Below the pieces are notes generated by a model. It did no database searches. It saw only the letters and a program-made list of their open reading frames with translations, and had not been told where the DNA came from. The translations under genes and the position numbers were made by a program. From Sphingomonas radiodurans (GTDB lineage: Bacteria; Pseudomonadota; Alphaproteobacteria; Sphingomonadales; Sphingomonadaceae), in the NCBI RefSeq assembly GCF_020866845.1, contig NZ_CP086594.1, forward strand, positions 1,054,001 to 1,118,000: DNA of 64,000 nt, in the 5' to 3' direction. Position 1 is the stretch's first letter; each line of letters opens with the position of its first letter. Below are positions 1-64,000 of the stretch, one piece after another.

Positions 1-1680
1 ACGGCCTATCGGCAGGCACTCGGCGGGCGCTACGCGATCCAGCCGCAGCGTGCCGGCCGCCAGGCACTCGGCTTCTTCCCGCTGCTGCTGCCGTCCGAAC
101 GGACCCACGAGCGGGACGCGATCATCGCGCGGCTGGAGCGCGAAGGGATCGGCGCCGGCAAATATTTCAGCCCGCATCTCGGCGAACAGCCGTGGGTCCG
201 TGGCGTCGCGCAGATCGAGCCGACCCCGGTCGCGGACATGGTCGGCGGTCGGCTCCTGTCGCTGCCGCTGTCCGATACGATGACGGTCGAGGATGTCGTG
301 CGCGTCGTCGAAACGCTCGATCGCGCGGTCGCCCGCCCAACGCGGAGCGCGACGTATGCCGCACCGCCCGCGGCGGAAACGCTCATCGTCGGCGGCGGAC
401 CTGCCGGCACCGCGATGCTCACCGCCGCCAGTCGCCACGGGCTGCTGCCCGATCTGGCGCGCGGACTCGTGATCGTCGAGCGCGACGCAGCGATCGGCGG
501 CGGGCAGCTTGGCCGCTATTCGATCACCTCGGATTCCACCGCGCAGACCTTCCTCACCGCGATCGAAGGCAATGCCGACCCGGCAATCGCCGCGCTCGCC
601 GATCATCCCGCGGCGCTGGCGGTGGCGCGGCACCGCGCCTCGCTCGGCGTGCCGCTCGCCGAAGTTGGTCCGTTGCTGCGCGCGATCGGCGATCGACTGC
701 ACATGACGATCACCGCCAACGGCGGCGCGGTGCTCACCGGGCAGGAAGCGGTCTCCGCTCGCCAGCACGAAGGCCTTTGGCGCGTCCGCCTGCGCGACGT
801 CGCGACGCACCGCGAAACCGAGCGCACCGCGCGCAACCTCGTCATCGCCACCGGCGGCCACCAGCCGCTCGACCGGCTAGTGGCACAACGCGTCGCAGGT
901 GCGCCACTCGTCGATCTCGCGGCGGATCGCCTGGTTCAATCGGATTCGGTGCTCTCGCGCGGCGGCTTTGAAATGGTCGCGGACCTGCTGGCCGGCAAAC
1001 GCGCACCACGAGTCGCAGTAATCGGCGGCTCCACGAGCGCGCTGACGACCGTCGCCCTGCTGCTGCGGGGCCGTCCCGCGCTGCCCTTCGGTGCCCGCGC
1101 AATCACGCTTCTCCACCGCCGCTCACTCCGCCCTTTCTATCACTCGGTCGCGGCCGCCCACGCCGAGGGCTTCACCGATTTCGGCCCGGACGACATCTGT
1201 CCGGTGTCCGGCTTCGTCTACCGTCTCGCCGGCTTCCGGCTGGAGGCGCGTGACCTCGTGCTCCGAATGCTCGCGATCGACGGCCGCGAGCCAGACCCCC
1301 GCGTCGCGCTGCACCGCGTCACCGGGGATGACGACGTCGATGCCCGCGCGATCCTCGAACGCGCCGATCTCGTCATCGCCGCGCTCGGCTATCGCCCCCG
1401 CGTGCTGCCGCTCGAACAGGCGGACGGCGCGACGCTGCCGCTCGCCGCGCATCACGGCGCCCCGATGGTGGACGACGCATGCCGCGTCCGCGACGCGGCC
1501 GGTGCGCCGATCCCCGGCCTCTTCGGCATCGGCCTCGCGGCCGGCTTTGTGCCACACGGCAAGCTTGGCGGCGAGGCGAGCTTCGTCGGCCAGGCGAACG
1601 GGCTGTGGCTATGGCAGAACGACGTTGGCATGATGATCGTCGATCAGCTTCTGGCGCAGCGGAACCGGGCGGCGGCGTGA
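1..1680 (+). CDS. DegT/DnrJ/EryC1-type aminotransferase C-terminus fused to an FAD/NAD(P)-binding oxidoreductase (5' partial)
   Basis: The reading frame is open from the first base, so the start lies outside the window; 559 residues are visible. Residues 1 to about 105 look like the end of a PLP-dependent sugar aminotransferase of the DegT/DnrJ/EryC1/StrS family: YFSPHLGEQPW followed by LSLPLSDTMT and a closing helix. After a short proline/alanine linker an FAD-binding Rossmann motif begins (LIVGGGPAG, about residue 124). A second dinucleotide motif, VIGGSTSA, lies near residue 339, and DLVIAALGY precedes the C-terminus, as in flavoprotein monooxygenases and pyridine-nucleotide oxidoreductases. 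There is no stop or clear start between the two parts, so a single bifunctional protein is inferred. Its substrate is unknown. The stop overlaps the start of the next gene by 3 to 4 bases, which suggests coupling to a glycosyltransferase. Confidence 0.75.
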   Translation, partial: TAYRQALGGRYAIQPQRAGRQALGFFPLLLPSERTHERDAIIARLEREGIGAGKYFSPHLGEQPWVRGVAQIEPTPVADMVGGRLLSLPLSDTMTVEDVVRVVETLDRAVARPTRSATYAAPPAAETLIVGGGPAGTAMLTAASRHGLLPDLARGLVIVERDAAIGGGQLGRYSITSDSTAQTFLTAIEGNADPAIAALADHPAALAVARHRASLGVPLAEVGPLLRAIGDRLHMTITANGGAVLTGQEAVSARQHEGLWRVRLRDVATHRETERTARNLVIATGGHQPLDRLVAQRVAGAPLVDLAADRLVQSDSVLSRGGFEMVADLLAGKRAPRVAVIGGSTSALTTVALLLRGRPALPFGARAITLLHRRSLRPFYHSVAAAHAEGFTDFGPDDICPVSGFVYRLAGFRLEARDLVLRMLAIDGREPDPRVALHRVTGDDDVDARAILERADLVIAALGYRPRVLPLEQADGATLPLAAHHGAPMVDDACRVRDAAGAPIPGLFGIGLAAGFVPHGKLGGEASFVGQANGLWLWQNDVGMMIVDQLLAQRNRAAA

Positions 1681-2741
1681 CCGGCACGCCCGCGATCAGC
1701 GTCATCATGGCGGCGTACAATGGCGCCGATCTTCTTCCGGCGACGCTCGCATCCCTTCAACGCCAGACGTTCACCGACTTCGAAATAATCGTCGTCGACG
1801 ATTGTTCTACCGACAATACGCGAGAGGTGCTCGCGGCCTGGCCGGACCAGCGGCTGCGCACGATCGCGCTCGAATCCAACGGCGGCCCGGTCCGCGCGCG
1901 CAACCGTGCCTTCGCCAAAGCGCGCGGGCGTTACATCGCCGCGCTCGACCAGGACGATCTATGCCTGCCCGAACGGTTCGCGCGCCAGGTCGCCTATCTC
2001 GATGCGAACCCCGAAACGGTGCTCGTCGCCAGCGCGACCGAAGTGCTCGAAGGCGCGCGTCTCCTGCCCTCGCCGCACGTCGCGCATACGACGCCCGCGC
2101 TGCTGCGCTGGCTGATCCGCATCGAGAATCCCTTCGTCTGGTCGTCGGTGATGCTGCGTGCGGACGCCGCCCGGCGGCTGGATCCGTTCACCCGCCCCGA
2201 CATCCTCTACGCCGAGGATTTCGACCTTTATCATCGGCTGTCCGCCCATGGTGCGATCGCGCGGCTCGACGAGCCGTTGCTAGCCTATCGCCGCCACGCC
2301 GGCGGCGCGTCGCAGCGCTACGAGGCCATTATGCTCGGCAACGCCCGCCGCGTGCTCGCCGCGGCGTACGAGCCCATCCTCCAGGACGACGCCGAGCGGG
2401 CGGCGACGCTTGTTGTCGAGCATCTGATGCACCGCCAGCCAGTGCCCGATCGCGACACGCTTGCTCGCCTCGGCGATGTCCTCTGCCGTCTCCAAGCCGC
2501 TTTCCTCGCCGAACAGCCATGGAACGAAGCCGATCTGCGGCTGGTGCGCTGGGCCACCGCGCGGCGCTGGGCGGACGTGTCGCGTGCCTCGCTACGTGCG
2601 GGCACGATCTCCTTACGCGACGCGATCCGCGTGCGGCCGCCGCACCTCGGCCTTGGTCACGCAGGGATCGAGCAACTGATATGGGCGCGGCTGATCGGTC
2701 GCGCGCGCGCCGTTCGCCGTCGTCAGACCTTGGCGGCGTAG
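1677..2741 (+). CDS. family 2 glycosyltransferase
   Basis: A GT-A fold glycosyltransferase of 354 residues, transferring a sugar from a nucleotide-sugar donor. The N-terminus has the GT2 opening ISVIMAAYNGADLL, then VVDDCSTDN and the donor/metal-binding region AALDQDDLCLPERF around residue 90. The acceptor region includes YAEDFDLYHRLS. No membrane segment is obvious, so it is probably cytoplasmic or peripheral. The GTG start at 1677 sits inside the stop of the preceding fusion gene (GTGA), which implies translational coupling and a joint role, perhaps in decorating a glycan. An upstream in-frame extension to 1479 lies wholly inside the previous gene and was not used. The last 19 bases overlap the convergent gene on the other strand. 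Confidence 0.88.
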   Translation: MTGTPAISVIMAAYNGADLLPATLASLQRQTFTDFEIIVVDDCSTDNTREVLAAWPDQRLRTIALESNGGPVRARNRAFAKARGRYIAALDQDDLCLPERFARQVAYLDANPETVLVASATEVLEGARLLPSPHVAHTTPALLRWLIRIENPFVWSSVMLRADAARRLDPFTRPDILYAEDFDLYHRLSAHGAIARLDEPLLAYRRHAGGASQRYEAIMLGNARRVLAAAYEPILQDDAERAATLVVEHLMHRQPVPDRDTLARLGDVLCRLQAAFLAEQPWNEADLRLVRWATARRWADVSRASLRAGTISLRDAIRVRPPHLGLGHAGIEQLIWARLIGRARAVRRRQTLAA

Positions 2742-3427
2742 ATCATCCGGCCCTGACCGAGCCGGTCGAACACCTCGGCCAGCTCGCGCTCGCCGACCGC
2801 GAAACATCCTTGGCTGCGGCCGAGCCGGCCGTGCGTACGCAGCATCTCCGGGTTGGAATACCACGCACCGTGAACCACGATCGCGCGCGACAACGCATTG
2901 TTGTTCGTCGGATCGAGCCCGATCAGCCGCTGCGACCGGCCATGCTTGCCGACATAGTATTCTGATGCGAGGAAGGCCCCCTCGGACGACGCGTTCGACC
3001 CATCTTGGTTCGAGAAGCGCTGGACATAACCGCTGTGTGCGGGATCGGAGCCGCTGCCGTGCGCGACCAGCTTGGACACGCTCTTGCCGCTGACCAGATC
3101 GATGAAGTGGAACCGCGGCTGTGCCGACGGCGCCGAAAAGTCAGCGATCACCATCCGGTCGCGGTGCGCGACGCGGTTGCCGTGACGTTCGATCGCAGCA
3201 AGCGCCTTGCGCATCAATTGCGGTGAAACGACTCGCGGCGAGCTCGGCACGACACGCGGCGTCGGACGGACGGGAGCCAGTGCCGATGCTGACAGGGGCG
3301 TTTGCTTGCGCTCGGTCGCACGCATCGCTGCAGAAACCGCCTCAGGGAGAGCCATCGCGCCTGCCAGCGCACCCGCCGTCTTCAACAAACCACGCCGGGT
3401 CGGCGCCGCATCACTCACCATTACCAT
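2723..3427 (-). CDS. Tat-exported L,D-transpeptidase-like protein (YkuD_2 type)
   Basis: A protein of 234 residues with a twin-arginine signal, TRRGLLKTAG, followed by a hydrophobic alanine-rich stretch, so export of a folded protein by the Tat route is inferred. The mature part matches the murein L,D-transpeptidase catalytic-domain family: VVHGAWY near residue 186 and GRSQGCFAV near residue 205, which supplies the presumed catalytic cysteine. Family members act on peptidoglycan cross-links, but the activity here is inferred. The first two methionines (MVM) are both possible starts. The 3' end overlaps the convergent glycosyltransferase by 19 bases. A second, classical L,D-transpeptidase is transcribed divergently next door. 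Confidence 0.82.
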   Translation of the reverse strand: MVMVSDAAPTRRGLLKTAGALAGAMALPEAVSAAMRATERKQTPLSASALAPVRPTPRVVPSSPRVVSPQLMRKALAAIERHGNRVAHRDRMVIADFSAPSAQPRFHFIDLVSGKSVSKLVAHGSGSDPAHSGYVQRFSNQDGSNASSEGAFLASEYYVGKHGRSQRLIGLDPTNNNALSRAIVVHGAWYSNPEMLRTHGRLGRSQGCFAVGERELAEVFDRLGQGRMIYAAKV

Positions 3428-3635
3428 CGATCCCGCTGTCCCCGTGTTCGCTGAGCATCGTGTACCAGCTAAGCCGTGAACAATCCTCGCTCTTTATGCC
3501 TGATTGGCGCAGGCCTTGCTTAGCCGGCCGTGGAAACAGCGCACTTCATCGCAGATGGCACCAAATCCAGGTTAGTACGTTGTGCCTCCTAACCGCCTGA
3601 CAACGCGGCTGGAACATCGATCAAGGGGTTTCACT

Positions 3636-4253
3636 ATGCGCATGATTCGCGCCTTGCTTCCGGCTGTTTTCGGAATAGTCGCTTTCACTTCCACACCTGC
3701 TTTGGCGGAGAGCGTCACCAGCAGCGTCGCACTCGTCGAAGCCGCTGCCAGCCTCGCCCCGGGCAAATACCTATGGGAAGAAGATGCCGCGGCGGGCCCA
3801 GTCAGCATTCTGATCAGCATTCCCGATCAGAAGGCGTATGTTTACCGCGGCGAGCGGCTGGTGGCCGTGTCGACGGTTTCGACCGGCAAGGAAGGCAACG
3901 ACACTCCCGTCGGCATCTTCACGATCCTGCAGAAGAAGGAAATGCATCGTTCAAATCTTTACGACGACGCGCCGATGCCGTTCATGCAGCGCCTGACGTG
4001 GGACGGCGTGGCGATCCACGCTGGCCGCAACCCCGGCTTCCCCGCGTCGCACGGCTGCATCCGTGTGCCCGCGAGCTTCGCCAAGAAACTGTTCGCCGCC
4101 ACGGAGATGGGTGCGACGGTTGAGATAACCGACATCGCCTATTCGGGCGATACCCCGGCACCGCGCAGCGACGCGCAACTCACCGCCGCCGCGAACGCCG
4201 CCACGACGAAGGATCTGAGTAGGTTCCTCGCGAGCCGTAAACTCAGCTTTTGA
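3636..4253 (+). CDS. L,D-transpeptidase (ErfK/YbiS/YcfS/YnhG type)
   Basis: A secreted YkuD-domain enzyme of 205 residues. The start at 3636 is preceded by AAGGGG about 8 bases upstream and gives a clean signal peptide (MRMIRALLP to PALAES); the frame can be extended to 3582 but that would bury the signal. The catalytic motif is intact: IHAGRNPGFPASHGCIR near residue 127, with the expected histidine and cysteine. Family members make 3-3 peptidoglycan cross-links or attach lipoproteins to peptidoglycan in the periplasm. Only the catalytic domain is present, without LysM or SPOR modules. It is divergent from a Tat-dependent relative, with about 210 bases between them. Confidence 0.9.
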   Translation: MRMIRALLPAVFGIVAFTSTPALAESVTSSVALVEAAASLAPGKYLWEEDAAAGPVSILISIPDQKAYVYRGERLVAVSTVSTGKEGNDTPVGIFTILQKKEMHRSNLYDDAPMPFMQRLTWDGVAIHAGRNPGFPASHGCIRVPASFAKKLFAATEMGATVEITDIAYSGDTPAPRSDAQLTAAANAATTKDLSRFLASRKLSF

Positions 4254-5199
4254 TCAGCCCGATCTCCACTAGCCGCTCGTGGAGATAATCATGCGCCGTG
4301 ATCGGCGTATGATAGCGGTTGGGATTGTCCGACGTGATCGTCTGCGGCAGCGTCTCGATCAGAAAATCGGGCGCTGGGTGCAAGAAGAACGGCATTGAAT
4401 AGCGTGAATGCCCGCGCCGCTCGGGCGGCGGGTTGACGACACGATGCGTGGTCGACGGCAGCACGTGATTGGTCAGCCGCTGCAGCATATCACCGACGTT
4501 GACGACCATCGCCCCCTCCGGCGGCTTGATCGCGAGCCACTTGCCGGAATCGCGGTCGAGCAGCTCCAGCCCAGCCTCCTCCGCGCCCAGCAGCAGCGTG
4601 ATTAGATTGATGTCCTCATGCGCGTCGGCACGCACCCCTTCCGCATCAGCTGGGATCGGCGGATAATGCAGCAGCCGCAGCACTGAGTTGCCGTCCTTCA
4701 CCGCCGGATCGAACCAGTCCGGTGCGAGCCCCAGATGCCGCGCAATCGCTGACAGCAGACGGTCGCCCGCCGTGTCAAACGCTGAAAATAGCTCGGTGAA
4801 CACGTCCTTGAAGGCCGCTGGGCGCGTCGGCCAGATGTTCGGCGCCATCATTGCCGAATAGCGATGACCCGCAGGCAATTCGCGCCCGACGTGCCAGAAT
4901 TCCTTCAGATCAACGTGCTTAGCGTCCTTCGCGATCTCGGTCTTGAACGGCGTGTAGCCGCGGGCACCGCCCGCACCCTCGACGAAATAGTCGCGCTTCT
5001 CGGCATCGGGCAGAGCAAACAGCGCTTCCGTCGCCGCCCAGGCGCGCGCGATCAGATCGGACGGAATGCCGTGATCGGCCACTACCGCAAAACCGAAGCG
5101 GCGGAACGAGCCGCCAAGGTCTGCTGCGAACCGCGCAGGATCGTGGCCCTCATCGGCCAGGCTGAACGTCGGCACTTGCGCCAATGGAGAATCAAGCAT
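4243..5199 (-). CDS. 2-oxoglutarate/Fe(II)-dependent dioxygenase, isopenicillin N synthase-like
   Basis: A cytoplasmic non-haem iron oxygenase of 318 residues. It has the N-terminal DIOX_N region (FGFAVVADHGIP) and a C-terminal 2OG-Fe(II) jelly roll. Metal ligands can be read as HED near residue 191 (ADAHEDINLIT) and the distal histidine in STTHRVVNPP, followed by RYSMPFF, which carries the arginine-x-serine that binds 2-oxoglutarate. Such proteins hydroxylate or desaturate small molecules; the substrate cannot be told. It stands alone, overlapping the end of the convergent L,D-transpeptidase gene by 11 bases. Confidence 0.85.
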   Translation of the reverse strand: MLDSPLAQVPTFSLADEGHDPARFAADLGGSFRRFGFAVVADHGIPSDLIARAWAATEALFALPDAEKRDYFVEGAGGARGYTPFKTEIAKDAKHVDLKEFWHVGRELPAGHRYSAMMAPNIWPTRPAAFKDVFTELFSAFDTAGDRLLSAIARHLGLAPDWFDPAVKDGNSVLRLLHYPPIPADAEGVRADAHEDINLITLLLGAEEAGLELLDRDSGKWLAIKPPEGAMVVNVGDMLQRLTNHVLPSTTHRVVNPPPERRGHSRYSMPFFLHPAPDFLIETLPQTITSDNPNRYHTPITAHDYLHERLVEIGLIKS

Positions 5200-5276
5200 C
5201 CTGAACGCCTTCGTCGATGAATCCGAAGGCAGTCACATAGGCGCGCACAGCAAGTGCCGCCACCCTCGGTCGCAGC

Positions 5277-5756
5277 TCAGCCGATCGTGACGGTCCCCTT
5301 CGCACGTTCCCCTGCGGGCTTCAGGTCGATCAGGAAATTCTCGCCATCGCTCGTGCCACGAAGCGTATCGCCCTGAACCTCGACCTTCGTCCCTTGCTTC
5401 TCGAATTCGCCACGCAGCCAGTCGCGCACCGTCGCGGCGGTCGCCGGGCTGTCGAACGCCACCCGCACCACGCCCTCGCCTTCACCGCGCGCATTGACGT
5501 TCATTGTGTTGATTTTGGTGCCGGGAAACAGATGGACGCCGCCGATCTCGAAATTGTCCGCGGTCAGATTGAACTTCGGCAGCTTCAGCGAGCCCTTGAT
5601 CAGCGGCGTATCCAGCGTCACCTCCCCGGTCCCGCCGTCGACCCGCGCCGCGCCATTGCCGGCGTCGATCGAAACCGACGTGCCGTCGCCGTCTGTGCTG
5701 CCGCAACCAGTCAGTGCGAGCAAAGCCGCCACGAGCGGGAAAACCATCGATCGCAT
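5277..5756 (-). CDS. hypothetical lipoprotein
   Basis: A small exported protein of 159 residues. The N-terminus is a lipoprotein signal, MRSMVFPLVAALLALTGCG, with lipobox LTGC. After it come a glycine/aspartate-rich linker and a compact domain of alternating beta and polar segments that I cannot assign to a family with certainty. It is divergent from an MFS efflux gene across a 96-base gap that holds a perfect inverted repeat at 5767-5784, so shared control is possible. Function is unknown. Confidence 0.75.
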   Translation of the reverse strand: MRSMVFPLVAALLALTGCGSTDGDGTSVSIDAGNGAARVDGGTGEVTLDTPLIKGSLKLPKFNLTADNFEIGGVHLFPGTKINTMNVNARGEGEGVVRVAFDSPATAATVRDWLRGEFEKQGTKVEVQGDTLRGTSDGENFLIDLKPAGERAKGTVTIG

Positions 5757-5766
5757 CTTCGCCTCC

Positions 5767-5784
5767 GTGTTATGATGCTAACAC
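5767..5784. promoter_or_regulatory. candidate operator: inverted repeat between divergent genes
   Basis: GTGTTA-tgatgc-TAACAC is a perfect 6-base inverted repeat with a 6-base spacer, in the gap between the divergent lipoprotein and MFS genes. Its form suits a dimeric repressor site, but no regulator gene is adjacent and the assignment is inference only. Confidence 0.3.
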
Positions 5785-5852
5785 ACTAATCCTGATCATC
5801 GATCGTGGCAAGCGGGCTGACTTGCGCCGGCTTGCTCTCTACGGGGGCGGCA

Positions 5853-7085
5853 ATGTCGCTTCCCCATTCCCCAGCAGTCGATCGCGGCGCCCCGATCCAC
5901 CGACGCGAATTCATCGCGCTCGTCGCTTCGCTGATGGCGATGGCCGCGCTTGGCATCGATACGATGCTGCCCGCCTTGCCGGACATCGGCCGCACGCTCG
6001 CCGTCGAGAACGCCAACGATCGGCAATATGTCATCACCGTCTTCGGCGTCGGCTTCGGCGTTGCGCAGCTCATCCATGGGCCGATCACCGACCGGTTCGG
6101 GCGTCGTCGCCCGCTGCTCGTCGTACTCCTGCTATATGCCGCCGCGAACGTGCTCGCCGCGGTAGCGCAGAGCTTCCCGCTGCTGCTCGCCGCCCGCTTC
6201 CTCGGCGGCGCGTGCGTCGCCGGATCGCGCGTCGCGACGGTCGCGATGGTGCGCGATTGTTATTCCGGCCGGTCGATGGCGCGGATCATGTCGCTCGCCT
6301 TCATGGTGTTCATGGCGGTGCCCGTCGCCGCGCCAGCGCTCGGCGCGGGCATCCTGTTGGTCGGCGACTGGCGGACGATCTTCTGGGTCATCGGCGGTGC
6401 CGCGATCCTACTCGCCATCTGGATCGCGCTCCGCCTGCCCGAAACGCAGCACCCCGAGGATCGCCGCCCGATCCGCCCCGGTCCGATCATCGCCGGCTGG
6501 CGCGAGGCGCTCGGCGACCGGCTCTCGCTCGGCTATACGATCGCCGCCGCCGGGCTGACTGGTGCGCTCTACGGTTATCTCGGATCGATCGAGCAGGTCA
6601 TGTCCGACACGTTCGGGCAACCGAGGCTGCTGATCGTCGTCTTCGCGACGACAGCCGCGACGATGGCGGTAGCAAATCTCGTCAACTCGCGCGTCGTGAT
6701 GCGATTGGGCACGCGACGGATGGGGCATGGCGCCGTCGCAGCGCTGCTGGTGCTCAGCACGGCCCATCTCGTGCTGGTCCTCTCGGGACACGAGACGCTG
6801 TGGACCTTTGGCATCGTGCAGGCGCTGACGCTTGCCTGCTTCGCGCTCTCCACCTCCAACTTCTCGTCGCTCGCGATGGAGCGGATGGGCCATATCGCCG
6901 GCACTGCGTCGAGCGTCCAGGGGTTCCTGTCGCTTACGGTCGGCTCCACGCTCGGCATGGTCATCGGCCAGTCGTTCGACGGCACCACGGCGCCTTTGAC
7001 GATCGGCTTCCTTGCGGCCGGGATTGTGGCACTCGTCGCTGCGGCAGTCACCGAGCGTGGCCGGCTCTTCAGCACGGCCGGATAG
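5853..7085 (+). CDS. MFS multidrug transporter, Bcr/CflA type
   Basis: A 12-helix inner-membrane drug:proton antiporter of 410 residues. The opening REFIALVASLMAMAALGIDTMLPALPDIG is characteristic of the Bcr/CflA group. The loop 2-3 signature appears as GPITDRFGRRRPLL. The start at 5853 follows a GGGGGCGG stretch and gives a normal-length protein; an extension to 5805 adds an unconvincing leader. Likely substrates are chloramphenicol-, bicyclomycin- or dipeptide-like compounds, known for the group and not shown here. Confidence 0.88.
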   Translation: MSLPHSPAVDRGAPIHRREFIALVASLMAMAALGIDTMLPALPDIGRTLAVENANDRQYVITVFGVGFGVAQLIHGPITDRFGRRRPLLVVLLLYAAANVLAAVAQSFPLLLAARFLGGACVAGSRVATVAMVRDCYSGRSMARIMSLAFMVFMAVPVAAPALGAGILLVGDWRTIFWVIGGAAILLAIWIALRLPETQHPEDRRPIRPGPIIAGWREALGDRLSLGYTIAAAGLTGALYGYLGSIEQVMSDTFGQPRLLIVVFATTAATMAVANLVNSRVVMRLGTRRMGHGAVAALLVLSTAHLVLVLSGHETLWTFGIVQALTLACFALSTSNFSSLAMERMGHIAGTASSVQGFLSLTVGSTLGMVIGQSFDGTTAPLTIGFLAAGIVALVAAAVTERGRLFSTAG

Positions 7086-7097
7086 CGCGCTGATCCC

Positions 7098-7122
7098 GGA
7101 ACCGCGTGCGTGCAGGTCCGTT
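7098..7122 (+). promoter_or_regulatory. EcfG (general stress sigma factor) promoter
   Basis: GGAAC at 7098-7102 and CGTT at 7119-7122, separated by exactly 16 bases, match the published alphaproteobacterial EcfG consensus (GGAAC, 16-17 bases, CGTT) without mismatch. Transcription would start about 20 bases before the start codon at 7151. The match lies between two genes and points at the acidic protein gene. Confidence 0.75.
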
Positions 7123-7150
7123 CATTCCTTCGCCAAAAGGAGAAACGATC

Positions 7151-7492
7151 ATGGGCGGTCATCAGGTAACGAGCCACGGTTCAGGCGACGACGGGTTCGA
7201 CGAGGACGGCTATGACGAGAGCCAGCGCGCGGAGATCCTCGAAGCGACGCGAGATGGCCCGAGTGACGGCACGATCATCACCGATCTCGAGCCCGACATC
7301 GATGTCGACGACTCCGAGGAGGAAGAAGACGATCTGCAGATGATCGACGGTGAAGTTGCCGCGGCGGATGATGACGCCCTGCAAGATGAGGACGATACCG
7401 ACGAGGACGTCGTTCAGGACGAGTTCGACGACGGCACGATCAGCGACGATGATAACCTCGGCGATACCGACGAGGTCGCTCTTAATCCGTGA
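7151..7492 (+). CDS. highly acidic hypothetical protein, probably a general-stress gene
   Basis: A protein of 113 residues, about half of it aspartate and glutamate, with no cysteine, no signal peptide and no membrane segment; it should be disordered and strongly anionic. The ATG at 7151 is preceded by a strong AAGGAG at 7137-7142, which excludes the longer frame from 7106. I do not recognise a named family. The perfect EcfG promoter upstream suggests induction under general stress (starvation, osmotic or oxidative). Possible roles include binding cations or basic proteins, but that is conjecture. Confidence 0.8.
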   Translation: MGGHQVTSHGSGDDGFDEDGYDESQRAEILEATRDGPSDGTIITDLEPDIDVDDSEEEEDDLQMIDGEVAAADDDALQDEDDTDEDVVQDEFDDGTISDDDNLGDTDEVALNP

Positions 7493-7502
7493 TCCACGAG
7501 TA

Positions 7503-7522
7503 GCCATGCCGATCGGCATGGC
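7503..7522. terminator. hairpin between convergent genes
   Basis: GCCATGCC-GATC-GGCATGGC is a perfect 20-base palindrome just after the acidic protein gene and 34 bases beyond the end of the convergent homoserine dehydrogenase gene. It could act as a bidirectional terminator, though no long T-run follows on either strand. Confidence 0.45.
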
Positions 7523-7556
7523 GCTCGCTCTTCAAGTCTGAGCCTCGCAATTACCG

Positions 7557-8843
7557 TCAATCGAGGATGTGCATCCAAAGCGGTTCGCCCGCGAGGCTCT
7601 GCGACCCACGCAACCGCTCCAACGCGGCCGCAACATTCGCCTCCGGCGCTTCGTGCGTAACGATCGCCACCAGTGCGGTGCCATCGGCCGCAGCGCCGCG
7701 CTGGATCAGGCTTTCGATCGAGACATTAGCGTCGCGCATCGCCGCGGCGATCTCTGCCAGCACGCCGACACGATCGGCAACAGTGAATCGCAAATATGCC
7801 CGTCCACGTCGCTCGCCGGCAGTTGCGGCTGGCGCGTCAGACAGCGCAGCGGCCGGCATTGCATATGGCGGCCCGAATTCACCGCGCGCAATGTCAATCA
7901 GGTCGGCGACGACAGCGCTAGCGGTCGGGCCGTCCCCAGCGCCCGCACCCTGAAACAACAGTCGACCAACGAAATTGCCTTCCGCGACAACTGCATTGGT
8001 CGATCCGGTGACATGAGCCAGCGGATGATCTTGCGGCACCAGATGGGCATGGACGCGCTGGAACAGCCCGCTCGCGCCAGCCTCCGCAATCCCGACAAGC
8101 CGCACGCGATAGCCAAGCGCCGCCGCCTCCGCGATGTCTGCGGCAATCACGTGGCGGATGCCGCTCGCCGCCACCGAACCGAACGCCGGCTTCGTCCCGA
8201 ACGCGATCGACGACAGGATCGACAATTTATGCGCCGCGTCGATCCCATCGATGTCGAACGAGGGATCGCTTTCGGCAAATCCAAGCGCCTGCGCCTCGGC
8301 CAGAACGTCAGCGAAGTCGCGCCCCTCCGCCTCCATCTTGCTCAGGATGAAATTGCACGTCCCATTCAGGATGCCGTAGACGCGCGCGATCACATTCGCG
8401 GCGGCGCCCTCGCGCAGCCCCTTGATCACCGGAATGCCGCCAGCGACCGCCGCTTCAAACTTCAGCGGCGCACGCGCGGCCTCAGCCGCGGTCGCAAGCT
8501 CGAACCCGTGGTGCGCCAACATCGCCTTGTTTGCCGTCACCAGTCCCTTGCCCGCTGCCAGCGTCGCCCGCGCGAGCGCCAGCGCCGGCCCATCGGCGCC
8601 GCCAACCAGCTCGACCACTACATCAGCATCGCAGCGCGCGAGCGCACTCGTGTCGTCGACCCATTCGAACCGATTGATATCGACACCGCGATCCTTGCTG
8701 CGATCGCGCGCGGAGACGGCGACGAGCTCGATTGGCCGGCCGGCGCGCCGCGTGATCAGCTCGCGATTAGTGTCCAGAACGCGGATCACCCCCCCGCCGA
8801 CCGTCCCCAGCCCCGCCAGTGCCACCCGCAATGCGTCCGCCAT
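7557..8843 (-). CDS. hom: homoserine dehydrogenase
   Basis: NAD(P)-dependent reduction of aspartate semialdehyde to homoserine, the branch point to threonine and methionine. The 428-residue protein has an N-terminal Rossmann motif GLGTVGGGV, the family signature ILNGTCNFILSKME near residue 170, the catalytic region SDPSFDIDGIDAAHKLSIL, and a C-terminal ACT domain from about residue 350 (RVGVLAEIAAAMRDANVSIE), which normally senses threonine. ATG at 8843 is chosen over a TTG four codons upstream because a GGGGAC element precedes it. A strong inverted repeat lies 37-73 bases upstream. Confidence 0.95.
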   Translation of the reverse strand: MADALRVALAGLGTVGGGVIRVLDTNRELITRRAGRPIELVAVSARDRSKDRGVDINRFEWVDDTSALARCDADVVVELVGGADGPALALARATLAAGKGLVTANKAMLAHHGFELATAAEAARAPLKFEAAVAGGIPVIKGLREGAAANVIARVYGILNGTCNFILSKMEAEGRDFADVLAEAQALGFAESDPSFDIDGIDAAHKLSILSSIAFGTKPAFGSVAASGIRHVIAADIAEAAALGYRVRLVGIAEAGASGLFQRVHAHLVPQDHPLAHVTGSTNAVVAEGNFVGRLLFQGAGAGDGPTASAVVADLIDIARGEFGPPYAMPAAALSDAPAATAGERRGRAYLRFTVADRVGVLAEIAAAMRDANVSIESLIQRGAAADGTALVAIVTHEAPEANVAAALERLRGSQSLAGEPLWMHILD

Positions 8844-8879
8844 CACCGTCCCCAAATCATCGCGCCGCTCGCGACTAAG

Positions 8880-8916
8880 GGCTTGATCGACACGTGTCGA
8901 CCGCGGCGATCAAGCC
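8880..8916. promoter_or_regulatory. large inverted repeat with nested palindrome upstream of hom
   Basis: GGCTTGATCG (8880-8889) and CGATCAAGCC (8907-8916) are perfect 10-base arms. Between them, and partly overlapping the first arm, TCGACACGTGTCGA (8887-8900) is a perfect 14-base palindrome. The element lies directly upstream of hom on the minus strand. It may be a repressor site or a leader structure; which cannot be told from sequence alone. Confidence 0.4.
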
Positions 8917-8919
8917 GTT

Positions 8920-9061
8920 TCGGAGGAATAACGACGAATCTCACCCTTTCGGGGGATGCGGGCCCGTCCTGTTGCGATCATCAGGTCACCGCGACCCAAG
9001 CCCGTGATCTTCACGGGTGACTGCCCGGCGACTTCTTAAAAAGGGTCGCCGGGCGTTTTTT
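8920..9061 (+). ncRNA. candidate small RNA ending in an intrinsic terminator
   Basis: This plus-strand stretch lies between hom and pspC, both on the minus strand, and has no convincing reading frame. It contains a perfect hairpin, CCCGTGA-tct-TCACGGG at 9001-9017, and ends in a strong rho-independent terminator pointing rightwards. A terminator with no gene in front of it suggests a small RNA. The 5' end is not defined, and no known RNA family was recognised. Confidence 0.35.
9023..9061 (+). terminator. rho-independent terminator
   Basis: Stem GCCCGGCGAC (9023-9032) and GTCGCCGGGC (9045-9054), 10 perfect pairs with a 12-base loop, followed by G and six T residues. The T-run is only on the plus strand, so it ends a plus-strand transcript, although both flanking genes are on the minus strand. 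Its T-run touches the stop codon of pspC. Confidence 0.75.
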
Positions 9062-9362
9062 ATGCGGCCTTCGCGTAGATCATGCCGTCGTCCTGCTCCA
9101 CGGCCGCCTGCGATGCCGGCAGAGCGATCACCGGCTCTTCATGCTTGCGTGCCCGGGCGTTCGGAAAAGCGAGCCGCGACACGAGAACGACGAGCCCAAG
9201 CGCCAGATAGCCGATCACGACGCCTACCGGCTGAATCACAAACGCCGTGCCGAGCACAAGCCGCAGCCAAAGCGGATTGAACCCGAAGTCCTCGCCCAGC
9301 GCATTGCAGATGCCGAGCAAATTGTCCTTGGGGGCGGCAAGCGGCTTGGTTGCGGTCGTCAT
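9060..9362 (-). CDS. PspC-domain membrane protein
   Basis: A small protein of 100 residues with the PspC domain: DNLLGICNALGEDFGFNP, then a hydrophobic segment (VLGTAFVIQPVGVVIGYLALGLVVL) that spans the inner membrane. PspC proteins take part in the phage-shock response to inner-membrane stress, usually with PspA and PspB; neither gene is next to it. A sigma-54-like promoter stands about 50-70 bases upstream, the type of promoter that drives psp genes in enteric bacteria. It could equally be a solitary PspC-domain protein with another membrane-stress role. Confidence 0.82.
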   Translation of the reverse strand: MTTATKPLAAPKDNLLGICNALGEDFGFNPLWLRLVLGTAFVIQPVGVVIGYLALGLVVLVSRLAFPNARARKHEEPVIALPASQAAVEQDDGMIYAKAA

Positions 9363-9413
9363 CGTCTTGGCTCCGGCTATGCAGCAGATAATGCTGCCTG
9401 ATGCAGCTACCTG

Positions 9414-9430
9414 TGCAGTATCTATGCCAA
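9414..9430 (-). promoter_or_regulatory. sigma-54-type promoter upstream of pspC
   Basis: Read on the minus strand this is TTGGCATAGATACTGCA, with the invariant GG (-24) and GC (-12) exactly 10 bases apart, close to the consensus TGGCAC-N5-TTGC. The start point would fall about 40 bases before the pspC start codon. Further upstream, TGACG-aaggatac-CGTCA (9459-9476) is an inverted repeat that might be an activator site. The rpoN gene itself is in this window. Confidence 0.55.
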
Positions 9431-9578
9431 GCCTCTTTACCTCTATTTTTCAGTAGTTTGACGAAGGATACCGTCAGGACGCCTCCCCGGCACACCGAAT
9501 AGTCGGCTACATTATGGTGGATTGCGCCAACTGGATCCCCGCTTGCGCGCCGGCAATATTCTGCAACACCTAGGGATC

Positions 9579-11546
9579 ATGACCGCCACGACGAAGCCGA
9601 TCGCCGAACTCACGCTGCGCGGCGTGCTGCTCGGCGGGATCATCACGCTGCTGTTCACCGCCGCGAACGTATACCTCGGCCTCAAGGTCGGGCTGACCTT
9701 CGCGACGTCGATCCCAGCCGCGGTGATCTCGATGGCGATCCTGCGGAATTTCAGTGACTCGACGATCCTCGAAAACAACATCGTCCAGACCATCGCGAGT
9801 GCAGCCGGCACGCTGGCCGCGATCATCTTCGTGCTCCCTGGGTTGGTGATCATCGGCTGGTGGCAGGGCTTCCCGTTCCTCCTCACCGCCGGAATAACCG
9901 GGCTCGGCGGCGTGCTCGGCGTCATGTTTTCGGTGCCGCTGCGCCGTGCGTTGGTGGTCGACAGCGACCTTCCGTATCCCGAAGGCCGCGCCGCCGCCGA
10001 AGTGCTCCAGGTCGGCTCCGGCTCGCGCGAGGGCGCCGCCGAGAGCGCGGCGGGGCTGCGCCTACTCGTCGCGGGCAGCCTCGCCTCCGCGGGCTTTGCG
10101 ATCCTCACGCAGATGAGGCTCGCCGCAGCCGAGGCCTCGACCTGGTTTCGCGTCGGCAGCGGCGCGACCGGCCTTTCCGGCGGGCTGTCGTTCGCGCTGT
10201 TCGGTGTCGGCCATCTGGTCGGTCTGTCGGTCGGTCTGGCGCAGCTTGTCGGGCTGATCACCGCCTGGTTCATCCTGCTGCCGATCCTCACCGCGGCGCA
10301 GCCGATGCCGGGTGAGGTCGAGACGTGGGCGAGCACGATCTTCCGACAGGACGTGCGCTTCTTCGGCGCCGGTGTGATCGGCGTCGCCGCGGTTTGGACG
10401 CTCCTGCGGATCGCGCGCCCGGTGATCGGCGGCGTTACCTCCGCGCTCGCATCGAGCCGCGCCCGCCATGCCGGTGAGGCGCTCGCGCTCGAGGAACAGG
10501 ATCTGCCGATCGGCGTCGTTGCCGGCATTTCGGCCGCGCTGCTGGTGCCGATCGGATGGCTGATGTGGAGTATCGCCAGCGTCGGACCGATCGCCGGTTC
10601 GGCCGCGATCCTCGTCGCCGGTGCGCTCGTGTTCGTCGTCGTGATCGGGCTAATGATCGCGACTGTCACCGGCTATATGGCCGGCCTGATCGGTGCGTCC
10701 AACTCGCCCGTCTCGGGTATCGGCATCCTGGCGGTCATCGCCGCGTCGCTCCTACTGGTCGGCCTGTTCGGGCGCGATCTGCCGCCGGACACCACCGCCG
10801 CACTTGTTGCATACGCGCTGATCGTAACCGGTCTCGTCTTCGGCATCGCGACGATTGCCAACGACAATCTGCAGGATCTCAAGACCGGTCAGCTCGTGGG
10901 CGCGACCCCGTGGAAGCAGCAGGTCGCGCTGGTGATCGGCGTGATCTTCGGTTCGATCGTGGTGCCTCCAGTACTCGATCTGCTCAACACCGCCTTCGGC
11001 TTCGCCGGTACGCCCGGCGCCGGGCCGAACGCACTAGCTGCGCCGCAAGCGGGGCTTATATCGTCGTTAGCGAAGGGCGTGCTCGGCGGCGACCTCAACT
11101 GGACGATGCTGCGCTGGAGCGCGCTCGCCGGGGTGATCTTCATCGCGCTCGACGAAGTGCTCGGCCGCGCTGGGCGGATGCGCTTGCCACCACTCGCAAT
11201 CGGCATCGCCATCTATCTGCCGATGGCCGTGATCCTGCCCGTCGTGCTCGGCGCGCTCGTCGGTGCAGCCTATGATCGCTGGTCGGATCGAACCTCCGAC
11301 CCCGAGCTGGCGCGCCGCATGGGCACGCTGACTGCTACCGGCATGATCGTCGGCGAGAGCCTGTGGGGTGTCGCCTTCGCCGGCATCGTCGCCGCGTCAG
11401 GCACCAATGCGCCGCTGGCGGTCGTCGGCGACGGCTTCGCACCGGTAGCCCTGATCGGCGGGACGATCCTGTTCCTCGGGCTGATTGGCTGGCTCTACCG
11501 CGGCACCCGCGCCGCCGCGCTCACATCCGCTCGAGCAACTTCTTGA
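9579..11546 (+). CDS. OPT-family oligopeptide transporter
   Basis: A polytopic inner-membrane protein of 655 residues. It opens with ELTLRGVLLGGIITLLFTAANVYLGLKVG, the hallmark of the OPT family, followed by DLPYPEGRAAAEVLQ near residue 130, also typical. About 14 to 16 hydrophobic segments can be counted. OPT proteins take up small peptides or metal chelates by proton symport; the substrate is not known here. ATG at 9579 has a weak TAGGGA just upstream and aligns with the usual family start; the frame is open to 9522. Its 3' end overlaps the end of the convergent GH130 gene by 26 bases. Confidence 0.9.
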   Translation: MTATTKPIAELTLRGVLLGGIITLLFTAANVYLGLKVGLTFATSIPAAVISMAILRNFSDSTILENNIVQTIASAAGTLAAIIFVLPGLVIIGWWQGFPFLLTAGITGLGGVLGVMFSVPLRRALVVDSDLPYPEGRAAAEVLQVGSGSREGAAESAAGLRLLVAGSLASAGFAILTQMRLAAAEASTWFRVGSGATGLSGGLSFALFGVGHLVGLSVGLAQLVGLITAWFILLPILTAAQPMPGEVETWASTIFRQDVRFFGAGVIGVAAVWTLLRIARPVIGGVTSALASSRARHAGEALALEEQDLPIGVVAGISAALLVPIGWLMWSIASVGPIAGSAAILVAGALVFVVVIGLMIATVTGYMAGLIGASNSPVSGIGILAVIAASLLLVGLFGRDLPPDTTAALVAYALIVTGLVFGIATIANDNLQDLKTGQLVGATPWKQQVALVIGVIFGSIVVPPVLDLLNTAFGFAGTPGAGPNALAAPQAGLISSLAKGVLGGDLNWTMLRWSALAGVIFIALDEVLGRAGRMRLPPLAIGIAIYLPMAVILPVVLGALVGAAYDRWSDRTSDPELARRMGTLTATGMIVGESLWGVAFAGIVAASGTNAPLAVVGDGFAPVALIGGTILFLGLIGWLYRGTRAAALTSARATS

Positions 11547-12831
11547 TCTCGACAAAAGCGAACCCGACCGAGCTGTCCGCGATGCCATACGGCATGAACA
11601 ATTTGTCGCCGTGCCGCATCGCGCCGCAGGTGTAGACCACGTTGGGCACATAGCCCTCGCGGTCCTGATCGGCGGCGGCAAGGATCGGCTCCTTCGTTCG
11701 GCCCAGCACCTTCGAGGGATCGTTCTTGTCGAGCAGCGCCGCGCCAATCGAATATTTCCGCATTGCACCAACGCCATGCGTCAGCAGCAGCCAGCCTTCG
11801 TCGATCTCGATCGGCGGCCCGCAATTGCCGATCTGCACCAGCTCCCACGGATGCACCGGAGTCAGGATCAGCTCGCCGTCGTCCCAATGATCGAGCCGAT
11901 CTGACCGCAGCAGATAAAGGTTCTCACCATCCTGCCGCCCGATCGACAGATAGTCGCCGCCCACCTTGCGCGGGAATAGGGCGATGCCCTTGTTGCGTGC
12001 CGCCGTGCCCGTCATCGGCACCAGATCGAACGCACGGAAATCGCGCGTACGCAGCAATTCGGATTGAATCTTCGCGCCGTTATACGCGGTATAGGTGCCG
12101 AGCCATTCGACCGCGCAGTCATCGTGCGTGAAATGCACCAGGCGCAGATCCTCAAGCCCCTTCGACTGCGCTTCGGTGATCGGAAAAATCACTGTGCCAG
12201 ACAGCGTCGAATCGCGGTGGCGATGCACCGTGATCGGGCCGCTCGGCGTTTCGTCACCGTCTATCGCCGGCGCGTCGGCAGCGGTCGCGAACGGTGGCTC
12301 TGGCGCAAGCTTCAGCTGATTCTCATTCGTTATGATGCCCTCGCGAAACGCGACGGACGAGATATGCCCCTCCCCCACCGCGCGTAGGCTCATCAGGATA
12401 CGCTGCGAGCCCTCCGGCATCCCTGACTGGTCATGGTGCGGCACTACGCTCGGGTTCATCAGCGCGGCGGCGGCATAGCTGTATTCGTGGCAGAAATAGG
12501 CGCCGATCAGCTGCCGCTTCTCATCGCCGATATCCACGTCGTCCAGCCCGTGCTGCCCGGCGATCTCTTCGTACCGCGTCATGAACACGCGCCGCGTCTG
12601 CCAATGCCGCGCCTCGAAGTCCTTGAGCACTGCGGCTAATTGCTCGCTCGCCTGCACCGGCGACATGGCGAGCACTTCCTCGACCATTCGTGCCGCTCGG
12701 CGCTGCCCCTGGCCATTCATGGCCGACCAGGCGATATGAAAAGGCCGCACCACCACGCGCGAAGGGTCGGCGTACAGCCGAAGCTGGTGATTGAACAAGT
12801 CCAAGGAAAGCTGCCTCGCGTTGGCGTCCAC
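11521..12831 (-). CDS. glycoside hydrolase/phosphorylase family 130 protein
   Basis: A 436-residue protein resembling GH130, the five-bladed beta-propeller family of mannoside phosphorylases and hydrolases. Repeated blade segments are visible, for example SKGLEDLRLVHFTHDDCAV, KNKG-type strands and the closing GYVPNVVYTCGAMRHGDKLFMPYG. There is no signal peptide, so it is intracellular. The first 150 residues form a helical extension not needed for the propeller. GTG at 12831 is the likely start, 26 bases after a glycosyltransferase hybrid gene with which it should form an operon. Together they could make or recycle a mannose-containing oligosaccharide; that is inference. Confidence 0.75.
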   Translation of the reverse strand: MDANARQLSLDLFNHQLRLYADPSRVVVRPFHIAWSAMNGQGQRRAARMVEEVLAMSPVQASEQLAAVLKDFEARHWQTRRVFMTRYEEIAGQHGLDDVDIGDEKRQLIGAYFCHEYSYAAAALMNPSVVPHHDQSGMPEGSQRILMSLRAVGEGHISSVAFREGIITNENQLKLAPEPPFATAADAPAIDGDETPSGPITVHRHRDSTLSGTVIFPITEAQSKGLEDLRLVHFTHDDCAVEWLGTYTAYNGAKIQSELLRTRDFRAFDLVPMTGTAARNKGIALFPRKVGGDYLSIGRQDGENLYLLRSDRLDHWDDGELILTPVHPWELVQIGNCGPPIEIDEGWLLLTHGVGAMRKYSIGAALLDKNDPSKVLGRTKEPILAAADQDREGYVPNVVYTCGAMRHGDKLFMPYGIADSSVGFAFVEIKKLLERM

Positions 12832-12857
12832 ACGTCACACGCCGAGGCAAGCGGGGC

Positions 12858-15125
12858 TTACGCGACGGCGCGCCCAGTTCCTGCCACGCCTTTGGAGGTT
12901 TTTGAAAGCCCCGAAATCGCGCAGCTCGACAATTGCAGTGCCAAAATCGACTCCGCACCCTGGTTGCGATTGAGCCCCGTCGGCATCAACCCGTCGAAAC
13001 AGCCGCCGTCCTGCGCCGTCGCCAGCGGCAGGTCGAGCTCGTTGTGCCCAAGATACCAACCATAGGCACGCATCGCTTCCTCGCGCCAAACATCGTCGCC
13101 CGTCGCAGCGTAAGCGGCGCAACAGGCGTCAATCGTCGCTTGCGCTTCGAGCGGTTGCTGATCGAACGGCAGCGGCTCGGAATAGATTCTACTGAAGCTC
13201 TCCGAACCAATCGCGCGAAAACGCCCGTCCGGGCTCTTCTGCTTGCTCAACACCCAGGCCAGCGTTTCGAGGCCGCACTCGATCACATCCTGCCGACCAA
13301 TCGCCATACCGGCGCGGATCAGCGCCTCGGGCAAGCGGGCGTTGTCGTACGCCAGCACCACCTCGAACCATGTCCAGTCCGGCCGCCGTGCGGCGCACAG
13401 CAAGGCTAAATGCTGGTCCGGGAAACGCTCAAGGATCGATCGCGCCAATTGATGCCCGGGCGTAACCTCGAGCATCGCCGCGGCGCCCATCATCGCAAAC
13501 GACTGCGCGCGAGGGCTGCCCAACTCAAATGCCAGGCTCGCCGTCATGTCGAACATCATCGTCGCCCAGTCGCGATGCTTGCGCGATCGTGCGTCGCGAG
13601 CCGTAACGCCAAGCGCCCACAGCGTCCGCCCGTTCGAATCTTCCGAACCAACGTCCTCGCACCACGTGCGATCGAAGTTCATGAAGTTGCGGAAGCGGCG
13701 CTGGTCCGGATTCCAAGCATATTGCACGAACGATGCGTAGATCGTCGTCCACTTGTCGCGAACCACCTCGTCAAGATCGTCGATCGCCGACATCAGGATC
13801 AGCGCGCGGGCATTGTCGTCGATACAATAGCCATGGCGACGATCGGGCACCGAATAGATCGAATGCTGCAACATGCCCGTCGCGTCGCTCATCCGCTCGA
13901 CCGCCGCGATGTCGGGCGCCATCGGCTTGATCACCGAGGCAGCGGCGATCCGTTTGGGTTTTGCGCTGACGATAAGTTCGATTTCGGCCATGGCTCGCTC
14001 CGCAACCCGTGACCAAGTCATCGTGCGACCCCGAGCGTAGGCACGCGACGACAGCCGTGAGCGATTGCGCTCACTGCCAAGCAAATCATTGATCTCGCGC
14101 GTGAACGCGGCTGAGTCGCGGAAATCGACCAACACACCATGGCCGTCGGCGAGGATCTCGGTCGCATGGACATACGGCGTCGAAATAACCGCCTTCCCGA
14201 CCCCTACCGCATACGACAGCGTCCCGCTCGTGATCTGCGCCGGATTGAGATACGGCGTGACGTAGATGTCAGCGGCCTGAAGATAGTCGATCAGATCGTC
14301 TTGCTCGACGAAGGCATCGATGAAGGACAGGTTGCCCGCGACACCCTTCTCGCGCGCCAATGCCTTCAGGCTGTCGCGATACTTCTCGCCCTCATGCGCC
14401 ACTAGATTAGGATGAGTCGCACCTAGTACGACATACATCGCGTCGGGATGCTGAGCTACGACCCCCGGCAATGCCTCGATCACGGTCTCGATGCCCTTGC
14501 CAGGCGCGAGCAAACCGAAGGTCAGGATTACCTTGCGTCCCTCCCAGCCGAAGCGGGGCTTGAACACTTGGGGGTCCGCAAAAACACGGTCCGGCACGCC
14601 ATGCGGAATGTTGACGATCGAGCGCGGATTGGCGCCGTAAATTCGGGTCAGGATCTCGCGACCACGCTCGGCCATCACCACGACTTTCGCAGCGCGGCGA
14701 AGCAAACCTTCCATAACCGCACGCTCGTCCGCGCTGGGTTTTTCCAGGATCGTATGAAGCGTCACGATCAGCGGCAAGGTTGTCCGATCGAGCAGCGCGA
14801 GAATATGCTCGCCTGCCGCGCCGCCATAGATGCCATATTCGTGCTGCACCCAGATCGCCTGCGCGCCCGAGGTTTCAATTTTCCGCGCCGTATCGAGATA
14901 AGCCAAGCGATCGTCTTGGGGAATTGTGCCCGTCACAGCGGCTGGGTAATCATACCGGCCGGGATGATCGTCCATCGCATATACATCGACCTTCAGGTCG
15001 GGGTAGCGATCGGTCAGAGCATTGAACGTGTCGGTCGTGAACGTCGCGAGCCCACATTTGCGCGGCAGAAAATTGCCGATCAGGGCAATACGCGTAACGT
15101 TATTCAGTGCGATCGACTGTTCCAT
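12858..15125 (-). CDS. GT4-type glycosyltransferase with C-terminal helical-barrel domain
   Basis: A 755-residue two-part protein. Residues 1 to about 400 are a GT-B glycosyltransferase: N-terminal RIALIGNFLPRKCGLATFT, then LLAPGKGIETVIEAL and the donor-binding TPYLNPAQITSGTLSYAVGVGKAVIST. Residues 430-740 resemble an (alpha/alpha)6 glycosidase-like barrel: YCIDDNARALIL, DSNGRTLWALG, AYDNARLPEALI and DGGCFDGLMP. No signal or membrane segment is seen. It lies directly upstream of the GH130 gene (26-base gap). The joint architecture suggests synthesis and trimming of a mannoside or similar glycan, but donor and acceptor are unknown. A near-match to an EcfG promoter lies upstream (15180-15204). 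Confidence 0.8.
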   Translation of the reverse strand: MEQSIALNNVTRIALIGNFLPRKCGLATFTTDTFNALTDRYPDLKVDVYAMDDHPGRYDYPAAVTGTIPQDDRLAYLDTARKIETSGAQAIWVQHEYGIYGGAAGEHILALLDRTTLPLIVTLHTILEKPSADERAVMEGLLRRAAKVVVMAERGREILTRIYGANPRSIVNIPHGVPDRVFADPQVFKPRFGWEGRKVILTFGLLAPGKGIETVIEALPGVVAQHPDAMYVVLGATHPNLVAHEGEKYRDSLKALAREKGVAGNLSFIDAFVEQDDLIDYLQAADIYVTPYLNPAQITSGTLSYAVGVGKAVISTPYVHATEILADGHGVLVDFRDSAAFTREINDLLGSERNRSRLSSRAYARGRTMTWSRVAERAMAEIELIVSAKPKRIAAASVIKPMAPDIAAVERMSDATGMLQHSIYSVPDRRHGYCIDDNARALILMSAIDDLDEVVRDKWTTIYASFVQYAWNPDQRRFRNFMNFDRTWCEDVGSEDSNGRTLWALGVTARDARSRKHRDWATMMFDMTASLAFELGSPRAQSFAMMGAAAMLEVTPGHQLARSILERFPDQHLALLCAARRPDWTWFEVVLAYDNARLPEALIRAGMAIGRQDVIECGLETLAWVLSKQKSPDGRFRAIGSESFSRIYSEPLPFDQQPLEAQATIDACCAAYAATGDDVWREEAMRAYGWYLGHNELDLPLATAQDGGCFDGLMPTGLNRNQGAESILALQLSSCAISGLSKTSKGVAGTGRAVA

Positions 15126-15179
15126 CCTCTGATGCCTTCACTGCTACAAATGCCTTGTTCACAAGACATTCAGCAACAT

Positions 15180-15204
15180 AACGAGCAAAACCCAAGTTAG
15201 TTGC
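15180..15204 (-). promoter_or_regulatory. weak EcfG-like promoter
   Basis: On the minus strand: GCAAC, 16 bases, CGTT, one mismatch from the EcfG consensus (GGAAC). It lies 55-79 bases before the start of the glycosyltransferase hybrid gene. The mismatch is at a normally conserved base, so this is a possibility only. Confidence 0.25.
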
Positions 15205-15244
15205 GTCTCCAACACCACGCAGGAATGCGCATCAACAATCCCGA

Positions 15245-15688
15245 TCAACCACGCCCGCGGTAGGACGGCACACCCTGATCGGGCACCCAAACACCTACTG
15301 GTGCTGCACCCGTCTGCCAGAAAACATCGATTGGGATGCCGCCGCGCGGGTACCAATAGCCGCCGATCCGCAGCCACACCGGCGCCATCTCCGCGACCAG
15401 TCGCACGCCGATGCCAACGGTGCAATCCTCGTGAAACGCCGCATGGTTGCGGAAGCTACCCAGGAATAGCTTGAGCGATTTCGACTCAACGATGGTCGCG
15501 CCGGGCACATAATCGATGACGATATGCGCGAAATCCGGCTGTCCCGTCACCGGGCATAGCGACGTGAATTCCGGCGCGACGAAGCGCACCAGATAGTCGC
15601 GGCCCGGCCGTGGATTGGGCACATAATCGAGCACCGCCTCGTCGGGCGTGGCTGGCAGCGAAGAATGTTGGCCGAGGTGAAGCGTCAT
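15245..15688 (-). CDS. queF: NADPH-dependent 7-cyano-7-deazaguanine reductase
   Basis: Reduces preQ0 to preQ1 in queuosine biosynthesis. The 147-residue unimodular form has the signature [14 protein letters not shown], which supplies the catalytic cysteine (CP) near residue 45, and the QueF motif [15 protein letters not shown] just after. The C-terminal [13 protein letters not shown] is also typical. The gene stands alone, divergent from sseA across 94 bases, with no other queuosine gene in the window. Confidence 0.95.
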
Positions 15689-15782
15689 TCTCGCCAGATA
15701 GGGTCGTGCTGGCGATCACGCTAGCCGCACCCGGCCGCAACGCCGGCTTCGACAAGCCGGCCGCACCCGCTATGAGAGCGAA

Positions 15783-16619
15783 ATGGACGCACTGGTCACA
15801 ACGCAATGGCTCGCCGACGAGCTCGACGCACGCGATCTGCGGATCGCAGATTGCAGCTGGTTCCTGCCGAACGAGCAGCGCGACGCCGCTGCCGAACACG
15901 CGCTGGCGCACATTCCCGGCGCAGTGTTCCTCGATCTAGCCGAGATCGCCGACACCGCATCCGACGTCCCCATGATGCTGCCCCCGCCCGAGAAGTTCGC
16001 CAGCCGCATGGCCCGCCTTGGCCTCGGCGACGGGACGCGGATCATCCTCTACGATGATTCACCACTTCGCACGGCAGCGCGCGCCTGGGCGATGCTGCGC
16101 AGCTTCGGGGTGACCGACGTAGCGCTGCTCGACGGCGGGCTCGCCAAATGGCGCGCCGAAGGCCGCCCACTCGCAAGCGAACCGAGGACGCCAAAGCCGC
16201 GGCACATCACGGCGCGTACGCAAGGTGCTGGGATCCGCGATCTCGCGTACATGAAAGCGAACCTCACCACCGCGACCGATCAGATCGTCGATGCTCGATC
16301 GCCCAGCCGCTTCGCGGGTACCGAGCCCGAGCCGCGCCCGGATATCGTGCCCGGCCACATCCCGGGCGCCTCGAACCTGCCGTATGCCCGCTTCTTCCAC
16401 CCCGACGGCACGTGGAAGCGCGACGCGGACCTGAGCGCGGTATTCACCGATGCGGGCATCGATCTCGATCGACCGATCGTCGCTACTTGCGGGTCCGGTG
16501 TCACGGCCTCCGTGATCGCCTTTGCCGCGCACCTCCTTGGCCGTGAAGTCCCGGTCTACGACGGCAGCTGGTCCGAATGGGGCGCTGACCCGACCACCCC
16601 CAAGGAAACCGGCGCTTGA
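15783..16619 (+). CDS. sseA: 3-mercaptopyruvate sulfurtransferase
   Basis: A two-domain rhodanese of 278 residues. The inactive N-terminal rhodanese domain (residues 1-140) includes HIPGAVFLDL and RIILYDDS; the C-terminal catalytic domain holds the loop ATCGSGVTAS near residue 234, with the active cysteine. The CGSGVTA loop is the mercaptopyruvate type, unlike the CRKGVTA loop of thiosulfate sulfurtransferases. It moves sulfane sulfur from 3-mercaptopyruvate to cyanide or thiols. The stop overlaps the TTG start of the next gene, so it is coupled to a sulfur amino-acid enzyme. Confidence 0.92.
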   Translation: MDALVTTQWLADELDARDLRIADCSWFLPNEQRDAAAEHALAHIPGAVFLDLAEIADTASDVPMMLPPPEKFASRMARLGLGDGTRIILYDDSPLRTAARAWAMLRSFGVTDVALLDGGLAKWRAEGRPLASEPRTPKPRHITARTQGAGIRDLAYMKANLTTATDQIVDARSPSRFAGTEPEPRPDIVPGHIPGASNLPYARFFHPDGTWKRDADLSAVFTDAGIDLDRPIVATCGSGVTASVIAFAAHLLGREVPVYDGSWSEWGADPTTPKETGA

Positions 16620-17839
16620 GCTCTGATCAGGACGGGCCTGCCCGCCCGATCGCTGATGCCACCCGCGTGGTGTCGGCTGGTCGTCGGCCCGAATGGACAC
16701 AGGGGATCGTCAATCCGCCGGTGTGGCGCGCCTCGACCCATCTTTACAATTCGGTCGCGGAGCTGCGCACTGCTGGCGGGCGAGATACGCATCACCGGCT
16801 GTTCTACGGTCGACGCGGCGGCCCAACGCAATGGAGCCTCGCCGAGGCGCTGACCGAGCTCGAGCCCGGCGCCGAAGCGACCTTCCTCTATCCCTCGGGC
16901 GTCGCCGCCATCGCCGCCGCGCTGCTGTCGGTGCTGTCGCCCGGCGACGAACTGCTGCTCGTCGACTCCGCCTATGATCCCACCCGATCGATGGCGACCG
17001 GGCTGCTCAAACGCTTCGGGATCACCACCCGCTTCTACGACCCACTGGTCGGCGCCGGCATTGCCGAACTGATCGGCGACAAGACCCGTGCGATCCTGAT
17101 GGAAAGCCCCGGCAGCCTGACGTTCGAGGTGCAGGACGTGCCCGCGATCGTGGCCGCGGCAAAGGCCCGCGGCGTCACGGCCTTGCTCGACAATACCTGG
17201 GCCACACCGCTGCACTTCCGCGCGATCGAACATGGGGTCGACCTGTCGATCCTCGCCTGCACCAAATATATCGTTGGCCATTCGGACGTGATGCTCGGCA
17301 GCGTCACCGCGGCGCCGTCGCATTGGCGCGCACTGCGCGAGATGAGCCTGCAACTCGGCCAGGTCGCCAGCCCCGACGATGCCTGGCTCGGCGCGCGCGG
17401 GCTTCGCACGATGGCGGTGCGGCTGGCACAGCATCAGGCGAGCGCGCTTAAAATCGCTCGCTGGCTCGAAACCCGCCCTGAGGTCGCCCGCGTGCTCCAC
17501 CCCGCACTCCCGACATGCCCGGGCCACGACCTGTTCGCACGCGACTTCATCGGCGCCAGCGGGCTGTTCTCGTTCGTGCTAGCCGGTGGCGACGACGCGG
17601 CGCGCATTGCGCTGATCGATGGCCTCGATCACTTCGGCATCGGCTTTTCGTGGGGCGGCTTCGAGAGCTTGGCACTGCCGGTCGATCCGCAGCGCTATCG
17701 CACCGCGACGACGCCGCGGTTCGACGGTCCGCTGGTCCGGCTGCAGATTGGTCTCGAAGATCCCGATGACCTGATCGCCGATCTTGCGCGCGGTCTCGAT
17801 CGCTTCGCTGCCGCACGCGACCTGTCTTCGCGACCCTAA
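16616..17839 (+). CDS. metC: cystathionine beta-lyase (PLP-dependent)
   Basis: A Cys/Met-metabolism PLP enzyme of 407 residues that splits cystathionine to homocysteine, pyruvate and ammonia, late in methionine synthesis. Visible are YGRRGGPTQWSLAEAL near residue 65, the cofactor-ring region YPSGVAAIAAA, the aspartate in LLDNTWATP, and the Schiff-base lysine in ACTKYIVGHSDVMLG near residue 220. SWGGFESL near the end is typical of the beta-lyase branch. The TTG start at 16616 overlaps the stop of sseA (TTGA); a later GTG near 16668 is an alternative. The beta- and gamma-lyase branches are similar, so the exact reaction is likely rather than certain. Confidence 0.85.
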   Translation: MSSDQDGPARPIADATRVVSAGRRPEWTQGIVNPPVWRASTHLYNSVAELRTAGGRDTHHRLFYGRRGGPTQWSLAEALTELEPGAEATFLYPSGVAAIAAALLSVLSPGDELLLVDSAYDPTRSMATGLLKRFGITTRFYDPLVGAGIAELIGDKTRAILMESPGSLTFEVQDVPAIVAAAKARGVTALLDNTWATPLHFRAIEHGVDLSILACTKYIVGHSDVMLGSVTAAPSHWRALREMSLQLGQVASPDDAWLGARGLRTMAVRLAQHQASALKIARWLETRPEVARVLHPALPTCPGHDLFARDFIGASGLFSFVLAGGDDAARIALIDGLDHFGIGFSWGGFESLALPVDPQRYRTATTPRFDGPLVRLQIGLEDPDDLIADLARGLDRFAAARDLSSRP

Positions 17840-17855
17840 GCCGGGAGACCTTGGC

Positions 17856-18260
17856 TCACTGCGGAGCGGTCGCCCTTGCGTCCTGCCCGTCGCCTTCCGG
17901 CGCAGCGATGATGTCGCGCGTCGTCTGGCCCTTGTCGACGACGTTGGTTTCGGGATCTCCCGCCGACGTCCGGATGCCGGGATCAGAAGAATCGCCACCA
18001 GCCGCCTGGATCACCGCGGTCTCACCAGCACTGCGCTGGGCGCTGCCGAACAATGCCGTCAGCGTCTGCGCCTGCGCGCCGCTCGCAGACTGAACGCGCG
18101 CCGCGCCGGGAGTCGGCGGCACCAGCGCGAAATCGGGCGGGATGATCAGCGATGGCTGACGCGCCACCGCGAACTCGTCGGGCCGGTCGCGATCGAATCC
18201 GCTGCTCGCGCATCCGGCCAGCAGCATTGTTGCTGCGCTCAGCACCACCAACTTACGCAT
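17856..18260 (-). CDS. DUF3035-family lipoprotein (BamF-like)
   Basis: A lipoprotein of 134 residues with signal MRKLVVLSAATMLLAGCAS (lipobox LAGC). The mature start, RPDEFAVARQPSLIIPPDFALVPP, is the DUF3035 signature. In Caulobacter a DUF3035 lipoprotein was described as BamF, an accessory subunit of the outer-membrane protein assembly complex; the same role is plausible here. The rest is low-complexity. Its start overlaps the end of lspA by 8 bases, so it is last in the ribF-ileS-lspA operon. Confidence 0.8.
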   Translation of the reverse strand: MRKLVVLSAATMLLAGCASSGFDRDRPDEFAVARQPSLIIPPDFALVPPTPGAARVQSASGAQAQTLTALFGSAQRSAGETAVIQAAGGDSSDPGIRTSAGDPETNVVDKGQTTRDIIAAPEGDGQDARATAPQ

Positions 18261-18777
18261 TCACATTCTCCGAAACCGTCACCGGTTGTTGCGCGGGCTT
18301 ATCGCGGATCAGCAGCGCGCGCACCAGTAGAATGAGCACGCCGATCGTGATCGCCGCATCCGCGACGTTGAAGACGAGGAACGGCCGCCACTCGCCAAAA
18401 TGCAGATCGGCAAAGTCGATCACGTAACCGAGCCGCGCGCGATCGAGAATATTGCCCAGCGCGCCGCCGAGCACCAGCCCGAGCGCAGCCTTGTCAGCCG
18501 GCCGTTCCTCGCGCCACATCCACCACGTCACCGCCGCAGCGATCGCACCCGTCATCGCAACGAGCGCCCACCGAGCGGTGTCACTTTCGGCCCGCAGCAG
18601 CCCCAGGCTCACCCCGACGTTCTGGACAAACCGCAGATCGAAGAACGACACGATCTCGCGCGACGCGCCGAGGAAATTGATCCCGAGCGGCCCGGTGACG
18701 AGCCACTTGGTCAGCTGGTCGAGCACGAACACCGTCACGGCGATGATAAATCCGGTGACGGGAACCGCGCGCTTCAT
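18253..18777 (-). CDS. lspA: lipoprotein signal peptidase II
   Basis: Inner-membrane aspartyl protease of 174 residues that cleaves the signal peptide of prolipoproteins after diacylglyceryl transfer. Four hydrophobic segments are visible. Catalytic aspartates sit in the conserved GGALGNILDRARLGYVIDF and FNVADAAITIG boxes. ATG at 18777 overlaps the ileS stop (ATGA); the longer frame to 18855 lies inside ileS and was not used. The next gene, a lipoprotein, would be one of its substrates. Confidence 0.95.
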   Translation of the reverse strand: MKRAVPVTGFIIAVTVFVLDQLTKWLVTGPLGINFLGASREIVSFFDLRFVQNVGVSLGLLRAESDTARWALVAMTGAIAAAVTWWMWREERPADKAALGLVLGGALGNILDRARLGYVIDFADLHFGEWRPFLVFNVADAAITIGVLILLVRALLIRDKPAQQPVTVSENVNA

Positions 18778-21656
18778 GCGACCACCGCGGCGCAGCGGTC
18801 GCACAAGGCGGTGTCCTCCACCACCTCGGGCAGCAGCCGCCAGCAGCGCCCGCACTTGTGATAATCCGTCCGGCCCACCGACACTTCATCGCCCAGCGAC
18901 ACCTTCGCCACGATGAACGCCTCGGCCAAGTCATCCACCGGCAGCGGCGTTTCGGTCACCGTCACCTCGGCCTCTAGGCTCGACCGCACGATCTTCTCGC
19001 GCCGCAACGGCTCGATCGCCTCGGTCACGCGCTCGCGAAGGCGGCGGACTTCCAGCCAACGCACGCTGACGTCCTCGCCCGCCTCGGCCGGCAGCTCGGG
19101 CCAGTCGAGGAAATGCACCGAGCTATCCTCGCTCGGGAACCGCGCCTGCCACACCTCTTCCGCCGTGAAGACCAGCACCGGCGCCGCCCAGCGCACCAGC
19201 GCATGGAACAACACGTCGAGCATCGTGCGATACGCCCGCCGCTTCACGTCCGTCGGCGCATCGCAATACAGCGAGTCCTTGCGCACATCGAAGAAGAACG
19301 CCGACAGATCCTCGTTCGCGAAGTCGCTCAGCAGTCGGACGTAGCCGTTGAAGTCGAAGTCGGCGATCGCGCGCTTGAGCTGCTGGTCGAGCGTATGGAC
19401 GAGATAGAGCATATAGCGCTCCAGCTCGGGCCATTCGGCCACCGGCAGCTTTTCGGCCTCGTCGAACCCGTCGAGCGCGCCGAGCAGATAGCGGAAGGTG
19501 TTACGTAGCTTGCGATACTGGTCCGCGACGCCGGCAAGGATCTCCTTGCCGATGCGGTGATCCTCGGTGAAGTCGACCGACAGCGCCCACAGCCGCAGGA
19601 TATCCGCGCCGTAATCGCGCATCAGATCGAGCGGATTGATCGTGTTGCCGAGCGACTTGGACATTTTCATGCCCTTGGAGTCCATCGTGAAGCCGTGGGT
19701 CAGCACCGTATCGTACGGCGCCCGCCCGCGCGTCCCGCAGCTTTCCAGCAGCGACGACTGGAACCAGCCACGATGCTGATCCGATCCTTCGAGATACAGG
19801 TCCGCCGGCCAGCTCAGCTCGGGCCAGCGCCCACTTTCGAGCACAAAGGCATGCGTACAGCCCGAATCGAACCACACGTCGAGAATGTCGGTAACGCGCT
19901 CGTAATCGGCCGGATCGCGCTCCTCCCCGAGCAGCGTCGCCGCCGCCTCGTCGCTCCACGCATCGACGCCTTGCTCGCGAAACGCCGCGACGATGCGAGC
20001 GTTCACCTCGGCATCGACAAGCGGCTGACCGCTCCGCCGATCAACGAACAATGCGATCGGCACCCCCCACGCGCGCTGCCGCGAGATCACCCAGTCCGGC
20101 CGCCCATCGACCATCGCCCCGATGCGATTGCGCCCCTTTTCTGGCACAAACCGCGTCGCCGCAATCGCCGCAATCGCTCGATTGCGCAGCGTGTCGGGCT
20201 CAGAAAGCCCCTCCCCTTCAGGGGAGGGGTTGGGGTGGGGGCTGTCCGCGAGCACGCCGCCCGCGATCGGCTTATCCACCGCAATGAACCACTGCGGCGT
20301 ACACCGGAAAATCACCTTCGCCTTGGACCGCCACGAATGCGGATACGAATGCTTGAAGTCGTCGCTCGCGCCGACCAGCGCCCCCGCCTCGCGCAGATCC
20401 GAACAGATCGGCCCATCGGCAGCAACGAACTTCTTGTTGATGACGCTGCCCTGCCCGCCGAGCCAAGCCCAATCATCGCGATACATCCCCGCCGCATCCA
20501 CTGCGAACACCGGCTCGATCCCGTTCGCCTTGCACAGCTCGAAATCGTCCTCGCCATGATCCGGCGCCATATGGACGAGGCCGGTGCCGGCATCAGTGGT
20601 AACGAATTCGCCCGGCAGGAACGGCCGCGGCTTGGCGAAGAACCCGCCCAACTCATGCATCGGATGCCGCGCCACGGCGCCCGCAAGCTTGTCACCGGTC
20701 AGCATCGCCAGCGCTGTCACCGTGCCCGGCGCATCGCCGATCTTCATCACCACCGGATGCCCGATCCGCGCGCCAAAGCTCTCGATCAGATCGCGCGCCA
20801 CCAGCAACGTCCGCGGCTCGGCAACCATGTCGTCGAAGCGCGCGAGGATATATTCAACCTCCGGCCCATAAGCCAAAGCCTGGTTCACCGGGATCGTCCA
20901 CGGTGTCGTGGTCCAGATCACCGCATGCGCGCCGACCAGCTCGGGCGCGAGCGGCGCCTCGACGATCTCGAACGCAACGTCGATCTGCGTCGACACAACG
21001 TCCTCATACTCCACCTCGGCCTCGGCCAACGCGGTCTTCTCGACCGGCGACCACATCACTGGCTTCGCACCGCGATACAGCTGGCCGCTCTCGGCAAACT
21101 TCATCAGCTCGGCGACGATCGTCGCCTCGGCCGCGAAGTCCATCGTCAGATACGGCTTGTCCCAATCTCCGTTGATGCCCAGCCGCTTCAATTGCTCGCG
21201 CTGCGTGTCGACCCAACCCTGCGCGTACGCACGGCATTCGGCGCGAAACTCCGCCGCCGGCACCTCGTCCTTGTTCAGCTTCTTCTTGCGATATTCTTCC
21301 TCGACCTTCCACTCGATCGGCAGGCCGTGGCAATCCCAACCGGGCACGTACGGCGCATTCTTGCCCAGCAGCGTCTGCGTGCGCACCACCATATCCTTCA
21401 GGATATGGTTCAGCGCGTGGCCGATATGCATGTCGCCATTGGCGTATGGCGGGCCATCGTGGAGGATGAACTTTCCGCGATCCGCCCGCTGCTCGCGCAG
21501 CCGCTGATACAGCCCCAGCCGCTGCCAGCGCTCGAGAATGGCGGGCTCCTTCTGCGGCAGCCCCGCCTTCATCGGAAAGTCAGTCTTCGGCAGGAAGACG
21601 GTATCGCGCCAATCTTTGTGATCGGCGGCGCGCGCGGTGGGTGTTTCGTCGGCCAT
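18774..21656 (-). CDS. ileS: isoleucyl-tRNA synthetase
   Basis: Class I synthetase of 960 residues that charges tRNA-Ile and edits valine. Seen: PPYANGDMHIGHAL (HIGH box, near residue 70), the editing-domain threonine-rich region VIWTTTPWTIP, MKMSKSLGNTINP (KMSKS, near residue 635), and a C-terminal zinc finger, CGRCW...CDRCAA. An unusual insertion of about 20 residues, SPHPNPSPEGEGLSEP, lies between the WFIAVDKP and RFVPEKGRNRI blocks and is encoded by a palindromic repeat (20208-20241). The insert is in frame and sits in a loop-like region between conserved blocks, so the enzyme is presumably active. It lies between ribF (25-base gap) and lspA (overlap). Confidence 0.97.
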   Translation of the reverse strand: MADETPTARAADHKDWRDTVFLPKTDFPMKAGLPQKEPAILERWQRLGLYQRLREQRADRGKFILHDGPPYANGDMHIGHALNHILKDMVVRTQTLLGKNAPYVPGWDCHGLPIEWKVEEEYRKKKLNKDEVPAAEFRAECRAYAQGWVDTQREQLKRLGINGDWDKPYLTMDFAAEATIVAELMKFAESGQLYRGAKPVMWSPVEKTALAEAEVEYEDVVSTQIDVAFEIVEAPLAPELVGAHAVIWTTTPWTIPVNQALAYGPEVEYILARFDDMVAEPRTLLVARDLIESFGARIGHPVVMKIGDAPGTVTALAMLTGDKLAGAVARHPMHELGGFFAKPRPFLPGEFVTTDAGTGLVHMAPDHGEDDFELCKANGIEPVFAVDAAGMYRDDWAWLGGQGSVINKKFVAADGPICSDLREAGALVGASDDFKHSYPHSWRSKAKVIFRCTPQWFIAVDKPIAGGVLADSPHPNPSPEGEGLSEPDTLRNRAIAAIAATRFVPEKGRNRIGAMVDGRPDWVISRQRAWGVPIALFVDRRSGQPLVDAEVNARIVAAFREQGVDAWSDEAAATLLGEERDPADYERVTDILDVWFDSGCTHAFVLESGRWPELSWPADLYLEGSDQHRGWFQSSLLESCGTRGRAPYDTVLTHGFTMDSKGMKMSKSLGNTINPLDLMRDYGADILRLWALSVDFTEDHRIGKEILAGVADQYRKLRNTFRYLLGALDGFDEAEKLPVAEWPELERYMLYLVHTLDQQLKRAIADFDFNGYVRLLSDFANEDLSAFFFDVRKDSLYCDAPTDVKRRAYRTMLDVLFHALVRWAAPVLVFTAEEVWQARFPSEDSSVHFLDWPELPAEAGEDVSVRWLEVRRLRERVTEAIEPLRREKIVRSSLEAEVTVTETPLPVDDLAEAFIVAKVSLGDEVSVGRTDYHKCGRCWRLLPEVVEDTALCDRCAAVVA
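20208..20241. repeat. palindromic repeat (family A) inserted in frame inside ileS
   Basis: CCCCTCCCC-TTCA-GGGGAGGGG at 20208-20229 is a perfect 9-base inverted repeat with a TTCA loop, followed by TTGGGGTGGGGG. The same core occurs between genes at 38980, 44589 and 57137. Here it codes on the minus strand for PHPNPSPEGEG within IleRS without breaking the frame. Confidence 0.85.
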
Positions 21657-21681
21657 AAGAACGCGCGCCTTTAGCCGAGCG

Positions 21682-22623
21682 TCACTCCGCCAGCAATGAC
21701 CGTGCCCTGTCGCAATCCGCCGCCATCTGCACCTTCAGCGCATCGAGGCTGTCGAACTTCGCCTCCGGTCGCAGGAACTCGATCAGCGCCACTTCGATCA
21801 CCTGACCGTAAAGGTCGCCCGAGAAATCGAACAGGTACGGCTCGAGCAATTCCTTCGGCGGGTCGAAGCTCGGTCGAATGCCAAGGTTCGCCGCGCCGTT
21901 CACCACCCGTCCGTCCGCCAGCCGCACGCGCACCGCATAGATGCCATAGGCCGGCCGCAGGTAATTGCCGAGATCGACATTGGCGGTCGGGTAACCGATT
22001 TCGCGGCCTACCTTATCGCCGTGCTGCACCGGTCCCACGATCGCGAACGGCCGCGTCAGCAACCGCGCCGCATCGCGTGGCCGACCCTCGCGCAACGCGG
22101 CGCGAATCCGCGTCGACGAGACCACCTCGCCATCGAGCATCACCGCACTAACCGTCTCCGCCACGAAGCCGTTCGCCTGCCCCAAGGCCGCCAGCGCCGC
22201 GACATCGCCCGATCGCCCCTTGCCGAAGGTGAAATCCTCCCCCGTCACCACCCCCGCCGCACCGAGTTGGCGCACGAGCTGCTCGGCAACGAAATCCTCC
22301 GCCGACAAGGCAGCCAGATCCGCATCGAACGTAAAGACGAGCAGCGCATCGACGCCCGCCGCGCGCATCTGCTCGGCACGCTGTTCCAACGTGGTCAGCT
22401 GGAACCACGGCGTCTCGGGCTTGAAGAACCGCATCGGGTGCGGATCGAACGTCGCGACCAATGCCGGCAGCCCCTCGGCGCGTGCGCGCTCGACTGCGCG
22501 ACCGACCACCGCCTGATGCCCGAAATGGAACCCATCGAAGTTGCCGAGCGCAACCACGCCGCCACGCAAGGCGGCCGGCAGCACCGCCCCCGCATCCAGC
22601 CGTATCAACCCCTGCCACTCCAT
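21682..22623 (-). CDS. ribF: bifunctional riboflavin kinase/FAD synthetase
   Basis: Makes FMN and then FAD from riboflavin in 313 residues. The N-terminal FAD synthetase domain has the nucleotidyl-transferase motif VVALGNFDGFHFGHQ near residue 24 and SSTRIRAALREG near residue 168. The C-terminal flavokinase domain has GREIGYPTANVDLG near residue 205 and the FDFSGDLYGQ segment. It is first in the minus-strand group ribF-ileS-lspA-DUF3035 gene, an order common in proteobacteria. Confidence 0.96.
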   Translation of the reverse strand: MEWQGLIRLDAGAVLPAALRGGVVALGNFDGFHFGHQAVVGRAVERARAEGLPALVATFDPHPMRFFKPETPWFQLTTLEQRAEQMRAAGVDALLVFTFDADLAALSAEDFVAEQLVRQLGAAGVVTGEDFTFGKGRSGDVAALAALGQANGFVAETVSAVMLDGEVVSSTRIRAALREGRPRDAARLLTRPFAIVGPVQHGDKVGREIGYPTANVDLGNYLRPAYGIYAVRVRLADGRVVNGAANLGIRPSFDPPKELLEPYLFDFSGDLYGQVIEVALIEFLRPEAKFDSLDALKVQMAADCDRARSLLAE

Positions 22624-22649
22624 CGCAGCGGCGCATAGCCGCGGCTTCG

Positions 22650-23246
<597 letters not shown>

Positions 23247-23251
23247 CTATT

Positions 23252-23267
23252 GACTACGCTTGTAGTC
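23252..23267 (-). promoter_or_regulatory. hairpin in thyA-folA intergenic leader
   Basis: GACTAC-gctt-GTAGTC is a perfect 6-base inverted repeat just upstream of the strong Shine-Dalgarno of the small gene. It is not followed by a T-run. It could be a processing or pausing site after thyA. Confidence 0.3.
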
Positions 23268-23298
23268 GTCAAGGCTGAACGCTGGGTGAACTGGCGCA

Positions 23299-24093
23299 TC
23301 AGACCGCTACTGGCGCCTTGATGTGCGCTTGCGCTTCATAGCCGTGCAGCACGAAATCCTCATATTCATATTCGTCGATTCCCGCCGGCTTGCGCACGAT
23401 CTCCAGCCGCGGAAGCTCACCCGGCGCACGTTCCAGTTGTAGCCGCGCCTGGTCGAGATGATTCGAATACAGGTGGCAATCCCCGCCCGTCCAGATGAAC
23501 TCGCCCGGCTCCAGCCCGCATTGCTGCGCCAGCATGTGCGTCAGCAGCGCATAGCTCGCGATGTTGAACGGCACCCCAAGGAAGATATCCGCCGATCGCT
23601 GGTACAGTTGCAGCGACAGCCGCCCGTTCGCAACATAGGTCTGGAACAGGCAGTGGCACGGCGCCAGCGCCATCGCGTGCAGATCGCCCGGGTTCCACGC
23701 CGTCACGATCTGCCGGCGCGAGGCGGGATTGGTGCGGATGTCGCCGATCAGCCCCTTGATCTGATCGATGTGGCGACCATCCGACGCCACCCAGTCGCGC
23801 CACTGCTTGCCATAGACCGGCCCTAGATCGCCTGTCTCGTCCGCCCACTCATCCCAGATGCTCACCTTGCGATCCTGCAACCAGCGCACGTTGGTATTGC
23901 CGCGCAGGAACCACAGCAGCTCGACGATGATCGATCGCAGGTGCAGCTTCTTGGTGGTCAACACCGGAAAGCCGTCCGCGAGGTCGAAGCGCATCTGGTG
24001 CCCGAACACGCTCAGCGTGCCGGTGCCGGTGCGGTCCATCTGCTGCGCACCCGAATCGAGCACGCGAGCCATGAGGTCGAGATATTGACGCAT
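23299..24093 (-). CDS. thyA: thymidylate synthase
   Basis: Converts dUMP to dTMP with methylene-tetrahydrofolate; 264 residues, the standard length. [12 protein letters not shown] near residue 20, the [20 protein letters not shown] loop, the catalytic cysteine in [12 protein letters not shown] near residue 146, and [20 protein letters not shown] are all intact. It is the first gene of the thyA-small ORF-folA group. Confidence 0.97.
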
Positions 24094-24134
24094 CCGGGCA
24101 AGCTATCGACGCAGGCTGCTCCAGCCAAGTCGAA

Positions 24135-24566
24135 GTGTCTAATCCGTTACTGCCGCAATGCCTTGCGCGCCTAGCCCGAGGCTACGACCGATATGCCATG
24201 CATGGCCTTGATCCGGCGGTACTTCCCTATCTGCTCACGATTGCCGGAGCGGCGACAGAGTCAATTGCAATCGTTCTGCTCGATGCCGGGGGGCGCGCCC
24301 TTGCCGTACACCATATTCCGTCGCCAAGAATTTCGTCAGTAAGCGTGCCGCTACGCACCGTTGTTGCGCTGGCCCTCGCGCACGATTCGCACGACATCGT
24401 GATGGTGCATAATCATCCCTCGGGCGATCCCGAGCCATCGCGGGATGACGTCAGAACAACGCGCCGCGTCGCCAGCGCGCTCGATGCTTTAGGGATTCGG
24501 CTGGTCGACCATCTCGTGCTTGCCGCTGACGCGAGCGTCAGCTTTCGTGCGCGCGGTTTGCTGTGA
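24135..24566 (+). CDS. short RadC-like JAB/MPN-domain protein
   Basis: A 143-residue protein carrying the JAB1/MPN metal-binding motif of RadC: HNHPSGDPEPSRDD near residue 94, with both histidines, the serine and the aspartate in place. Full RadC proteins are about 220 residues with an N-terminal helix-hairpin-helix region; that part is missing here. It may be a stand-alone JAB protein or a shortened RadC. The molecular role of RadC is unsettled. GTG at 24135 is the start. The 3' end overlaps the end of the convergent methyltransferase gene by 78 bases. Confidence 0.75.
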   Translation: MSNPLLPQCLARLARGYDRYAMHGLDPAVLPYLLTIAGAATESIAIVLLDAGGRALAVHHIPSPRISSVSVPLRTVVALALAHDSHDIVMVHNHPSGDPEPSRDDVRTTRRVASALDALGIRLVDHLVLAADASVSFRARGLL

Positions 24567-25337
24567 GGGGTCGCGGCACGGCCGGATCGCTTCGGGTGCC
24601 GGGCGTTCGCCGGCAAGCTTGAACGTCGCGAAATAGCCACCGGCCGAAGGCATCGGCGTCAGCGTGACCTGGCGGTAGCCGATCGCCGCGAACTCGCACC
24701 GTAGCAGCGCGGGCGGCGTTCCATGATTGGCGGTACGCCGGTCGGCATCCACCACCACGACCAGGCCGTCCGGTCGCAGCGACGGCCGCATCCGCCAGAG
24801 GAATTCATAAGGCTGCTCGATCTCATGATACATGTGAACCATGAAGATCCGGTCGAAGCTCGCCTCGGGCAGCTTCGGATCTTCGGGCGCGCCTAGCTTC
24901 ACACTGACATTGTCGAGCCGCTCGCGCGCCACGCGCTCGGCCAGCGCATCGCGCGTGGCCGGCACGATATCCTGCGCAAGCACGCGCCCTTCCTTGCCCA
25001 CGGCCTGCGCCAGCCGGATCGTATAATAGCCCTCGCCCGCGCCGATATCCGCAACCGTCATGCCGGGCTTGATCGCCGCACGCGCCATCACCGTGCCCGA
25101 TTCGTTGACCCGATCGCGCGCCTCCTCGTTCGACCAGCGCGACGAGACGATGTCGGCCACCGGGCGATCAGCGGCGGGGAACGGCCCGGGATCTTTCGGC
25201 TCGCGCTTGATCAGCGGCTCGCCGCCATCGCACGCGGCAAGAAGAAGGCTCGCCAGCAGAACAATGCTGGTCCCCCGTGCCCGCCCGCCGCGCGGGGCAG
25301 CGGAGAAGGGCTGGTCAGGACGACCGCTCTCGGTCAA
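24489..25337 (-). CDS. lipoprotein-type class I SAM methyltransferase
   Basis: A 282-residue protein with an N-terminal lipoprotein signal, [18 protein letters not shown] (lipobox LAAC near residue 36), then a class I SAM-dependent methyltransferase domain: [18 protein letters not shown] near residue 93 for SAM binding, [13 protein letters not shown] and [13 protein letters not shown] methyltransferase outside the cytoplasm is unusual because SAM is cytoplasmic, so localisation or activity needs proof. The TTG start overlaps the stop of prfB (TTGA). The final 26 codons overlap the convergent RadC-like gene. Confidence 0.75.
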
Positions 25338-26461
25338 TCGACGTCCTCCACCTCTACCGCCTCACCCGTCACGCGCTGCGCCAGCGCGGCCGCCATGAAC
25401 TCGTCGAGATCGCCATCGAGAACGTCGCTCGGCGACGTCGAGGTCGCGCCCGTGCGCAGGTCCTTCACCAGCTGATACGGCTGCAGCACATATGAGCGGA
25501 TCTGGTGCCCCCAGCCGATATCGGTTTTGGTGGCGTTGACTGCATTCGCCTCTTCCTCGCGCTTGCGCAGCTCATGCTCGTACAGCCGCGCGCGCAGCTG
25601 ATTGTACGCCTCGGCCTTGTTCTTGTGCTGCGAGCGCTGGTTCTGGCACGCGACAACGATCCCGGTCGGGATATGCGTGATGCGCACCGCCGAATCGGTC
25701 GTGTTGATGTGCTGCCCGCCCGCGCCCGACGCGCGATAGGTATCGATACGAATCTCGCTGTCGTTGATCTCGATGTCGATCGAATCGTCGATCACCGGAT
25801 AGACCCAGACGCTCGAGAAGCTCGTGTGGCGCCGCGCCGCACTGTCATACGGGCTGATCCGCACCAGCCGATGCACCCCGCTCTCCACCTTGGCATAGCC
25901 GTAGGCGTTCTCGCCCTTGATCAGCAGCGTCGCGGACTTGATCCCCGCCTGCTCGCCGCCGTGATAGTCGATCAGCTCCACCTTCATGCCGCGCCGTTCG
26001 GCCCAGCGGGTGTACATCCGCTGCAGCATTTCGGCCCAGTCCTGGCTTTCGGTGCCGCCCGCGCCGGCGTTGATCTCGATATAGGTGTCATTCGCGTCCG
26101 CCTCACCGGCGAGCAGTGCCTTGATCTTGTCCTGCGTTGCCTGGCGCGCGAGCTGCGCCAGCGCCTGCACGCCCTCCTCCGCCATGCCCGTGTCGCCCTC
26201 GGCGTCGGCCATCTCGATCAGTTCGGCGGTCTCGGAAACTTCACGCTGGATCGTGCGCGTGGCAGTGATCGCCTCGTCGAGCCGGCGACGCTCGCGCATC
26301 ACATCCTGCGCCGCCTTGGGATTCTCCCACAGCGTCGGATCCTCGACCCGCGCGTTCAACTCGTCGAGCCGGCGGACGGCACGATCCCAATCGAGAAAGC
26401 GCCGGACAAGCGCCAGCGCCTCGTTGATCGTGTCGATATGGGCCTGCGCTTCGGCGCGCAT
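25334..26461 (-). CDS. prfB: peptide chain release factor 2
   Basis: Recognises UGA and UAA stop codons and triggers peptide release; 375 residues. The catalytic GGQ is in [15 protein letters not shown] near residue 243. The stop-codon region reads [14 protein letters not shown], with SPY where E. coli has SPF. ATG at 26461 is chosen because GGAG stands 8 bases upstream and the result matches family N-termini; two in-frame ATGs lie a few codons earlier. There is no internal UGA and frameshift site, so the usual autoregulatory frameshift is absent. Confidence 0.95.
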
Positions 26462-26480
26462 CTGCATTCTCCAAACCATC

Positions 26481-26555
26481 CGTCAGTCCCGCAACGGCGG
26501 GAATCCATACTCGCGGACGTCGGAGCTTATGGATCCCCAGGCTACGGGGATGACA
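26481..26555. repeat. intergenic palindromic repeat (family D)
   Basis: An inverted-repeat element between prfB and mrcA: one end has CGTCAGTCCCGCAACGGCGG followed by GAATCCAT, and the other an imperfect inverted counterpart ATGGATCCCC...GGGGATGACA. It resembles the common proteobacterial repeat with core TCCCGC-N-GCGGGA. Confidence 0.6.
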
Positions 26556-26577
26556 ATCTAATATACGTCGGCGCGGC

Positions 26578-29088
26578 TTAGTAGATGCCGCCCTGCCGCT
26601 GCAAGAAGTCGCTATCGCGCGCCTGGTTCTTCGGTGCGGCAGTGGAGGTGGCGGCGGGCGCCGGCCCCTGGCGCCGCGGCGCGCGACGCGCTTCCGCCTG
26701 CGGCTTGAAGGCTTCCCAGATCACGCCGGCCTTCGGGTCGGCGTCAGTCGGGAAAGTGCCGTACACTGGCCGCCCGCTGCCGCGATCGATGCGCACCATG
26801 CGGATGCCCGCCGGCGCGCGGAACGGCAGCACTTCCATGCCCTCATACGCCTTTTGCGCCCACTGCTTGAAGATCGGCGCCGCGATCGTGCCGCCCTGCG
26901 CATAGCCGCCAAGGTTCACCGGCGTGTCGTACCCAATGTAGACACCAGCCACCATCTGTGGCGTGCCGCCAATGAACCACACGTCCTTCGGCCCGGAGTT
27001 GGTTCCCGTCTTGCCGAAGATCGGTCGGTTAAGATCGCGCAGCACCGTCGCGGTGCCACGCTGGATCACGCCCTCGGCGATATGAACCATCTGATAGGCC
27101 GACATCGCATCCAGCACTTGCTTGCCGCGCGCGATCGGCCGCGGCATCGCCTTGCCATCCCACTCGGGCATGTTGCAGCGATCGCACGCGCGCCAATTCT
27201 CCGGCCAGATCACTTGCCCGCGCCGGTTCTGCACGAAATCGATCAGCGACGGCGCATGCCAGCGGCCCTGGTTGGCGAGTACGCCATAAGCGTTGACCAT
27301 CTTCATGACCGTCGTCTCACCCGCGCCCAGTGCATAGGAAAGATACGGCTGGTAATCGCCGACATCCATCGCCTTCATCAGCTTGACGACGTTGCTCATC
27401 CCCGTCGTCGCCGCCGCGCGCACCGTCATCAGGTTGCGCGATTGCTCGACGCCCCAGCGCATCGTGTGCGGCCCGGCGCCGCGCATGTTGCCGAAGTTGC
27501 GGAAGCATTTCTGCCCCAGCCGCGCGCCCTGATAGACGCAGAATGGCCCATCGACGATGATCGACGCTGGGGTCATGCCGTGTTCCAGCGCGGCGGCATA
27601 GACGATCGGCTTGATCGTCGATCCCGGCTGCCGCATCGCCTGCGTCGCGCGGTTGAACGATTGCAGCGACGCGTCGAACCCGCCCTGCATCGCCAGGATG
27701 CGCCCGGTCTGCGGCTCCTGCACGACGAACCCGCCCGAGATTTTCGGCACCGATCGGAGTGCGAATTGCGTGCCTGATGGCGCCACCGCGATGATGTCGC
27801 CCGCCTTGAGTGTCCCGAACGCCGGCGTGCTCGATCCGCGCAACGGCAGCTGTGCGCCCGAGCGCGGCAACGTGCCCTCCTCGCCGTCAGCAAAGCCGAT
27901 CCGCGCTTCGTCGCTGTCGCGGGCGATCACGATCGCCGCGCGCCAGTCCTCATGGTCGAGCGCGATATTCGTATCCAGCAGCGCGCCGACCCAGCGATCC
28001 TCGGCGATGTCGACGTGCTTCAGCGGCCCCGAAAACCCGCGCCCGCGATCGTAACGCAGCAGCCCGCTCCGCAGCGCCGCCGCCGCCGCATCCTGCACCT
28101 TGCGATCGAGCGAGGTGCGCACCCAAAGCCCGCCCGAGTAGACGCTGTACGGGCCGTCGCGCGCCGTCTCGCCGAACTTGTCGATCAGCTCGCGGCGCAC
28201 CTCCTCGACGAAATAGCCGCCGACGCGCTCGAACTTGGGCGTGCGACGCGAGATTGCGCCGATCGGCTCGGCCTGCGCCGCCACGCGCTGCTGCGCGGTG
28301 ATGAAGCCGTTGCTCTCCATCTCGCCCAGCGCCCAATTGCGCCGTTCAAGCGCGCGCGCGGTGTTGCGGAACGGATCGTAATTCGCCGGCCCCTTCGGCA
28401 GGATCGCGAGGTAAGCCATCTGCGCAAGGCCGAGCTCGTCCAGTTCCTTGTCGAAATAGGCATGCGCCGCCGCCTCGATCCCATAGGCATTCCGGCCGAG
28501 GAAGATCTGGTTGAGGTACAGTTCGAGGATCTGCGGCTTGGTCAGCGTATCCTCGATGCGCCACGCCAGAATCGCTTCGCGGATCTTGCGTGTCGGGGAA
28601 TAAGCGTTACCGATCAGGAGGTTCTTGGCCACCTGTTGCGTGATCGTCGATCCGCCGCGCGCACGCTGCCCGCTACCGATCTTCGACACATAGTCGAACA
28701 CTGCGCCCGCAAGGCCGGGGTAATCGACACCATGATGCTCGAAGAACGTCTTGTCTTCTGCCGCCAGGAACGCGCGCACCAGCAACGGCGGATATTCCGC
28801 GAACGACAGCTCGACGCGTCGCTCGCGCGCGTAGGAGTAGATAGGCCCGCCATCGATCGCGCGGACGTTGGTGGGCAGCGGCGGTTCGTACGTGCGCAGC
28901 TGCTCGACCGACGGCAAATCGCGCGTCACGAAGAACCATCCGCCGCCGAGCGCCAGCAGCCCGATCGCGGCGAGGATCGCCAGCGCCTTGATCCAGCGGC
29001 TGGCCCAAAGGCGGGACAAGCGTTCGCCAAAGCCGCCGCCCATGCGGCGCAACCTCAGCTTCATCGTTTCGGGGGAATTGGACGCCAT
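26578..29088 (-). CDS. mrcA: penicillin-binding protein 1A
   Basis: Bifunctional class A PBP of 836 residues that polymerises and cross-links peptidoglycan. One N-terminal membrane helix (ALAILAAIGLLALGGGWFFV) precedes a GT51 transglycosylase domain with AAEDKTFFEHHGVDYPG near residue 110 and RGGSTITQQVAKNL. The transpeptidase domain has SxxK as GSTIKPIVYAAAL near residue 497, and KTG as GKTGTNSGPKDVWF. The tail is rich in proline, alanine and arginine. It lies downstream of an N-acetylmuramoyl-L-alanine amidase gene on the same strand, 79 bases apart. Confidence 0.95.
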   Translation of the reverse strand: MASNSPETMKLRLRRMGGGFGERLSRLWASRWIKALAILAAIGLLALGGGWFFVTRDLPSVEQLRTYEPPLPTNVRAIDGGPIYSYARERRVELSFAEYPPLLVRAFLAAEDKTFFEHHGVDYPGLAGAVFDYVSKIGSGQRARGGSTITQQVAKNLLIGNAYSPTRKIREAILAWRIEDTLTKPQILELYLNQIFLGRNAYGIEAAAHAYFDKELDELGLAQMAYLAILPKGPANYDPFRNTARALERRNWALGEMESNGFITAQQRVAAQAEPIGAISRRTPKFERVGGYFVEEVRRELIDKFGETARDGPYSVYSGGLWVRTSLDRKVQDAAAAALRSGLLRYDRGRGFSGPLKHVDIAEDRWVGALLDTNIALDHEDWRAAIVIARDSDEARIGFADGEEGTLPRSGAQLPLRGSSTPAFGTLKAGDIIAVAPSGTQFALRSVPKISGGFVVQEPQTGRILAMQGGFDASLQSFNRATQAMRQPGSTIKPIVYAAALEHGMTPASIIVDGPFCVYQGARLGQKCFRNFGNMRGAGPHTMRWGVEQSRNLMTVRAAATTGMSNVVKLMKAMDVGDYQPYLSYALGAGETTVMKMVNAYGVLANQGRWHAPSLIDFVQNRRGQVIWPENWRACDRCNMPEWDGKAMPRPIARGKQVLDAMSAYQMVHIAEGVIQRGTATVLRDLNRPIFGKTGTNSGPKDVWFIGGTPQMVAGVYIGYDTPVNLGGYAQGGTIAAPIFKQWAQKAYEGMEVLPFRAPAGIRMVRIDRGSGRPVYGTFPTDADPKAGVIWEAFKPQAEARRAPRRQGPAPAATSTAAPKNQARDSDFLQRQGGIY

Positions 29089-29167
29089 ACGCGGCGTTGA
29101 CGTTTAGGGACGGGGCTAGCGACTGGCAACCGTGCTCCCCTCCCGCTCGCGGGAAGGAAGCGGAAGA

Positions 29168-30412
29168 TCATCGCGCCGCGGTCTGCGTCATCCGCCGCGC
29201 GAAATACACTTCGACAGCGCGCCGCACGCTCTCCGCAATCCGCTCCCGCCCTTCGCGACTGTCGAGGAACGCCGCGTCCTGCGGGTTTGAAATATACCCG
29301 GTCTCGAACAGGATCGAGGGCATGTCCGGCGCCTTGAGCACGAGCAGCGAAGCCATGCGGTGGAAGTTCGCCTTGGTCGGCATCAGTGGCTTCGCCTCGC
29401 GCCCCAGCAGTCGAGCAAATCCCGCCGACGCGTTCATCGTCTCGCGCTGTGTCAGGTCGATCAGGATCGACGACACGTCGGTGCTCTCGTTCAGATCGAC
29501 GCCCGAGATGATGTCGGACTTGTTCTCGCGCGTTGCCAGCCGCGCCGCCTCTTTGTCGGAAGCGACGTCCGACAGCGTATACGCGGTCGCACCCGACGCG
29601 TCCCCGGAGCCGACGCTGTCGCAATGGATCGAGATGAACAGGTCGGCCCGCAACCGCCGCGCGACGCCGAACCGCTCGCGATGCAGGATGTAGCGGTCAT
29701 CATCACGCGTCAGCGCCACGCGCACGCGCCCCGAAGCGAGCAGGTCGTCACGGATCGCCTTGGCGATCTTCAGCGTCACATCCTTCTCGCGCAGCCCAGT
29801 TTCTGGATTGATCGCACCGGGGTCGTTACCGCCATGCCCTGCGTCGATCACCACCAGCGGCCGGCTGTCGTCGCCCTGGACGCGCGGCAGCACGCTCTTC
29901 TTCGCCGGCGGCACCGGGATCGAAACCTTGTATTTCGGGCGCGCCTCGCCCCAGCCGAACGGCAGGAAGCTCAGCGGCGACACTGCGCTCGCCGCGGTGA
30001 AGCGCCGATCGTCCACCGCACGCAGCGACAGCTCCAGCGTGCGGCCGTCATCCTCGAATTCGCCCTTCGAGACGACCATCGGCTGCGCCAGATCGAGCAC
30101 CACGCGCGCGCCATCGCGCCCACGCCAGCCCTGCCGCACCGCGGTCACCACCCCCTCGGCGCCGCTGGCGCGGCCCGGCCCGGCACCGTCGATGTCGACC
30201 GCGATCCGCTGCGGCCCATCGAGGACGAAACTCGAAGCACCGCGCACCGCGGCGTCGAAATGGATGCGGATGCGCTTGTCGGTGATCACCACGCGCTCCA
30301 CCGTCGCCGCCCAGGTCGGCGAACCGAACAGCAAGCCTGCTAAAAAGGTGAAGACGATCGACACGCGTACTGCATGCCGCGCCGGCAACGTGCCGGTCCA
30401 GCGAAAAGCCAT
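29168..30412 (-). CDS. amiC: N-acetylmuramoyl-L-alanine amidase with AMIN domain
   Basis: Periplasmic zinc amidase of 414 residues that cuts the glycan-peptide bond during cell separation. A signal peptide ends near PTWAATV. An AMIN domain (residues 35-130) normally binds the septal wall. The Amidase_3 domain begins at PLVVIDAGHGGNDPGA (zinc ligand His, near residue 193), continues with EKDVTLKIAKAI and ADLFISIHCDS, and ends with ILFETGYISNPQDAAFL. It pairs with mrcA and is divergent from rne. Confidence 0.92.
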   Translation of the reverse strand: MAFRWTGTLPARHAVRVSIVFTFLAGLLFGSPTWAATVERVVITDKRIRIHFDAAVRGASSFVLDGPQRIAVDIDGAGPGRASGAEGVVTAVRQGWRGRDGARVVLDLAQPMVVSKGEFEDDGRTLELSLRAVDDRRFTAASAVSPLSFLPFGWGEARPKYKVSIPVPPAKKSVLPRVQGDDSRPLVVIDAGHGGNDPGAINPETGLREKDVTLKIAKAIRDDLLASGRVRVALTRDDDRYILHRERFGVARRLRADLFISIHCDSVGSGDASGATAYTLSDVASDKEAARLATRENKSDIISGVDLNESTDVSSILIDLTQRETMNASAGFARLLGREAKPLMPTKANFHRMASLLVLKAPDMPSILFETGYISNPQDAAFLDSREGRERIAESVRRAVEVYFARRMTQTAAR

Positions 30413-30867
30413 GAACGCTAACCCTTTGACCCAGTGTCGGCAGAATTAGCGGGCGGGAGTCAAATCGCGGTTTCACGTTGCGGTTAACGCGCCGTTCGGC
30501 TTGTTTTTGCCGGCGGTCCGGCAAGGACGTGCCGGTTGCTCAATGACGATCGAGTTGCTAGTCAGCACCTTGATCGGACTGCGCGCCCTCGCGGCGCGTT
30601 CCCGACCCACCGCCCAACCGGCCTCTCGCGCCGGCGCGGGCCATCAGGTTGACGTTCGCATGTCGTATATCCCCTCTCCGCAGTTCCGACCGGCCCACGC
30701 CGGCGGCGCGGACGCGGGGCAGTCCCAGGGCGTGCTGCCCGGACGTACGCGGCGAACGAAGGCATATTTCACCACCATTCGCACCGCCGGCCATACTGGG
30801 CCGTCAGCGCATCATCATCGCGCGACCCCGCTTTTCAGCGGCGAGTATCGCGCCCGGAGACCATATA
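30413..30867. other. amiC-rne intergenic region, probably the rne 5' leader
   Basis: About 455 bases between divergent genes. No tRNA, repeat family or convincing reading frame was found. The rne frame is open back to 30649 but has no matching Shine-Dalgarno there. A long leader upstream of RNase E is expected by analogy with enteric rne, where it mediates autoregulation; I see no structure that proves this here. Confidence 0.4.
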
Positions 30868-33618
30868 ATGACCATGCGTATGCTGATCGACGCACGCCAC
30901 CGGGAAGAAACCCGCGTGGCCGTCGTCAAAGGAAATCGGATCGAAGAGTTTGATTTCGAAAGTGCCGAGCGCAAGCAGCTCAAGGGGAATATCTACCTTG
31001 CCAAGGTGACGCGGGTCGAGCCGTCGCTCCAGGCGGCCTTCATCGATTACGGCGGCAACCGCCACGGCTTCCTCGCCTTTTCCGAAATCCACCCGGATTA
31101 TTATCAGATCCCCAAGGAGGATCGCGAGGCGCTGCTGCGCGAGGAGGCCGAGCACGCCGCCGAGGAAGCCAAGCTGCGCGCCGAGCAGGAAGCCGCTGAC
31201 GACGATGATGGCGAGCCTGGCGACTATGACGCCGACGAGCACGCCGAGGACGACGGCGGGTTCGAGGACGATGCGGCCGACGACGGCGAGCATGACAGCG
31301 AGCAGGAAGGCGAAGAGCGCCCGGTGCCGCCTGCCGCGGGCATCAACGACGATCAGGTCGAGGCATTGCGCCAGCGCCGCATGAACCTGCGCCGCCGCTA
31401 CAAGATTCAGGACGTGATCCGCCGCCGTCAGGTGCTGCTGGTCCAGGTCGTGAAGGAAGAGCGCGGCAACAAGGGCGCGGCACTGACGACCTATCTGTCG
31501 CTCGCCGGCCGCTATTGCGTGCTGATGCCCAACACGTCGCACGGCGGCGGGATTAGCCGCAAGATCAGCAATTCGTCCGATCGCAAGCGCCTGAAGTCGA
31601 TCATGGCCGAACTGGCGCTGCCGCCATCGATGGGCTGCATCGTGCGCACCGCCGGCCTCAGCCGCACCCGCACCGAGATCAAGCGCGACTTCGACTATCT
31701 CGCCCGCCTGTGGGACGGGATCCGCGAGAACACGCTGACCAGCGCAGCGCCGGCGTTGATCTACGGCGATTCGGATCTCATCAAGCGTGCGATCCGCGAC
31801 ATCTACAACAAGGACATCGACGAGGTGATCGTCGAGGGCGACGAAGGCTATCGTCAGGCCAAGGAATTCATGCGGCTGCTGATGCCCAGCCACGCCAAGA
31901 AGGTGCAGCATTACAGCGATCCGATCCCGCTGTTCCAGCGCTGCCACGTCGAGGATCAGCTCGCCGCGATGTACCATCCGGTGGTGCAGCTGAAGTCGGG
32001 CGGCTATCTGGTCATTAACCCGACCGAGGCGCTCGTCTCGATCGACATCAACTCCGGCCGCTCGACGCGCGAGCACAATATCGAGCAGACCGCCACCGCG
32101 ACCAACCTCGAAGCCGCGCATGAAATCGCCCGCCAGTTGCGCCTGCGCGACATGGCTGGCCTCGTCGTCATCGACTTCATCGACATGGACAACAGCTCCA
32201 ATGTCCGGAAGGTCGAGAAGGCGATGAAGGAGGCGCTCAAGAATGATCGCGCCCGTATACAGGTTGGCCGCATCTCGTCGTTCGGCCTCATGGAAATGAG
32301 CCGCCAGCGCTTGCGCACCGGCGTGCTTGAGGCATCGACCCGTGCCTGCCCGCATTGCGAAGGAACCGGGCTCGTCCGTACCGCATCGTCGGCTGGCCTT
32401 AGCGCATTGCGGCTGATCGAGGACGAAGCGGCCCGCGGCCGTGGCTCGCTGCTCACATTGCGCGCCAGCGTCGAGGCAGCGGTGTACGTGCTCAACCGCA
32501 AGCGCGCCGACATTGCCGAGATCGAGGATCGCTACGGCGTGACGGTCGAGATCCTGCCCGATGGCGAGCAGGAAGGCGCTCGCATGTCGGTCGAGGCGTC
32601 CGGCCCGCCGCCGGCCTATGCGCCCAAGTTCGATCCGCCCGTCGAGGAGATAGAGGACGACATTCCCGACGAGATCGAGGAGGAAGAGGAAGAGGAAGTC
32701 TTCGCCGAAGACGAGGCACCGCGCGCGCAGGAAGCACGCAGCGAGGAACCGCGTGAAGGCGGCCGCAAGCGTCGCCGCCGCCGCGGTCGGCGTGGCCGCA
32801 CCAATGCCGAGGGCGAGGAACTGCCGGCATCGAACGCCGATCTGGCCGACGGTGACGAGGAAGCGGACGAAGCTGGCGAGCCAGGTGACGTCGAAGCCAG
32901 CGATGACGGCGCCGCCACGAGCGAGGAAGGCGAAGGCCCCCGCCGCCGTCGCAACCGTCGCGGCCGTCGCAATCGCCGTCGTGATGGCACGGTAGAGGGT
33001 GAAGCACAGGCAGGCGAAGTCGCCGGTGAAGCTGGTGACGAGTCGGCGTCGGACGATGTCGTCGCCGATGCTGAACCCGAAGCGCCCGTCGAGGCTGAGC
33101 CTGCGGTCGTACCCGTAGCCGAAGCTGAGCCTGCGCCGCCGAAAACGCGCCGTCGTCCCCGCGCCAAGGCAGCGGTCGCGCAAGCGGCTGCCGCCGACGC
33201 CCCCGTGGTCGAGACGCCAGCGGCGATCGATATCCCGGGCATCGAAGCGATCGCGCCGGCCACCGAGGAGGCACCACCCGCCGCCCCCAAGCGCACCCGT
33301 CGCAAGAAGGCGGCACCCGAAGCCGAAGCTGTAGCCGAGGCTCCGGCAGCGGCAGAACCCGCTGCGGAGGCGACTGCCAAGCCGAAGCGCACGCGCCGCA
33401 AGAAGGCCGACGTGCCCGTAGTCGACGTGCCATCGGCCGATCTGCCGGCGCCCGAGGCAACTGAAACGGCGACGCTCGCCGCGAACGATGCCGATGGCGC
33501 CACACCGGCCGATGATGCCGCCGAAGGCCCGGCCGATAGTGCCGATGCCGGCGACACGATCGACGGCGGCGATGGCTCGCCACGCCGCGGCTGGTGGCAG
33601 CGCACCTTCGGGGCTTGA
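30868..33618 (+). CDS. rne: ribonuclease E
   Basis: Endoribonuclease of 916 residues that processes rRNA and tRNA and degrades mRNA. The start MTMRMLIDARHREE at 30868 has GGAGA 7 bases upstream. The S1 domain (from residue 35) is split by an acidic insertion (about residues 90-155), as in other alphaproteobacteria. The catalytic core has LVVIDFIDMDN near residue 435 and the zinc-link CPHCEGTG near residue 493. From about residue 590 the protein is a disordered scaffold with blocks of Glu/Asp, Arg-rich RNA-binding segments and Ala/Pro repeats, ending GWWQRTFGA, similar to the PNPase-binding C-terminus of Caulobacter RNase E. Confidence 0.95.
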   Translation: MTMRMLIDARHREETRVAVVKGNRIEEFDFESAERKQLKGNIYLAKVTRVEPSLQAAFIDYGGNRHGFLAFSEIHPDYYQIPKEDREALLREEAEHAAEEAKLRAEQEAADDDDGEPGDYDADEHAEDDGGFEDDAADDGEHDSEQEGEERPVPPAAGINDDQVEALRQRRMNLRRRYKIQDVIRRRQVLLVQVVKEERGNKGAALTTYLSLAGRYCVLMPNTSHGGGISRKISNSSDRKRLKSIMAELALPPSMGCIVRTAGLSRTRTEIKRDFDYLARLWDGIRENTLTSAAPALIYGDSDLIKRAIRDIYNKDIDEVIVEGDEGYRQAKEFMRLLMPSHAKKVQHYSDPIPLFQRCHVEDQLAAMYHPVVQLKSGGYLVINPTEALVSIDINSGRSTREHNIEQTATATNLEAAHEIARQLRLRDMAGLVVIDFIDMDNSSNVRKVEKAMKEALKNDRARIQVGRISSFGLMEMSRQRLRTGVLEASTRACPHCEGTGLVRTASSAGLSALRLIEDEAARGRGSLLTLRASVEAAVYVLNRKRADIAEIEDRYGVTVEILPDGEQEGARMSVEASGPPPAYAPKFDPPVEEIEDDIPDEIEEEEEEEVFAEDEAPRAQEARSEEPREGGRKRRRRRGRRGRTNAEGEELPASNADLADGDEEADEAGEPGDVEASDDGAATSEEGEGPRRRRNRRGRRNRRRDGTVEGEAQAGEVAGEAGDESASDDVVADAEPEAPVEAEPAVVPVAEAEPAPPKTRRRPRAKAAVAQAAAADAPVVETPAAIDIPGIEAIAPATEEAPPAAPKRTRRKKAAPEAEAVAEAPAAAEPAAEATAKPKRTRRKKADVPVVDVPSADLPAPEATETATLAANDADGATPADDAAEGPADSADAGDTIDGGDGSPRRGWWQRTFGA

Positions 33619-33735
33619 TGGTATGCGTGTGCGCCGGGCTTCAGCAGCAGTTCAGCCGACTGCGTGCTGGGTCCGGCGCATGCCAGCCCCGTTACATGTC
33701 AGGTACTTGCCGATCAGCCGTCAGGATTTAGCCGG

Positions 33736-35097
33736 ATGACGTTCCGCCGCTCCTCCGTGCGAATCGTTGCCGCCATCGCTGTCACTTGCCTCGCCATCGC
33801 ACAGCCGGCGCAGGCGCAGTCGATCCTGCGCGATGCCGAGACCGAGGCGTTGCTCGCCGACATGACCGCACCGATCGTCACCGCGGCTGGGCTGGCGCCG
33901 CGTGACATGAAGGTCGTGCTGATCAACGACGATTCGATCAACGCCTTCGTCGCCGGCGGTCAGGTCGTCTATGTTCATTCGGGCACGCTGCAGGCGGCGA
34001 AGACCGCCAACGAAGTGCAGGGCGTGATCGCGCACGAGATCGGCCACATTACTGGCGGGCACGTGTCGCTCTCCGGCCGCGGGTTCAAGGAAGCGACTGG
34101 CATCACGATGCTTTCGGTCGTGCTGGGGCTGGCCGCGATGGCCGCCGGCGCGGGCGAAGCCGGCGCTGGGCTCCTCGCCGCTGGCCAGCAGGCGGCGATG
34201 GGCAAGTACCTCGCCTTCTCGCGCCAGCAGGAAGCCTCGACCGACGCGGCCGGCGCCAAATATCTCAATGCCGCCGGCATTTCCGGCAAGGGATACGTCA
34301 ACTTCTTCAAGACGCTGCAGCAGATGGAATATCGCTACGGCATCAATCGCAAGATGGAGTTTATGCTCGATCACCCCGTCTCGTCGGAGCGGATCGCGGC
34401 GATCTCCGAAACGCTGCAAGCATCTCCCGCCTGGGGCAGGCCGCTCAACCAGGACTGGGAGGATCGCTTCAAGCGCATCCAGGCGAAGCTTGACGGCTAT
34501 CTCCTGCCGCCTTCCCAGGCGCTGCAGAAATACCCCGAGAGCAACAAGACGATCTACGGGCATTATGCCCGCGCCTATGCCTATCACCGCGGCGGCTACC
34601 CCGAGAAGGCCGATGCCGAGGCGAGCGCGCTCATCAAGGCCAAGCCCGACGATCCCTATTTCCGCGAGATCGAGGGCCAGATCCTGCTCGAAGCGGGCAA
34701 GCCGAACGAAGCGATTGGACCGCTGCGCGAAGCGACAACGGGCTCGCGCAACAACCCGCTGATCGCCACCACCTTCGGCCACGCGCTGCTCGCAACCGAG
34801 GACAAGGCGAATTACGAAGAGGCCAAGCGCGTCCTGCGTACTGCCGTGGCGCGCGACGATCAGAACCCGTTCGCCTGGCAGCAGCTCGGCACAGTGTACG
34901 AACTGACTGGTGACACGCCGCGCGCCGCGCTCGCCACCGCGGAACGAGCAAGCATGATGGGTGACGCGCGCACCGCCACGATGAGCGCGCGCTACGCAAT
35001 GGCGGGTATTCCGCAAAACACGTCGGATTGGATCCGCGCACAAGATATCGCGATGACCTCGCAGGACGCGCTCGAAAAAGACAAGCGCAAGCGCTGA
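33736..35097 (+). CDS. periplasmic M48 zinc metalloprotease with C-terminal repeats (BepA-like)
   Basis: A 453-residue secreted protease. The signal peptide runs to AQPAQAQS. The zinc motif HEXXH is VIAHEIGHITGGH near residue 103, with the third-ligand glutamate in SRQQEASTDAAGAKYL. The C-terminal half consists of helical TPR-like repeats (AKPDDPYFREIEGQ, DQNPFAWQQLG). BepA-type proteins degrade or assist misassembled outer-membrane proteins such as LptD; the same role is inferred. ATG at 33736 is used; the extension to 33664 lacks a signal. It is coupled to the next gene by an overlapping TGATG. Confidence 0.88.
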   Translation: MTFRRSSVRIVAAIAVTCLAIAQPAQAQSILRDAETEALLADMTAPIVTAAGLAPRDMKVVLINDDSINAFVAGGQVVYVHSGTLQAAKTANEVQGVIAHEIGHITGGHVSLSGRGFKEATGITMLSVVLGLAAMAAGAGEAGAGLLAAGQQAAMGKYLAFSRQQEASTDAAGAKYLNAAGISGKGYVNFFKTLQQMEYRYGINRKMEFMLDHPVSSERIAAISETLQASPAWGRPLNQDWEDRFKRIQAKLDGYLLPPSQALQKYPESNKTIYGHYARAYAYHRGGYPEKADAEASALIKAKPDDPYFREIEGQILLEAGKPNEAIGPLREATTGSRNNPLIATTFGHALLATEDKANYEEAKRVLRTAVARDDQNPFAWQQLGTVYELTGDTPRAALATAERASMMGDARTATMSARYAMAGIPQNTSDWIRAQDIAMTSQDALEKDKRKR

Positions 35098-35813
35098 TGG
35101 GCCGGGTTTCGTTGCTGCTCCTCGTGCTGCTCGGCGCGGCGTTCGGCGCCGGCGGCATGTGGCTGGCCGAGCGCGTCGCGCCAAGCGATGTGTCCACCGC
35201 GAACAAGACGCAGATAGAGCGCGTCGTGCGCGATTACGTCCTCGCCAATCCCGAGCTCATCCCGCAGGCAATGCAGAAGCTGCAGGAGCGCGAGAGCGCC
35301 CGCGCGATCGGCGGCGATCGCGGACAGATCGAAACGGCATACAAGGGCGCCGTCCTCGGCAATCCGCAGGGTGACGTCACGCTGGTCGAGTTCTTCGACT
35401 ATAATTGCGGTTATTGCCGCGCGAGCCTGCCGGTCATTCGCCAATTGGTCGCCGCCGATCCAAACTTGCGCGTCGTCTTCCGCGAGCTGCCGATCCTCAG
35501 CGACGAAAGCCGCGACGCCGCCCGCGCCTCGCTAGCCGCCGCAGCGCAGGGCAAGTTCTCCACCTTCCACGAAGCGCTCTACGCAGCCGGCCCGGTCAGC
35601 GCCACGACGATCGCCGCTACCGCCAAGACAAGCGGCGTCGACCTTACAAACCTGCCCGACGACGCCGACACCGAAATCGCCAGCAACCTGGCGCTAGCCG
35701 GCAAGATCGGCATCACCGGCACGCCCACTTGGGTAATCGGCGACAAGGTTCTGGCCGGCGCCCAACCGCTCGACAAGTTGCAGGAAGCCATCGCCACCGC
35801 CGGCGCGAAATAG
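35097..35813 (+). CDS. DsbA-family thiol oxidoreductase
   Basis: A 238-residue thioredoxin-fold protein anchored or exported by an N-terminal hydrophobic segment (VSLLLLVLLGAAFGAGGMWLA). After a helical linker typical of Com1/ScsC-like proteins comes the active site FFDYNCGYCRASLP (CGYC, near residue 107); the cis-proline loop is GITGTPTWVIG. It would make or shuffle disulphides in periplasmic proteins. The ATG overlaps the stop of the M48 protease, so the two probably act together in envelope protein quality control. Confidence 0.88.
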   Translation: MGRVSLLLLVLLGAAFGAGGMWLAERVAPSDVSTANKTQIERVVRDYVLANPELIPQAMQKLQERESARAIGGDRGQIETAYKGAVLGNPQGDVTLVEFFDYNCGYCRASLPVIRQLVAADPNLRVVFRELPILSDESRDAARASLAAAAQGKFSTFHEALYAAGPVSATTIAATAKTSGVDLTNLPDDADTEIASNLALAGKIGITGTPTWVIGDKVLAGAQPLDKLQEAIATAGAK

Positions 35814-35830
35814 CCCGACGAAGGTACGCT

Positions 35831-36934
35831 CTAAGGCGCTACATCCCCCGCCTTCGCCGCGATCGGACGAGCCTGCGTCACCAACGTCATCAGCAGCTTG
35901 CCCGGTTCCTCGCTCGTCGCGTGGTGGCCTGATCGCTCGAACCACACCAGCTGCTTCGACGGTGCCTTCACCCGCGCGAACCATTCCGCCGCGACCTCGC
36001 TCGACACGGTGATGTCGTGCCGCCCAAGCAGCAACAGCAGCGGCGTCTTCAACGTCCGGATCGCCGCCAGATCGGCGGACAGGATCTCGGGCAGCAACGC
36101 CTTCGTCACCGGCGGCTGCCCCTTGAACGCGTTGCGCACGTCGTCATCGCTATATTCGGGCGAAAGCTTAATGGCCGCCAACTCGAACGCCGCGCCGGTC
36201 GGCCGTCGCCAGGCAGCACCGCCAAAGATAGTGAGCCATTTGCGCTGGATCAGGATCGCCTCCACCGGCACCGGGGCTTTCGCCGCATAGGGCGCGATCG
36301 ACTCCAGTTCGCGCACCGCTTCGGCATTTCCGGCCGCCCGCGCACGCGCCATCGTCCACGCCCAGCCGCGCCGCTCGCCCTCCAGCCCGTCGGTCAGCTG
36401 CCCCATGCCGATATAGGCGTGCAGCCATTCGGGATGCGCCGCGGCGAGTTTTAGCCCCAGCATGCTTCCCCAGCTATGCCCGAGCACGAACAGCTTGCGC
36501 TTGCCGAACCGCTTCAACGCCCATTGCACCACCTCCTCGGCGTCGCGCTGGTAGCGTTCGGCAGTCAGCAGCGCCGGATCGTTTGCGCCGCTGGCAGTGA
36601 AGGTCTTGCCGGCATTGCGCTGGTCCCAATGCACGACGGTGAAATACTCGTCCCAGCCACGCCCCCACCACCAGTCGAGCGGCGTCTCGACAAAGCCCGG
36701 CCCGCCGTGAAAATAGATCAGCACCGGGTTGCGCAGATCCTGGCTGCGGATCGACACCACTTGCTTGATGCCGCCGATCGGGATCGTCTCGCTCGCCTGT
36801 AGCCCATCGGGGCTGACGATCTCGCGCAGCCCGGCGATGATCTTCACCGCCTCGGTGCGACTGTTCGGCCCGACCGGCGTCTGTGCAGCGACCGGCGTCG
36901 CAAGCAGCGCCAACACAGCAGCGAAAATCCTCAT
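35831..36934 (-). CDS. secreted alpha/beta hydrolase, proline iminopeptidase-like
   Basis: A 367-residue alpha/beta hydrolase with a signal peptide (MRIFAAVLALLATPVAAQ). The oxyanion region YFHGGPGF near residue 75 and nucleophile elbow LGHSWGSM near residue 151 match the proline iminopeptidase group; a late aspartate (LGRHDITV) and histidine (SGHHATSEEP) complete the triad. It may cleave N-terminal residues from peptides or act on small esters; the substrate is not known. It precedes the extensin-like gene on the minus strand by reading order, with 14 bases between them. Confidence 0.85.
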   Translation of the reverse strand: MRIFAAVLALLATPVAAQTPVGPNSRTEAVKIIAGLREIVSPDGLQASETIPIGGIKQVVSIRSQDLRNPVLIYFHGGPGFVETPLDWWWGRGWDEYFTVVHWDQRNAGKTFTASGANDPALLTAERYQRDAEEVVQWALKRFGKRKLFVLGHSWGSMLGLKLAAAHPEWLHAYIGMGQLTDGLEGERRGWAWTMARARAAGNAEAVRELESIAPYAAKAPVPVEAILIQRKWLTIFGGAAWRRPTGAAFELAAIKLSPEYSDDDVRNAFKGQPPVTKALLPEILSADLAAIRTLKTPLLLLLGRHDITVSSEVAAEWFARVKAPSKQLVWFERSGHHATSEEPGKLLMTLVTQARPIAAKAGDVAP

Positions 36935-36948
36935 GCCTTATCCCCCCA

Positions 36949-37596
36949 TCAACGGCAGAAATTCGCCTTGTCATCCTCGAGATGCAAATGATTGCGGTGC
37001 GCTGCATTATAGTTCGGGCCGAGCGTCGTGCCGAACCGCTTGCATGCCGAGGCGCTGATCGTCTGCAGGAACCGCCGCACGTCGGGATCGGGCGAGTTCC
37101 AGTCCTTGAGGATCGTGATCCGCCGCCCGTCCTTCAGCTGGAAGCCGCCGATGTCGATCGCATTGGCGATCGCATGCCCCGATCGTCGCCCGGTCCCCGC
37201 AACGTTGCGGCAATTGTAGCTACCCATGCTCTCTATCTTGGCGAGCTCGCTGCCCAGCATCTGATAAGCCGCTGGCGCCACAGCGTTGCGCGCCCATTGT
37301 GCATAGGTCCGCGCCTGCCCGCAGCGTACCGCCCCCAGGTTCGTCGTTGGCACGCCGATGTCGAGCAGCTTCACCGTGCCGACGATCCCGCACCCCGGCC
37401 CGAACTGGCGATCGGGCAGCACCTCGAAATCGACGCCAAGCTCGCGCAAGTCGCGCTGGCACATCGCCGTCTCGCGCGCCGAAGGCCCCTCGACCTTCTT
37501 GTTCGCGTTGCGCGAATCGGGGCGGGACGGTCGGTCCGATCGTCCGCACGCCGCAAGCGTCGTCACGATCAGCGCCAGCATGATGACGGTACGCAC
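36949..37596 (-). CDS. extensin-fold lipoprotein (VanY-like peptidase fold)
   Basis: A 215-residue lipoprotein with signal MRTVIMLALIVTTLAAC (lipobox LAAC). The mature domain belongs to the extensin-like C-terminal family, related in fold to M15 D,D-carboxypeptidases: SGHAIANAIDIGGFQL near residue 139 and AAHRNHLHLED near residue 200 supply His-Asp-His ligands. A role in peptidoglycan trimming is plausible and unproven. GTG at 37596 follows GGGGGA. Four or more cysteines suggest disulphides. Confidence 0.8.
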   Translation of the reverse strand: MRTVIMLALIVTTLAACGRSDRPSRPDSRNANKKVEGPSARETAMCQRDLRELGVDFEVLPDRQFGPGCGIVGTVKLLDIGVPTTNLGAVRCGQARTYAQWARNAVAPAAYQMLGSELAKIESMGSYNCRNVAGTGRRSGHAIANAIDIGGFQLKDGRRITILKDWNSPDPDVRRFLQTISASACKRFGTTLGPNYNAAHRNHLHLEDDKANFCR

Positions 37597-37752
37597 ACAT
37601 CCCCCATTCGCGCCAAAGCCGTTGCCACGCCGCCCCTTCTTCCCGCTTCATCTTAGCAAAGGGAAGCAGCCTTATGCCAAGCCCGGCCCAACGGTGCGCC
37701 CGCGCGGCTGAACCGAGTCTGATCCGCGTTAAGTCGATTGCCACCCCGGTTC

Positions 37753-37820
37753 CACGCGTCTAGGGCGGTGTCGGGCCACGCGGTCCCAACGCCGCGCGTG
37801 CTCTCTGTAAGGAGAGAGAC
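37753..37820 (+). promoter_or_regulatory. structured serC leader (serC RNA motif-like)
   Basis: An outer stem CACGCG (37753-37758)/CGCGTG (37795-37800) encloses GGGCGGTG...AACGCCGC, which can pair internally. A second hairpin, CTCTCT (37801-37806)/AGAGAG (37813-37818), holds the Shine-Dalgarno AAGGAG of serC. A structured element upstream of serC in alphaproteobacteria, the serC motif, is known from comparative genomics; position and layout fit, but no covariance search was run. Confidence 0.55.
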
Positions 37821-38972
37821 ATGACTGATACGACGCTCGCCGACGCCACATTTGCGCCTGCGAAACCCGCCACCACTCCGGCGCGACCCTATTTTTCCTC
37901 CGGCCCCTGCGCCAAGCCTCCCGGCTGGGACGCCGCGAAGCTCGCCGACGCATCGCTCGGCCGCTCGCACCGCTCGAAGATCGGCAAGCAGCGTCTGCAA
38001 TATTGCATCGATCTGATGCGCGAATTGCTCAAGCTCCCCGACACGCACCACATCGGCATCGTCCCCGGCTCGGACACCGGCGCGTTCGAAATGGCGATGT
38101 GGACGATGCTTGGGCAGCGCCCCGTCACGGCGCTCGCGTGGGAAAGCTTCGGCGAAGGCTGGGTCACGGATGCGGTCAAGCAGCTCAAGATCGACCCGAC
38201 GGTGATCCGCGCCGATTACGGCCAGCTGCCCGATCTCGCGCAGGTCGATTGGTCCAACGACGTGCTGTTCACCTGGAACGGCACGACCAGCGGCGTGCGC
38301 GTGCCCAACGGCGACTGGATCGCCGACGATCGCGAAGGCCTGAGCTTTGCCGACGCCACCAGCGGCGTGTTCGCCTACGATCTGCCGTGGGACAAGATCG
38401 ATGTCGCCACCTTCTCGTGGCAGAAGGTGTTGGGCGGCGAGGGCGCGCACGGTGTCCTGATCCTCGGCCCGCGCGCCGTGGAACGCCTCGAAAGCTACAC
38501 CCCCACCTGGCCGCTGCCCAAGGTGTTCCGCCTCGTCTCGAAGGGCAAGCTCACCGAGGGCGTGTTCAAGGGCGAGACGATCAACACCCCCTCGATGCTC
38601 GCGGTCGAAGATGCGATCTTCAGCCTCGAATGGGCGAAGGGCCTCGGAGAAGGCGGCCTGATCGCCCGCTCGGACGCCAACGCCGCCGCGCTCAACGAGA
38701 TCGTCGAAGCCCGCGAGTGGCTCGGCCACCTCGCGGTCGATGAAGCCTCGCGCTCGAAGACCAGCGTGTGTCTCACGGTCGACGCCGACGAAGCGGTGAT
38801 CAAGAAGATGGTCTCATTGCTCGACGCCGAGGGCGCCGCCTACGACATCGGCGGCTACCGCGACGCGCCACCGGGCCTGCGGATCTGGTGCGGCGCCACG
38901 GTCGACACCGCGGATATCGTCGCGCTCGGCCCCTGGCTCGACTGGGCCTACGCCACCGCCAAGCAGGGCTGA
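37821..38972 (+). CDS. serC: phosphoserine aminotransferase
   Basis: PLP enzyme of 383 residues that transaminates 3-phosphohydroxypyruvate to phosphoserine. It belongs to the long alphaproteobacterial type: RPYFSSGPCAKPPGW near residue 22, SLGRSHRSKIGK, the cofactor lysine in ATFSWQKVLGGEGAHG near residue 200, and LRIWCGATVDTADI at the end. The AAGGAGAGAG Shine-Dalgarno lies in a hairpin. serA follows, separated by a palindromic repeat. Confidence 0.95.
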   Translation: MTDTTLADATFAPAKPATTPARPYFSSGPCAKPPGWDAAKLADASLGRSHRSKIGKQRLQYCIDLMRELLKLPDTHHIGIVPGSDTGAFEMAMWTMLGQRPVTALAWESFGEGWVTDAVKQLKIDPTVIRADYGQLPDLAQVDWSNDVLFTWNGTTSGVRVPNGDWIADDREGLSFADATSGVFAYDLPWDKIDVATFSWQKVLGGEGAHGVLILGPRAVERLESYTPTWPLPKVFRLVSKGKLTEGVFKGETINTPSMLAVEDAIFSLEWAKGLGEGGLIARSDANAAALNEIVEAREWLGHLAVDEASRSKTSVCLTVDADEAVIKKMVSLLDAEGAAYDIGGYRDAPPGLRIWCGATVDTADIVALGPWLDWAYATAKQG

Positions 38973-38979
38973 CCGAAAG

Positions 38980-39101
38980 CCCTCTCCCCTTCAGGGGAGA
39001 GGGTTGGGAGAGGGGCAGTCACGAGCTGCCCGCTCTCCGCACACAGCCCCTCTCCCGACTTCGCATCCGCTCGTCTGCCCTCTCCCCTGAAGGAGAGAGG
39101 G
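38980..39101. repeat. composite palindromic repeat (family A) between serC and serA
   Basis: Two inverted copies of the core: CCCTCTCCCC-TTCA-GGGGAGAGGG at 38980-39003 and its reverse form at 39078-39101 (TGAA loop). The segment between also pairs (GGGAGAGGGGC with GCCCCTCTCCC), so the whole unit could fold as one long hairpin. It ends about 15 bases before serA, close to the GGAGA used as its ribosome binding site. Confidence 0.8.
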
Positions 39102-39116
39102 CCATGGAGATATGAA

Positions 39117-40694
39117 ATGCCAAAAGTTCTAATCAGCGACCAAATGGACCCCAAAGCCGCGCAGATTTTCCGCGAGCGCGGCGTCGAAGTCGACGAAATC
39201 ACCGGCAAGACGCCCGCCGAGCTCAAGGCGATCATCGGCGAATACGATGGCCTCGCGATCCGCAGCTCGACGAAGGTGACGAAGGAAATCCTCGACGCCG
39301 CGACGAACCTAAAGGTCGTCGGCCGCGCCGGCATCGGCGTCGACAATGTCGATATCCCCGCGGCGTCCGCGAAGGGCGTCGTCGTCATGAACACGCCGTT
39401 CGGCAATTCGATCACCACCGCCGAACACGCCATCGCACTCATGTTCGCGCTCGCGCGTCAGCTGCCCGAGGCCGACGCCTCCACCCAGGCCGGCAAGTGG
39501 GAAAAGAACCGCTTCATGGGCGTCGAGCTGACGTCGAAGACGCTCGGCCTGATCGGTGCCGGCAACATCGGCTCGATCGTCGCTGACCGCGCGCGCGGCC
39601 TCAAGATGAAGGTCATCGCCTACGATCCCTTCCTCACCGAGGATCGCGCGATCGAGCTCGGCGTGGAGAAGGCAACGCTCGACGACGTGCTCGCGCGCGC
39701 CGACTTCATCACGCTCCACACCCCGCTCACCGATCAGACGCGCAACATCCTGTCGGCCGAGAATCTCGCCAAGACCAAGAAGGGCGTCCGGATCATCAAT
39801 TGCGCGCGCGGTGGCCTGATCGACGAGGTTGCGCTCAAGGAGGGCCTCGACAGCGGCCATATCGGCGGCGCCGCGCTCGACGTGTTCGTCTCCGAACCGG
39901 CCAAGGAAAGCCCGCTGTTCGGCACGCCGAACTTCGTCTCTACCCCGCATCTCGGCGCCTCGACCACCGAGGCGCAGGTGAACGTCGCCATCCAGGTCGC
40001 CGAGCAGATGGCCGATTATCTGGTGTCGGGCGGCGTCACGAACGCACTCAATATGCCCAGCCTCACCGCGGAAGAAGCGCCCAAGCTCAAGCCCTACATG
40101 GGCCTGGCCGAAAAGCTCGGCAGCCTCGTCGGCCAGCTGGCGCACGGCGCGATCGATCGTATCTCGATCCACTCCGAAGGCGCCGCAGCGGAGCTCAACC
40201 CCAAGCCGATGACCAGCGCGGTGCTCAAGGGCTTCCTCGGCACGCAGACCGACACGGTCAACATGGTCAACGCCCCCGTGCTGGCGCGCGAGCGTGGCAT
40301 GGAAGTGCGCGAGATCCGTACCGAGCGCGAGGGTGATTACCACACGCTGCTGCGCGTTTCGGTACGCACCGCCGATGGCGAGCGCTCGGTCGTCGGCACG
40401 CTGTTCGGCGATTCGGCCCCGCGGCTCGTCGAGCTGTTCGGGATCAAGGTCGAGGCCGATCTGGCCGGCGCGATGCTCTATGTCGTCAACGAGGATGCAC
40501 CGGGCTTCATTGGCCGGCTCGGCACCACCTTGGGCGAGGCCGGCGTCAACATCGGCACGTTCCACCTCGGCCGCCGTCAGGCCGGCGGCGAGGCTGTGCT
40601 GCTGCTATCGGTCGACGAACCGGTCACGCGCGAGTTGCTGGCCACGGTGAAGGCGCTCCCGGGCGTCAAGACCGCGATGGGGCTGAAGTTCTAA
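39117..40694 (+). CDS. serA: D-3-phosphoglycerate dehydrogenase
   Basis: First step of serine synthesis: NAD-dependent oxidation of 3-phosphoglycerate. The 525-residue long form has the substrate domain, the NAD motif LGLIGAGNIGSIVADRA near residue 143, the catalytic INCARGGLIDEVAL arginine and ASTTEAQVNVA histidine region, an intervening domain, and a C-terminal ACT domain (DAPGFIGRLGTTLGEAGVNI) that usually senses serine. It is co-oriented with serC. Confidence 0.96.
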   Translation: MPKVLISDQMDPKAAQIFRERGVEVDEITGKTPAELKAIIGEYDGLAIRSSTKVTKEILDAATNLKVVGRAGIGVDNVDIPAASAKGVVVMNTPFGNSITTAEHAIALMFALARQLPEADASTQAGKWEKNRFMGVELTSKTLGLIGAGNIGSIVADRARGLKMKVIAYDPFLTEDRAIELGVEKATLDDVLARADFITLHTPLTDQTRNILSAENLAKTKKGVRIINCARGGLIDEVALKEGLDSGHIGGAALDVFVSEPAKESPLFGTPNFVSTPHLGASTTEAQVNVAIQVAEQMADYLVSGGVTNALNMPSLTAEEAPKLKPYMGLAEKLGSLVGQLAHGAIDRISIHSEGAAAELNPKPMTSAVLKGFLGTQTDTVNMVNAPVLARERGMEVREIRTEREGDYHTLLRVSVRTADGERSVVGTLFGDSAPRLVELFGIKVEADLAGAMLYVVNEDAPGFIGRLGTTLGEAGVNIGTFHLGRRQAGGEAVLLLSVDEPVTRELLATVKALPGVKTAMGLKF

Positions 40695-40711
40695 GCGCGC
40701 TTGCTCATATC

Positions 40712-40740
40712 CCTCACCCCGGCTTTACGCCGGGGTGAGG
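40712..40740 (+). terminator. long GC-rich hairpin after serA
   Basis: CCTCACCCCGGC (40712-40723) and GCCGGGGTGAGG (40729-40740) form 12 perfect pairs with loop TTTAC, 17 bases after the serA stop. No T-run follows, so it may be a terminator aided by stability or a single copy of the CACCCCGG repeat class. Confidence 0.5.
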
Positions 40741-40861
40741 CGCTGTCGGCGGGAAGGCAGCCGCGAATAGGATGCCCGCCGTCACCAGACTTAGCTGTTG
40801 TCATCAGCGGCATAACGGATGACAGTTCCGTTACGTCCCCGGGGGACGACGGGGAGAAGTC

Positions 40862-41857
40862 TTGAGTGCGTTGATCTTTGCCGGGGCGCTGCTGTTCTCG
40901 CCCCCGCCGATTGCAGCGACAGATGCCGTGATGCCGATGGCGGCACCGCCGCTTGTCGCAACGACGGTCGAAGCCTTCACCCCTGGCGACGCCGCGCCGA
41001 CCGTGGCACCAGCCGGCGTCATTGCCCCGCAGACCGCGCCAGCGCCCGAAACGCCAGAGTCCGCGCAACGCGACATCGTTGTCACCGGCCGGAGCGCCTG
41101 GGAAGCACCCGATCCGTTCGCCGACATCAACACCAAGGCGTTCGAAGCGACGATGGCAGTCGACTCGGCGATCATCGGCCCGATCGCAATGGTCTACAAG
41201 GATGTGATCCCCAAGCCGATCCGCGATGGCGCGCACAACTTCCTGTACAATTTGCGCGAGCCCGTCGTCTTCCTGAACTTCGTCCTGCAGCTCAAGATCG
41301 GCCGCGCACTCGAAACCGTCGGGCGGTTCGCGATCAACACCACCGTTGGCGTCGCCGGCCTGTTCGACATGGCCAAGCGCAAGCCGTTCAAGTGGAGGCG
41401 CCGCAGCAACGGCTTTGCCAACACCCTCGGCTTCTACGGCATCAAGACCGGCCCGTTCATGTTCCTGCCGATCGTCGGCCCGACCACGCCGCGCGACCTG
41501 ATCGGCGGCGCACTCGACCGCTTGCTGTTCCCGTTCGTCTACGGCTCGCGCATCACCAAGCCTGAGTTTGCGATCCCGTTCGGCGTGATCGGCATGCTCG
41601 ATCACCGCGCCGAGTTCGATGATACGCAACGCCAGTTGCACGATGGCCAGGCCGATCCCTACGCCCGCTCGCGCGATTTCTACCTGCAACGCCGCCAGAA
41701 CGAGATCGACGAGCTGAAAGGCAAGGCGCCGAAGAATTCGAGCGGCATGTCCGAAGCTCCCACCGCGCCGATCACCGTGCGCGAACGCTCCGGCACGACG
41801 CTGGAGGATCCCGCGCCAATCCCCACGCCCCCAGTCGCTACAGTGCCGCAGCAATAG
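40862..41857 (+). CDS. MlaA-family (VacJ) phospholipid transport protein
   Basis: A 331-residue member of the MlaA family, which removes misplaced phospholipids from the outer leaflet of the outer membrane. Family segments: DPFADINTKAFEATMAVD near residue 83, NFLYNLREPVVFLNFVLQLK, GRFAINTTVGVAGLFDMAK and GFANTLGFYGIKTGPFMFLPIVGPTTPRD. The start is TTG at 40862 after GGGGAGAAG. The signal peptide lacks a lipobox cysteine, unlike E. coli MlaA, and is followed by a long Pro/Ala-rich linker. The C-terminus also carries a low-complexity tail. Confidence 0.85.
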   Translation: MSALIFAGALLFSPPPIAATDAVMPMAAPPLVATTVEAFTPGDAAPTVAPAGVIAPQTAPAPETPESAQRDIVVTGRSAWEAPDPFADINTKAFEATMAVDSAIIGPIAMVYKDVIPKPIRDGAHNFLYNLREPVVFLNFVLQLKIGRALETVGRFAINTTVGVAGLFDMAKRKPFKWRRRSNGFANTLGFYGIKTGPFMFLPIVGPTTPRDLIGGALDRLLFPFVYGSRITKPEFAIPFGVIGMLDHRAEFDDTQRQLHDGQADPYARSRDFYLQRRQNEIDELKGKAPKNSSGMSEAPTAPITVRERSGTTLEDPAPIPTPPVATVPQQ

Positions 41858-41862
41858 CCCTC

Positions 41863-41958
41863 CGTCATGCCGGGCTCGTCCCGGCATCCACGGCGCAGCA
41901 AGCGCATAAGCCGTAGAACGCGTCGCACGGTGGACACCGGGACAAGCCCGGTGTGACG
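41863..41958. repeat. palindromic repeat (family B) between mlaA-like gene and hisZ
   Basis: The left arm CGTCATGCCGGGCTCGTCCC plus GGCATCCA, and the right arm an inverted counterpart (TGGACACCGGGACAAGCCCG plus GTGTGACG), bracket a variable centre. A further fragment, TTCATCCCGAGCGAAGTCGA at 41976-41995, belongs to another common repeat type. Confidence 0.75.
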
Positions 41959-42072
41959 CAGGAGCCGAAACCCCGTTCATCCCGAGCGAAGTCGAAGGAC
42001 ATGCAACTCCAGCAACTGCCCCACCATCGTCCGCCTTCCCCCGGCGCACCCGCGCCGTTATGCGCCCCGCAC

Positions 42073-43176
42073 ATGATACGCCCCAGCCTGCTCCCCGAAG
42101 GTTTCCGCGACCGCCTCCCCCCACATGCCGATGCCGCGGCCACCGTCGAAGCGCATGTCCTCGGCGTCGCGCATGGCTACGGCTACGAGCGCGTCGATCC
42201 GCCGCTCGCCGAGTTCGCCGAAGGCCTCGGTTCGCGGCTCAAGGACGGTGGGCTCGCCGATGCCGTGCGCTTCGTCGATCCGGTCAGCCAGCGCACCATG
42301 GCGATCCGCCCCGACATCACCGCGCAGGTCGCGCGCATCGCCGCGACGCGCATGGCGCATCACCCGCGCCCCGTCCGCCTCAGCTATGCCGGCTCGGTGC
42401 TCAAGCTACGCGGCGGCGCGCTTCAGCCGGCACGCGAAGCCCGCCAGATCGGCTGCGAACTCATCGGCCTCGATTCGGTCGCCGCCGCACGCGAGATCGT
42501 GACCGTCGCGGTGGAGGCGCTCACCGCCGCCGGCGCGCAAGGCGTGTCGGTCGATTTCACCCTGCCCGATCTCGTCGCCACGCTCGCGGCCGGGCCGCTG
42601 CCGATCGACGACGTCGAGCAGTTGCGCGAGCGGCTCGATGCGAAAGACGCCGGCGCCGTCGCCACGCTTGCCCCGGCCTATCTGCCGCTGATCGAAGCCG
42701 CCGGCCCGTTCACCACCGCGATCGATCGCTTGCGCGCGTTCGACACCAGCGGTGCGCTCGCCACGCGCCTCGATGGGCTCGAAGCGATCGCCGCCGCGCT
42801 CGGCGACACCGCAACGCTCACGCTCGACCCGACCGAGCGTCACGGCTTCGAATATCAGACCTGGCTCGGTTTCTCGTTGTTCGCCGCCGGCGCGACGCGC
42901 GAAGTCGGCCGTGGCGGCACCTACATGCTGATGCACGAGGGCGGGGCCGAGGAAGCGGCCACAGGCTTCTCGCTGTTCGCCGGGTCGATCGCCGGTGATG
43001 CGGTAAGCGAACGCCGCCGCCTGTTCCTGCCGATCGGCGCACCAACCGAGGCCGGCAGCGCGATGCGCGCCGCCGGCTGGGTAACGGTCGCCGCCCTCAC
43101 CGCGAGCGATACGCCCGAAGCGCAATTATGCACGCATCTGTGGGCGGATGGCGAGCCGCGCCCGCTCGGCAATTGA
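42073..43176 (+). CDS. hisZ: ATP phosphoribosyltransferase regulatory subunit
   Basis: A histidyl-tRNA synthetase paralogue of 367 residues that activates the short form of HisG for histidine synthesis. RPSLLPEGFRDRLPP at the N-terminus, the core motif-2-like AIRPDITAQVARIAA near residue 78 and AREARQIGCELIGLDS near residue 118 identify it. It lacks the anticodon domain and is shorter than HisS. ATG at 42073 is used, since the frame further back runs into the upstream repeat. purA follows, a pairing common in sphingomonads. Confidence 0.9.
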   Translation: MIRPSLLPEGFRDRLPPHADAAATVEAHVLGVAHGYGYERVDPPLAEFAEGLGSRLKDGGLADAVRFVDPVSQRTMAIRPDITAQVARIAATRMAHHPRPVRLSYAGSVLKLRGGALQPAREARQIGCELIGLDSVAAAREIVTVAVEALTAAGAQGVSVDFTLPDLVATLAAGPLPIDDVEQLRERLDAKDAGAVATLAPAYLPLIEAAGPFTTAIDRLRAFDTSGALATRLDGLEAIAAALGDTATLTLDPTERHGFEYQTWLGFSLFAAGATREVGRGGTYMLMHEGGAEEAATGFSLFAGSIAGDAVSERRRLFLPIGAPTEAGSAMRAAGWVTVAALTASDTPEAQLCTHLWADGEPRPLGN

Positions 43177-43233
43177 CATCGACATAGCCATCCCGCTACC
43201 CGCGCGGCGCAATTCGAAACCCTTCTGATCGCC

Positions 43234-43259
43234 GAGTCCTGTCGAAGGGCGGTCAGGAT
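43234..43259. repeat. short fragment of a CTGTCGAAGG-type repeat
   Basis: GAGTCCTGTCGAAGGGCGGT followed by CAGGAT, a partial copy of a repeat widespread in sphingomonad intergenic regions, in the 110-base gap between hisZ and purA. Confidence 0.45.
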
Positions 43260-43286
43260 CACCCCGGCAGGGGGACAATCGTATCC

Positions 43287-44576
43287 ATGGCGAACGTAGC
43301 AGTAATCGGCGCTCAATGGGGCGACGAGGGCAAGGGCAAGATCGTCGACTGGCTCGCCGAGCGCGCCGACATGGTCGTGCGCTTCCAGGGCGGCCACAAC
43401 GCCGGCCATACGCTGGTCGTCGGCGAGCAGGTCTACAAACTCTCGCTCCTCCCCTCGGGCATCGTCCGCGGCACGCCTTCGGTAATCGGCAATGGCGTCG
43501 TCCTCGACCCCTGGGCCCTGCGTGACGAGATCGCGCGGCTTGAAGCGCAGGGCGTATCGGTCAGCCCCGAAACGCTGCGTATTGCCGATACCTGCGCGCT
43601 GATCCTTCCCTTCCACCGCGATCTCGATGGGCTGCGCGAGGATGCGAGCGGCGCGGGCAAGATCGGCACCACGCGCCGCGGCATCGGCCCAGCGTATGAA
43701 GACAAGGTCGGCCGCCGCGCGATCCGCGTCTGCGATCTCGCGCATCTCGGCGATCTCGGCCCGCAGCTCGATCGCCTCACCGCACACCACGATGCGCTGC
43801 GCGCCGGCTTCGGCGAACCGCCGATCGATCGCGCCCGGCTGATCGCCGACCTCACCGAGATCGCCGATTTCGTCCTTTCCTTCGCCAAGCCGGTCTGGCG
43901 CGATCTCGCCGAAGCCCGCGCGCGCGGCCGCCGCATCCTGTTCGAAGGCGCACAGGGCGTGCTGCTAGACATCGATCACGGCACCTACCCGTTCGTCACC
44001 TCGTCGAACACGATCGCCGGCGCCGCCGCGGGCGGCTCGGGCCTCGGACCAAGCGCGGTTGGCTTCGTGCTCGGTATCGCCAAGGCATACACCACGCGCG
44101 TCGGCTCGGGCCCGTTCCCGACCGAGCTCGAGAACGAGACCGGCGAACGACTCGGCGTGCGCGGCCGCGAATTCGGCACCGTCACTGGCCGCAAGCGTCG
44201 CTGCGGCTGGTTCGATGCGGTGCTCGTGCGCAAGTCCGCCGCGGTCAGCGGCATCACCGGCATCGCGCTGACCAAGCTCGACGTGCTCGACGGCTTCCAG
44301 ACGATCGCGATCTGCACCGGCTATCGCTTGCGCGGCGAGACGATCGACTACTTCCCTTCGCACGCCGCCGATCAGGCCGCGGTCGAGCCGATCTACGAAA
44401 CGATGGATGGCTGGTCGGAATCAACTGCCGGTGCGCGCAGCTGGGCCGATCTGCCGGCACAGGCGATCAAATACATCCGCCGCGTCGAGGAACTGATCAA
44501 CTGCCCCGTCGCGCTGGTCTCCACCAGCCCCGAGCGCGAAGACACGATCCTGGTGCGCGACCCCTTCGCCGATTGA
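43287..44576 (+). CDS. purA: adenylosuccinate synthetase
   Basis: GTP-dependent condensation of IMP with aspartate, first step to AMP; 429 residues. The N-terminal [16 protein letters not shown] (P-loop-like, near residue 8) and [13 protein letters not shown] contain the catalytic Asp and His. [21 protein letters not shown] and [19 protein letters not shown] are intact. GGGGGAC precedes the start by 8 bases. Confidence 0.97.
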
Positions 44577-44588
44577 GCAACAAAGAAG

Positions 44589-44666
44589 CCCCTCCCCTTC
44601 AGGGGAGGGGAGAAGATTGCGCATCTTCCCAAATCCTCTACCCCTCCCCCAAAATACGGGAGAGGC
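44589..44666. repeat. palindromic repeat (family A) between purA and atuA-like gene
   Basis: CCCCTCCCC-TTCA-GGGGAGGGG at 44589-44610 is identical to the core inside ileS. A degenerate second half (CCCCTCCCCC...GGGAGAGG) follows, and its GGGAGAGG end serves as the ribosome binding site of the next gene. Confidence 0.8.
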
Positions 44667-44668
44667 AC

Positions 44669-46471
44669 ATGAGCAAAGTCATCCGCATCGGCGGCGCAGG
44701 CGGATTCCTCGGCGACAGCTCGGTCGCCGCGCCGCAGCTTCTGGCCGGCGGCAATCTCGATTACATGATCCTCGATTATCTTGCCGAGGCGACGATGGCC
44801 CCGCTCGGCCAGCTCAAGCAGGTGCGCCCAGACCAGGGCTATGCGCGCGATTTCACCGAATGGGTGTGGAAGGACAACCTGCGCGAGCTCAAGGAACAAG
44901 GCGTTCGCGTCGTCACCAACGCCGGCGGCGTGAACCCCGAAGCTTGCCGCGAGCGGATGGAAAGGCACGCCGCTGACGCCGGCCTTAGCTTCAAGATCGC
45001 GATCGTCACCGGCGACGACCTGCTCGATCGCGTCCCCGATTTCGCAACCGCCGATACCGCCGAGATGTTCTCGGGCGCACCTTTCCCGTCCCCCGAAAAG
45101 ATCTGGACCACCAACGCTTATCTCGGCGGCGGCCCAATCGCCGCGGCACTAGCCGCTGGCGCGGACGTCGTGATCACCGGCCGCGTCGTCGACAGCGCGC
45201 TCACGCTCGGCCCGCTGATGCACGAATTCGGCTGGGGCGCCGACGATCACGATCGCCTCTCCGCCGGCTCTCTCGCCGGCCACGTCATCGAATGCGGCGC
45301 ACAGGCCACCGGCGGCCTGTTCACCGATTGGGAAAAGGTGCCCGACTGGGCGCACATCGGTTACCCGATCATCGAATGCCACGCCGATGGCGACTTCGTC
45401 GTCACCAAGCCCGAAGGCACCGGCGGCCTGATCTCACCCGCCGCCGTCTCCGAACAAATCCTCTACGAGGTCGGCGATCCGCAAGCCTATGCCTTGCCCG
45501 ACGTCGTGTGCGATTTCTCACAACTGAGCGTCACCGCCGACGGCGACGAGCGCGTGCGCGTCTCGAACGCCAAGGGCTATCCCCCCACCGGCAAGCTCAA
45601 GACCTGCGTCACTTACGAAAACGGCTATCGCTTCATCGGCATTATGCCCGTCGTCGGCCGCGATGCTGCGAAGAAGGCGCAGCGTCAGGCCGAAGCGGTC
45701 ATCACCCGCGTCAACGAGATGCTCCGCAACCGCAATCTCCCCCCGCTGCGCGATACCCGCGTCGAACTGCTCGGCACCGAATCGAGCTACGGCGCACAGG
45801 CCAATCCGGCACTCGCCGCAACGCGCGAAGTGATCGCCCGAATCGGCGCCGAGCATGACGACGAAGCCGCGCTCGCCATCATGATGCGCGAATTCGATTC
45901 GCCCACCACGTCGATGAGCGTCGGCTCGACCGGCTGGTTCGGCGCCCGCCCGACGATCAGCCCGGTCGCGCAGGTCTTCTCGTTCCTCGTCGACGGCGGC
46001 TCGGTAACGGGCGAGGTCTCACTCCGTGGCGACACGGTCACCGTCGCCAATCCCGCCCCCGCAACGCCATTCGACCCGGCAATGATCGAGCGCCCGGTCG
46101 TAGACGACACCGCCGAGGGCGATGATCTGGTCGAAGTGCAACTGATCGACATCGCCTGGGCGCGCTCGGGCGATAAGGGCGATGCCTTCAACGTCGCCGT
46201 CATCGCCCGCCGCCCCGAATTCCTCCCGTGGATCCGCGCCGCCCTGACCGAGGAAGCGGTAAAGGCCTTCTTCGCGCACGAATTCGAAGGCGCGGCGCAC
46301 CCCGAAGTCCGCCGCTACGACCTGCCCGGGATGAACGCGATCAACCTCCACTGTATCCAGTCGCTCGGCGGCGGCCAGTTCGCCAGCCTCCGGCTCGACC
46401 CGCTCGCAAAGGGCAAGGGCCAGCAACTCCTCGACATGAGGGTAAAGGTGCCGCGCCACTTGCTGAACTGA
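44669..46471 (+). CDS. AtuA-like protein (DUF1446, acyclic terpene utilisation family)
   Basis: A 600-residue cytoplasmic protein. Residues 1-450 match the AtuA/DUF1446 domain: RIGGAGGFLGDSSVAAPQLL, LDYLAEATMA, NAGGVNPEACRERM and GRVVDSALTLGPLMHEFGW. The C-terminal 120 residues (VQLIDIAWARSGDKGDAFNVAVIARRPEF to SLGGGQFASLRLD) form the second AtuA-type domain. AtuA belongs to the Pseudomonas pathway for citronellol and geraniol breakdown, where its biochemical role is undefined. No other atu gene is in the window, so a terpene role is uncertain. ATG at 44669 follows GGGAGAGG. Confidence 0.82.
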   Translation: MSKVIRIGGAGGFLGDSSVAAPQLLAGGNLDYMILDYLAEATMAPLGQLKQVRPDQGYARDFTEWVWKDNLRELKEQGVRVVTNAGGVNPEACRERMERHAADAGLSFKIAIVTGDDLLDRVPDFATADTAEMFSGAPFPSPEKIWTTNAYLGGGPIAAALAAGADVVITGRVVDSALTLGPLMHEFGWGADDHDRLSAGSLAGHVIECGAQATGGLFTDWEKVPDWAHIGYPIIECHADGDFVVTKPEGTGGLISPAAVSEQILYEVGDPQAYALPDVVCDFSQLSVTADGDERVRVSNAKGYPPTGKLKTCVTYENGYRFIGIMPVVGRDAAKKAQRQAEAVITRVNEMLRNRNLPPLRDTRVELLGTESSYGAQANPALAATREVIARIGAEHDDEAALAIMMREFDSPTTSMSVGSTGWFGARPTISPVAQVFSFLVDGGSVTGEVSLRGDTVTVANPAPATPFDPAMIERPVVDDTAEGDDLVEVQLIDIAWARSGDKGDAFNVAVIARRPEFLPWIRAALTEEAVKAFFAHEFEGAAHPEVRRYDLPGMNAINLHCIQSLGGGQFASLRLDPLAKGKGQQLLDMRVKVPRHLLN

Positions 46472-46498
46472 TCCTCCCCGAGCAAAGCTCGGGGACGA

Positions 46499-47977
46499 TC
46501 AGGCGCCCTCCAGCGCCTTCTGCCGCCGCCGCTGCACCGAGCTGCCCAGCCCCATCGCCTCACGATATTTCGCCACCGTCCGGCGCGCGATGTCGAAGCC
46601 CTTCGCGTTCAGCAGCTCGACGATCGTATCGTCGCTCAGCACCTTGGCGCCCTCGTTCGCGATCAGCCCACGAATGGCGTTCTTTACCGCCTCCGCCGAC
46701 ACCGCATCACCACCATCTGCCGACTGAATCGCCGAGGTGAAGAAGTATTTCATTTCGTACAGCCCACGCGCGCAGCTGAGATATTTGTTCGAGGTGACCC
46801 GGCTCACCGTCGATTCGTGCATCTCGATCGCATCTGCGATCTGCCGCAGCGTCAGCGGCTTGAGGTGTGCGACACCCTTCAGGAAAAACGCCTCCTGCTG
46901 GCGCACGATCTCGGTCGCGACGCGGATGATCGTCTTCTGCCGCTGGTCGAGCGCCTTCACCAGCCAGTTTGCGCTCGCCAGCATGTCGCCGAGCCACGCC
47001 TTCGCCGCCTTGTCCTGCGGCCCGGACGAAAGCTCCGCGTGATAGCGCCGGTTGACGAGCACGCGCGGCAGCGTCGCCGCATCGAGCTCGACCACCCAGC
47101 CGGTGCGCGTGCGCCGCACGTGAACATCGGGCGACACCGCCAGCGTAGGCTCCCCGCCATAACGGCAGCCGGGCTTGGGATCATAGCTGCGCAGCTCGCG
47201 GATCATGTCCGCCATGTCCTCATCGTCGACCTGGCACAGCCGCTTCAGCCGCGCGAGGTCCCCGCGCGCCACCAGATCGAGATTGTCGATCAGCCGTGCC
47301 ATGCACGGATCGTAGCGGTCGGCCTCCTTCGCCTGCAGCGCGATACATTCGGCGAGATCGCGCGCGCCCACACCGGTCGGATCGAACGTCTGGATCACCC
47401 CCAGCACCTGCTCGACCTGCGCCAGCGGCACGCCGAGCCGCGTCGCGACATCGAGCAGGCTCGCGCTCAGGTATCCCGCCTCGTCGATCAAATCGATCAG
47501 ATGCTGCGCGACGAACAGATCGCCCCCCGCCAGCACCTCTCCCGCCTGCCGACCCAGATGATCCGCGAGCGACAGGTCGGCGCTGGCGAACGAATCGAAA
47601 TCCGGTCCATCCTCCCCCATCCCGCCGCTCGCCCCGGACAGGCCAAGCCCGTCGCCCGATACCCGATCACCCGGGCCGTCATCGAACCGCTCCGCCGAAA
47701 TATCGACATCAAGCGACTCGCCCGCTGCCTCGCCGTTCATCACGAGTTCGTCCGCCGGCGCCGGCTCGTCGCGCACCGCCTCGATCTCACGCTCGGCGAC
47801 CGGCCCGTCATCGGCAGGCGCAGCCGCCTCGAGCAGCGGGTTCTTCTCGATCTCCTCGGCGATCACCCCCTCAATTTCGAGGTTCGACAGCGCGAGCAGC
47901 TTGATCGCCTGCTGCAACTGCGGCGTCATCACCAGCGATTGCGATTGCCGCAGGTCGAGGCGCGGGGCGAGGCTCAT
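46499..47977 (-). CDS. rpoN: RNA polymerase sigma-54 factor
   Basis: Sigma factor of 492 residues for promoters with -24/-12 elements, dependent on enhancer-binding ATPases. The N-terminal glutamine-rich region (QSQSLVMTPQLQQAIKLLALSN) binds activators and core; an acidic region follows; the core-binding domain spans residues 120-330; the RpoN box near the end reads ARRTVAKYREAMGL. It lies downstream of lptB, the usual arrangement. The window also holds a sigma-54-like promoter, at pspC. Confidence 0.96.
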   Translation of the reverse strand: MSLAPRLDLRQSQSLVMTPQLQQAIKLLALSNLEIEGVIAEEIEKNPLLEAAAPADDGPVAEREIEAVRDEPAPADELVMNGEAAGESLDVDISAERFDDGPGDRVSGDGLGLSGASGGMGEDGPDFDSFASADLSLADHLGRQAGEVLAGGDLFVAQHLIDLIDEAGYLSASLLDVATRLGVPLAQVEQVLGVIQTFDPTGVGARDLAECIALQAKEADRYDPCMARLIDNLDLVARGDLARLKRLCQVDDEDMADMIRELRSYDPKPGCRYGGEPTLAVSPDVHVRRTRTGWVVELDAATLPRVLVNRRYHAELSSGPQDKAAKAWLGDMLASANWLVKALDQRQKTIIRVATEIVRQQEAFFLKGVAHLKPLTLRQIADAIEMHESTVSRVTSNKYLSCARGLYEMKYFFTSAIQSADGGDAVSAEAVKNAIRGLIANEGAKVLSDDTIVELLNAKGFDIARRTVAKYREAMGLGSSVQRRRQKALEGA

Positions 47978-48000
47978 CGCACAGGTACCAACTCTTCATC

Positions 48001-48085
48001 CGTCACCCCGGCCTTGAGCCGGGGTCCCGCTTCTTCTTCGATGGTCGAGAAGGCAGCGGGACCCCGGATCAAGCCCGGGATGACG
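48001..48085. repeat. palindromic repeat (family C) between lptB and rpoN
   Basis: CGTCACCCCGGCCTTGAGCC plus GGGGTCCCGC at the left, and GCGGGACCCCGGATCAAGCC plus CGGGATGACG at the right, are inverted to each other around a variable centre. A close relative lies at 62520-62603. Confidence 0.75.
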
Positions 48086-48112
48086 AGAAGAAAAGCTAAC
48101 CTTCGCATAGGG

Positions 48113-48889
48113 TCAAAGCGAAAAGCTCTCGCCCAGATACAGCCGCCGCACGTTCGGATCGGCCACCAGGTCGTTCGGCGCGCCGCTGAACAGCACCCGC
48201 CCATCATAGATGATGTACCCGCGATCGACGATCTCCAGCGTCTCGCGCACATTGTGGTCGGTGATCAGCACGCCGATCCCGCGCCGCTTCAGATCCTTCA
48301 CCAGATCGCGGATGTCGGCGATCGACAGCGGGTCGATCCCCGCGAACGGCTCGTCGAGCAGGATGATCGACGGGTCCGCCGCCAGCGCACGCGCGATCTC
48401 CGCTCGCCGCCGCTCGCCGCCCGACAGCGCCATCGCCGGCGCATCGCGCAGCCGCGTCAGCCCGAATTCGTCCAGCAGCGTATCCAGCTTCTTCGCGCGC
48501 GCCGCCGCATCTGGCTCGGACAGTTCGAGCACCGTCAGAATATTCTTCTCGATCGTCAGCCCGCGGAAGATCGATGTTTCCTGCGGCAGATAGCCGAGCC
48601 CCAGGATCGCCCGGCGATACATCGGCAACCCGGTGATATCCTCGCCATCGAGCATGATTCGCCCGGCATCGGGCTTCACCAGCCCCATCACCGAATAGAA
48701 GCACGTCGTTTTGCCAGCGCCGTTCGGCCCCAGCAGCCCGACCACTTCGCCGCGACCGACCGACACCGACACGTCGCTCAGCACCACCCGCTTCTCGTAC
48801 GACTTGGCGATCGACACGACCTGCAGGCCGTTCGTCATCGGCGCCTCGTGGATCGGGTCCACCTGGTTCAGGGTCGTGACGTCATCCAT
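48113..48889 (-). CDS. lptB: LPS export ABC transporter ATP-binding protein
   Basis: ATPase of 258 residues that drives LPS extraction from the inner membrane with LptF and LptG. Walker A is GLLGPNGAGKTTCF near residue 53, the signature LSGGERRRAEIARAL near residue 156, and Walker B IILLDEPFAGIDP. An alternative start at 48838 (MTNGLQVV) has a better GAGG site and gives a 241-residue protein nearer the usual size. It sits between lptA and rpoN. Confidence 0.95.
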   Translation of the reverse strand: MDDVTTLNQVDPIHEAPMTNGLQVVSIAKSYEKRVVLSDVSVSVGRGEVVGLLGPNGAGKTTCFYSVMGLVKPDAGRIMLDGEDITGLPMYRRAILGLGYLPQETSIFRGLTIEKNILTVLELSEPDAAARAKKLDTLLDEFGLTRLRDAPAMALSGGERRRAEIARALAADPSIILLDEPFAGIDPLSIADIRDLVKDLKRRGIGVLITDHNVRETLEIVDRGYIIYDGRVLFSGAPNDLVADPNVRRLYLGESFSL

Positions 48890-49004
48890 CGCTCGCTGTC
48901 GCCTCGCAGATCGTCGTTACCGCACCGTGAAGACGATCCGGGTTGGCAAGATTCATGCATGGCTTAATGACAAACACGCGTCTCAGGGGGAAGCCCCGAT
49001 GCGA

Positions 49005-49532
49005 TCAGTTGCGCTTGGGGACCGAGAAAGTGCCCGTCACGCGCCCCGATGGTGTCGTCGTGGTCGTGCCACCCGGTGCCGCTGCACCGCCGCGCACCGA
49101 TGATCCGTCGATCACCGCACGCCCGGTATCGAGGTTGATCGTCAGCCGCCCGCCGTTCACGGTGTTCCCGGATTGCGTCAGCGTAACCGCACCGATCATC
49201 GTGATCACGCGCTTGTTGAGATCATAGACGGCATATTGGCTGCGCGCGGTCTGTGCCGGGCGGTTGACGGTCACGCCGCCCGCCGCATCGAGCCGCGACA
49301 CCTGCGGGCTGCCGCCGACCACCTGACCGGTGTAATTCACCGTCATACGGCCTGCGTTCAGCGTCATCTCCGCCTGCCGCACCGCGACATTGCCCGAGAG
49401 CACGGCGCGATTCGCGCGGTCCTGCAGCTCGATCTGGTCGGCACCGAAATCGATCGGGGCGTTAGAATTGTGGCGGGTCTGCGCATCGGCGCCAGCGGCG
49501 ATCAGCAGGCTCAGGAGTACGGCGCGTTTCAT
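49005..49532 (-). CDS. lptA: LPS transport periplasmic protein LptA
   Basis: A periplasmic beta-jellyroll protein of 175 residues that bridges LptC and LptD. Signal peptide MKRAVLLSLLIAAGADAQ. The OstA/LptA fold shows as IDFGADQIELQDRANRAVLSGNV, VRQAEMTLNAGRMTVNYTG and NLDTGRAVIDG strands. A threonine/glycine tail follows. It starts 6 bases after the end of lptC. Confidence 0.9.
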   Translation of the reverse strand: MKRAVLLSLLIAAGADAQTRHNSNAPIDFGADQIELQDRANRAVLSGNVAVRQAEMTLNAGRMTVNYTGQVVGGSPQVSRLDAAGGVTVNRPAQTARSQYAVYDLNKRVITMIGAVTLTQSGNTVNGGRLTINLDTGRAVIDGSSVRGGAAAPGGTTTTTPSGRVTGTFSVPKRN

Positions 49533-49538
49533 GGCGCG

Positions 49539-50177
49539 CTATCTCGTCCCTCGCGGGTTCACGCGCAAGCGGGCATTGCCACGCAATGTCACGGTACGCG
49601 CCTCAAGATCGGCGTCGAGCCGGTTGGCGCTGAACGTGCCTTGCGCCACGGTGCCGGTGACGGCGCCGCCCGATTGCAGCCGCCGCGTCTTCAGGTCGAC
49701 CGTCGCGTTGTTGGTGTCGAGCGTGTAACCGTTCGGCCCGCGGAACGCGATCGCGCCATCCACTGCCACCTGCTCGGTTTCCATGTCGTACCGCCCCTTG
49801 GGCGCGGTGATCGAAGCCGGGCCGTCCTGCAGCCGGATCTGCGCCGCAAGTTGATCGAGCTGTACGATCGGCTCGGCGGAACTCTTCTGCAGCGCCGAGC
49901 CCGCGTTGAGCGTGAACGGCTGGCCCTTGGCATCGCTGCCGCGATATTGCGCGCGCTGAATCTTCAGCCGTTCCTTCGCCACCTCGACCTTGTTCTTGTC
50001 GAGCACGAACGAAACGTCACCACCAGTCGTCAGCGGCGCCATCACCAGAAACGCCGCGAGCACGCCGATCAGCACCGGCAGCAGCCAGTGCGTGATGCCG
50101 ACGATGCGATCGTGCCGGCTGCCTGGCGCGGCCCAGCGCTGCCGCGCGGTACGCTCGCGGATGGCGAAGTCAGACAT
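49539..50177 (-). CDS. lptC: LPS export protein LptC
   Basis: A bitopic inner-membrane protein of 212 residues. One N-terminal membrane helix (WLLPVLIGVLAAFLVMAPLTT, near residue 32) precedes a periplasmic jellyroll (FTLNAGSALQK, ITAPKGRYDMETEQV, VDLKTRRLQSGGAVTG). It receives LPS from LptFG and passes it to LptA. Its start overlaps the end of the ribonuclease D gene by 8 bases. Confidence 0.88.
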   Translation of the reverse strand: MSDFAIRERTARQRWAAPGSRHDRIVGITHWLLPVLIGVLAAFLVMAPLTTGGDVSFVLDKNKVEVAKERLKIQRAQYRGSDAKGQPFTLNAGSALQKSSAEPIVQLDQLAAQIRLQDGPASITAPKGRYDMETEQVAVDGAIAFRGPNGYTLDTNNATVDLKTRRLQSGGAVTGTVAQGTFSANRLDADLEARTVTLRGNARLRVNPRGTR

Positions 50178-50790
50178 GCGCGAAGATATCGATCTCGGGC
50201 CATCCTGCTAGATCGAGCTCCGCGCGATGCGGCAGGAAATCAAAACACGCCTGCGCCAGCGCCGTGCGCCCCTCGCGCGCCAGCCGCCGGTCGAGCTCCT
50301 CCCGCAACCGGTGGAGGAAGCGCACGTCGGACGCGGCATATTCGCGCTGCGGCTCGCTCAGCTCGGGCCCGCCCCAGTCGGACGACTGTTGCTGCTTCGA
50401 GATATCCTGCCCGAGCATCTCGCGCACCAGCTCCTTCAGGCCGTGCCGATCGGTGTAGGTACGCACCAACCGCGAGGCGATCTTGGTGCAATAGGCCGGC
50501 GCCGCCACGACGCCTATGTAATGCTTGATCGCGGCGATATCGAACCGCCCGAAATGATAGAGCTTCATGCGCGCCGGATCGGCCAGCGCGGCGCGTAGAT
50601 AGGGCGCGGCATAGTCGGACTCGGGGCCGAAGCGCACGAGATGCTCGTCGCCCAGCCCGTCCGAGATCTGCACCAGACACAGCCGGTCACGCGGCGTGAT
50701 CAGCCCCATCGTTTCGGTATCAACCGCAAGCGCGGCGCCGGGCGCGAACACATCGCCCGGCAAATCTTCTTCATGAAAATATACAGCCAT
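50170..50790 (-). CDS. ribonuclease D-type 3'-5' exonuclease
   Basis: A DEDD-family exonuclease of 206 residues, single-domain, without the HRDC repeats of E. coli RNase D. Exo I: ALAVDTETMGL near residue 23; Exo II: YHFGRFDIAAIKHYI near residue 80; Exo III: EYAASDVRFLHRLREEL near residue 155. Such short forms trim RNA 3' ends. It is first in the rnd-lptC-lptA-lptB-rpoN run. Confidence 0.9.
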   Translation of the reverse strand: MAVYFHEEDLPGDVFAPGAALAVDTETMGLITPRDRLCLVQISDGLGDEHLVRFGPESDYAAPYLRAALADPARMKLYHFGRFDIAAIKHYIGVVAAPAYCTKIASRLVRTYTDRHGLKELVREMLGQDISKQQQSSDWGGPELSEPQREYAASDVRFLHRLREELDRRLAREGRTALAQACFDFLPHRAELDLAGWPEIDIFAHV

Positions 50791-51071
50791 GGCGCGCCGT
50801 AGCGCGGCGCGGCGTGCGGCTCAACAAGCGTCGATGATCAGCGGTCACTGAAGTCCTACCTGCGATGGATTGTGCTTTGGACGCGACAATAATGCATGGA
50901 ATGATACGCAATACTTGCTTTTGGAGACGATTCCATTCGCGGTTGCGCAGACGATGCGCTATGGCGATTCTCGTGGCGCCTTGAATTTCGCGTCTCGAGG
51001 TTCCGCGCAGACCGTCCATCGCGCGGGACTTGAACGATCGGCGGGACGGAGCGGGAAGACGAACAGGGTTT

Positions 51072-51920
51072 ATGGGTTACGACAAAGGTGGCCGCGGCAA
51101 TCGTGGCGGGCGTGGACGCGACAAGCGCGATGACTTCGGTGGCGGCGGCGGTGATTTCGGCGGCGGCGGCGGTGATTTCGGCGGCGGCGGCTTCGGCGGT
51201 GGTGGTTTCGGCGGTGGCGGCGGCTTCCGTAGCGGTGGCGGCGGCTTCAGCGGCGGCGGCGGTGGCTTCAGCGGCGGCGGCGGCGGCGGTGGTTTCCGCG
51301 GCGGCGGCGGTGGTAGCAGTGGTGGCGGCGGCTTCGGCGGCGGCAACCGGATGCCCCCGCAGGTCGTGGGCGAAGGCACTGGCGTCGTAAAGTTCTTCAA
51401 CGCCCAGAAGGGTTTCGGCTTCGTCGTTCGCGATGACGGCGGCGAGGACGTTTTCGTTCACATCTCCGCGGTCGAGCAGGCCGGCATGACGGCGCTCGCC
51501 GAGGGTCAGCCGCTCGGCTTCACGCTCGTCGATCGCGGCGGCCGTATCTCGGCGACCGACCTCAAGATCGAGGGCGAGCCCCTCCCCGTCACCGATCGCG
51601 GTCCGCCGCGCGATGGCGGCTTCGGCGGCGCACCGGGTGGTGATCGCGGTCCGCGTGGCGCGGGTGCTGGTGGCGCCGGTGGCGCCCCGCAGCGTCAGCT
51701 GACCGGCGAGAAGGCGACCGGGACGGTCAAGTTCTTCAACGCCATGAAGGGCTTCGGCTTCATCCAGCGCGATGATGGTCAGCCCGATGCATTCGTCCAC
51801 ATCTCGGCCGTCGAGCGCGCCGGCATGTCGAGCTTGAACGAGGGCGATCGCCTGCAGTTCGAGATCGAGGTCGATCGTCGCGGCAAGTATGCGGCGGTGA
51901 ACCTGTCGTCGTCCAGCTAA
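51072..51920 (+). CDS. cold-shock protein with glycine-rich RGG tail and two CSDs
   Basis: A 282-residue protein: residues 1-95 are MGYDKGGRGNRGGRGRDKR followed by runs of FGGGG and FSGGG; then two cold-shock domains, TGVVKFFNAQKGFGFVVRDD (about 100-170) and TGTVKFFNAMKGFGFIQRDD (about 213-280). Both keep RNP1 (KGFGF) and RNP2-like FVHIS. It should bind single-stranded RNA or DNA; the RGG-like tail may add weak RNA binding or condensation. ATG at 51072 is used; an upstream ATG at 51030 would add 14 residues. About 280 bases of leader precede it, long enough for cold-shock control. A terminator follows. Confidence 0.9.
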   Translation: MGYDKGGRGNRGGRGRDKRDDFGGGGGDFGGGGGDFGGGGFGGGGFGGGGGFRSGGGGFSGGGGGFSGGGGGGGFRGGGGGSSGGGGFGGGNRMPPQVVGEGTGVVKFFNAQKGFGFVVRDDGGEDVFVHISAVEQAGMTALAEGQPLGFTLVDRGGRISATDLKIEGEPLPVTDRGPPRDGGFGGAPGGDRGPRGAGAGGAGGAPQRQLTGEKATGTVKFFNAMKGFGFIQRDDGQPDAFVHISAVERAGMSSLNEGDRLQFEIEVDRRGKYAAVNLSSSS

Positions 51921-51948
51921 GCCGGCCCACGCCGGTATAGGAGAGGAT

Positions 51949-51985
51949 CGGGCCGTCCGGGCGAACCGGGCGGCCCGTTTCGTTT
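51949..51985 (+). terminator. rho-independent terminator after the cold-shock gene
   Basis: CGGGCCG-T-CCGG / loop GCGAA / CCGG-G-CGGCCCG gives a 12-pair stem including one U-G wobble (51949-51977), followed by TTTCGTTT. It lies about 29 bases after the stop codon. Confidence 0.75.
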
Positions 51986-52100
51986 GGCCGCCTTCTCTCC
52001 TCCGCTTTGGCGGCGGCTCGGGGGTGGGCCAGTCAACCTCGGCCCCCAACCTAAGCAACATTAGGCAAAAACCCGTCGATCCGCCCGGCGTTCTGCTCTA

Positions 52101-52997
52101 ATGCCCCCCGAAATGACCGAAACCAAAGTTCCGAGCCGCGTCTTTGCCGGCGCGCGAGAGGATGCCGCGTCCGCCAAGGCGGGCATCTCCACCCCACAAA
52201 CCGAAAATCCCGCCTACCGCCTCGCCTTCCAGGACATGGATTTCCTGCTGCGCGAGGATCTGCGCCCGGTCCGCTTCCAACTAGAATTGCTGAAGCCCGA
52301 GCTGCTGCTCGACGAAGCGCACATCGGCTCCACCTTCGTCTTCTACGGCTCGGCGCGCATCCCCGAACCCGCCAAGGCGCAGGCAATGCTCGACATGGCC
52401 GATGAGGAACATCGCCCGGTGGCGGAGCGGCTCGTCGCCAAGTCGCGATATTACGAGATGGCGCGCGAGCTTGCCCGGCTCGCCAGCAATTTCCCGCGCG
52501 ACGAAACCGGCAAGCGGCATTTCGTCGTCTGCTCGGGCGGCGGCCCGTCGATCATGGAAGCGGCGAACCGCGGCGCGGCGGACGTCCACGCCGAATCGAT
52601 CGGGCTCAACATCGTCCTGCCACACGAGCAGGCGCCCAATCCCTATGTCACGCCGTCGCTCAGCATGCAGTTCCACTATTTCGCGCTGCGCAAGATGCAC
52701 TTCCTGCTGCGCGCCCGTGCGCTCGCCGCCTTCCCCGGCGGGTTCGGCACGTTCGACGAACTGTTCGAGCTGCTGACGCTGATCCAGACCGGCAAGGTCG
52801 CGCCGATCCCGGTGCTGCTGTTCGGCCGTGACTTTTGGGAACGCGCAATCAACTTCGACGTGCTGGTCGAGGAAGGCGTAATCTCGCAGCGCGATCTCGA
52901 CATCTTCACCTATGTCGAAACCGCCGCGGAAGGCTGGGCTGTCGTGCAGCGCTTCTACCAGGAACGCGGGCAGAAGAACCCGACCCCACCCGAATAA
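52101..52997 (+). CDS. LOG-family protein (TIGR00730-type nucleoside 5'-monophosphate phosphoribohydrolase)
   Basis: A 298-residue Rossmann-fold protein with an N-terminal extension of about 80 residues. The family signature PGGFGTFDELFELLTLIQTG appears near residue 212, and VVCSGGGPSIMEAANRGA near residue 143. LOG proteins release the base from AMP or cytokinin ribotides; annotation as lysine decarboxylase is historical. Two starts, 52101 and 52113, are possible. A pair of palindromic repeats follows the gene. Confidence 0.85.
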   Translation: MPPEMTETKVPSRVFAGAREDAASAKAGISTPQTENPAYRLAFQDMDFLLREDLRPVRFQLELLKPELLLDEAHIGSTFVFYGSARIPEPAKAQAMLDMADEEHRPVAERLVAKSRYYEMARELARLASNFPRDETGKRHFVVCSGGGPSIMEAANRGAADVHAESIGLNIVLPHEQAPNPYVTPSLSMQFHYFALRKMHFLLRARALAAFPGGFGTFDELFELLTLIQTGKVAPIPVLLFGRDFWERAINFDVLVEEGVISQRDLDIFTYVETAAEGWAVVQRFYQERGQKNPTPPE

Positions 52998-53002
52998 CCC
53001 CG

Positions 53003-53164
53003 CGTCATGCCGGGCTCGTCCCGGCATCCACGGTTCGTCAGGTGCTTACCGTATCAAGCGCGTTACTTCGTCATGCCGGGCTCGTCCCGGCATCCACCTG
53101 TCAGCGCGCGCCGCGCTAGTAGGATTGGCGGAACCGTGGATGCCGGGACAAGCCCGGCATGACG
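53003..53164. repeat. tandem/inverted palindromic repeats (family B)
   Basis: Two direct copies of CGTCATGCCGGGCTCGTCCC plus GGCATCCAC (from 53003 and 53069) and one inverted copy (CCGTGGATGCCGGGACAAGC plus CCGGCATGACGG, ending 53164). It lies between the LOG gene and the convergent cytochrome c gene. Confidence 0.8.
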
Positions 53165-53192
53165 GAAGTACCGTCGAATCCTAAACCCTAAA

Positions 53193-53915
53193 TCAGCGCC
53201 CCGTCTGCTTCGCCGCCGCCGGATCGACCGATGGCGCGCCGCTCGCGGGCGTAGCGGTATTGCCGAGCGTGCTGCTGTCCTGCACCGCCGCGCCGACCGT
53301 CTCGCCGCCTTCGGCCGGTGCCGGCACCGTGCCCGCCGGTACCGTGTCCGTCCCCGGTGCCGTACCAGCTGCCGGTGCCGCACCAGCCGCCGGCGCTGCC
53401 GGCAACGGCAGGTTCGAACCCTGCTGGTTCAGATACAGGATAACGTTCGCGCGATCCTCGGGGTTGGAAAGGCCGGCAAAGGTCATCTTGGTGCCGGGCG
53501 CGAACTTGCGCGGGCTGGTGAGCCACGCGTTCATCTTCTCCCAGTCCCAATTGCCGCCGACCGTCTTCAGCGCATCGGTGTAAGCGAAACCGCCCTTGCC
53601 GGCGACAGCCCCGCCCATCGTCCCGTGCAGGTTCGGGCCGATGCCATTCGGCCCTCCCGACCCGATCGAGTGACACGCCGCGCACTTCTTGAACACTTCG
53701 GCGCCCTTGGCCGGATCGGCGGTCGGCAGCAGCGATGCGATCGGCACCGCAGCGGCGGCGCCACCGCCGCCGGCCTCTTCGGCGGCCTCGATCGGATAGC
53801 CGAACTTCTCGACCTCGCCGGAATGGAACACCATGCCGCCCACGATCGACAGCCCAAGCGCGGCCCCGCATGCTGCCAGCACCCAGCCTGCAACCGTGTT
53901 GTTCCGATCGTCCAT
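53193..53915 (-). CDS. membrane-anchored c-type cytochrome
   Basis: A 240-residue class I cytochrome c. One N-terminal hydrophobic segment (GWVLAACGAALGLSIVGGMVF) probably stays as an anchor. The haem motif is KKCAACHSIG (CAACH, near residue 75), and the methionine ligand is in GTKMTFAGLSNPEDRANVILYL. The C-terminal 70 residues are a Pro/Ala/Gly/Thr-rich tail. It probably carries electrons to a terminal oxidase. ATG at 53915 is used; the frame stays open far upstream but runs antisense to pheA. Confidence 0.9.
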   Translation of the reverse strand: MDDRNNTVAGWVLAACGAALGLSIVGGMVFHSGEVEKFGYPIEAAEEAGGGGAAAAVPIASLLPTADPAKGAEVFKKCAACHSIGSGGPNGIGPNLHGTMGGAVAGKGGFAYTDALKTVGGNWDWEKMNAWLTSPRKFAPGTKMTFAGLSNPEDRANVILYLNQQGSNLPLPAAPAAGAAPAAGTAPGTDTVPAGTVPAPAEGGETVGAAVQDSSTLGNTATPASGAPSVDPAAAKQTGR

Positions 53916-54023
53916 AGTCCGCAGTCGTCCCTGAAATCTGTGCGCGTCCCATAGAAAAGGGTTTGCGCAACGGCAAGCACGCTTGAGGGTGCGAACGCCC
54001 TCGCCTAACGCCGCGGCCACGTT

Positions 54024-54914
54024 ATGGAAAATTTCGCCGCCCCCGCCCGCCCGATCGTCGCCCGCATGGCCGCCGCCGCCGCTTCCGCCCCACACCGCGC
54101 GGTCGCGTTCCAGGGCGCGCCCGGCGCCAACAGTCATGTCGCCGTCAGCGAAGCGTTTCCCGATGCCCTGCCGCTCCCCTGCTTCTCGTTCGATGATGCG
54201 ATCGATGCGGTGAAGCAAGGCGTCGCTGACTGCGCGATCATCCCGATCGAAAATTCGCTCCACGGCCGCGTCGCCGACATTCACTTCCTGCTGCCCGAAT
54301 CCGGCCTCGTCATCACTGGCGAGCATTTCCTGCCGATCCGCCACGCGCTGATGGGCACTGGCCGGCGCGAGGACGTGCGCGAGGCGATGAGCCACCCGCA
54401 GGCGATCGGCCAATGCCGCCATTGGCTCAAAGCGCACGGCATCCAGCCCGCGGCCTATCCCGACACCGCCGGCGCCGCCGCCGTCGTGGCGGAGCGCGGC
54501 GATCCCACGATCGCGGCGCTCGCCCCGCCCGCTGCAGCCGAAATCTACGGCCTCAACCTGCTCGCGACCGACATCGCCGATGCCGATCACAACACCACGC
54601 GCTTCGTCACGCTCGCGCGCGGCGCGCAGCCGCCGGTCGGCGAGGGCCCGTGGATGACGACCTTCATCTTCGAGGTGAAGAACGTCCCCGCCGCGCTCTA
54701 CAAGGCACTCGGCGGCTTTGCGACCAACGGCGTCAATATGACTAAGCTCGAAAGCTACCAGCGCGGCGGCACCTTCGCCGCGACCGACTTTTACGCGGAT
54801 GTCGTGGGCAAGCCGGGCGACGAGAATTTCGATCGCGCGCTCGAGGAGCTCGGCTTCCACTCGAAATGGCTCCGCGTGCTCGGCACGTACCGCCAGGCGC
54901 GCAAGCGGGGCTGA
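54024..54914 (+). CDS. pheA: prephenate dehydratase
   Basis: Converts prephenate to phenylpyruvate in phenylalanine synthesis; 296 residues, without a chorismate mutase domain. RAVAFQGAPGANSHVA near residue 25, ADCAIIPIENSLHGRV near residue 70, and DHNTTRFVTLAR near residue 190 mark the catalytic domain; the C-terminal ACT domain (FIFEVKNVPAALYKALGGFA, then LESYQRGGTF) binds phenylalanine. It is divergent from the cytochrome c gene. Confidence 0.94.
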   Translation: MENFAAPARPIVARMAAAAASAPHRAVAFQGAPGANSHVAVSEAFPDALPLPCFSFDDAIDAVKQGVADCAIIPIENSLHGRVADIHFLLPESGLVITGEHFLPIRHALMGTGRREDVREAMSHPQAIGQCRHWLKAHGIQPAAYPDTAGAAAVVAERGDPTIAALAPPAAAEIYGLNLLATDIADADHNTTRFVTLARGAQPPVGEGPWMTTFIFEVKNVPAALYKALGGFATNGVNMTKLESYQRGGTFAATDFYADVVGKPGDENFDRALEELGFHSKWLRVLGTYRQARKRG

Positions 54915-55017
54915 CGCTCCTGTTCTCCTTCGGCCGCAAGTAAACCCATAGTTACGCTTGCGTCGTCCCAATCGTGTCGTATCACTTCCACAACGAAATG
55001 ACCCTGGGGGGATGACC

Positions 55018-57129
55018 ATGCGGAAGATGTTGCTGGCCGGCGCTGCGCTGGCCTTCTCGGCCGGCGCGCTCGCGCAAGGCACACCCACGCCGCCGCGCGC
55101 GACAAAGAAGCCATTTCAGGTCACCTCGCCCAACGGCGCGCGCAGCGACGACTATTATTGGCTGCGCGACGATACCCGCAAAAATCCCGAGATGCTCGCC
55201 TATCTCAAGGCCGAGAACGCCTATGCCGACACCAGCCTCGCGTCACTCAAGCCGCTGGAAGACAAGCTTTACCAGGAGACGGTGAGCCACATCAAACAGG
55301 ACGACAGCTCGGTCCCGTATCGCAAGAACGGCTATTGGTATCAGACGCGCTTCGACACAGGCGCCGATTATCCGGTGGTCGAGCGTCGCAAGGGCGACAA
55401 GACGGCCCCCGCCGAAGTCATGTTCGACCAGCCGGCAATGGCAAAGGGCAAGGCGTTCTTCGCATTGTCCGATTGGGAAGTAAGCCCCGACAACCGCCTC
55501 GCCGCTTATGCCGAGGATACCGTCGGTCGCCGGCAATATGCGCTCAAGATCAAGGATCTGACGACCGGCCAGCTTCTCCCCGATACGCTCATCAACGTCG
55601 AGCCGAACTTCGTCTGGGCCGATGACAATCGCACGATCCTGTACATCGCCAAGGAGCCGACCACGCTGCGCGGCTATAAGGTCATGGCGCACGTCCTCGG
55701 CACCCCCGTGGCGCAAGACATATTGCTCTACGAGGAGAAGGACGACACCTTCCAAATGGGCATCCGCCGGACGAGCGACGACAAGTTCATCTGCGTCGTC
55801 GTCCAGTCGACCGTCAGCGACGAAGAACGCTGCGCCCCCGCCGCCCGCAGCCCGATCGCCTTCGAAGTGCTCGCGCTGCGCAAGCGCGACTTGCGCTACG
55901 AGGCCGATCACATGGACGGCCACTGGATCGTCCGCACGAACCTCAAGGCCAAGAACTATACGCTGATGACGGTCGACGACGGTCTGACCGGTACCGGCAC
56001 CGAGGCCTGGAAGGATCTGACTCCGCCGAGCGACACCGTCTTCATCCAGGATTTCAAACCGTTCGCCGGATTCGTCGCGATCGATCAGCGCGAGGGCGGC
56101 AACCGCATGATCCGGCTGCTCGACGCGGCCGGCAAGTCGGTGCCCGTCAAGGCCGACGAGCCCGCCTACCAGATGGCGCTGTCGATCAACGAGGAGCCGA
56201 CGACCGATTGGGTGCGCTACACGTACGGCTCGCTCGTCACCCCGACGACGACGTTCGAGGTGAACGCGAAATCGGGCGAGCGCCGCGTGCTGAAGGTCGC
56301 GCCGGTCCCCGGATACGATCCCAAGAACTACGTCACCGAGCGCGTCTGGGCGCCCGCGCGCGATGGCGTGAAGGTTCCGGTCAGCGTGGTCTATCGTAAG
56401 GGCACGAAGCGCGACGGCACCGCCCCGCTCTTCCAATATGCCTATGGCAGCTACGGCTATTCGTCCGATCCCGCGGTCGATCCGGGCCGCATCGGGTTGC
56501 TGGATCGCGGCTTCGTCTATGCCATCGCGCACATTCGCGGCGGTCAGGAAATGGGCCGCCAATGGTATGACGACGGCCATTTGCTCAACAAGAAGAACAG
56601 CTTCACCGACTTCATCGATGTCACGCGCCATCTCGTCGCGCAGAAATATGCCGCGAAGGATCGTGTCGCCGCGCTCGGCGGCTCGGCCGGCGGGCTGCTG
56701 ATGGGCGCGGTCGCGAACATGGCGCCACAGGATTACAAGGTGATCGTCGCGCAAGTGCCGTTCGTCGATGTCGTCACGACGATGCTCGACGCAACGATCC
56801 CGCTCACCACCTTCGAATATGACGAATGGGGCAATCCGGCGCAAAAGCCGTTCTACGATTACATGCTGAGCTACTCGCCCTACGATCAGGTCGCGGCCAA
56901 GGCCTATCCGGCGATGTACGTCGGCACCGGCCTGTGGGACAGCCAGGTGCAATATTACGAGCCCGCCAAATGGGTCGCCAAGCTGCGCGAGAAGAAGACC
57001 GACACGAACCCGCTGCTGTTCCGCGTCAACATGGAAGCCGGCCACGGCGGCAAATCCGGCCGCTTCGAACGCTACCGCCAGAACGCCGAATGGCAGGCCT
57101 TCGTCCTGCAGCAGCTCAACGTCGAGTAA
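55018..57129 (+). CDS. ptrB: oligopeptidase B-type S9 prolyl oligopeptidase, exported
   Basis: A 703-residue serine peptidase with a signal peptide (MRKMLLAGAALAFSAGALAQ). A seven-bladed propeller covers roughly residues 50-420; the catalytic domain has FVYAIAHIRGGQEMGRQWYDDG, nucleophile GGSAGGLLMGAVANM near residue 560, and a late histidine in NMEAGHGGKSGRF. Oligopeptidase B cuts short peptides after Arg or Lys. ATG at 55018 is chosen because GGGGGG lies 6 bases upstream; 55012 is an alternative. Confidence 0.9.
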   Translation: MRKMLLAGAALAFSAGALAQGTPTPPRATKKPFQVTSPNGARSDDYYWLRDDTRKNPEMLAYLKAENAYADTSLASLKPLEDKLYQETVSHIKQDDSSVPYRKNGYWYQTRFDTGADYPVVERRKGDKTAPAEVMFDQPAMAKGKAFFALSDWEVSPDNRLAAYAEDTVGRRQYALKIKDLTTGQLLPDTLINVEPNFVWADDNRTILYIAKEPTTLRGYKVMAHVLGTPVAQDILLYEEKDDTFQMGIRRTSDDKFICVVVQSTVSDEERCAPAARSPIAFEVLALRKRDLRYEADHMDGHWIVRTNLKAKNYTLMTVDDGLTGTGTEAWKDLTPPSDTVFIQDFKPFAGFVAIDQREGGNRMIRLLDAAGKSVPVKADEPAYQMALSINEEPTTDWVRYTYGSLVTPTTTFEVNAKSGERRVLKVAPVPGYDPKNYVTERVWAPARDGVKVPVSVVYRKGTKRDGTAPLFQYAYGSYGYSSDPAVDPGRIGLLDRGFVYAIAHIRGGQEMGRQWYDDGHLLNKKNSFTDFIDVTRHLVAQKYAAKDRVAALGGSAGGLLMGAVANMAPQDYKVIVAQVPFVDVVTTMLDATIPLTTFEYDEWGNPAQKPFYDYMLSYSPYDQVAAKAYPAMYVGTGLWDSQVQYYEPAKWVAKLREKKTDTNPLLFRVNMEAGHGGKSGRFERYRQNAEWQAFVLQQLNVE

Positions 57130-57136
57130 AACAAAG

Positions 57137-57251
57137 CCCTCTCCCCTTCAGGGGAGAGGGTGGCCGAGCCAAAGGCGAGGTCGGGAGAGGGGCAGTACGA
57201 AGCCGGGTCCACTGCCCCTCTCCCCGACCCTCTCCCCTGAAGGGGAGAGGG
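57137..57251. repeat. composite palindromic repeat (family A) after ptrB
   Basis: CCCTCTCCCC-TTCA-GGGGAGAGGG (57137-57160) and its inverted form with TGAA loop (57228-57251) flank a middle that also pairs (GGGAGAGGGGCAGT with ACTGCCCCTCTCCC). Same architecture as 38980-39101. It fills the gap between the convergent ptrB and nudC genes. Confidence 0.85.
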
Positions 57252-57264
57252 AGAATTCCAATTG

Positions 57265-58134
57265 CTACCCCTCCACCCACAACGACAGCAGCGTATGCGC
57301 GATCGCATACGGCGGCGGCGCCAGGAACGGCCCGTCGCCCGCCAGCGCCGCACGCACCTCGTCACGCGTGAACCAGTCCGCGCTCTCCAGCTCGTGCTCG
57401 TCGATCGTAATCTTGTCGTCCTCGGCCATGCCGACGCACGCGATCATCAGCTGCGACGGAAACGGCCACGGCTGGCTGGAAAGATACCGCACGTCGCGCA
57501 CGCGCACCCCGGCCTCCTCCTCGATCTCGCGCGCCACCGCCTCCTCGATCGATTCGCCCGGCTCCAGGAACCCGGCGAGCGCCGAATAGCGCCCCGCCGG
57601 CCACGCCGGCTGCCGCCCGAGCAGCGCGCGCCCGTCATGCTCGGCGATCATGATCACCACCGGGTCGACGCGCGGGAAATGCTCGGCGCGGCAGTTGCCG
57701 CATTTGCGCCCCCAGCCGGCGCGGAACAGCGTCGTCGCCGTCCCGCAATTGGCGCAAAAACCATGCCGCGCGTGCCAGTCGATCACGCTGCGCGCCGCCG
57801 CGAACGTCGCCGCCTCGCCCGGCCGCAACTGGTCGAGCATCGCGAACAGGTTCGGCGCGCGGAACGCCGGCGGCGCCGCCTCGCCCGGTGTGAAGGCGGC
57901 GAAGCGCGGCTTCCCGTCGTCCAGCCCGAGCAGGATGAACTCCGCTTCGTCGGGCGCCTCGGTCAGCATCGTCCAGCCGAGCCGGCCGTCCTCGGTCACT
58001 TCGGGCTCGAAATTGTGCAGCTTCAGCAGCCGCGCCTGCCAATTGCCCATCGCCGTCGCCAGCGCGTCGCTGTCATGCCGCAAGCGATCCGCGCGATCGA
58101 GCAAGCCACCGGTGAACCCCGGAACCAGGCTCAT
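57265..58134 (-). CDS. nudC: NAD(H) pyrophosphatase (Nudix)
   Basis: Hydrolyses NADH to NMNH and AMP and can remove NAD caps from RNA. The 289-residue protein has a zinc ribbon, FCANCGTATTLFRAGWGRKC plus GNC, near residue 135, and the Nudix box GFLEPGESIEEAVAREIEEE plus AGV near residue 195, followed by SQPWPFPSQLM, the NudC-specific SQPWPFPxS motif. ATG at 58134 overlaps the stop of the serine hydrolase gene (ATGA). Confidence 0.94.
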   Translation of the reverse strand: MSLVPGFTGGLLDRADRLRHDSDALATAMGNWQARLLKLHNFEPEVTEDGRLGWTMLTEAPDEAEFILLGLDDGKPRFAAFTPGEAAPPAFRAPNLFAMLDQLRPGEAATFAAARSVIDWHARHGFCANCGTATTLFRAGWGRKCGNCRAEHFPRVDPVVIMIAEHDGRALLGRQPAWPAGRYSALAGFLEPGESIEEAVAREIEEEAGVRVRDVRYLSSQPWPFPSQLMIACVGMAEDDKITIDEHELESADWFTRDEVRAALAGDGPFLAPPPYAIAHTLLSLWVEG

Positions 58135-59489
58135 CGTGCGCGCATCCGGATCGCATCGCGCGCCAGCGCCGCCGGCACACTTTGCCGCAGCCCCCATTTT
58201 TCCGCCGGGAAATATTGCACCATCACCGTGCCACGCGTCTTTTTCACCGGATCGACCCACGCAATCGTCCCCGCCGCGCCGCCCCAGCCATAGGTGCCTT
58301 TCGACGGCCCACCGTTCGGCGCATCCTCGAGATACACCGATCCGCCGGCGCCGAACCCCATCTTCGCCGACATCGCCCCGCCGGTGCCCCCACCGATCCC
58401 GCCGAACGTCACGCCCGCCGGCAGCAGGTTCGACATCGCTAGCGCCACCGTCGCCGGCTTCATCACTTGCCGCCCCTCCAGCGTGCCGCCGTTCGCCAGC
58501 ATGTGGAGGAAGCGGTCATAGTCGCGCGCGCTCGAAACCAGCCCCGCGCCGCCATACGGAAAGCTCGGCCGCTGCAGATACACCGAGCCCGTCCCCGGAT
58601 CGATCGGCGATCGATTGTCGCCCACGAAGATGTAGTTGGTCGATAGCCGCGAAGCATCACTCGCCGGCACGCTCCAATAGGTCGATCGCATGCCCAGCGG
58701 ATCGAGCAGCCGAGTCTGCACGAAGCGATCGAACGGCATCCCGCTCGCCTGCTCGATCACCGCACCCATCACGTCGAGCCCGATCGAATAGCTCCACTTG
58801 GTGCCCGGCTCCGCGATCAGCGGCACCGTCGCGACGCGCTTGGCGAACTCGCGAAGGTTCGTCGGCCGCACCTTGCGCGCCTGCGCCTCGACCTGCACGT
58901 TGACCTGCGCCGGCAGGATGCCGAGCCGCTCATATTCCTTCAGCAACGGCCCCTTGGCGGAAATGTTGTAAGCGAGCCCCGCAGTGTGCGTCAGCAGATG
59001 CCGGATCAGCATCGGGCGGGTCGCCGGCACGCTGTCGAGCGACGTATCGGGGCTCGTCAGCACGCGCATCTTGGCAAAGCCGGGGAAATATTTGCTCACC
59101 GGATCGTCGAGGCTGATCTTGCCATCCTCCACCAGCAGCATCGCCGCGATTCCGGTGATCGGCTTGGTCATCGAATAGATCCGCCACAGGCTGTCCGGCC
59201 CTGCGGCGGGCGCGCTGGCGCCATCGGCGATTCGACCGGCGTTCACGAACTGCGTCGGAAAATCGCCCACGCCGAATGCGCCGACGATCCCAGGCATCTT
59301 GTCCGACGTGACGAAGCCGTCGAACAGCGCTTGCGTCTCGGGCAGGATCGGATTGCCACGCGCCGGAGCGGTCGCGGGTGCCGCGGGTTGTGGGCTCGGC
59401 TGCGGCGCGGGTTGCGCTTGCCGCGCCGCGCTGCCGCTGGCCACCAACACCATTGCCGCTGCCGTACCGGCGAGCCACCTCAGCTTCAT
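58131..59489 (-). CDS. beta-lactamase-family serine hydrolase, secreted
   Basis: A 452-residue class C beta-lactamase/esterase-type protein with a signal peptide and a Pro/Ala linker. The SxxK motif is IYSMTKPITG near residue 112, followed by RHLLTHTAGL and the YSI motif in TKWSYSIGLDVMGAVIE, where many relatives have YSN. The C-terminus has GTYGWGGAAGTIAWVDP. Proteins of this class are often carboxylesterases or D-peptidases rather than true beta-lactamases. ATG at 59489 follows GGGAGAG and overlaps the mutY stop (ATGA), so mutY, this gene and nudC form a coupled run. Confidence 0.87.
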   Translation of the reverse strand: MKLRWLAGTAAAMVLVASGSAARQAQPAPQPSPQPAAPATAPARGNPILPETQALFDGFVTSDKMPGIVGAFGVGDFPTQFVNAGRIADGASAPAAGPDSLWRIYSMTKPITGIAAMLLVEDGKISLDDPVSKYFPGFAKMRVLTSPDTSLDSVPATRPMLIRHLLTHTAGLAYNISAKGPLLKEYERLGILPAQVNVQVEAQARKVRPTNLREFAKRVATVPLIAEPGTKWSYSIGLDVMGAVIEQASGMPFDRFVQTRLLDPLGMRSTYWSVPASDASRLSTNYIFVGDNRSPIDPGTGSVYLQRPSFPYGGAGLVSSARDYDRFLHMLANGGTLEGRQVMKPATVALAMSNLLPAGVTFGGIGGGTGGAMSAKMGFGAGGSVYLEDAPNGGPSKGTYGWGGAAGTIAWVDPVKKTRGTVMVQYFPAEKWGLRQSVPAALARDAIRMRAR

Positions 59490-60523
59490 CCCACTCTCCC
59501 TATCGCTGCTGCCGCCTTGGCGAACACCGTCGGCAGCCCGGCGGCCGCGAGTTTCTCGACCGGCCACCATTCGCCTTCGGCCGGCGCTGAATGCGCGTCC
59601 CAACGCGCCACCGCAAGCGCCGCGTCGAGCGTGAAGTGCGTGAACCCATGCACCACGCCATGCTTGAGCAGCCGCCACTCGGCCGCCACCGGCGCCCCCG
59701 CAAGCCCCGGCGGCGAAGCCTCCCACGGCCCGGTCGGCAGCGCCCGCATCCCACCGAGCAAGCCCCTCGGCGGCCGGCGAACGAGAAACACCTCGCGCGC
59801 GCCTGGCAAGCCACGCTCAAGCCAGAACATCGTCCCGAACCGCGTCGGACGCGCCGCCTTCGCCGGCTTGACCGGAAATGCCTCCTCCTCCCCGGCCGCA
59901 TGTGCCGCGCAAGCATCCGCCAGCGGACACAACAGGCACTTGGGCCGCCTCGGCGAACAGATCGCCGAGCCCAGATCCATCATCCCCTGCGCGAAATCCC
60001 CCGCCCGCGCCTCGGGCGTGATGGCTTCCGCCGCCGCCCGCACCGCCGGCTTCCCCGCCGCGCGAAACAGCCGCGACACCACCCGCTCTACATTCGCGTC
60101 GACCACCACCGCGCGCCGCCCGAACGCGATCGCCGCCACCGCCGCCGCTGTATAGTCGCCCAGCCCCGGCAACCCTCGCAGCGCCGCCTCGGTATCCGGC
60201 AGCGCCCCGCCATGCTCCGCCACGATCGCCCGCGCCGCGCGCACCAGGTTCCGCGCCCGCGCATAATAGCCAAGCCCCGCCCAGGCCGCCATCACCTCGG
60301 CCTCGTCCGCCGCCGCAAGGCTCTCAACGCCGGGCCAGCGCGCGACCCACGCCTCGAAGCGCGGCCGTACGGTCGCGACCGTCGTCTGCTGCAGCATCAC
60401 TTCGGATAGCCACACGCGATACGGGTCCGCCGCCACCCCCGGCAGCGCGCGCCACGGCAGTGTGCGGCGGTGCCGATCGTACCAGTCGAGCAGCAGGTCG
60501 GCGATCGAGCGCTTGGCGTCCAC
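59486..60523 (-). CDS. mutY: A/G-specific adenine DNA glycosylase
   Basis: Removes adenine mispaired with 8-oxoguanine; 345 residues. The helix-hairpin-helix region is LRGLPGLGDYTAAAVAAIAF near residue 114, with the catalytic aspartate in VVVDANVERVVSR. The iron-sulphur ligands are C-x6-C-x2-C-x5-C in ICSPRRPKCLLCPLADAC. A C-terminal Nudix-like domain recognises 8-oxoG. GTG at 60523 is the start. It is divergent from the DUF721 gene with only 26 bases between. Confidence 0.95.
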   Translation of the reverse strand: MDAKRSIADLLLDWYDRHRRTLPWRALPGVAADPYRVWLSEVMLQQTTVATVRPRFEAWVARWPGVESLAAADEAEVMAAWAGLGYYARARNLVRAARAIVAEHGGALPDTEAALRGLPGLGDYTAAAVAAIAFGRRAVVVDANVERVVSRLFRAAGKPAVRAAAEAITPEARAGDFAQGMMDLGSAICSPRRPKCLLCPLADACAAHAAGEEEAFPVKPAKAARPTRFGTMFWLERGLPGAREVFLVRRPPRGLLGGMRALPTGPWEASPPGLAGAPVAAEWRLLKHGVVHGFTHFTLDAALAVARWDAHSAPAEGEWWPVEKLAAAGLPTVFAKAAAAIGRVG

Positions 60524-60549
60524 GCCCCGGCTATGGCATGGGTGGCGCC

Positions 60550-61065
60550 ATGAGCAAGCGCGTCGGCGTCCCCCCCAAGCTGGAAGCCGTGCGGTCGAAC
60601 CGATCGCGTCAGGTATCCGAGCTGCTGCCGTCGGTCGGCGGCGCGGCGTTCCGGCGCTTCGGCTTCGTGCAATCGTCGATCGTCACGCGCTGGTCCGAGA
60701 TCGTCGGTGAAAAGCTCGCCTCGGCCAGCATGCCCGAATCGATCAAGTTTCCCTATGGCAAGAAGCAGGATGGCACGCTGACGCTCGTCGCGCGCGGTGC
60801 GCATGCTGTGATGATCCAGCACGTCGTCCCGGAGATCGTCGAGCGGGTGAATCGCTTCTTCGGCTATCCCGCCGTCGCCAAGGTCACGATCCGCCAGGGC
60901 GACGTCGCGCCGCGCGCCAAGCCGCGCCCGGCACCGACGTTGCGCGCCGTCCCGGCCGAATTCGGCCAGAGCCTCAAGACGATCGCCGATCCCGAACTCA
61001 AGGCCGTGCTGGAGGCGCTCGCCGCCGGCATCGGCGCCACCAGCGGACTGCCCACGATCAAATGA
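60550..61065 (+). CDS. DUF721/DciA-family protein
   Basis: A 171-residue protein of the DUF721 family, whose member DciA loads or assists the replicative helicase DnaB in bacteria lacking DnaC. The KH-like domain spans residues 30-125 (GFVQSSIVTRWSEIVGEKLA, LTLVARGAHAVMIQHV, VERVNRFFGYPAVAKV). The C-terminal part is flexible. The stop overlaps the start of the next gene (ATGA). Confidence 0.85.
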   Translation: MSKRVGVPPKLEAVRSNRSRQVSELLPSVGGAAFRRFGFVQSSIVTRWSEIVGEKLASASMPESIKFPYGKKQDGTLTLVARGAHAVMIQHVVPEIVERVNRFFGYPAVAKVTIRQGDVAPRAKPRPAPTLRAVPAEFGQSLKTIADPELKAVLEALAAGIGATSGLPTIK

Positions 61066-61733
61066 AGAAGCTGCTGATTTTCGCCGCGCTCGCCTTCGCG
61101 GCGCCGCTCACCGCCGCCACGCAAAAGCCATGGGGCTCGGTCGCCGCGATCGCTCCGTCGGGCAGCTATGTCATCGGCAATCCCAAGGCGAAGGTGAAGC
61201 TGGTCGAATATGTCAGCTACACATGCCCGCACTGCGGCCATTTCACGCGCGATTCCGCCGCGACCCTGAAAGGCAAGATGATCGCCTCGGGTTCCACCAG
61301 CCTCGAAGTGCGCAGCTCGATCCACGATCGCTACGATCTGGTCGCCGCCACGCTCGCGCGCTGCTCGGGCCCGGCGCTGTTCCCCAAGATGCACGATCTG
61401 CTCTTCGCGCAGCAGGACGCATGGCTGAACCAGGCGATGGCGTTCGACGCCGCCGGTGGCCAGAACCCGGCGGGCAACACGCAGGGTGAAAAGATGCGCA
61501 CGCTCGCCAACGGCGCCGGCCTCACCGCCATCGCAAAGTCGGCCGGCATGAGCGAGCCCGCGATCGCCGCCTGCTTCGCGACCGAGACGAGCCTCACCAA
61601 GACGCTCGCGGTGGCGCAGGCGATGCAGGGCAAGATCAAGGGCACCCCGGCGTTCGAGCTGAACGGCAAGCTGATCGAGGGCGTCGACTGGGCGAAGCTC
61701 GAACCGATGCTGCGCGCCGCCGGCGCCCGATAA
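61062..61733 (+). CDS. DsbA-family thiol:disulphide oxidoreductase (first of a tandem pair)
   Basis: A 223-residue periplasmic thioredoxin-fold protein. Signal peptide MKKLLIFAALAFAAPLTAAT; active site VSYTCPHCGHFTRD (CPHC, near residue 53, the same dipeptide as E. coli DsbA); cis-proline loop KGTPAFELNG. It would introduce disulphides into exported proteins. ATG at 61062 overlaps the DUF721 stop. A lipoprotein paralogue follows 43 bases downstream. Confidence 0.9.
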   Translation: MKKLLIFAALAFAAPLTAATQKPWGSVAAIAPSGSYVIGNPKAKVKLVEYVSYTCPHCGHFTRDSAATLKGKMIASGSTSLEVRSSIHDRYDLVAATLARCSGPALFPKMHDLLFAQQDAWLNQAMAFDAAGGQNPAGNTQGEKMRTLANGAGLTAIAKSAGMSEPAIAACFATETSLTKTLAVAQAMQGKIKGTPAFELNGKLIEGVDWAKLEPMLRAAGAR

Positions 61734-61776
61734 TCGGCCCCAATGACCGGCCAAGTGATTCCAACGGAGTAAGCAC

Positions 61777-62508
61777 ATGAACTTGCGTATCGCCGCTTCT
61801 GCTCTTGCACTCGCGATGCTCGCCGCCTGCGGTGAAAGCGGCAACACGATCTCGGCACCCGCCAATTCGGTCGCCGCTGCCCCCGCGCCCGCCGGTCAGG
61901 ATTGGACGCAGACGGTCACCAAGACGGCCGATGGCGGCTTCGTGATGGGCAATCCCAATGCGCCGCTGAAGCTCGTCGAATATGGCTCGCGCACGTGCCC
62001 GACCTGCGGCAACTTCGGCCGCACCAGCGCGGAGCCGCTGCAGAATACCTACATCAAGTCGGGCAAGGTCTCGTTCGAATTCCGTGACTTCCTGGTCCAC
62101 GCGCCCGATCTCGGCGTTGCGATCCTCGGCCAGTGCGCTGGCGAAACGCCATTCTTCCCGATCCTTGATCAGATGTTCGCCGAACAGAACGGCTTCCTTG
62201 AGAAGCTCGAGACCATCCCCGCCGATTTCCAGCAACGCCTCCAGGCGATGAGCCCGGCGCAGCAGGCCACAGCCTGGGTCGAATATCTCGGCTACCTCGA
62301 TTTCGTGAAGCAGCGCGGCCTAACCGAAACCCAGGCGCGCCAGTGCCTCGCCGATCCGGGGCGGATCGAGGCCGTCGCCAAGGTTTCCGAAACCGCGATG
62401 AAGGACAAGGAAGTCACCGGCACGCCGACCTTCTTCCTGAACGGCGAAAAGATCGAAGCCGCCAGCTGGCCCCAGGTCGAAACCGCGCTGAAGGGCGCGG
62501 GGGCCTAA
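61777..62508 (+). CDS. DsbA-family lipoprotein thiol oxidoreductase (second of pair)
   Basis: A 243-residue paralogue of the previous gene with a lipoprotein signal, MNLRIAASALALAMLAACG (lipobox LAAC). The active site is YGSRTCPTCGNFGRT (CPTC, near residue 73), and the cis-proline loop VTGTPTFFLNG. Lipid anchoring and the different dipeptide suggest a distinct partner or redox potential. GGAGTAAG-like sequence precedes the start. smc follows after a palindromic repeat. Confidence 0.88.
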   Translation: MNLRIAASALALAMLAACGESGNTISAPANSVAAAPAPAGQDWTQTVTKTADGGFVMGNPNAPLKLVEYGSRTCPTCGNFGRTSAEPLQNTYIKSGKVSFEFRDFLVHAPDLGVAILGQCAGETPFFPILDQMFAEQNGFLEKLETIPADFQQRLQAMSPAQQATAWVEYLGYLDFVKQRGLTETQARQCLADPGRIEAVAKVSETAMKDKEVTGTPTFFLNGEKIEAASWPQVETALKGAGA

Positions 62509-62519
62509 CACCCTCCCCT

Positions 62520-62603
62520 CGTCACCCCGGGCTTGACCCGGGGTCCCGCTTCTTTACCACCGTCGCTCGATCAGCGGGACCCCGCATCAAGTCCGGGGTG
62601 ACG
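62520..62603. repeat. palindromic repeat (family C) upstream of smc
   Basis: CGTCACCCCGGGCTTGACCC plus GGGGTCCCGC at the left and GCGGGACCCCGCATCAAGTC plus CGGGGTGACG at the right, inverted around a short variable centre; close relative of 48001-48085. Confidence 0.75.
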
Positions 62604-62657
62604 GAGTAACGGAGGGGCCTTGCGTCCCTCTGCAGGCCGCGCTCAACTCCATCCAAC

Positions 62658-64000
62658 GTGCAGATCAAGCGCCTCCGCCTGTCCGGCTTCAAAAGCTTCG
62701 TCGACCCCGCCGATCTGCGCATCGAGCCGGGGCTGACCGGGGTCGTCGGCCCCAACGGCTGCGGCAAGTCCAACCTGCTCGAAGCGCTGCGCTGGACGAT
62801 GGGCGAAAACAGCGCGAAATCGATGCGCGGCGCCGGCATGGAAGACGTGATCTTCGCCGGCACCGCGACACGGCCTGCGCGCGATTTTGCAGAAGTCTCG
62901 CTGCTTGCCGAGATCGCGGGACAGGAAACCGAAGTCGTCCGCCGGATCGAGCGCGGTGCCGGCAGCGCCTACCGCATCGACGGCCGCGACGTGCGCGCCA
63001 AGGACGTGTCGCTCCTGTTCGCCGACGCCGCGACCGGCGCGCATTCGCCCGCGCTCGTCAGCCAGGGCCGGATCAGCGCCGTCATCGCCGCCAAGCCCAC
63101 CGATCGCCGCGCGATGCTCGAAGAAGCCGCCGGCATCGCCGGCCTCCACGTCCGCCGCCGCGACGCCGAGCAGAAGTTGCGCGCGACCGAGGCGAACCTC
63201 GAACGACTCGACGAAGTCATCGCCGATCAGGAGGCGCGCGCCAACGCGCTCCGCCGCCAGGCCCGTCAGGCCGAGCGATACCGCACCCTCTCGCGCCAGA
63301 TCCGCGTCGCCGAAGCGCGCATGATCTTCGCCCGCTGGCGCGAAGCCGCCGTCGCCGCCGATGCCGCCAAGGCTGAAGCCGCCGCCGCCGACACGCGCGT
63401 CGCGCAGGCAACCGAAGCCCAGCACGCCGCCGCCGCCTATCAGGCGCAAGCCACCGAAACGCTCGCTCAAGCCCGCACCGCCGCGCTCGCCGCGCGCGAC
63501 CGCAGCGGCGAGATCGCGCACCACCTCGCGGGGCTCCGCAGCGAGGAACAGGCCGTCACCCGCCGCCTCGCCGAGCTCACCCAGTCCGCCGCCCGCATCA
63601 CTGCCGATCGCACCCGCGAAGGCGCACTCGCCAACGACGCCGCCGACGCGCTCGCCCGGCTCGACACCGAACGCAAGGCGCTCGAAGCCACCATAACCCG
63701 CGCCGCGGCCGACCTGCCGACACACGAGGCCACACTCGCCGACGCCGAACGCCACGCCCGCGACGCCGAGGTCGCGCTCGCCCAGGCACTATCGCGTCAG
63801 GCGAGCGAAGCCGCCGACGCCCGCGTCGCGCACGCCGCCGCCGCCGCCGCGTGCGCGCGCCTGGACCGCGCCGATCGCGACGCCGCACAGGTCACCGCCC
63901 AACGCGCCGCGCTTGGCGACGCGGCCCCGCTGGAAGCAGAACGGATCGCCGCCGCCGAGAAGCTGAAGACGGCGCTGCACGACGCCGAAGAAGCGCGCGC
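62658..64000 (+). CDS. smc: chromosome segregation protein SMC (3' partial)
   Basis: The frame starts at GTG 62658 ([16 protein letters not shown]) and is still open at the window edge; 447 codons of about 1150 are present. The N-terminal ATPase lobe has Walker [21 protein letters not shown] near residue 32, the FAGT segment, and [20 protein letters not shown] near residue 148. From about residue 165 a long Ala/Glu/Arg-rich coiled coil begins. SMC with ScpA and ScpB compacts and separates chromosomes. No stop codon interrupts the visible part. Confidence 0.93.

Follow-up and report, generated by a model that had tools for sequence, protein, structure and literature searches.

One end of a DUF559 element within ileS of Sphingomonas radiodurans, and a predicted nuclease as candidate spreader of its palindromes

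Palindromic repeats and related systems

Short palindromes crowd many bacterial genomes. RAYTs are reported to be single-copy and vertically inherited and still to replicate REPINs (PMC8049555, available in part), and the TnpAREP enzymes to have co-evolved with their cognate REPs (PMC8266576, likewise in part). For CGTC REPs, the available portion of PMC3733652 reports no dedicated transposase and gives the mover of such non-RAYT palindromes as unknown; the same portion places GTAG and CGTC REPs within genes, including tRNA synthetase genes of S. alaskensis and E. litoralis. Vsr and the EDxHD homing endonucleases are described, in the extracts available, as mismatch-repair or intron/intein homing enzymes without a link to palindromic repeats, and the Caulobacter protein VsrA is a DUF559 protein (PMC12907096, in part). 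In-frame REPs in tRNA synthetase genes are already known, and our literature search found no link in print between DUF559 and palindromes.

The palindrome considered here lies within ileS of Sphingomonas radiodurans, in a window (the whole stretch of DNA analysed) of 64,000 nucleotides. As in the RAYT/REPIN system (REPtron), a mostly fixed, inherited enzyme gene has palindrome borders, inverted pairs appear to have spread in trans and copy number is tied to the enzyme gene (PMC8049555 and PMC8266576, both in part). The differences are that the enzyme here would be a DUF559 protein with a predicted Vsr/EDxHD-like fold rather than an HUH tyrosine transposase, that there is no GTAG tag and that several DUF559 genes per genome are common. 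The outer flanks of the ileS-type palindrome are AAG or CT, and neither GTAG nor the CGTC tag was found at its ends. With the Rickettsia palindromic elements and the CGTC/GTAG REPs it shares placement in frame within coding genes, among them those for tRNA synthetases (PMC3733652, in part), whereas its sequence and tag are different; the comparison with Rickettsia made in an earlier, sequence-only reading of this DNA is sound as a precedent for in-frame insertion, although the family is another one. A predicted fold and conserved acidic/histidine residues are what the DUF559 protein shares with Vsr and the EDxHD homing endonucleases.

The insert in ileS and its source

The sequence-only reading had placed the palindrome in frame inside ileS, tolerated as peptide as the Rickettsia elements are, and it does lie within the 960-codon frame (20208-20229; Table 1), where it is apparently tolerated. 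Comparison with homologues, FIAVDKPIEGGDTLRQKA for example, set the limits of the insert at V468-P487. Against 8C9E, the solved IleRS structure that matched best, query residues 460 and 491 correspond to chain residues 415 and 419; the insert is thus wholly contained in a very short loop, the one that comes after the editing domain of IleRS. As a single strand, 20195-20255 folds with -33.3 kcal/mol (z -1.78). The palindrome is free of stops in five of its six frames, the remaining one meeting a TGA when read from the sequence, and entry into genes would therefore often be survivable.

Table 1. Positions of ileS, its insert and the other copies of the repeat in the window
Feature	Position	Strand	Basis
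ileS, 960 codons	18774..21656	-	Open frame; Pfam PF00133 (tRNA-synt_1) and PF08264
In-frame insert, 60 nt = 20 codons, V468-P487 (VLADSPHPNPSPEGEGLSEP)	20196..20255	-	Absent from empty homologues
47 nt identical to L035 element end (3' side of its DUF559 gene)	20205..20251	+	Exact match, none longer
Hairpin palindrome CCCCTCCCCTTCAGGGGAGGGG	20208..20229		Inside ileS frame
Inverted pair, CCCTCTCCCC variant, adjoining D-3-phosphoglycerate dehydrogenase-like gene	38980..39101		Pfam; fold z -7.19
Single copy, ileS-identical core, between adenylosuccinate synthetase and AtuA-family genes	44589..44610		Pfam
Inverted pair, CCCTCTCCCC variant, between prolyl oligopeptidase-type and NUDIX genes	57137..57251		Pfam; fold z -10.64

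The 47 nt in question (20205-20251) are the terminal sequence of the L035 element, a DUF559 gene between inverted palindromes that is sited between sufB and sufC in the same genome. The L035 open frame reads through its palindrome to end in ..VVADSPHPNPSPEGEGLER, compared with VLADSPHPNPSPEGEGLSEP in IleRS, and the peptide ADSPHPNPSPEGEGL, with which that frame ends, is also found in the ileS insert. Because the 47 nt and the frame-end peptide are common to both, we regard the insert as one end of a DUF559 element, a point beyond the sequence-only reading, and the codons for IleRS residues V468-P487 come, judged from sequence, from one end of a palindromic repeat bordering a DUF559 gene. Of the pair found whole in P0033 and L275, the insert here has the right half alone. 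The insert is young, its nearest homologues being empty or otherwise filled, rather than an ancient conserved part of IleRS; the homologues P0001-P0004, which are 90-92% identical, carry other inserts at this site, and occupation is lineage-specific.

Also beyond the sequence-only reading, the ileS loop is, on present comparisons, a recurrent hotspot, entered by palindromes of at least seven families. Of 7997 IleRS proteins scored, 120 were listed and classed by peptide motifs picked by eye: DUF559-type palindrome peptides occur in 34 of them, CGTC-type peptides in 5 and a third repeat type in 11; 17 have long inserts of other kinds, and in 53 the loop is short. At the DNA level (79 ileS loci, of which 3 were left out since the flanking motif was not found), DUF559-element ends were matched at 33 bits or more by 14 of 76 hotspot DNAs vs 1 of 453 control segments, and that sole control is itself a palindrome insert in the ileS of L272. 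The matched ends belong to at least seven palindrome families by our own grouping. It might be argued that an ordinary, long-standing variable loop merely resembles the repeat, given that sphingomonads vary in this loop and that many long loops, the 17 "other" inserts above, have no recognised repeat. Such a reading is hardly credible when 47 of 47 nt match an element of this very genome, when element ends recur at the hotspot so far above the controls and when P0001-P0004 have other inserts; identity and homologue comparisons refute it, unless records were misassembled.

Several further observations concern these loops. The palindrome in L272 (G281) is a second ileS-type insert in the same ileS gene, about 600 nt from the hotspot. 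CGTC-type peptides (TPAQAGV/TPAFAGV) also occur at the hotspot in other species, with no DUF559 link, and the third repeat type (STSLxTNG ... PFASSxVE peptides) is found there in P0001, P0003, P0087, P0089 and others. IleRS alignments of several family genomes also break at query residues about 275-340, in ileS frames of up to 1368 codons, and the editing domain may have a further insertion hotspot there. Away from ileS, two Sphingomonas genomes (L251 and L253) that are ~95% identical at one intergenic place have different repeat families there.

Dispersed palindromes and DUF559 genes

A search of the window for the palindrome, with up to 3 mismatches on both strands, gave 8 strand hits at 6 places, compared with a mean of 0.01 and a largest value of 1 in 100 shuffles. 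The sequence-only reading had seen the same core at three other places; the repeat does recur in the window, although the identical ileS core is found elsewhere only at 44589-44610. The copies at 38981, 39079, 57138 and 57229 are of a CCTCTCC..GGAGAGG variant in two inverted pairs, that at 39079 having one change beyond it. The rest of the genome is far from devoid of the repeat: over the whole of G000 (3.68 Mb, 1 contig) the combined pattern CYCTCCCCTTCAGGGGAGRG occurs 33 times exactly and, when up to 2 mismatches are allowed, at 45 places by our count of the matches listed, with 0 for the reversed-pattern control. The ileS form of the palindrome accounts for 9 copies, and dispersed palindromes occur as +/- inverted pairs. 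This dispersal, together with lineage-specific presence in ileS, agrees with the earlier suggestion that the repeat is probably able to move. A second inverted-repeat family, of CGTC type (CGTCATGCCGGGCTCGTCCCGGCAT..., CGTCACCCCGG...), lies in the window at 41853-41967, 48001-48085, 52993-53173 and 62518-62612.

All six short DUF559 genes of G000 lie between inverted palindromes; a seventh match, L037, lies in a 954-codon frame with no palindromes in the displayed stretch and was left unscored. Pfam DUF559 (PF04480) matches L031 with 125 bits and L035 with 98.2 bits at a cut-off of 20.6. The genome also holds 28 copies of CCCCTCCCGCTTGCGGGAGGGG, from a palindrome family that borders none of these six genes. 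In a first set of 35 loci, which included the 29 top scorers of the family list, every flank score exceeded those of all 135 shifted windows; 33 of 40 further hand-picked loci exceeded the shuffle maximum of 15, as did 20 of 28 in a phylum sample (19 of the 26 from beyond the family) and 1 of 56 shifted controls. Inverted hairpin borders were seen at 83 of 100 pooled loci (duplicates L177 and L179, broken L184, and L037 being omitted), the other 17 having no clear inverted border, and at 74 of 77 named loci of this subfamily (80 kept of 384 relatives, 3 being too short to score), with 0 of 143 shifted controls. Of the 80, 63 adjoin sufB or sufC and represent one inherited locus; 17 are elsewhere, and 15 of these are still bordered. 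L031-type genes are found at trpB-trpA in six genera. Of 150 genomes across the phylum, 46 gave DUF559 matches, many of which are weak; those in G168, G207, G188 and G172 have an in-frame stop or are in pieces, as expected of decaying copies. Terminal inverted repeats, by which MITEs and insertion sequences are recognised, are present at DUF559 elements; no target-site duplication was evident by eye in the listed outer flanks, there was no clean close empty site to compare, and no movement was observed.

DUF559 and palindromes are also statistically associated. In 119 family genomes hairpin copies track DUF559 number (Spearman 0.62, border copies counted and phylogeny uncorrected), and in the 17 that are DUF559-free hairpin palindromes are nearly absent (0-3 copies). 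At least five ileS-palindrome copies are held by 10 of 16 genomes with an L035-type gene (threshold 100 bits, our choice) vs 8 of 103 others, again with border copies counted and phylogeny uncorrected. Three of these eight exceptions (G038, G072, G076) have a DUF559 gene bordered by exactly the ileS palindrome, and in G072 the tail of the bordering palindrome is that of the dispersed pair. In G027, G042 and G063, with 12-46 ileS-type palindromes, the exact palindrome borders none of their three DUF559 genes each; in G104 (5 copies) it is at neither of the two DUF559 genes examined of four, and G083 has 5 copies and no DUF559. Copies without a visible cognate gene could reflect gene loss, unsampled genes or looser specificity.

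The L035-type genomes without the ileS palindrome (G023, G089, G093) have DUF559 genes bordered by variants, and we therefore predicted that the variant palindrome would be found in genomes whose DUF559 it borders. This prediction, set before testing, was borne out in all 5 genomes, which hold 174 of 199 copies (G066 56, G076 52, G108 57, G089 6 and G093 3, with only one in G093 beyond its own borders); nine genomes share the other 25, at most 9 each, and 105 have none. In G044, outside the prediction, the variant is also at a DUF559. For a second palindrome family the prediction, likewise set beforehand, held weakly: 7 of 8 predicted genomes have copies beyond borders (2, 1, 1, 8, 0, 28, 14 and 3), with p 0.001 vs all 111 others and 0.067 vs 48 other sampled genomes (phylogeny uncorrected). 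The family also occurs in 35 of 111 unpredicted genomes, and G000, G081, G103 and G111 hold 24-32 copies.

It may be that some other transposase mobilises the palindromes, DUF559 being a passenger or inserting preferentially between them, as the several genomes with many copies and no bordering DUF559, and the CGTC-type and other repeats untied to DUF559 at the same ileS site, would suggest. We consider this unlikely, since borders are found at non-homologous loci, including the non-suf named loci, hairpins are nearly absent from DUF559-free genomes and the variant was found where it was predicted. The transposase search, which used the RAYT profile only (Y1 transposase, PF01797), also gave 0 matches in G000, with control matches in 5 of 14 genomes.

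Predicted fold, mechanism and significance

When the predicted DUF559 model (mean pLDDT 84.4) was compared with 3HRL, 3R3P and 1CW0 it agreed with the Vsr/EDxHD fold, the nearest folds being NGO0050 (3HRL), the EDxHD homing endonuclease I-Bth0305I and Vsr. Acidic and histidine residues are conserved, and the protein is predicted to be a Vsr/EDxHD-like nuclease. Given the modelled closeness to I-Bth0305I, the fixed home loci and the placement in the EDxHD family of a DUF559 gene found within a cyanobacterial intein (PMC9403480, in part), one could consider DUF559 to be an endonuclease of homing type maintaining its own locus, with the palindromes as recognition sites or transcription terminators dispersed by recombination or gene conversion. 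The dispersed copies at many unrelated places argue against this, and homing leaves unexplained an ileS copy that shares little flank; we therefore think it quite improbable.

We favour, and consider likely, the reading in which the ileS insert is the end of an element made of DUF559 between inverted palindromes, and the DUF559 nuclease spreads the palindromes in trans; the nuclease as driver of the movement is what we infer. The nuclease would nick or cut DNA at or beside the folded palindrome, and repair or copying would then place the pair, or one end, at a new site. Most copies within genes would be purged, and the IleRS loop after the editing domain would tolerate them because five of six palindrome frames are stop-free. 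The nuclease gene would mostly keep a fixed, inherited home (sufB-sufC or trpB-trpA) while the palindromes move. Among 22 hand-chosen pairs, 10 of the 14 that could be classified combine a 5'-type with a 3'-type end (p 0.09, not significant); such mixed pairs would fit internal deletion of a full element. Since this pair test was not significant and the second-family prediction was weak, we have lowered our confidence both in this explanation and in the reading of the DUF559 class.

That class reading, to which we give barely more than an even chance, is that DUF559 proteins are widespread, unrecognised repeat-spreading nucleases, each copying its own hairpin palindrome family around proteobacterial chromosomes, REPtron-like with a Vsr/EDxHD nuclease in place of an HUH transposase, and that their peptides have repeatedly been written into one IleRS loop. 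In this way borders, copy number and a prediction that held tie palindromes to a small and common uncharacterised gene, and the entry of several unrelated repeats into a single loop of an essential enzyme offers a natural record of how much a core enzyme can accommodate.
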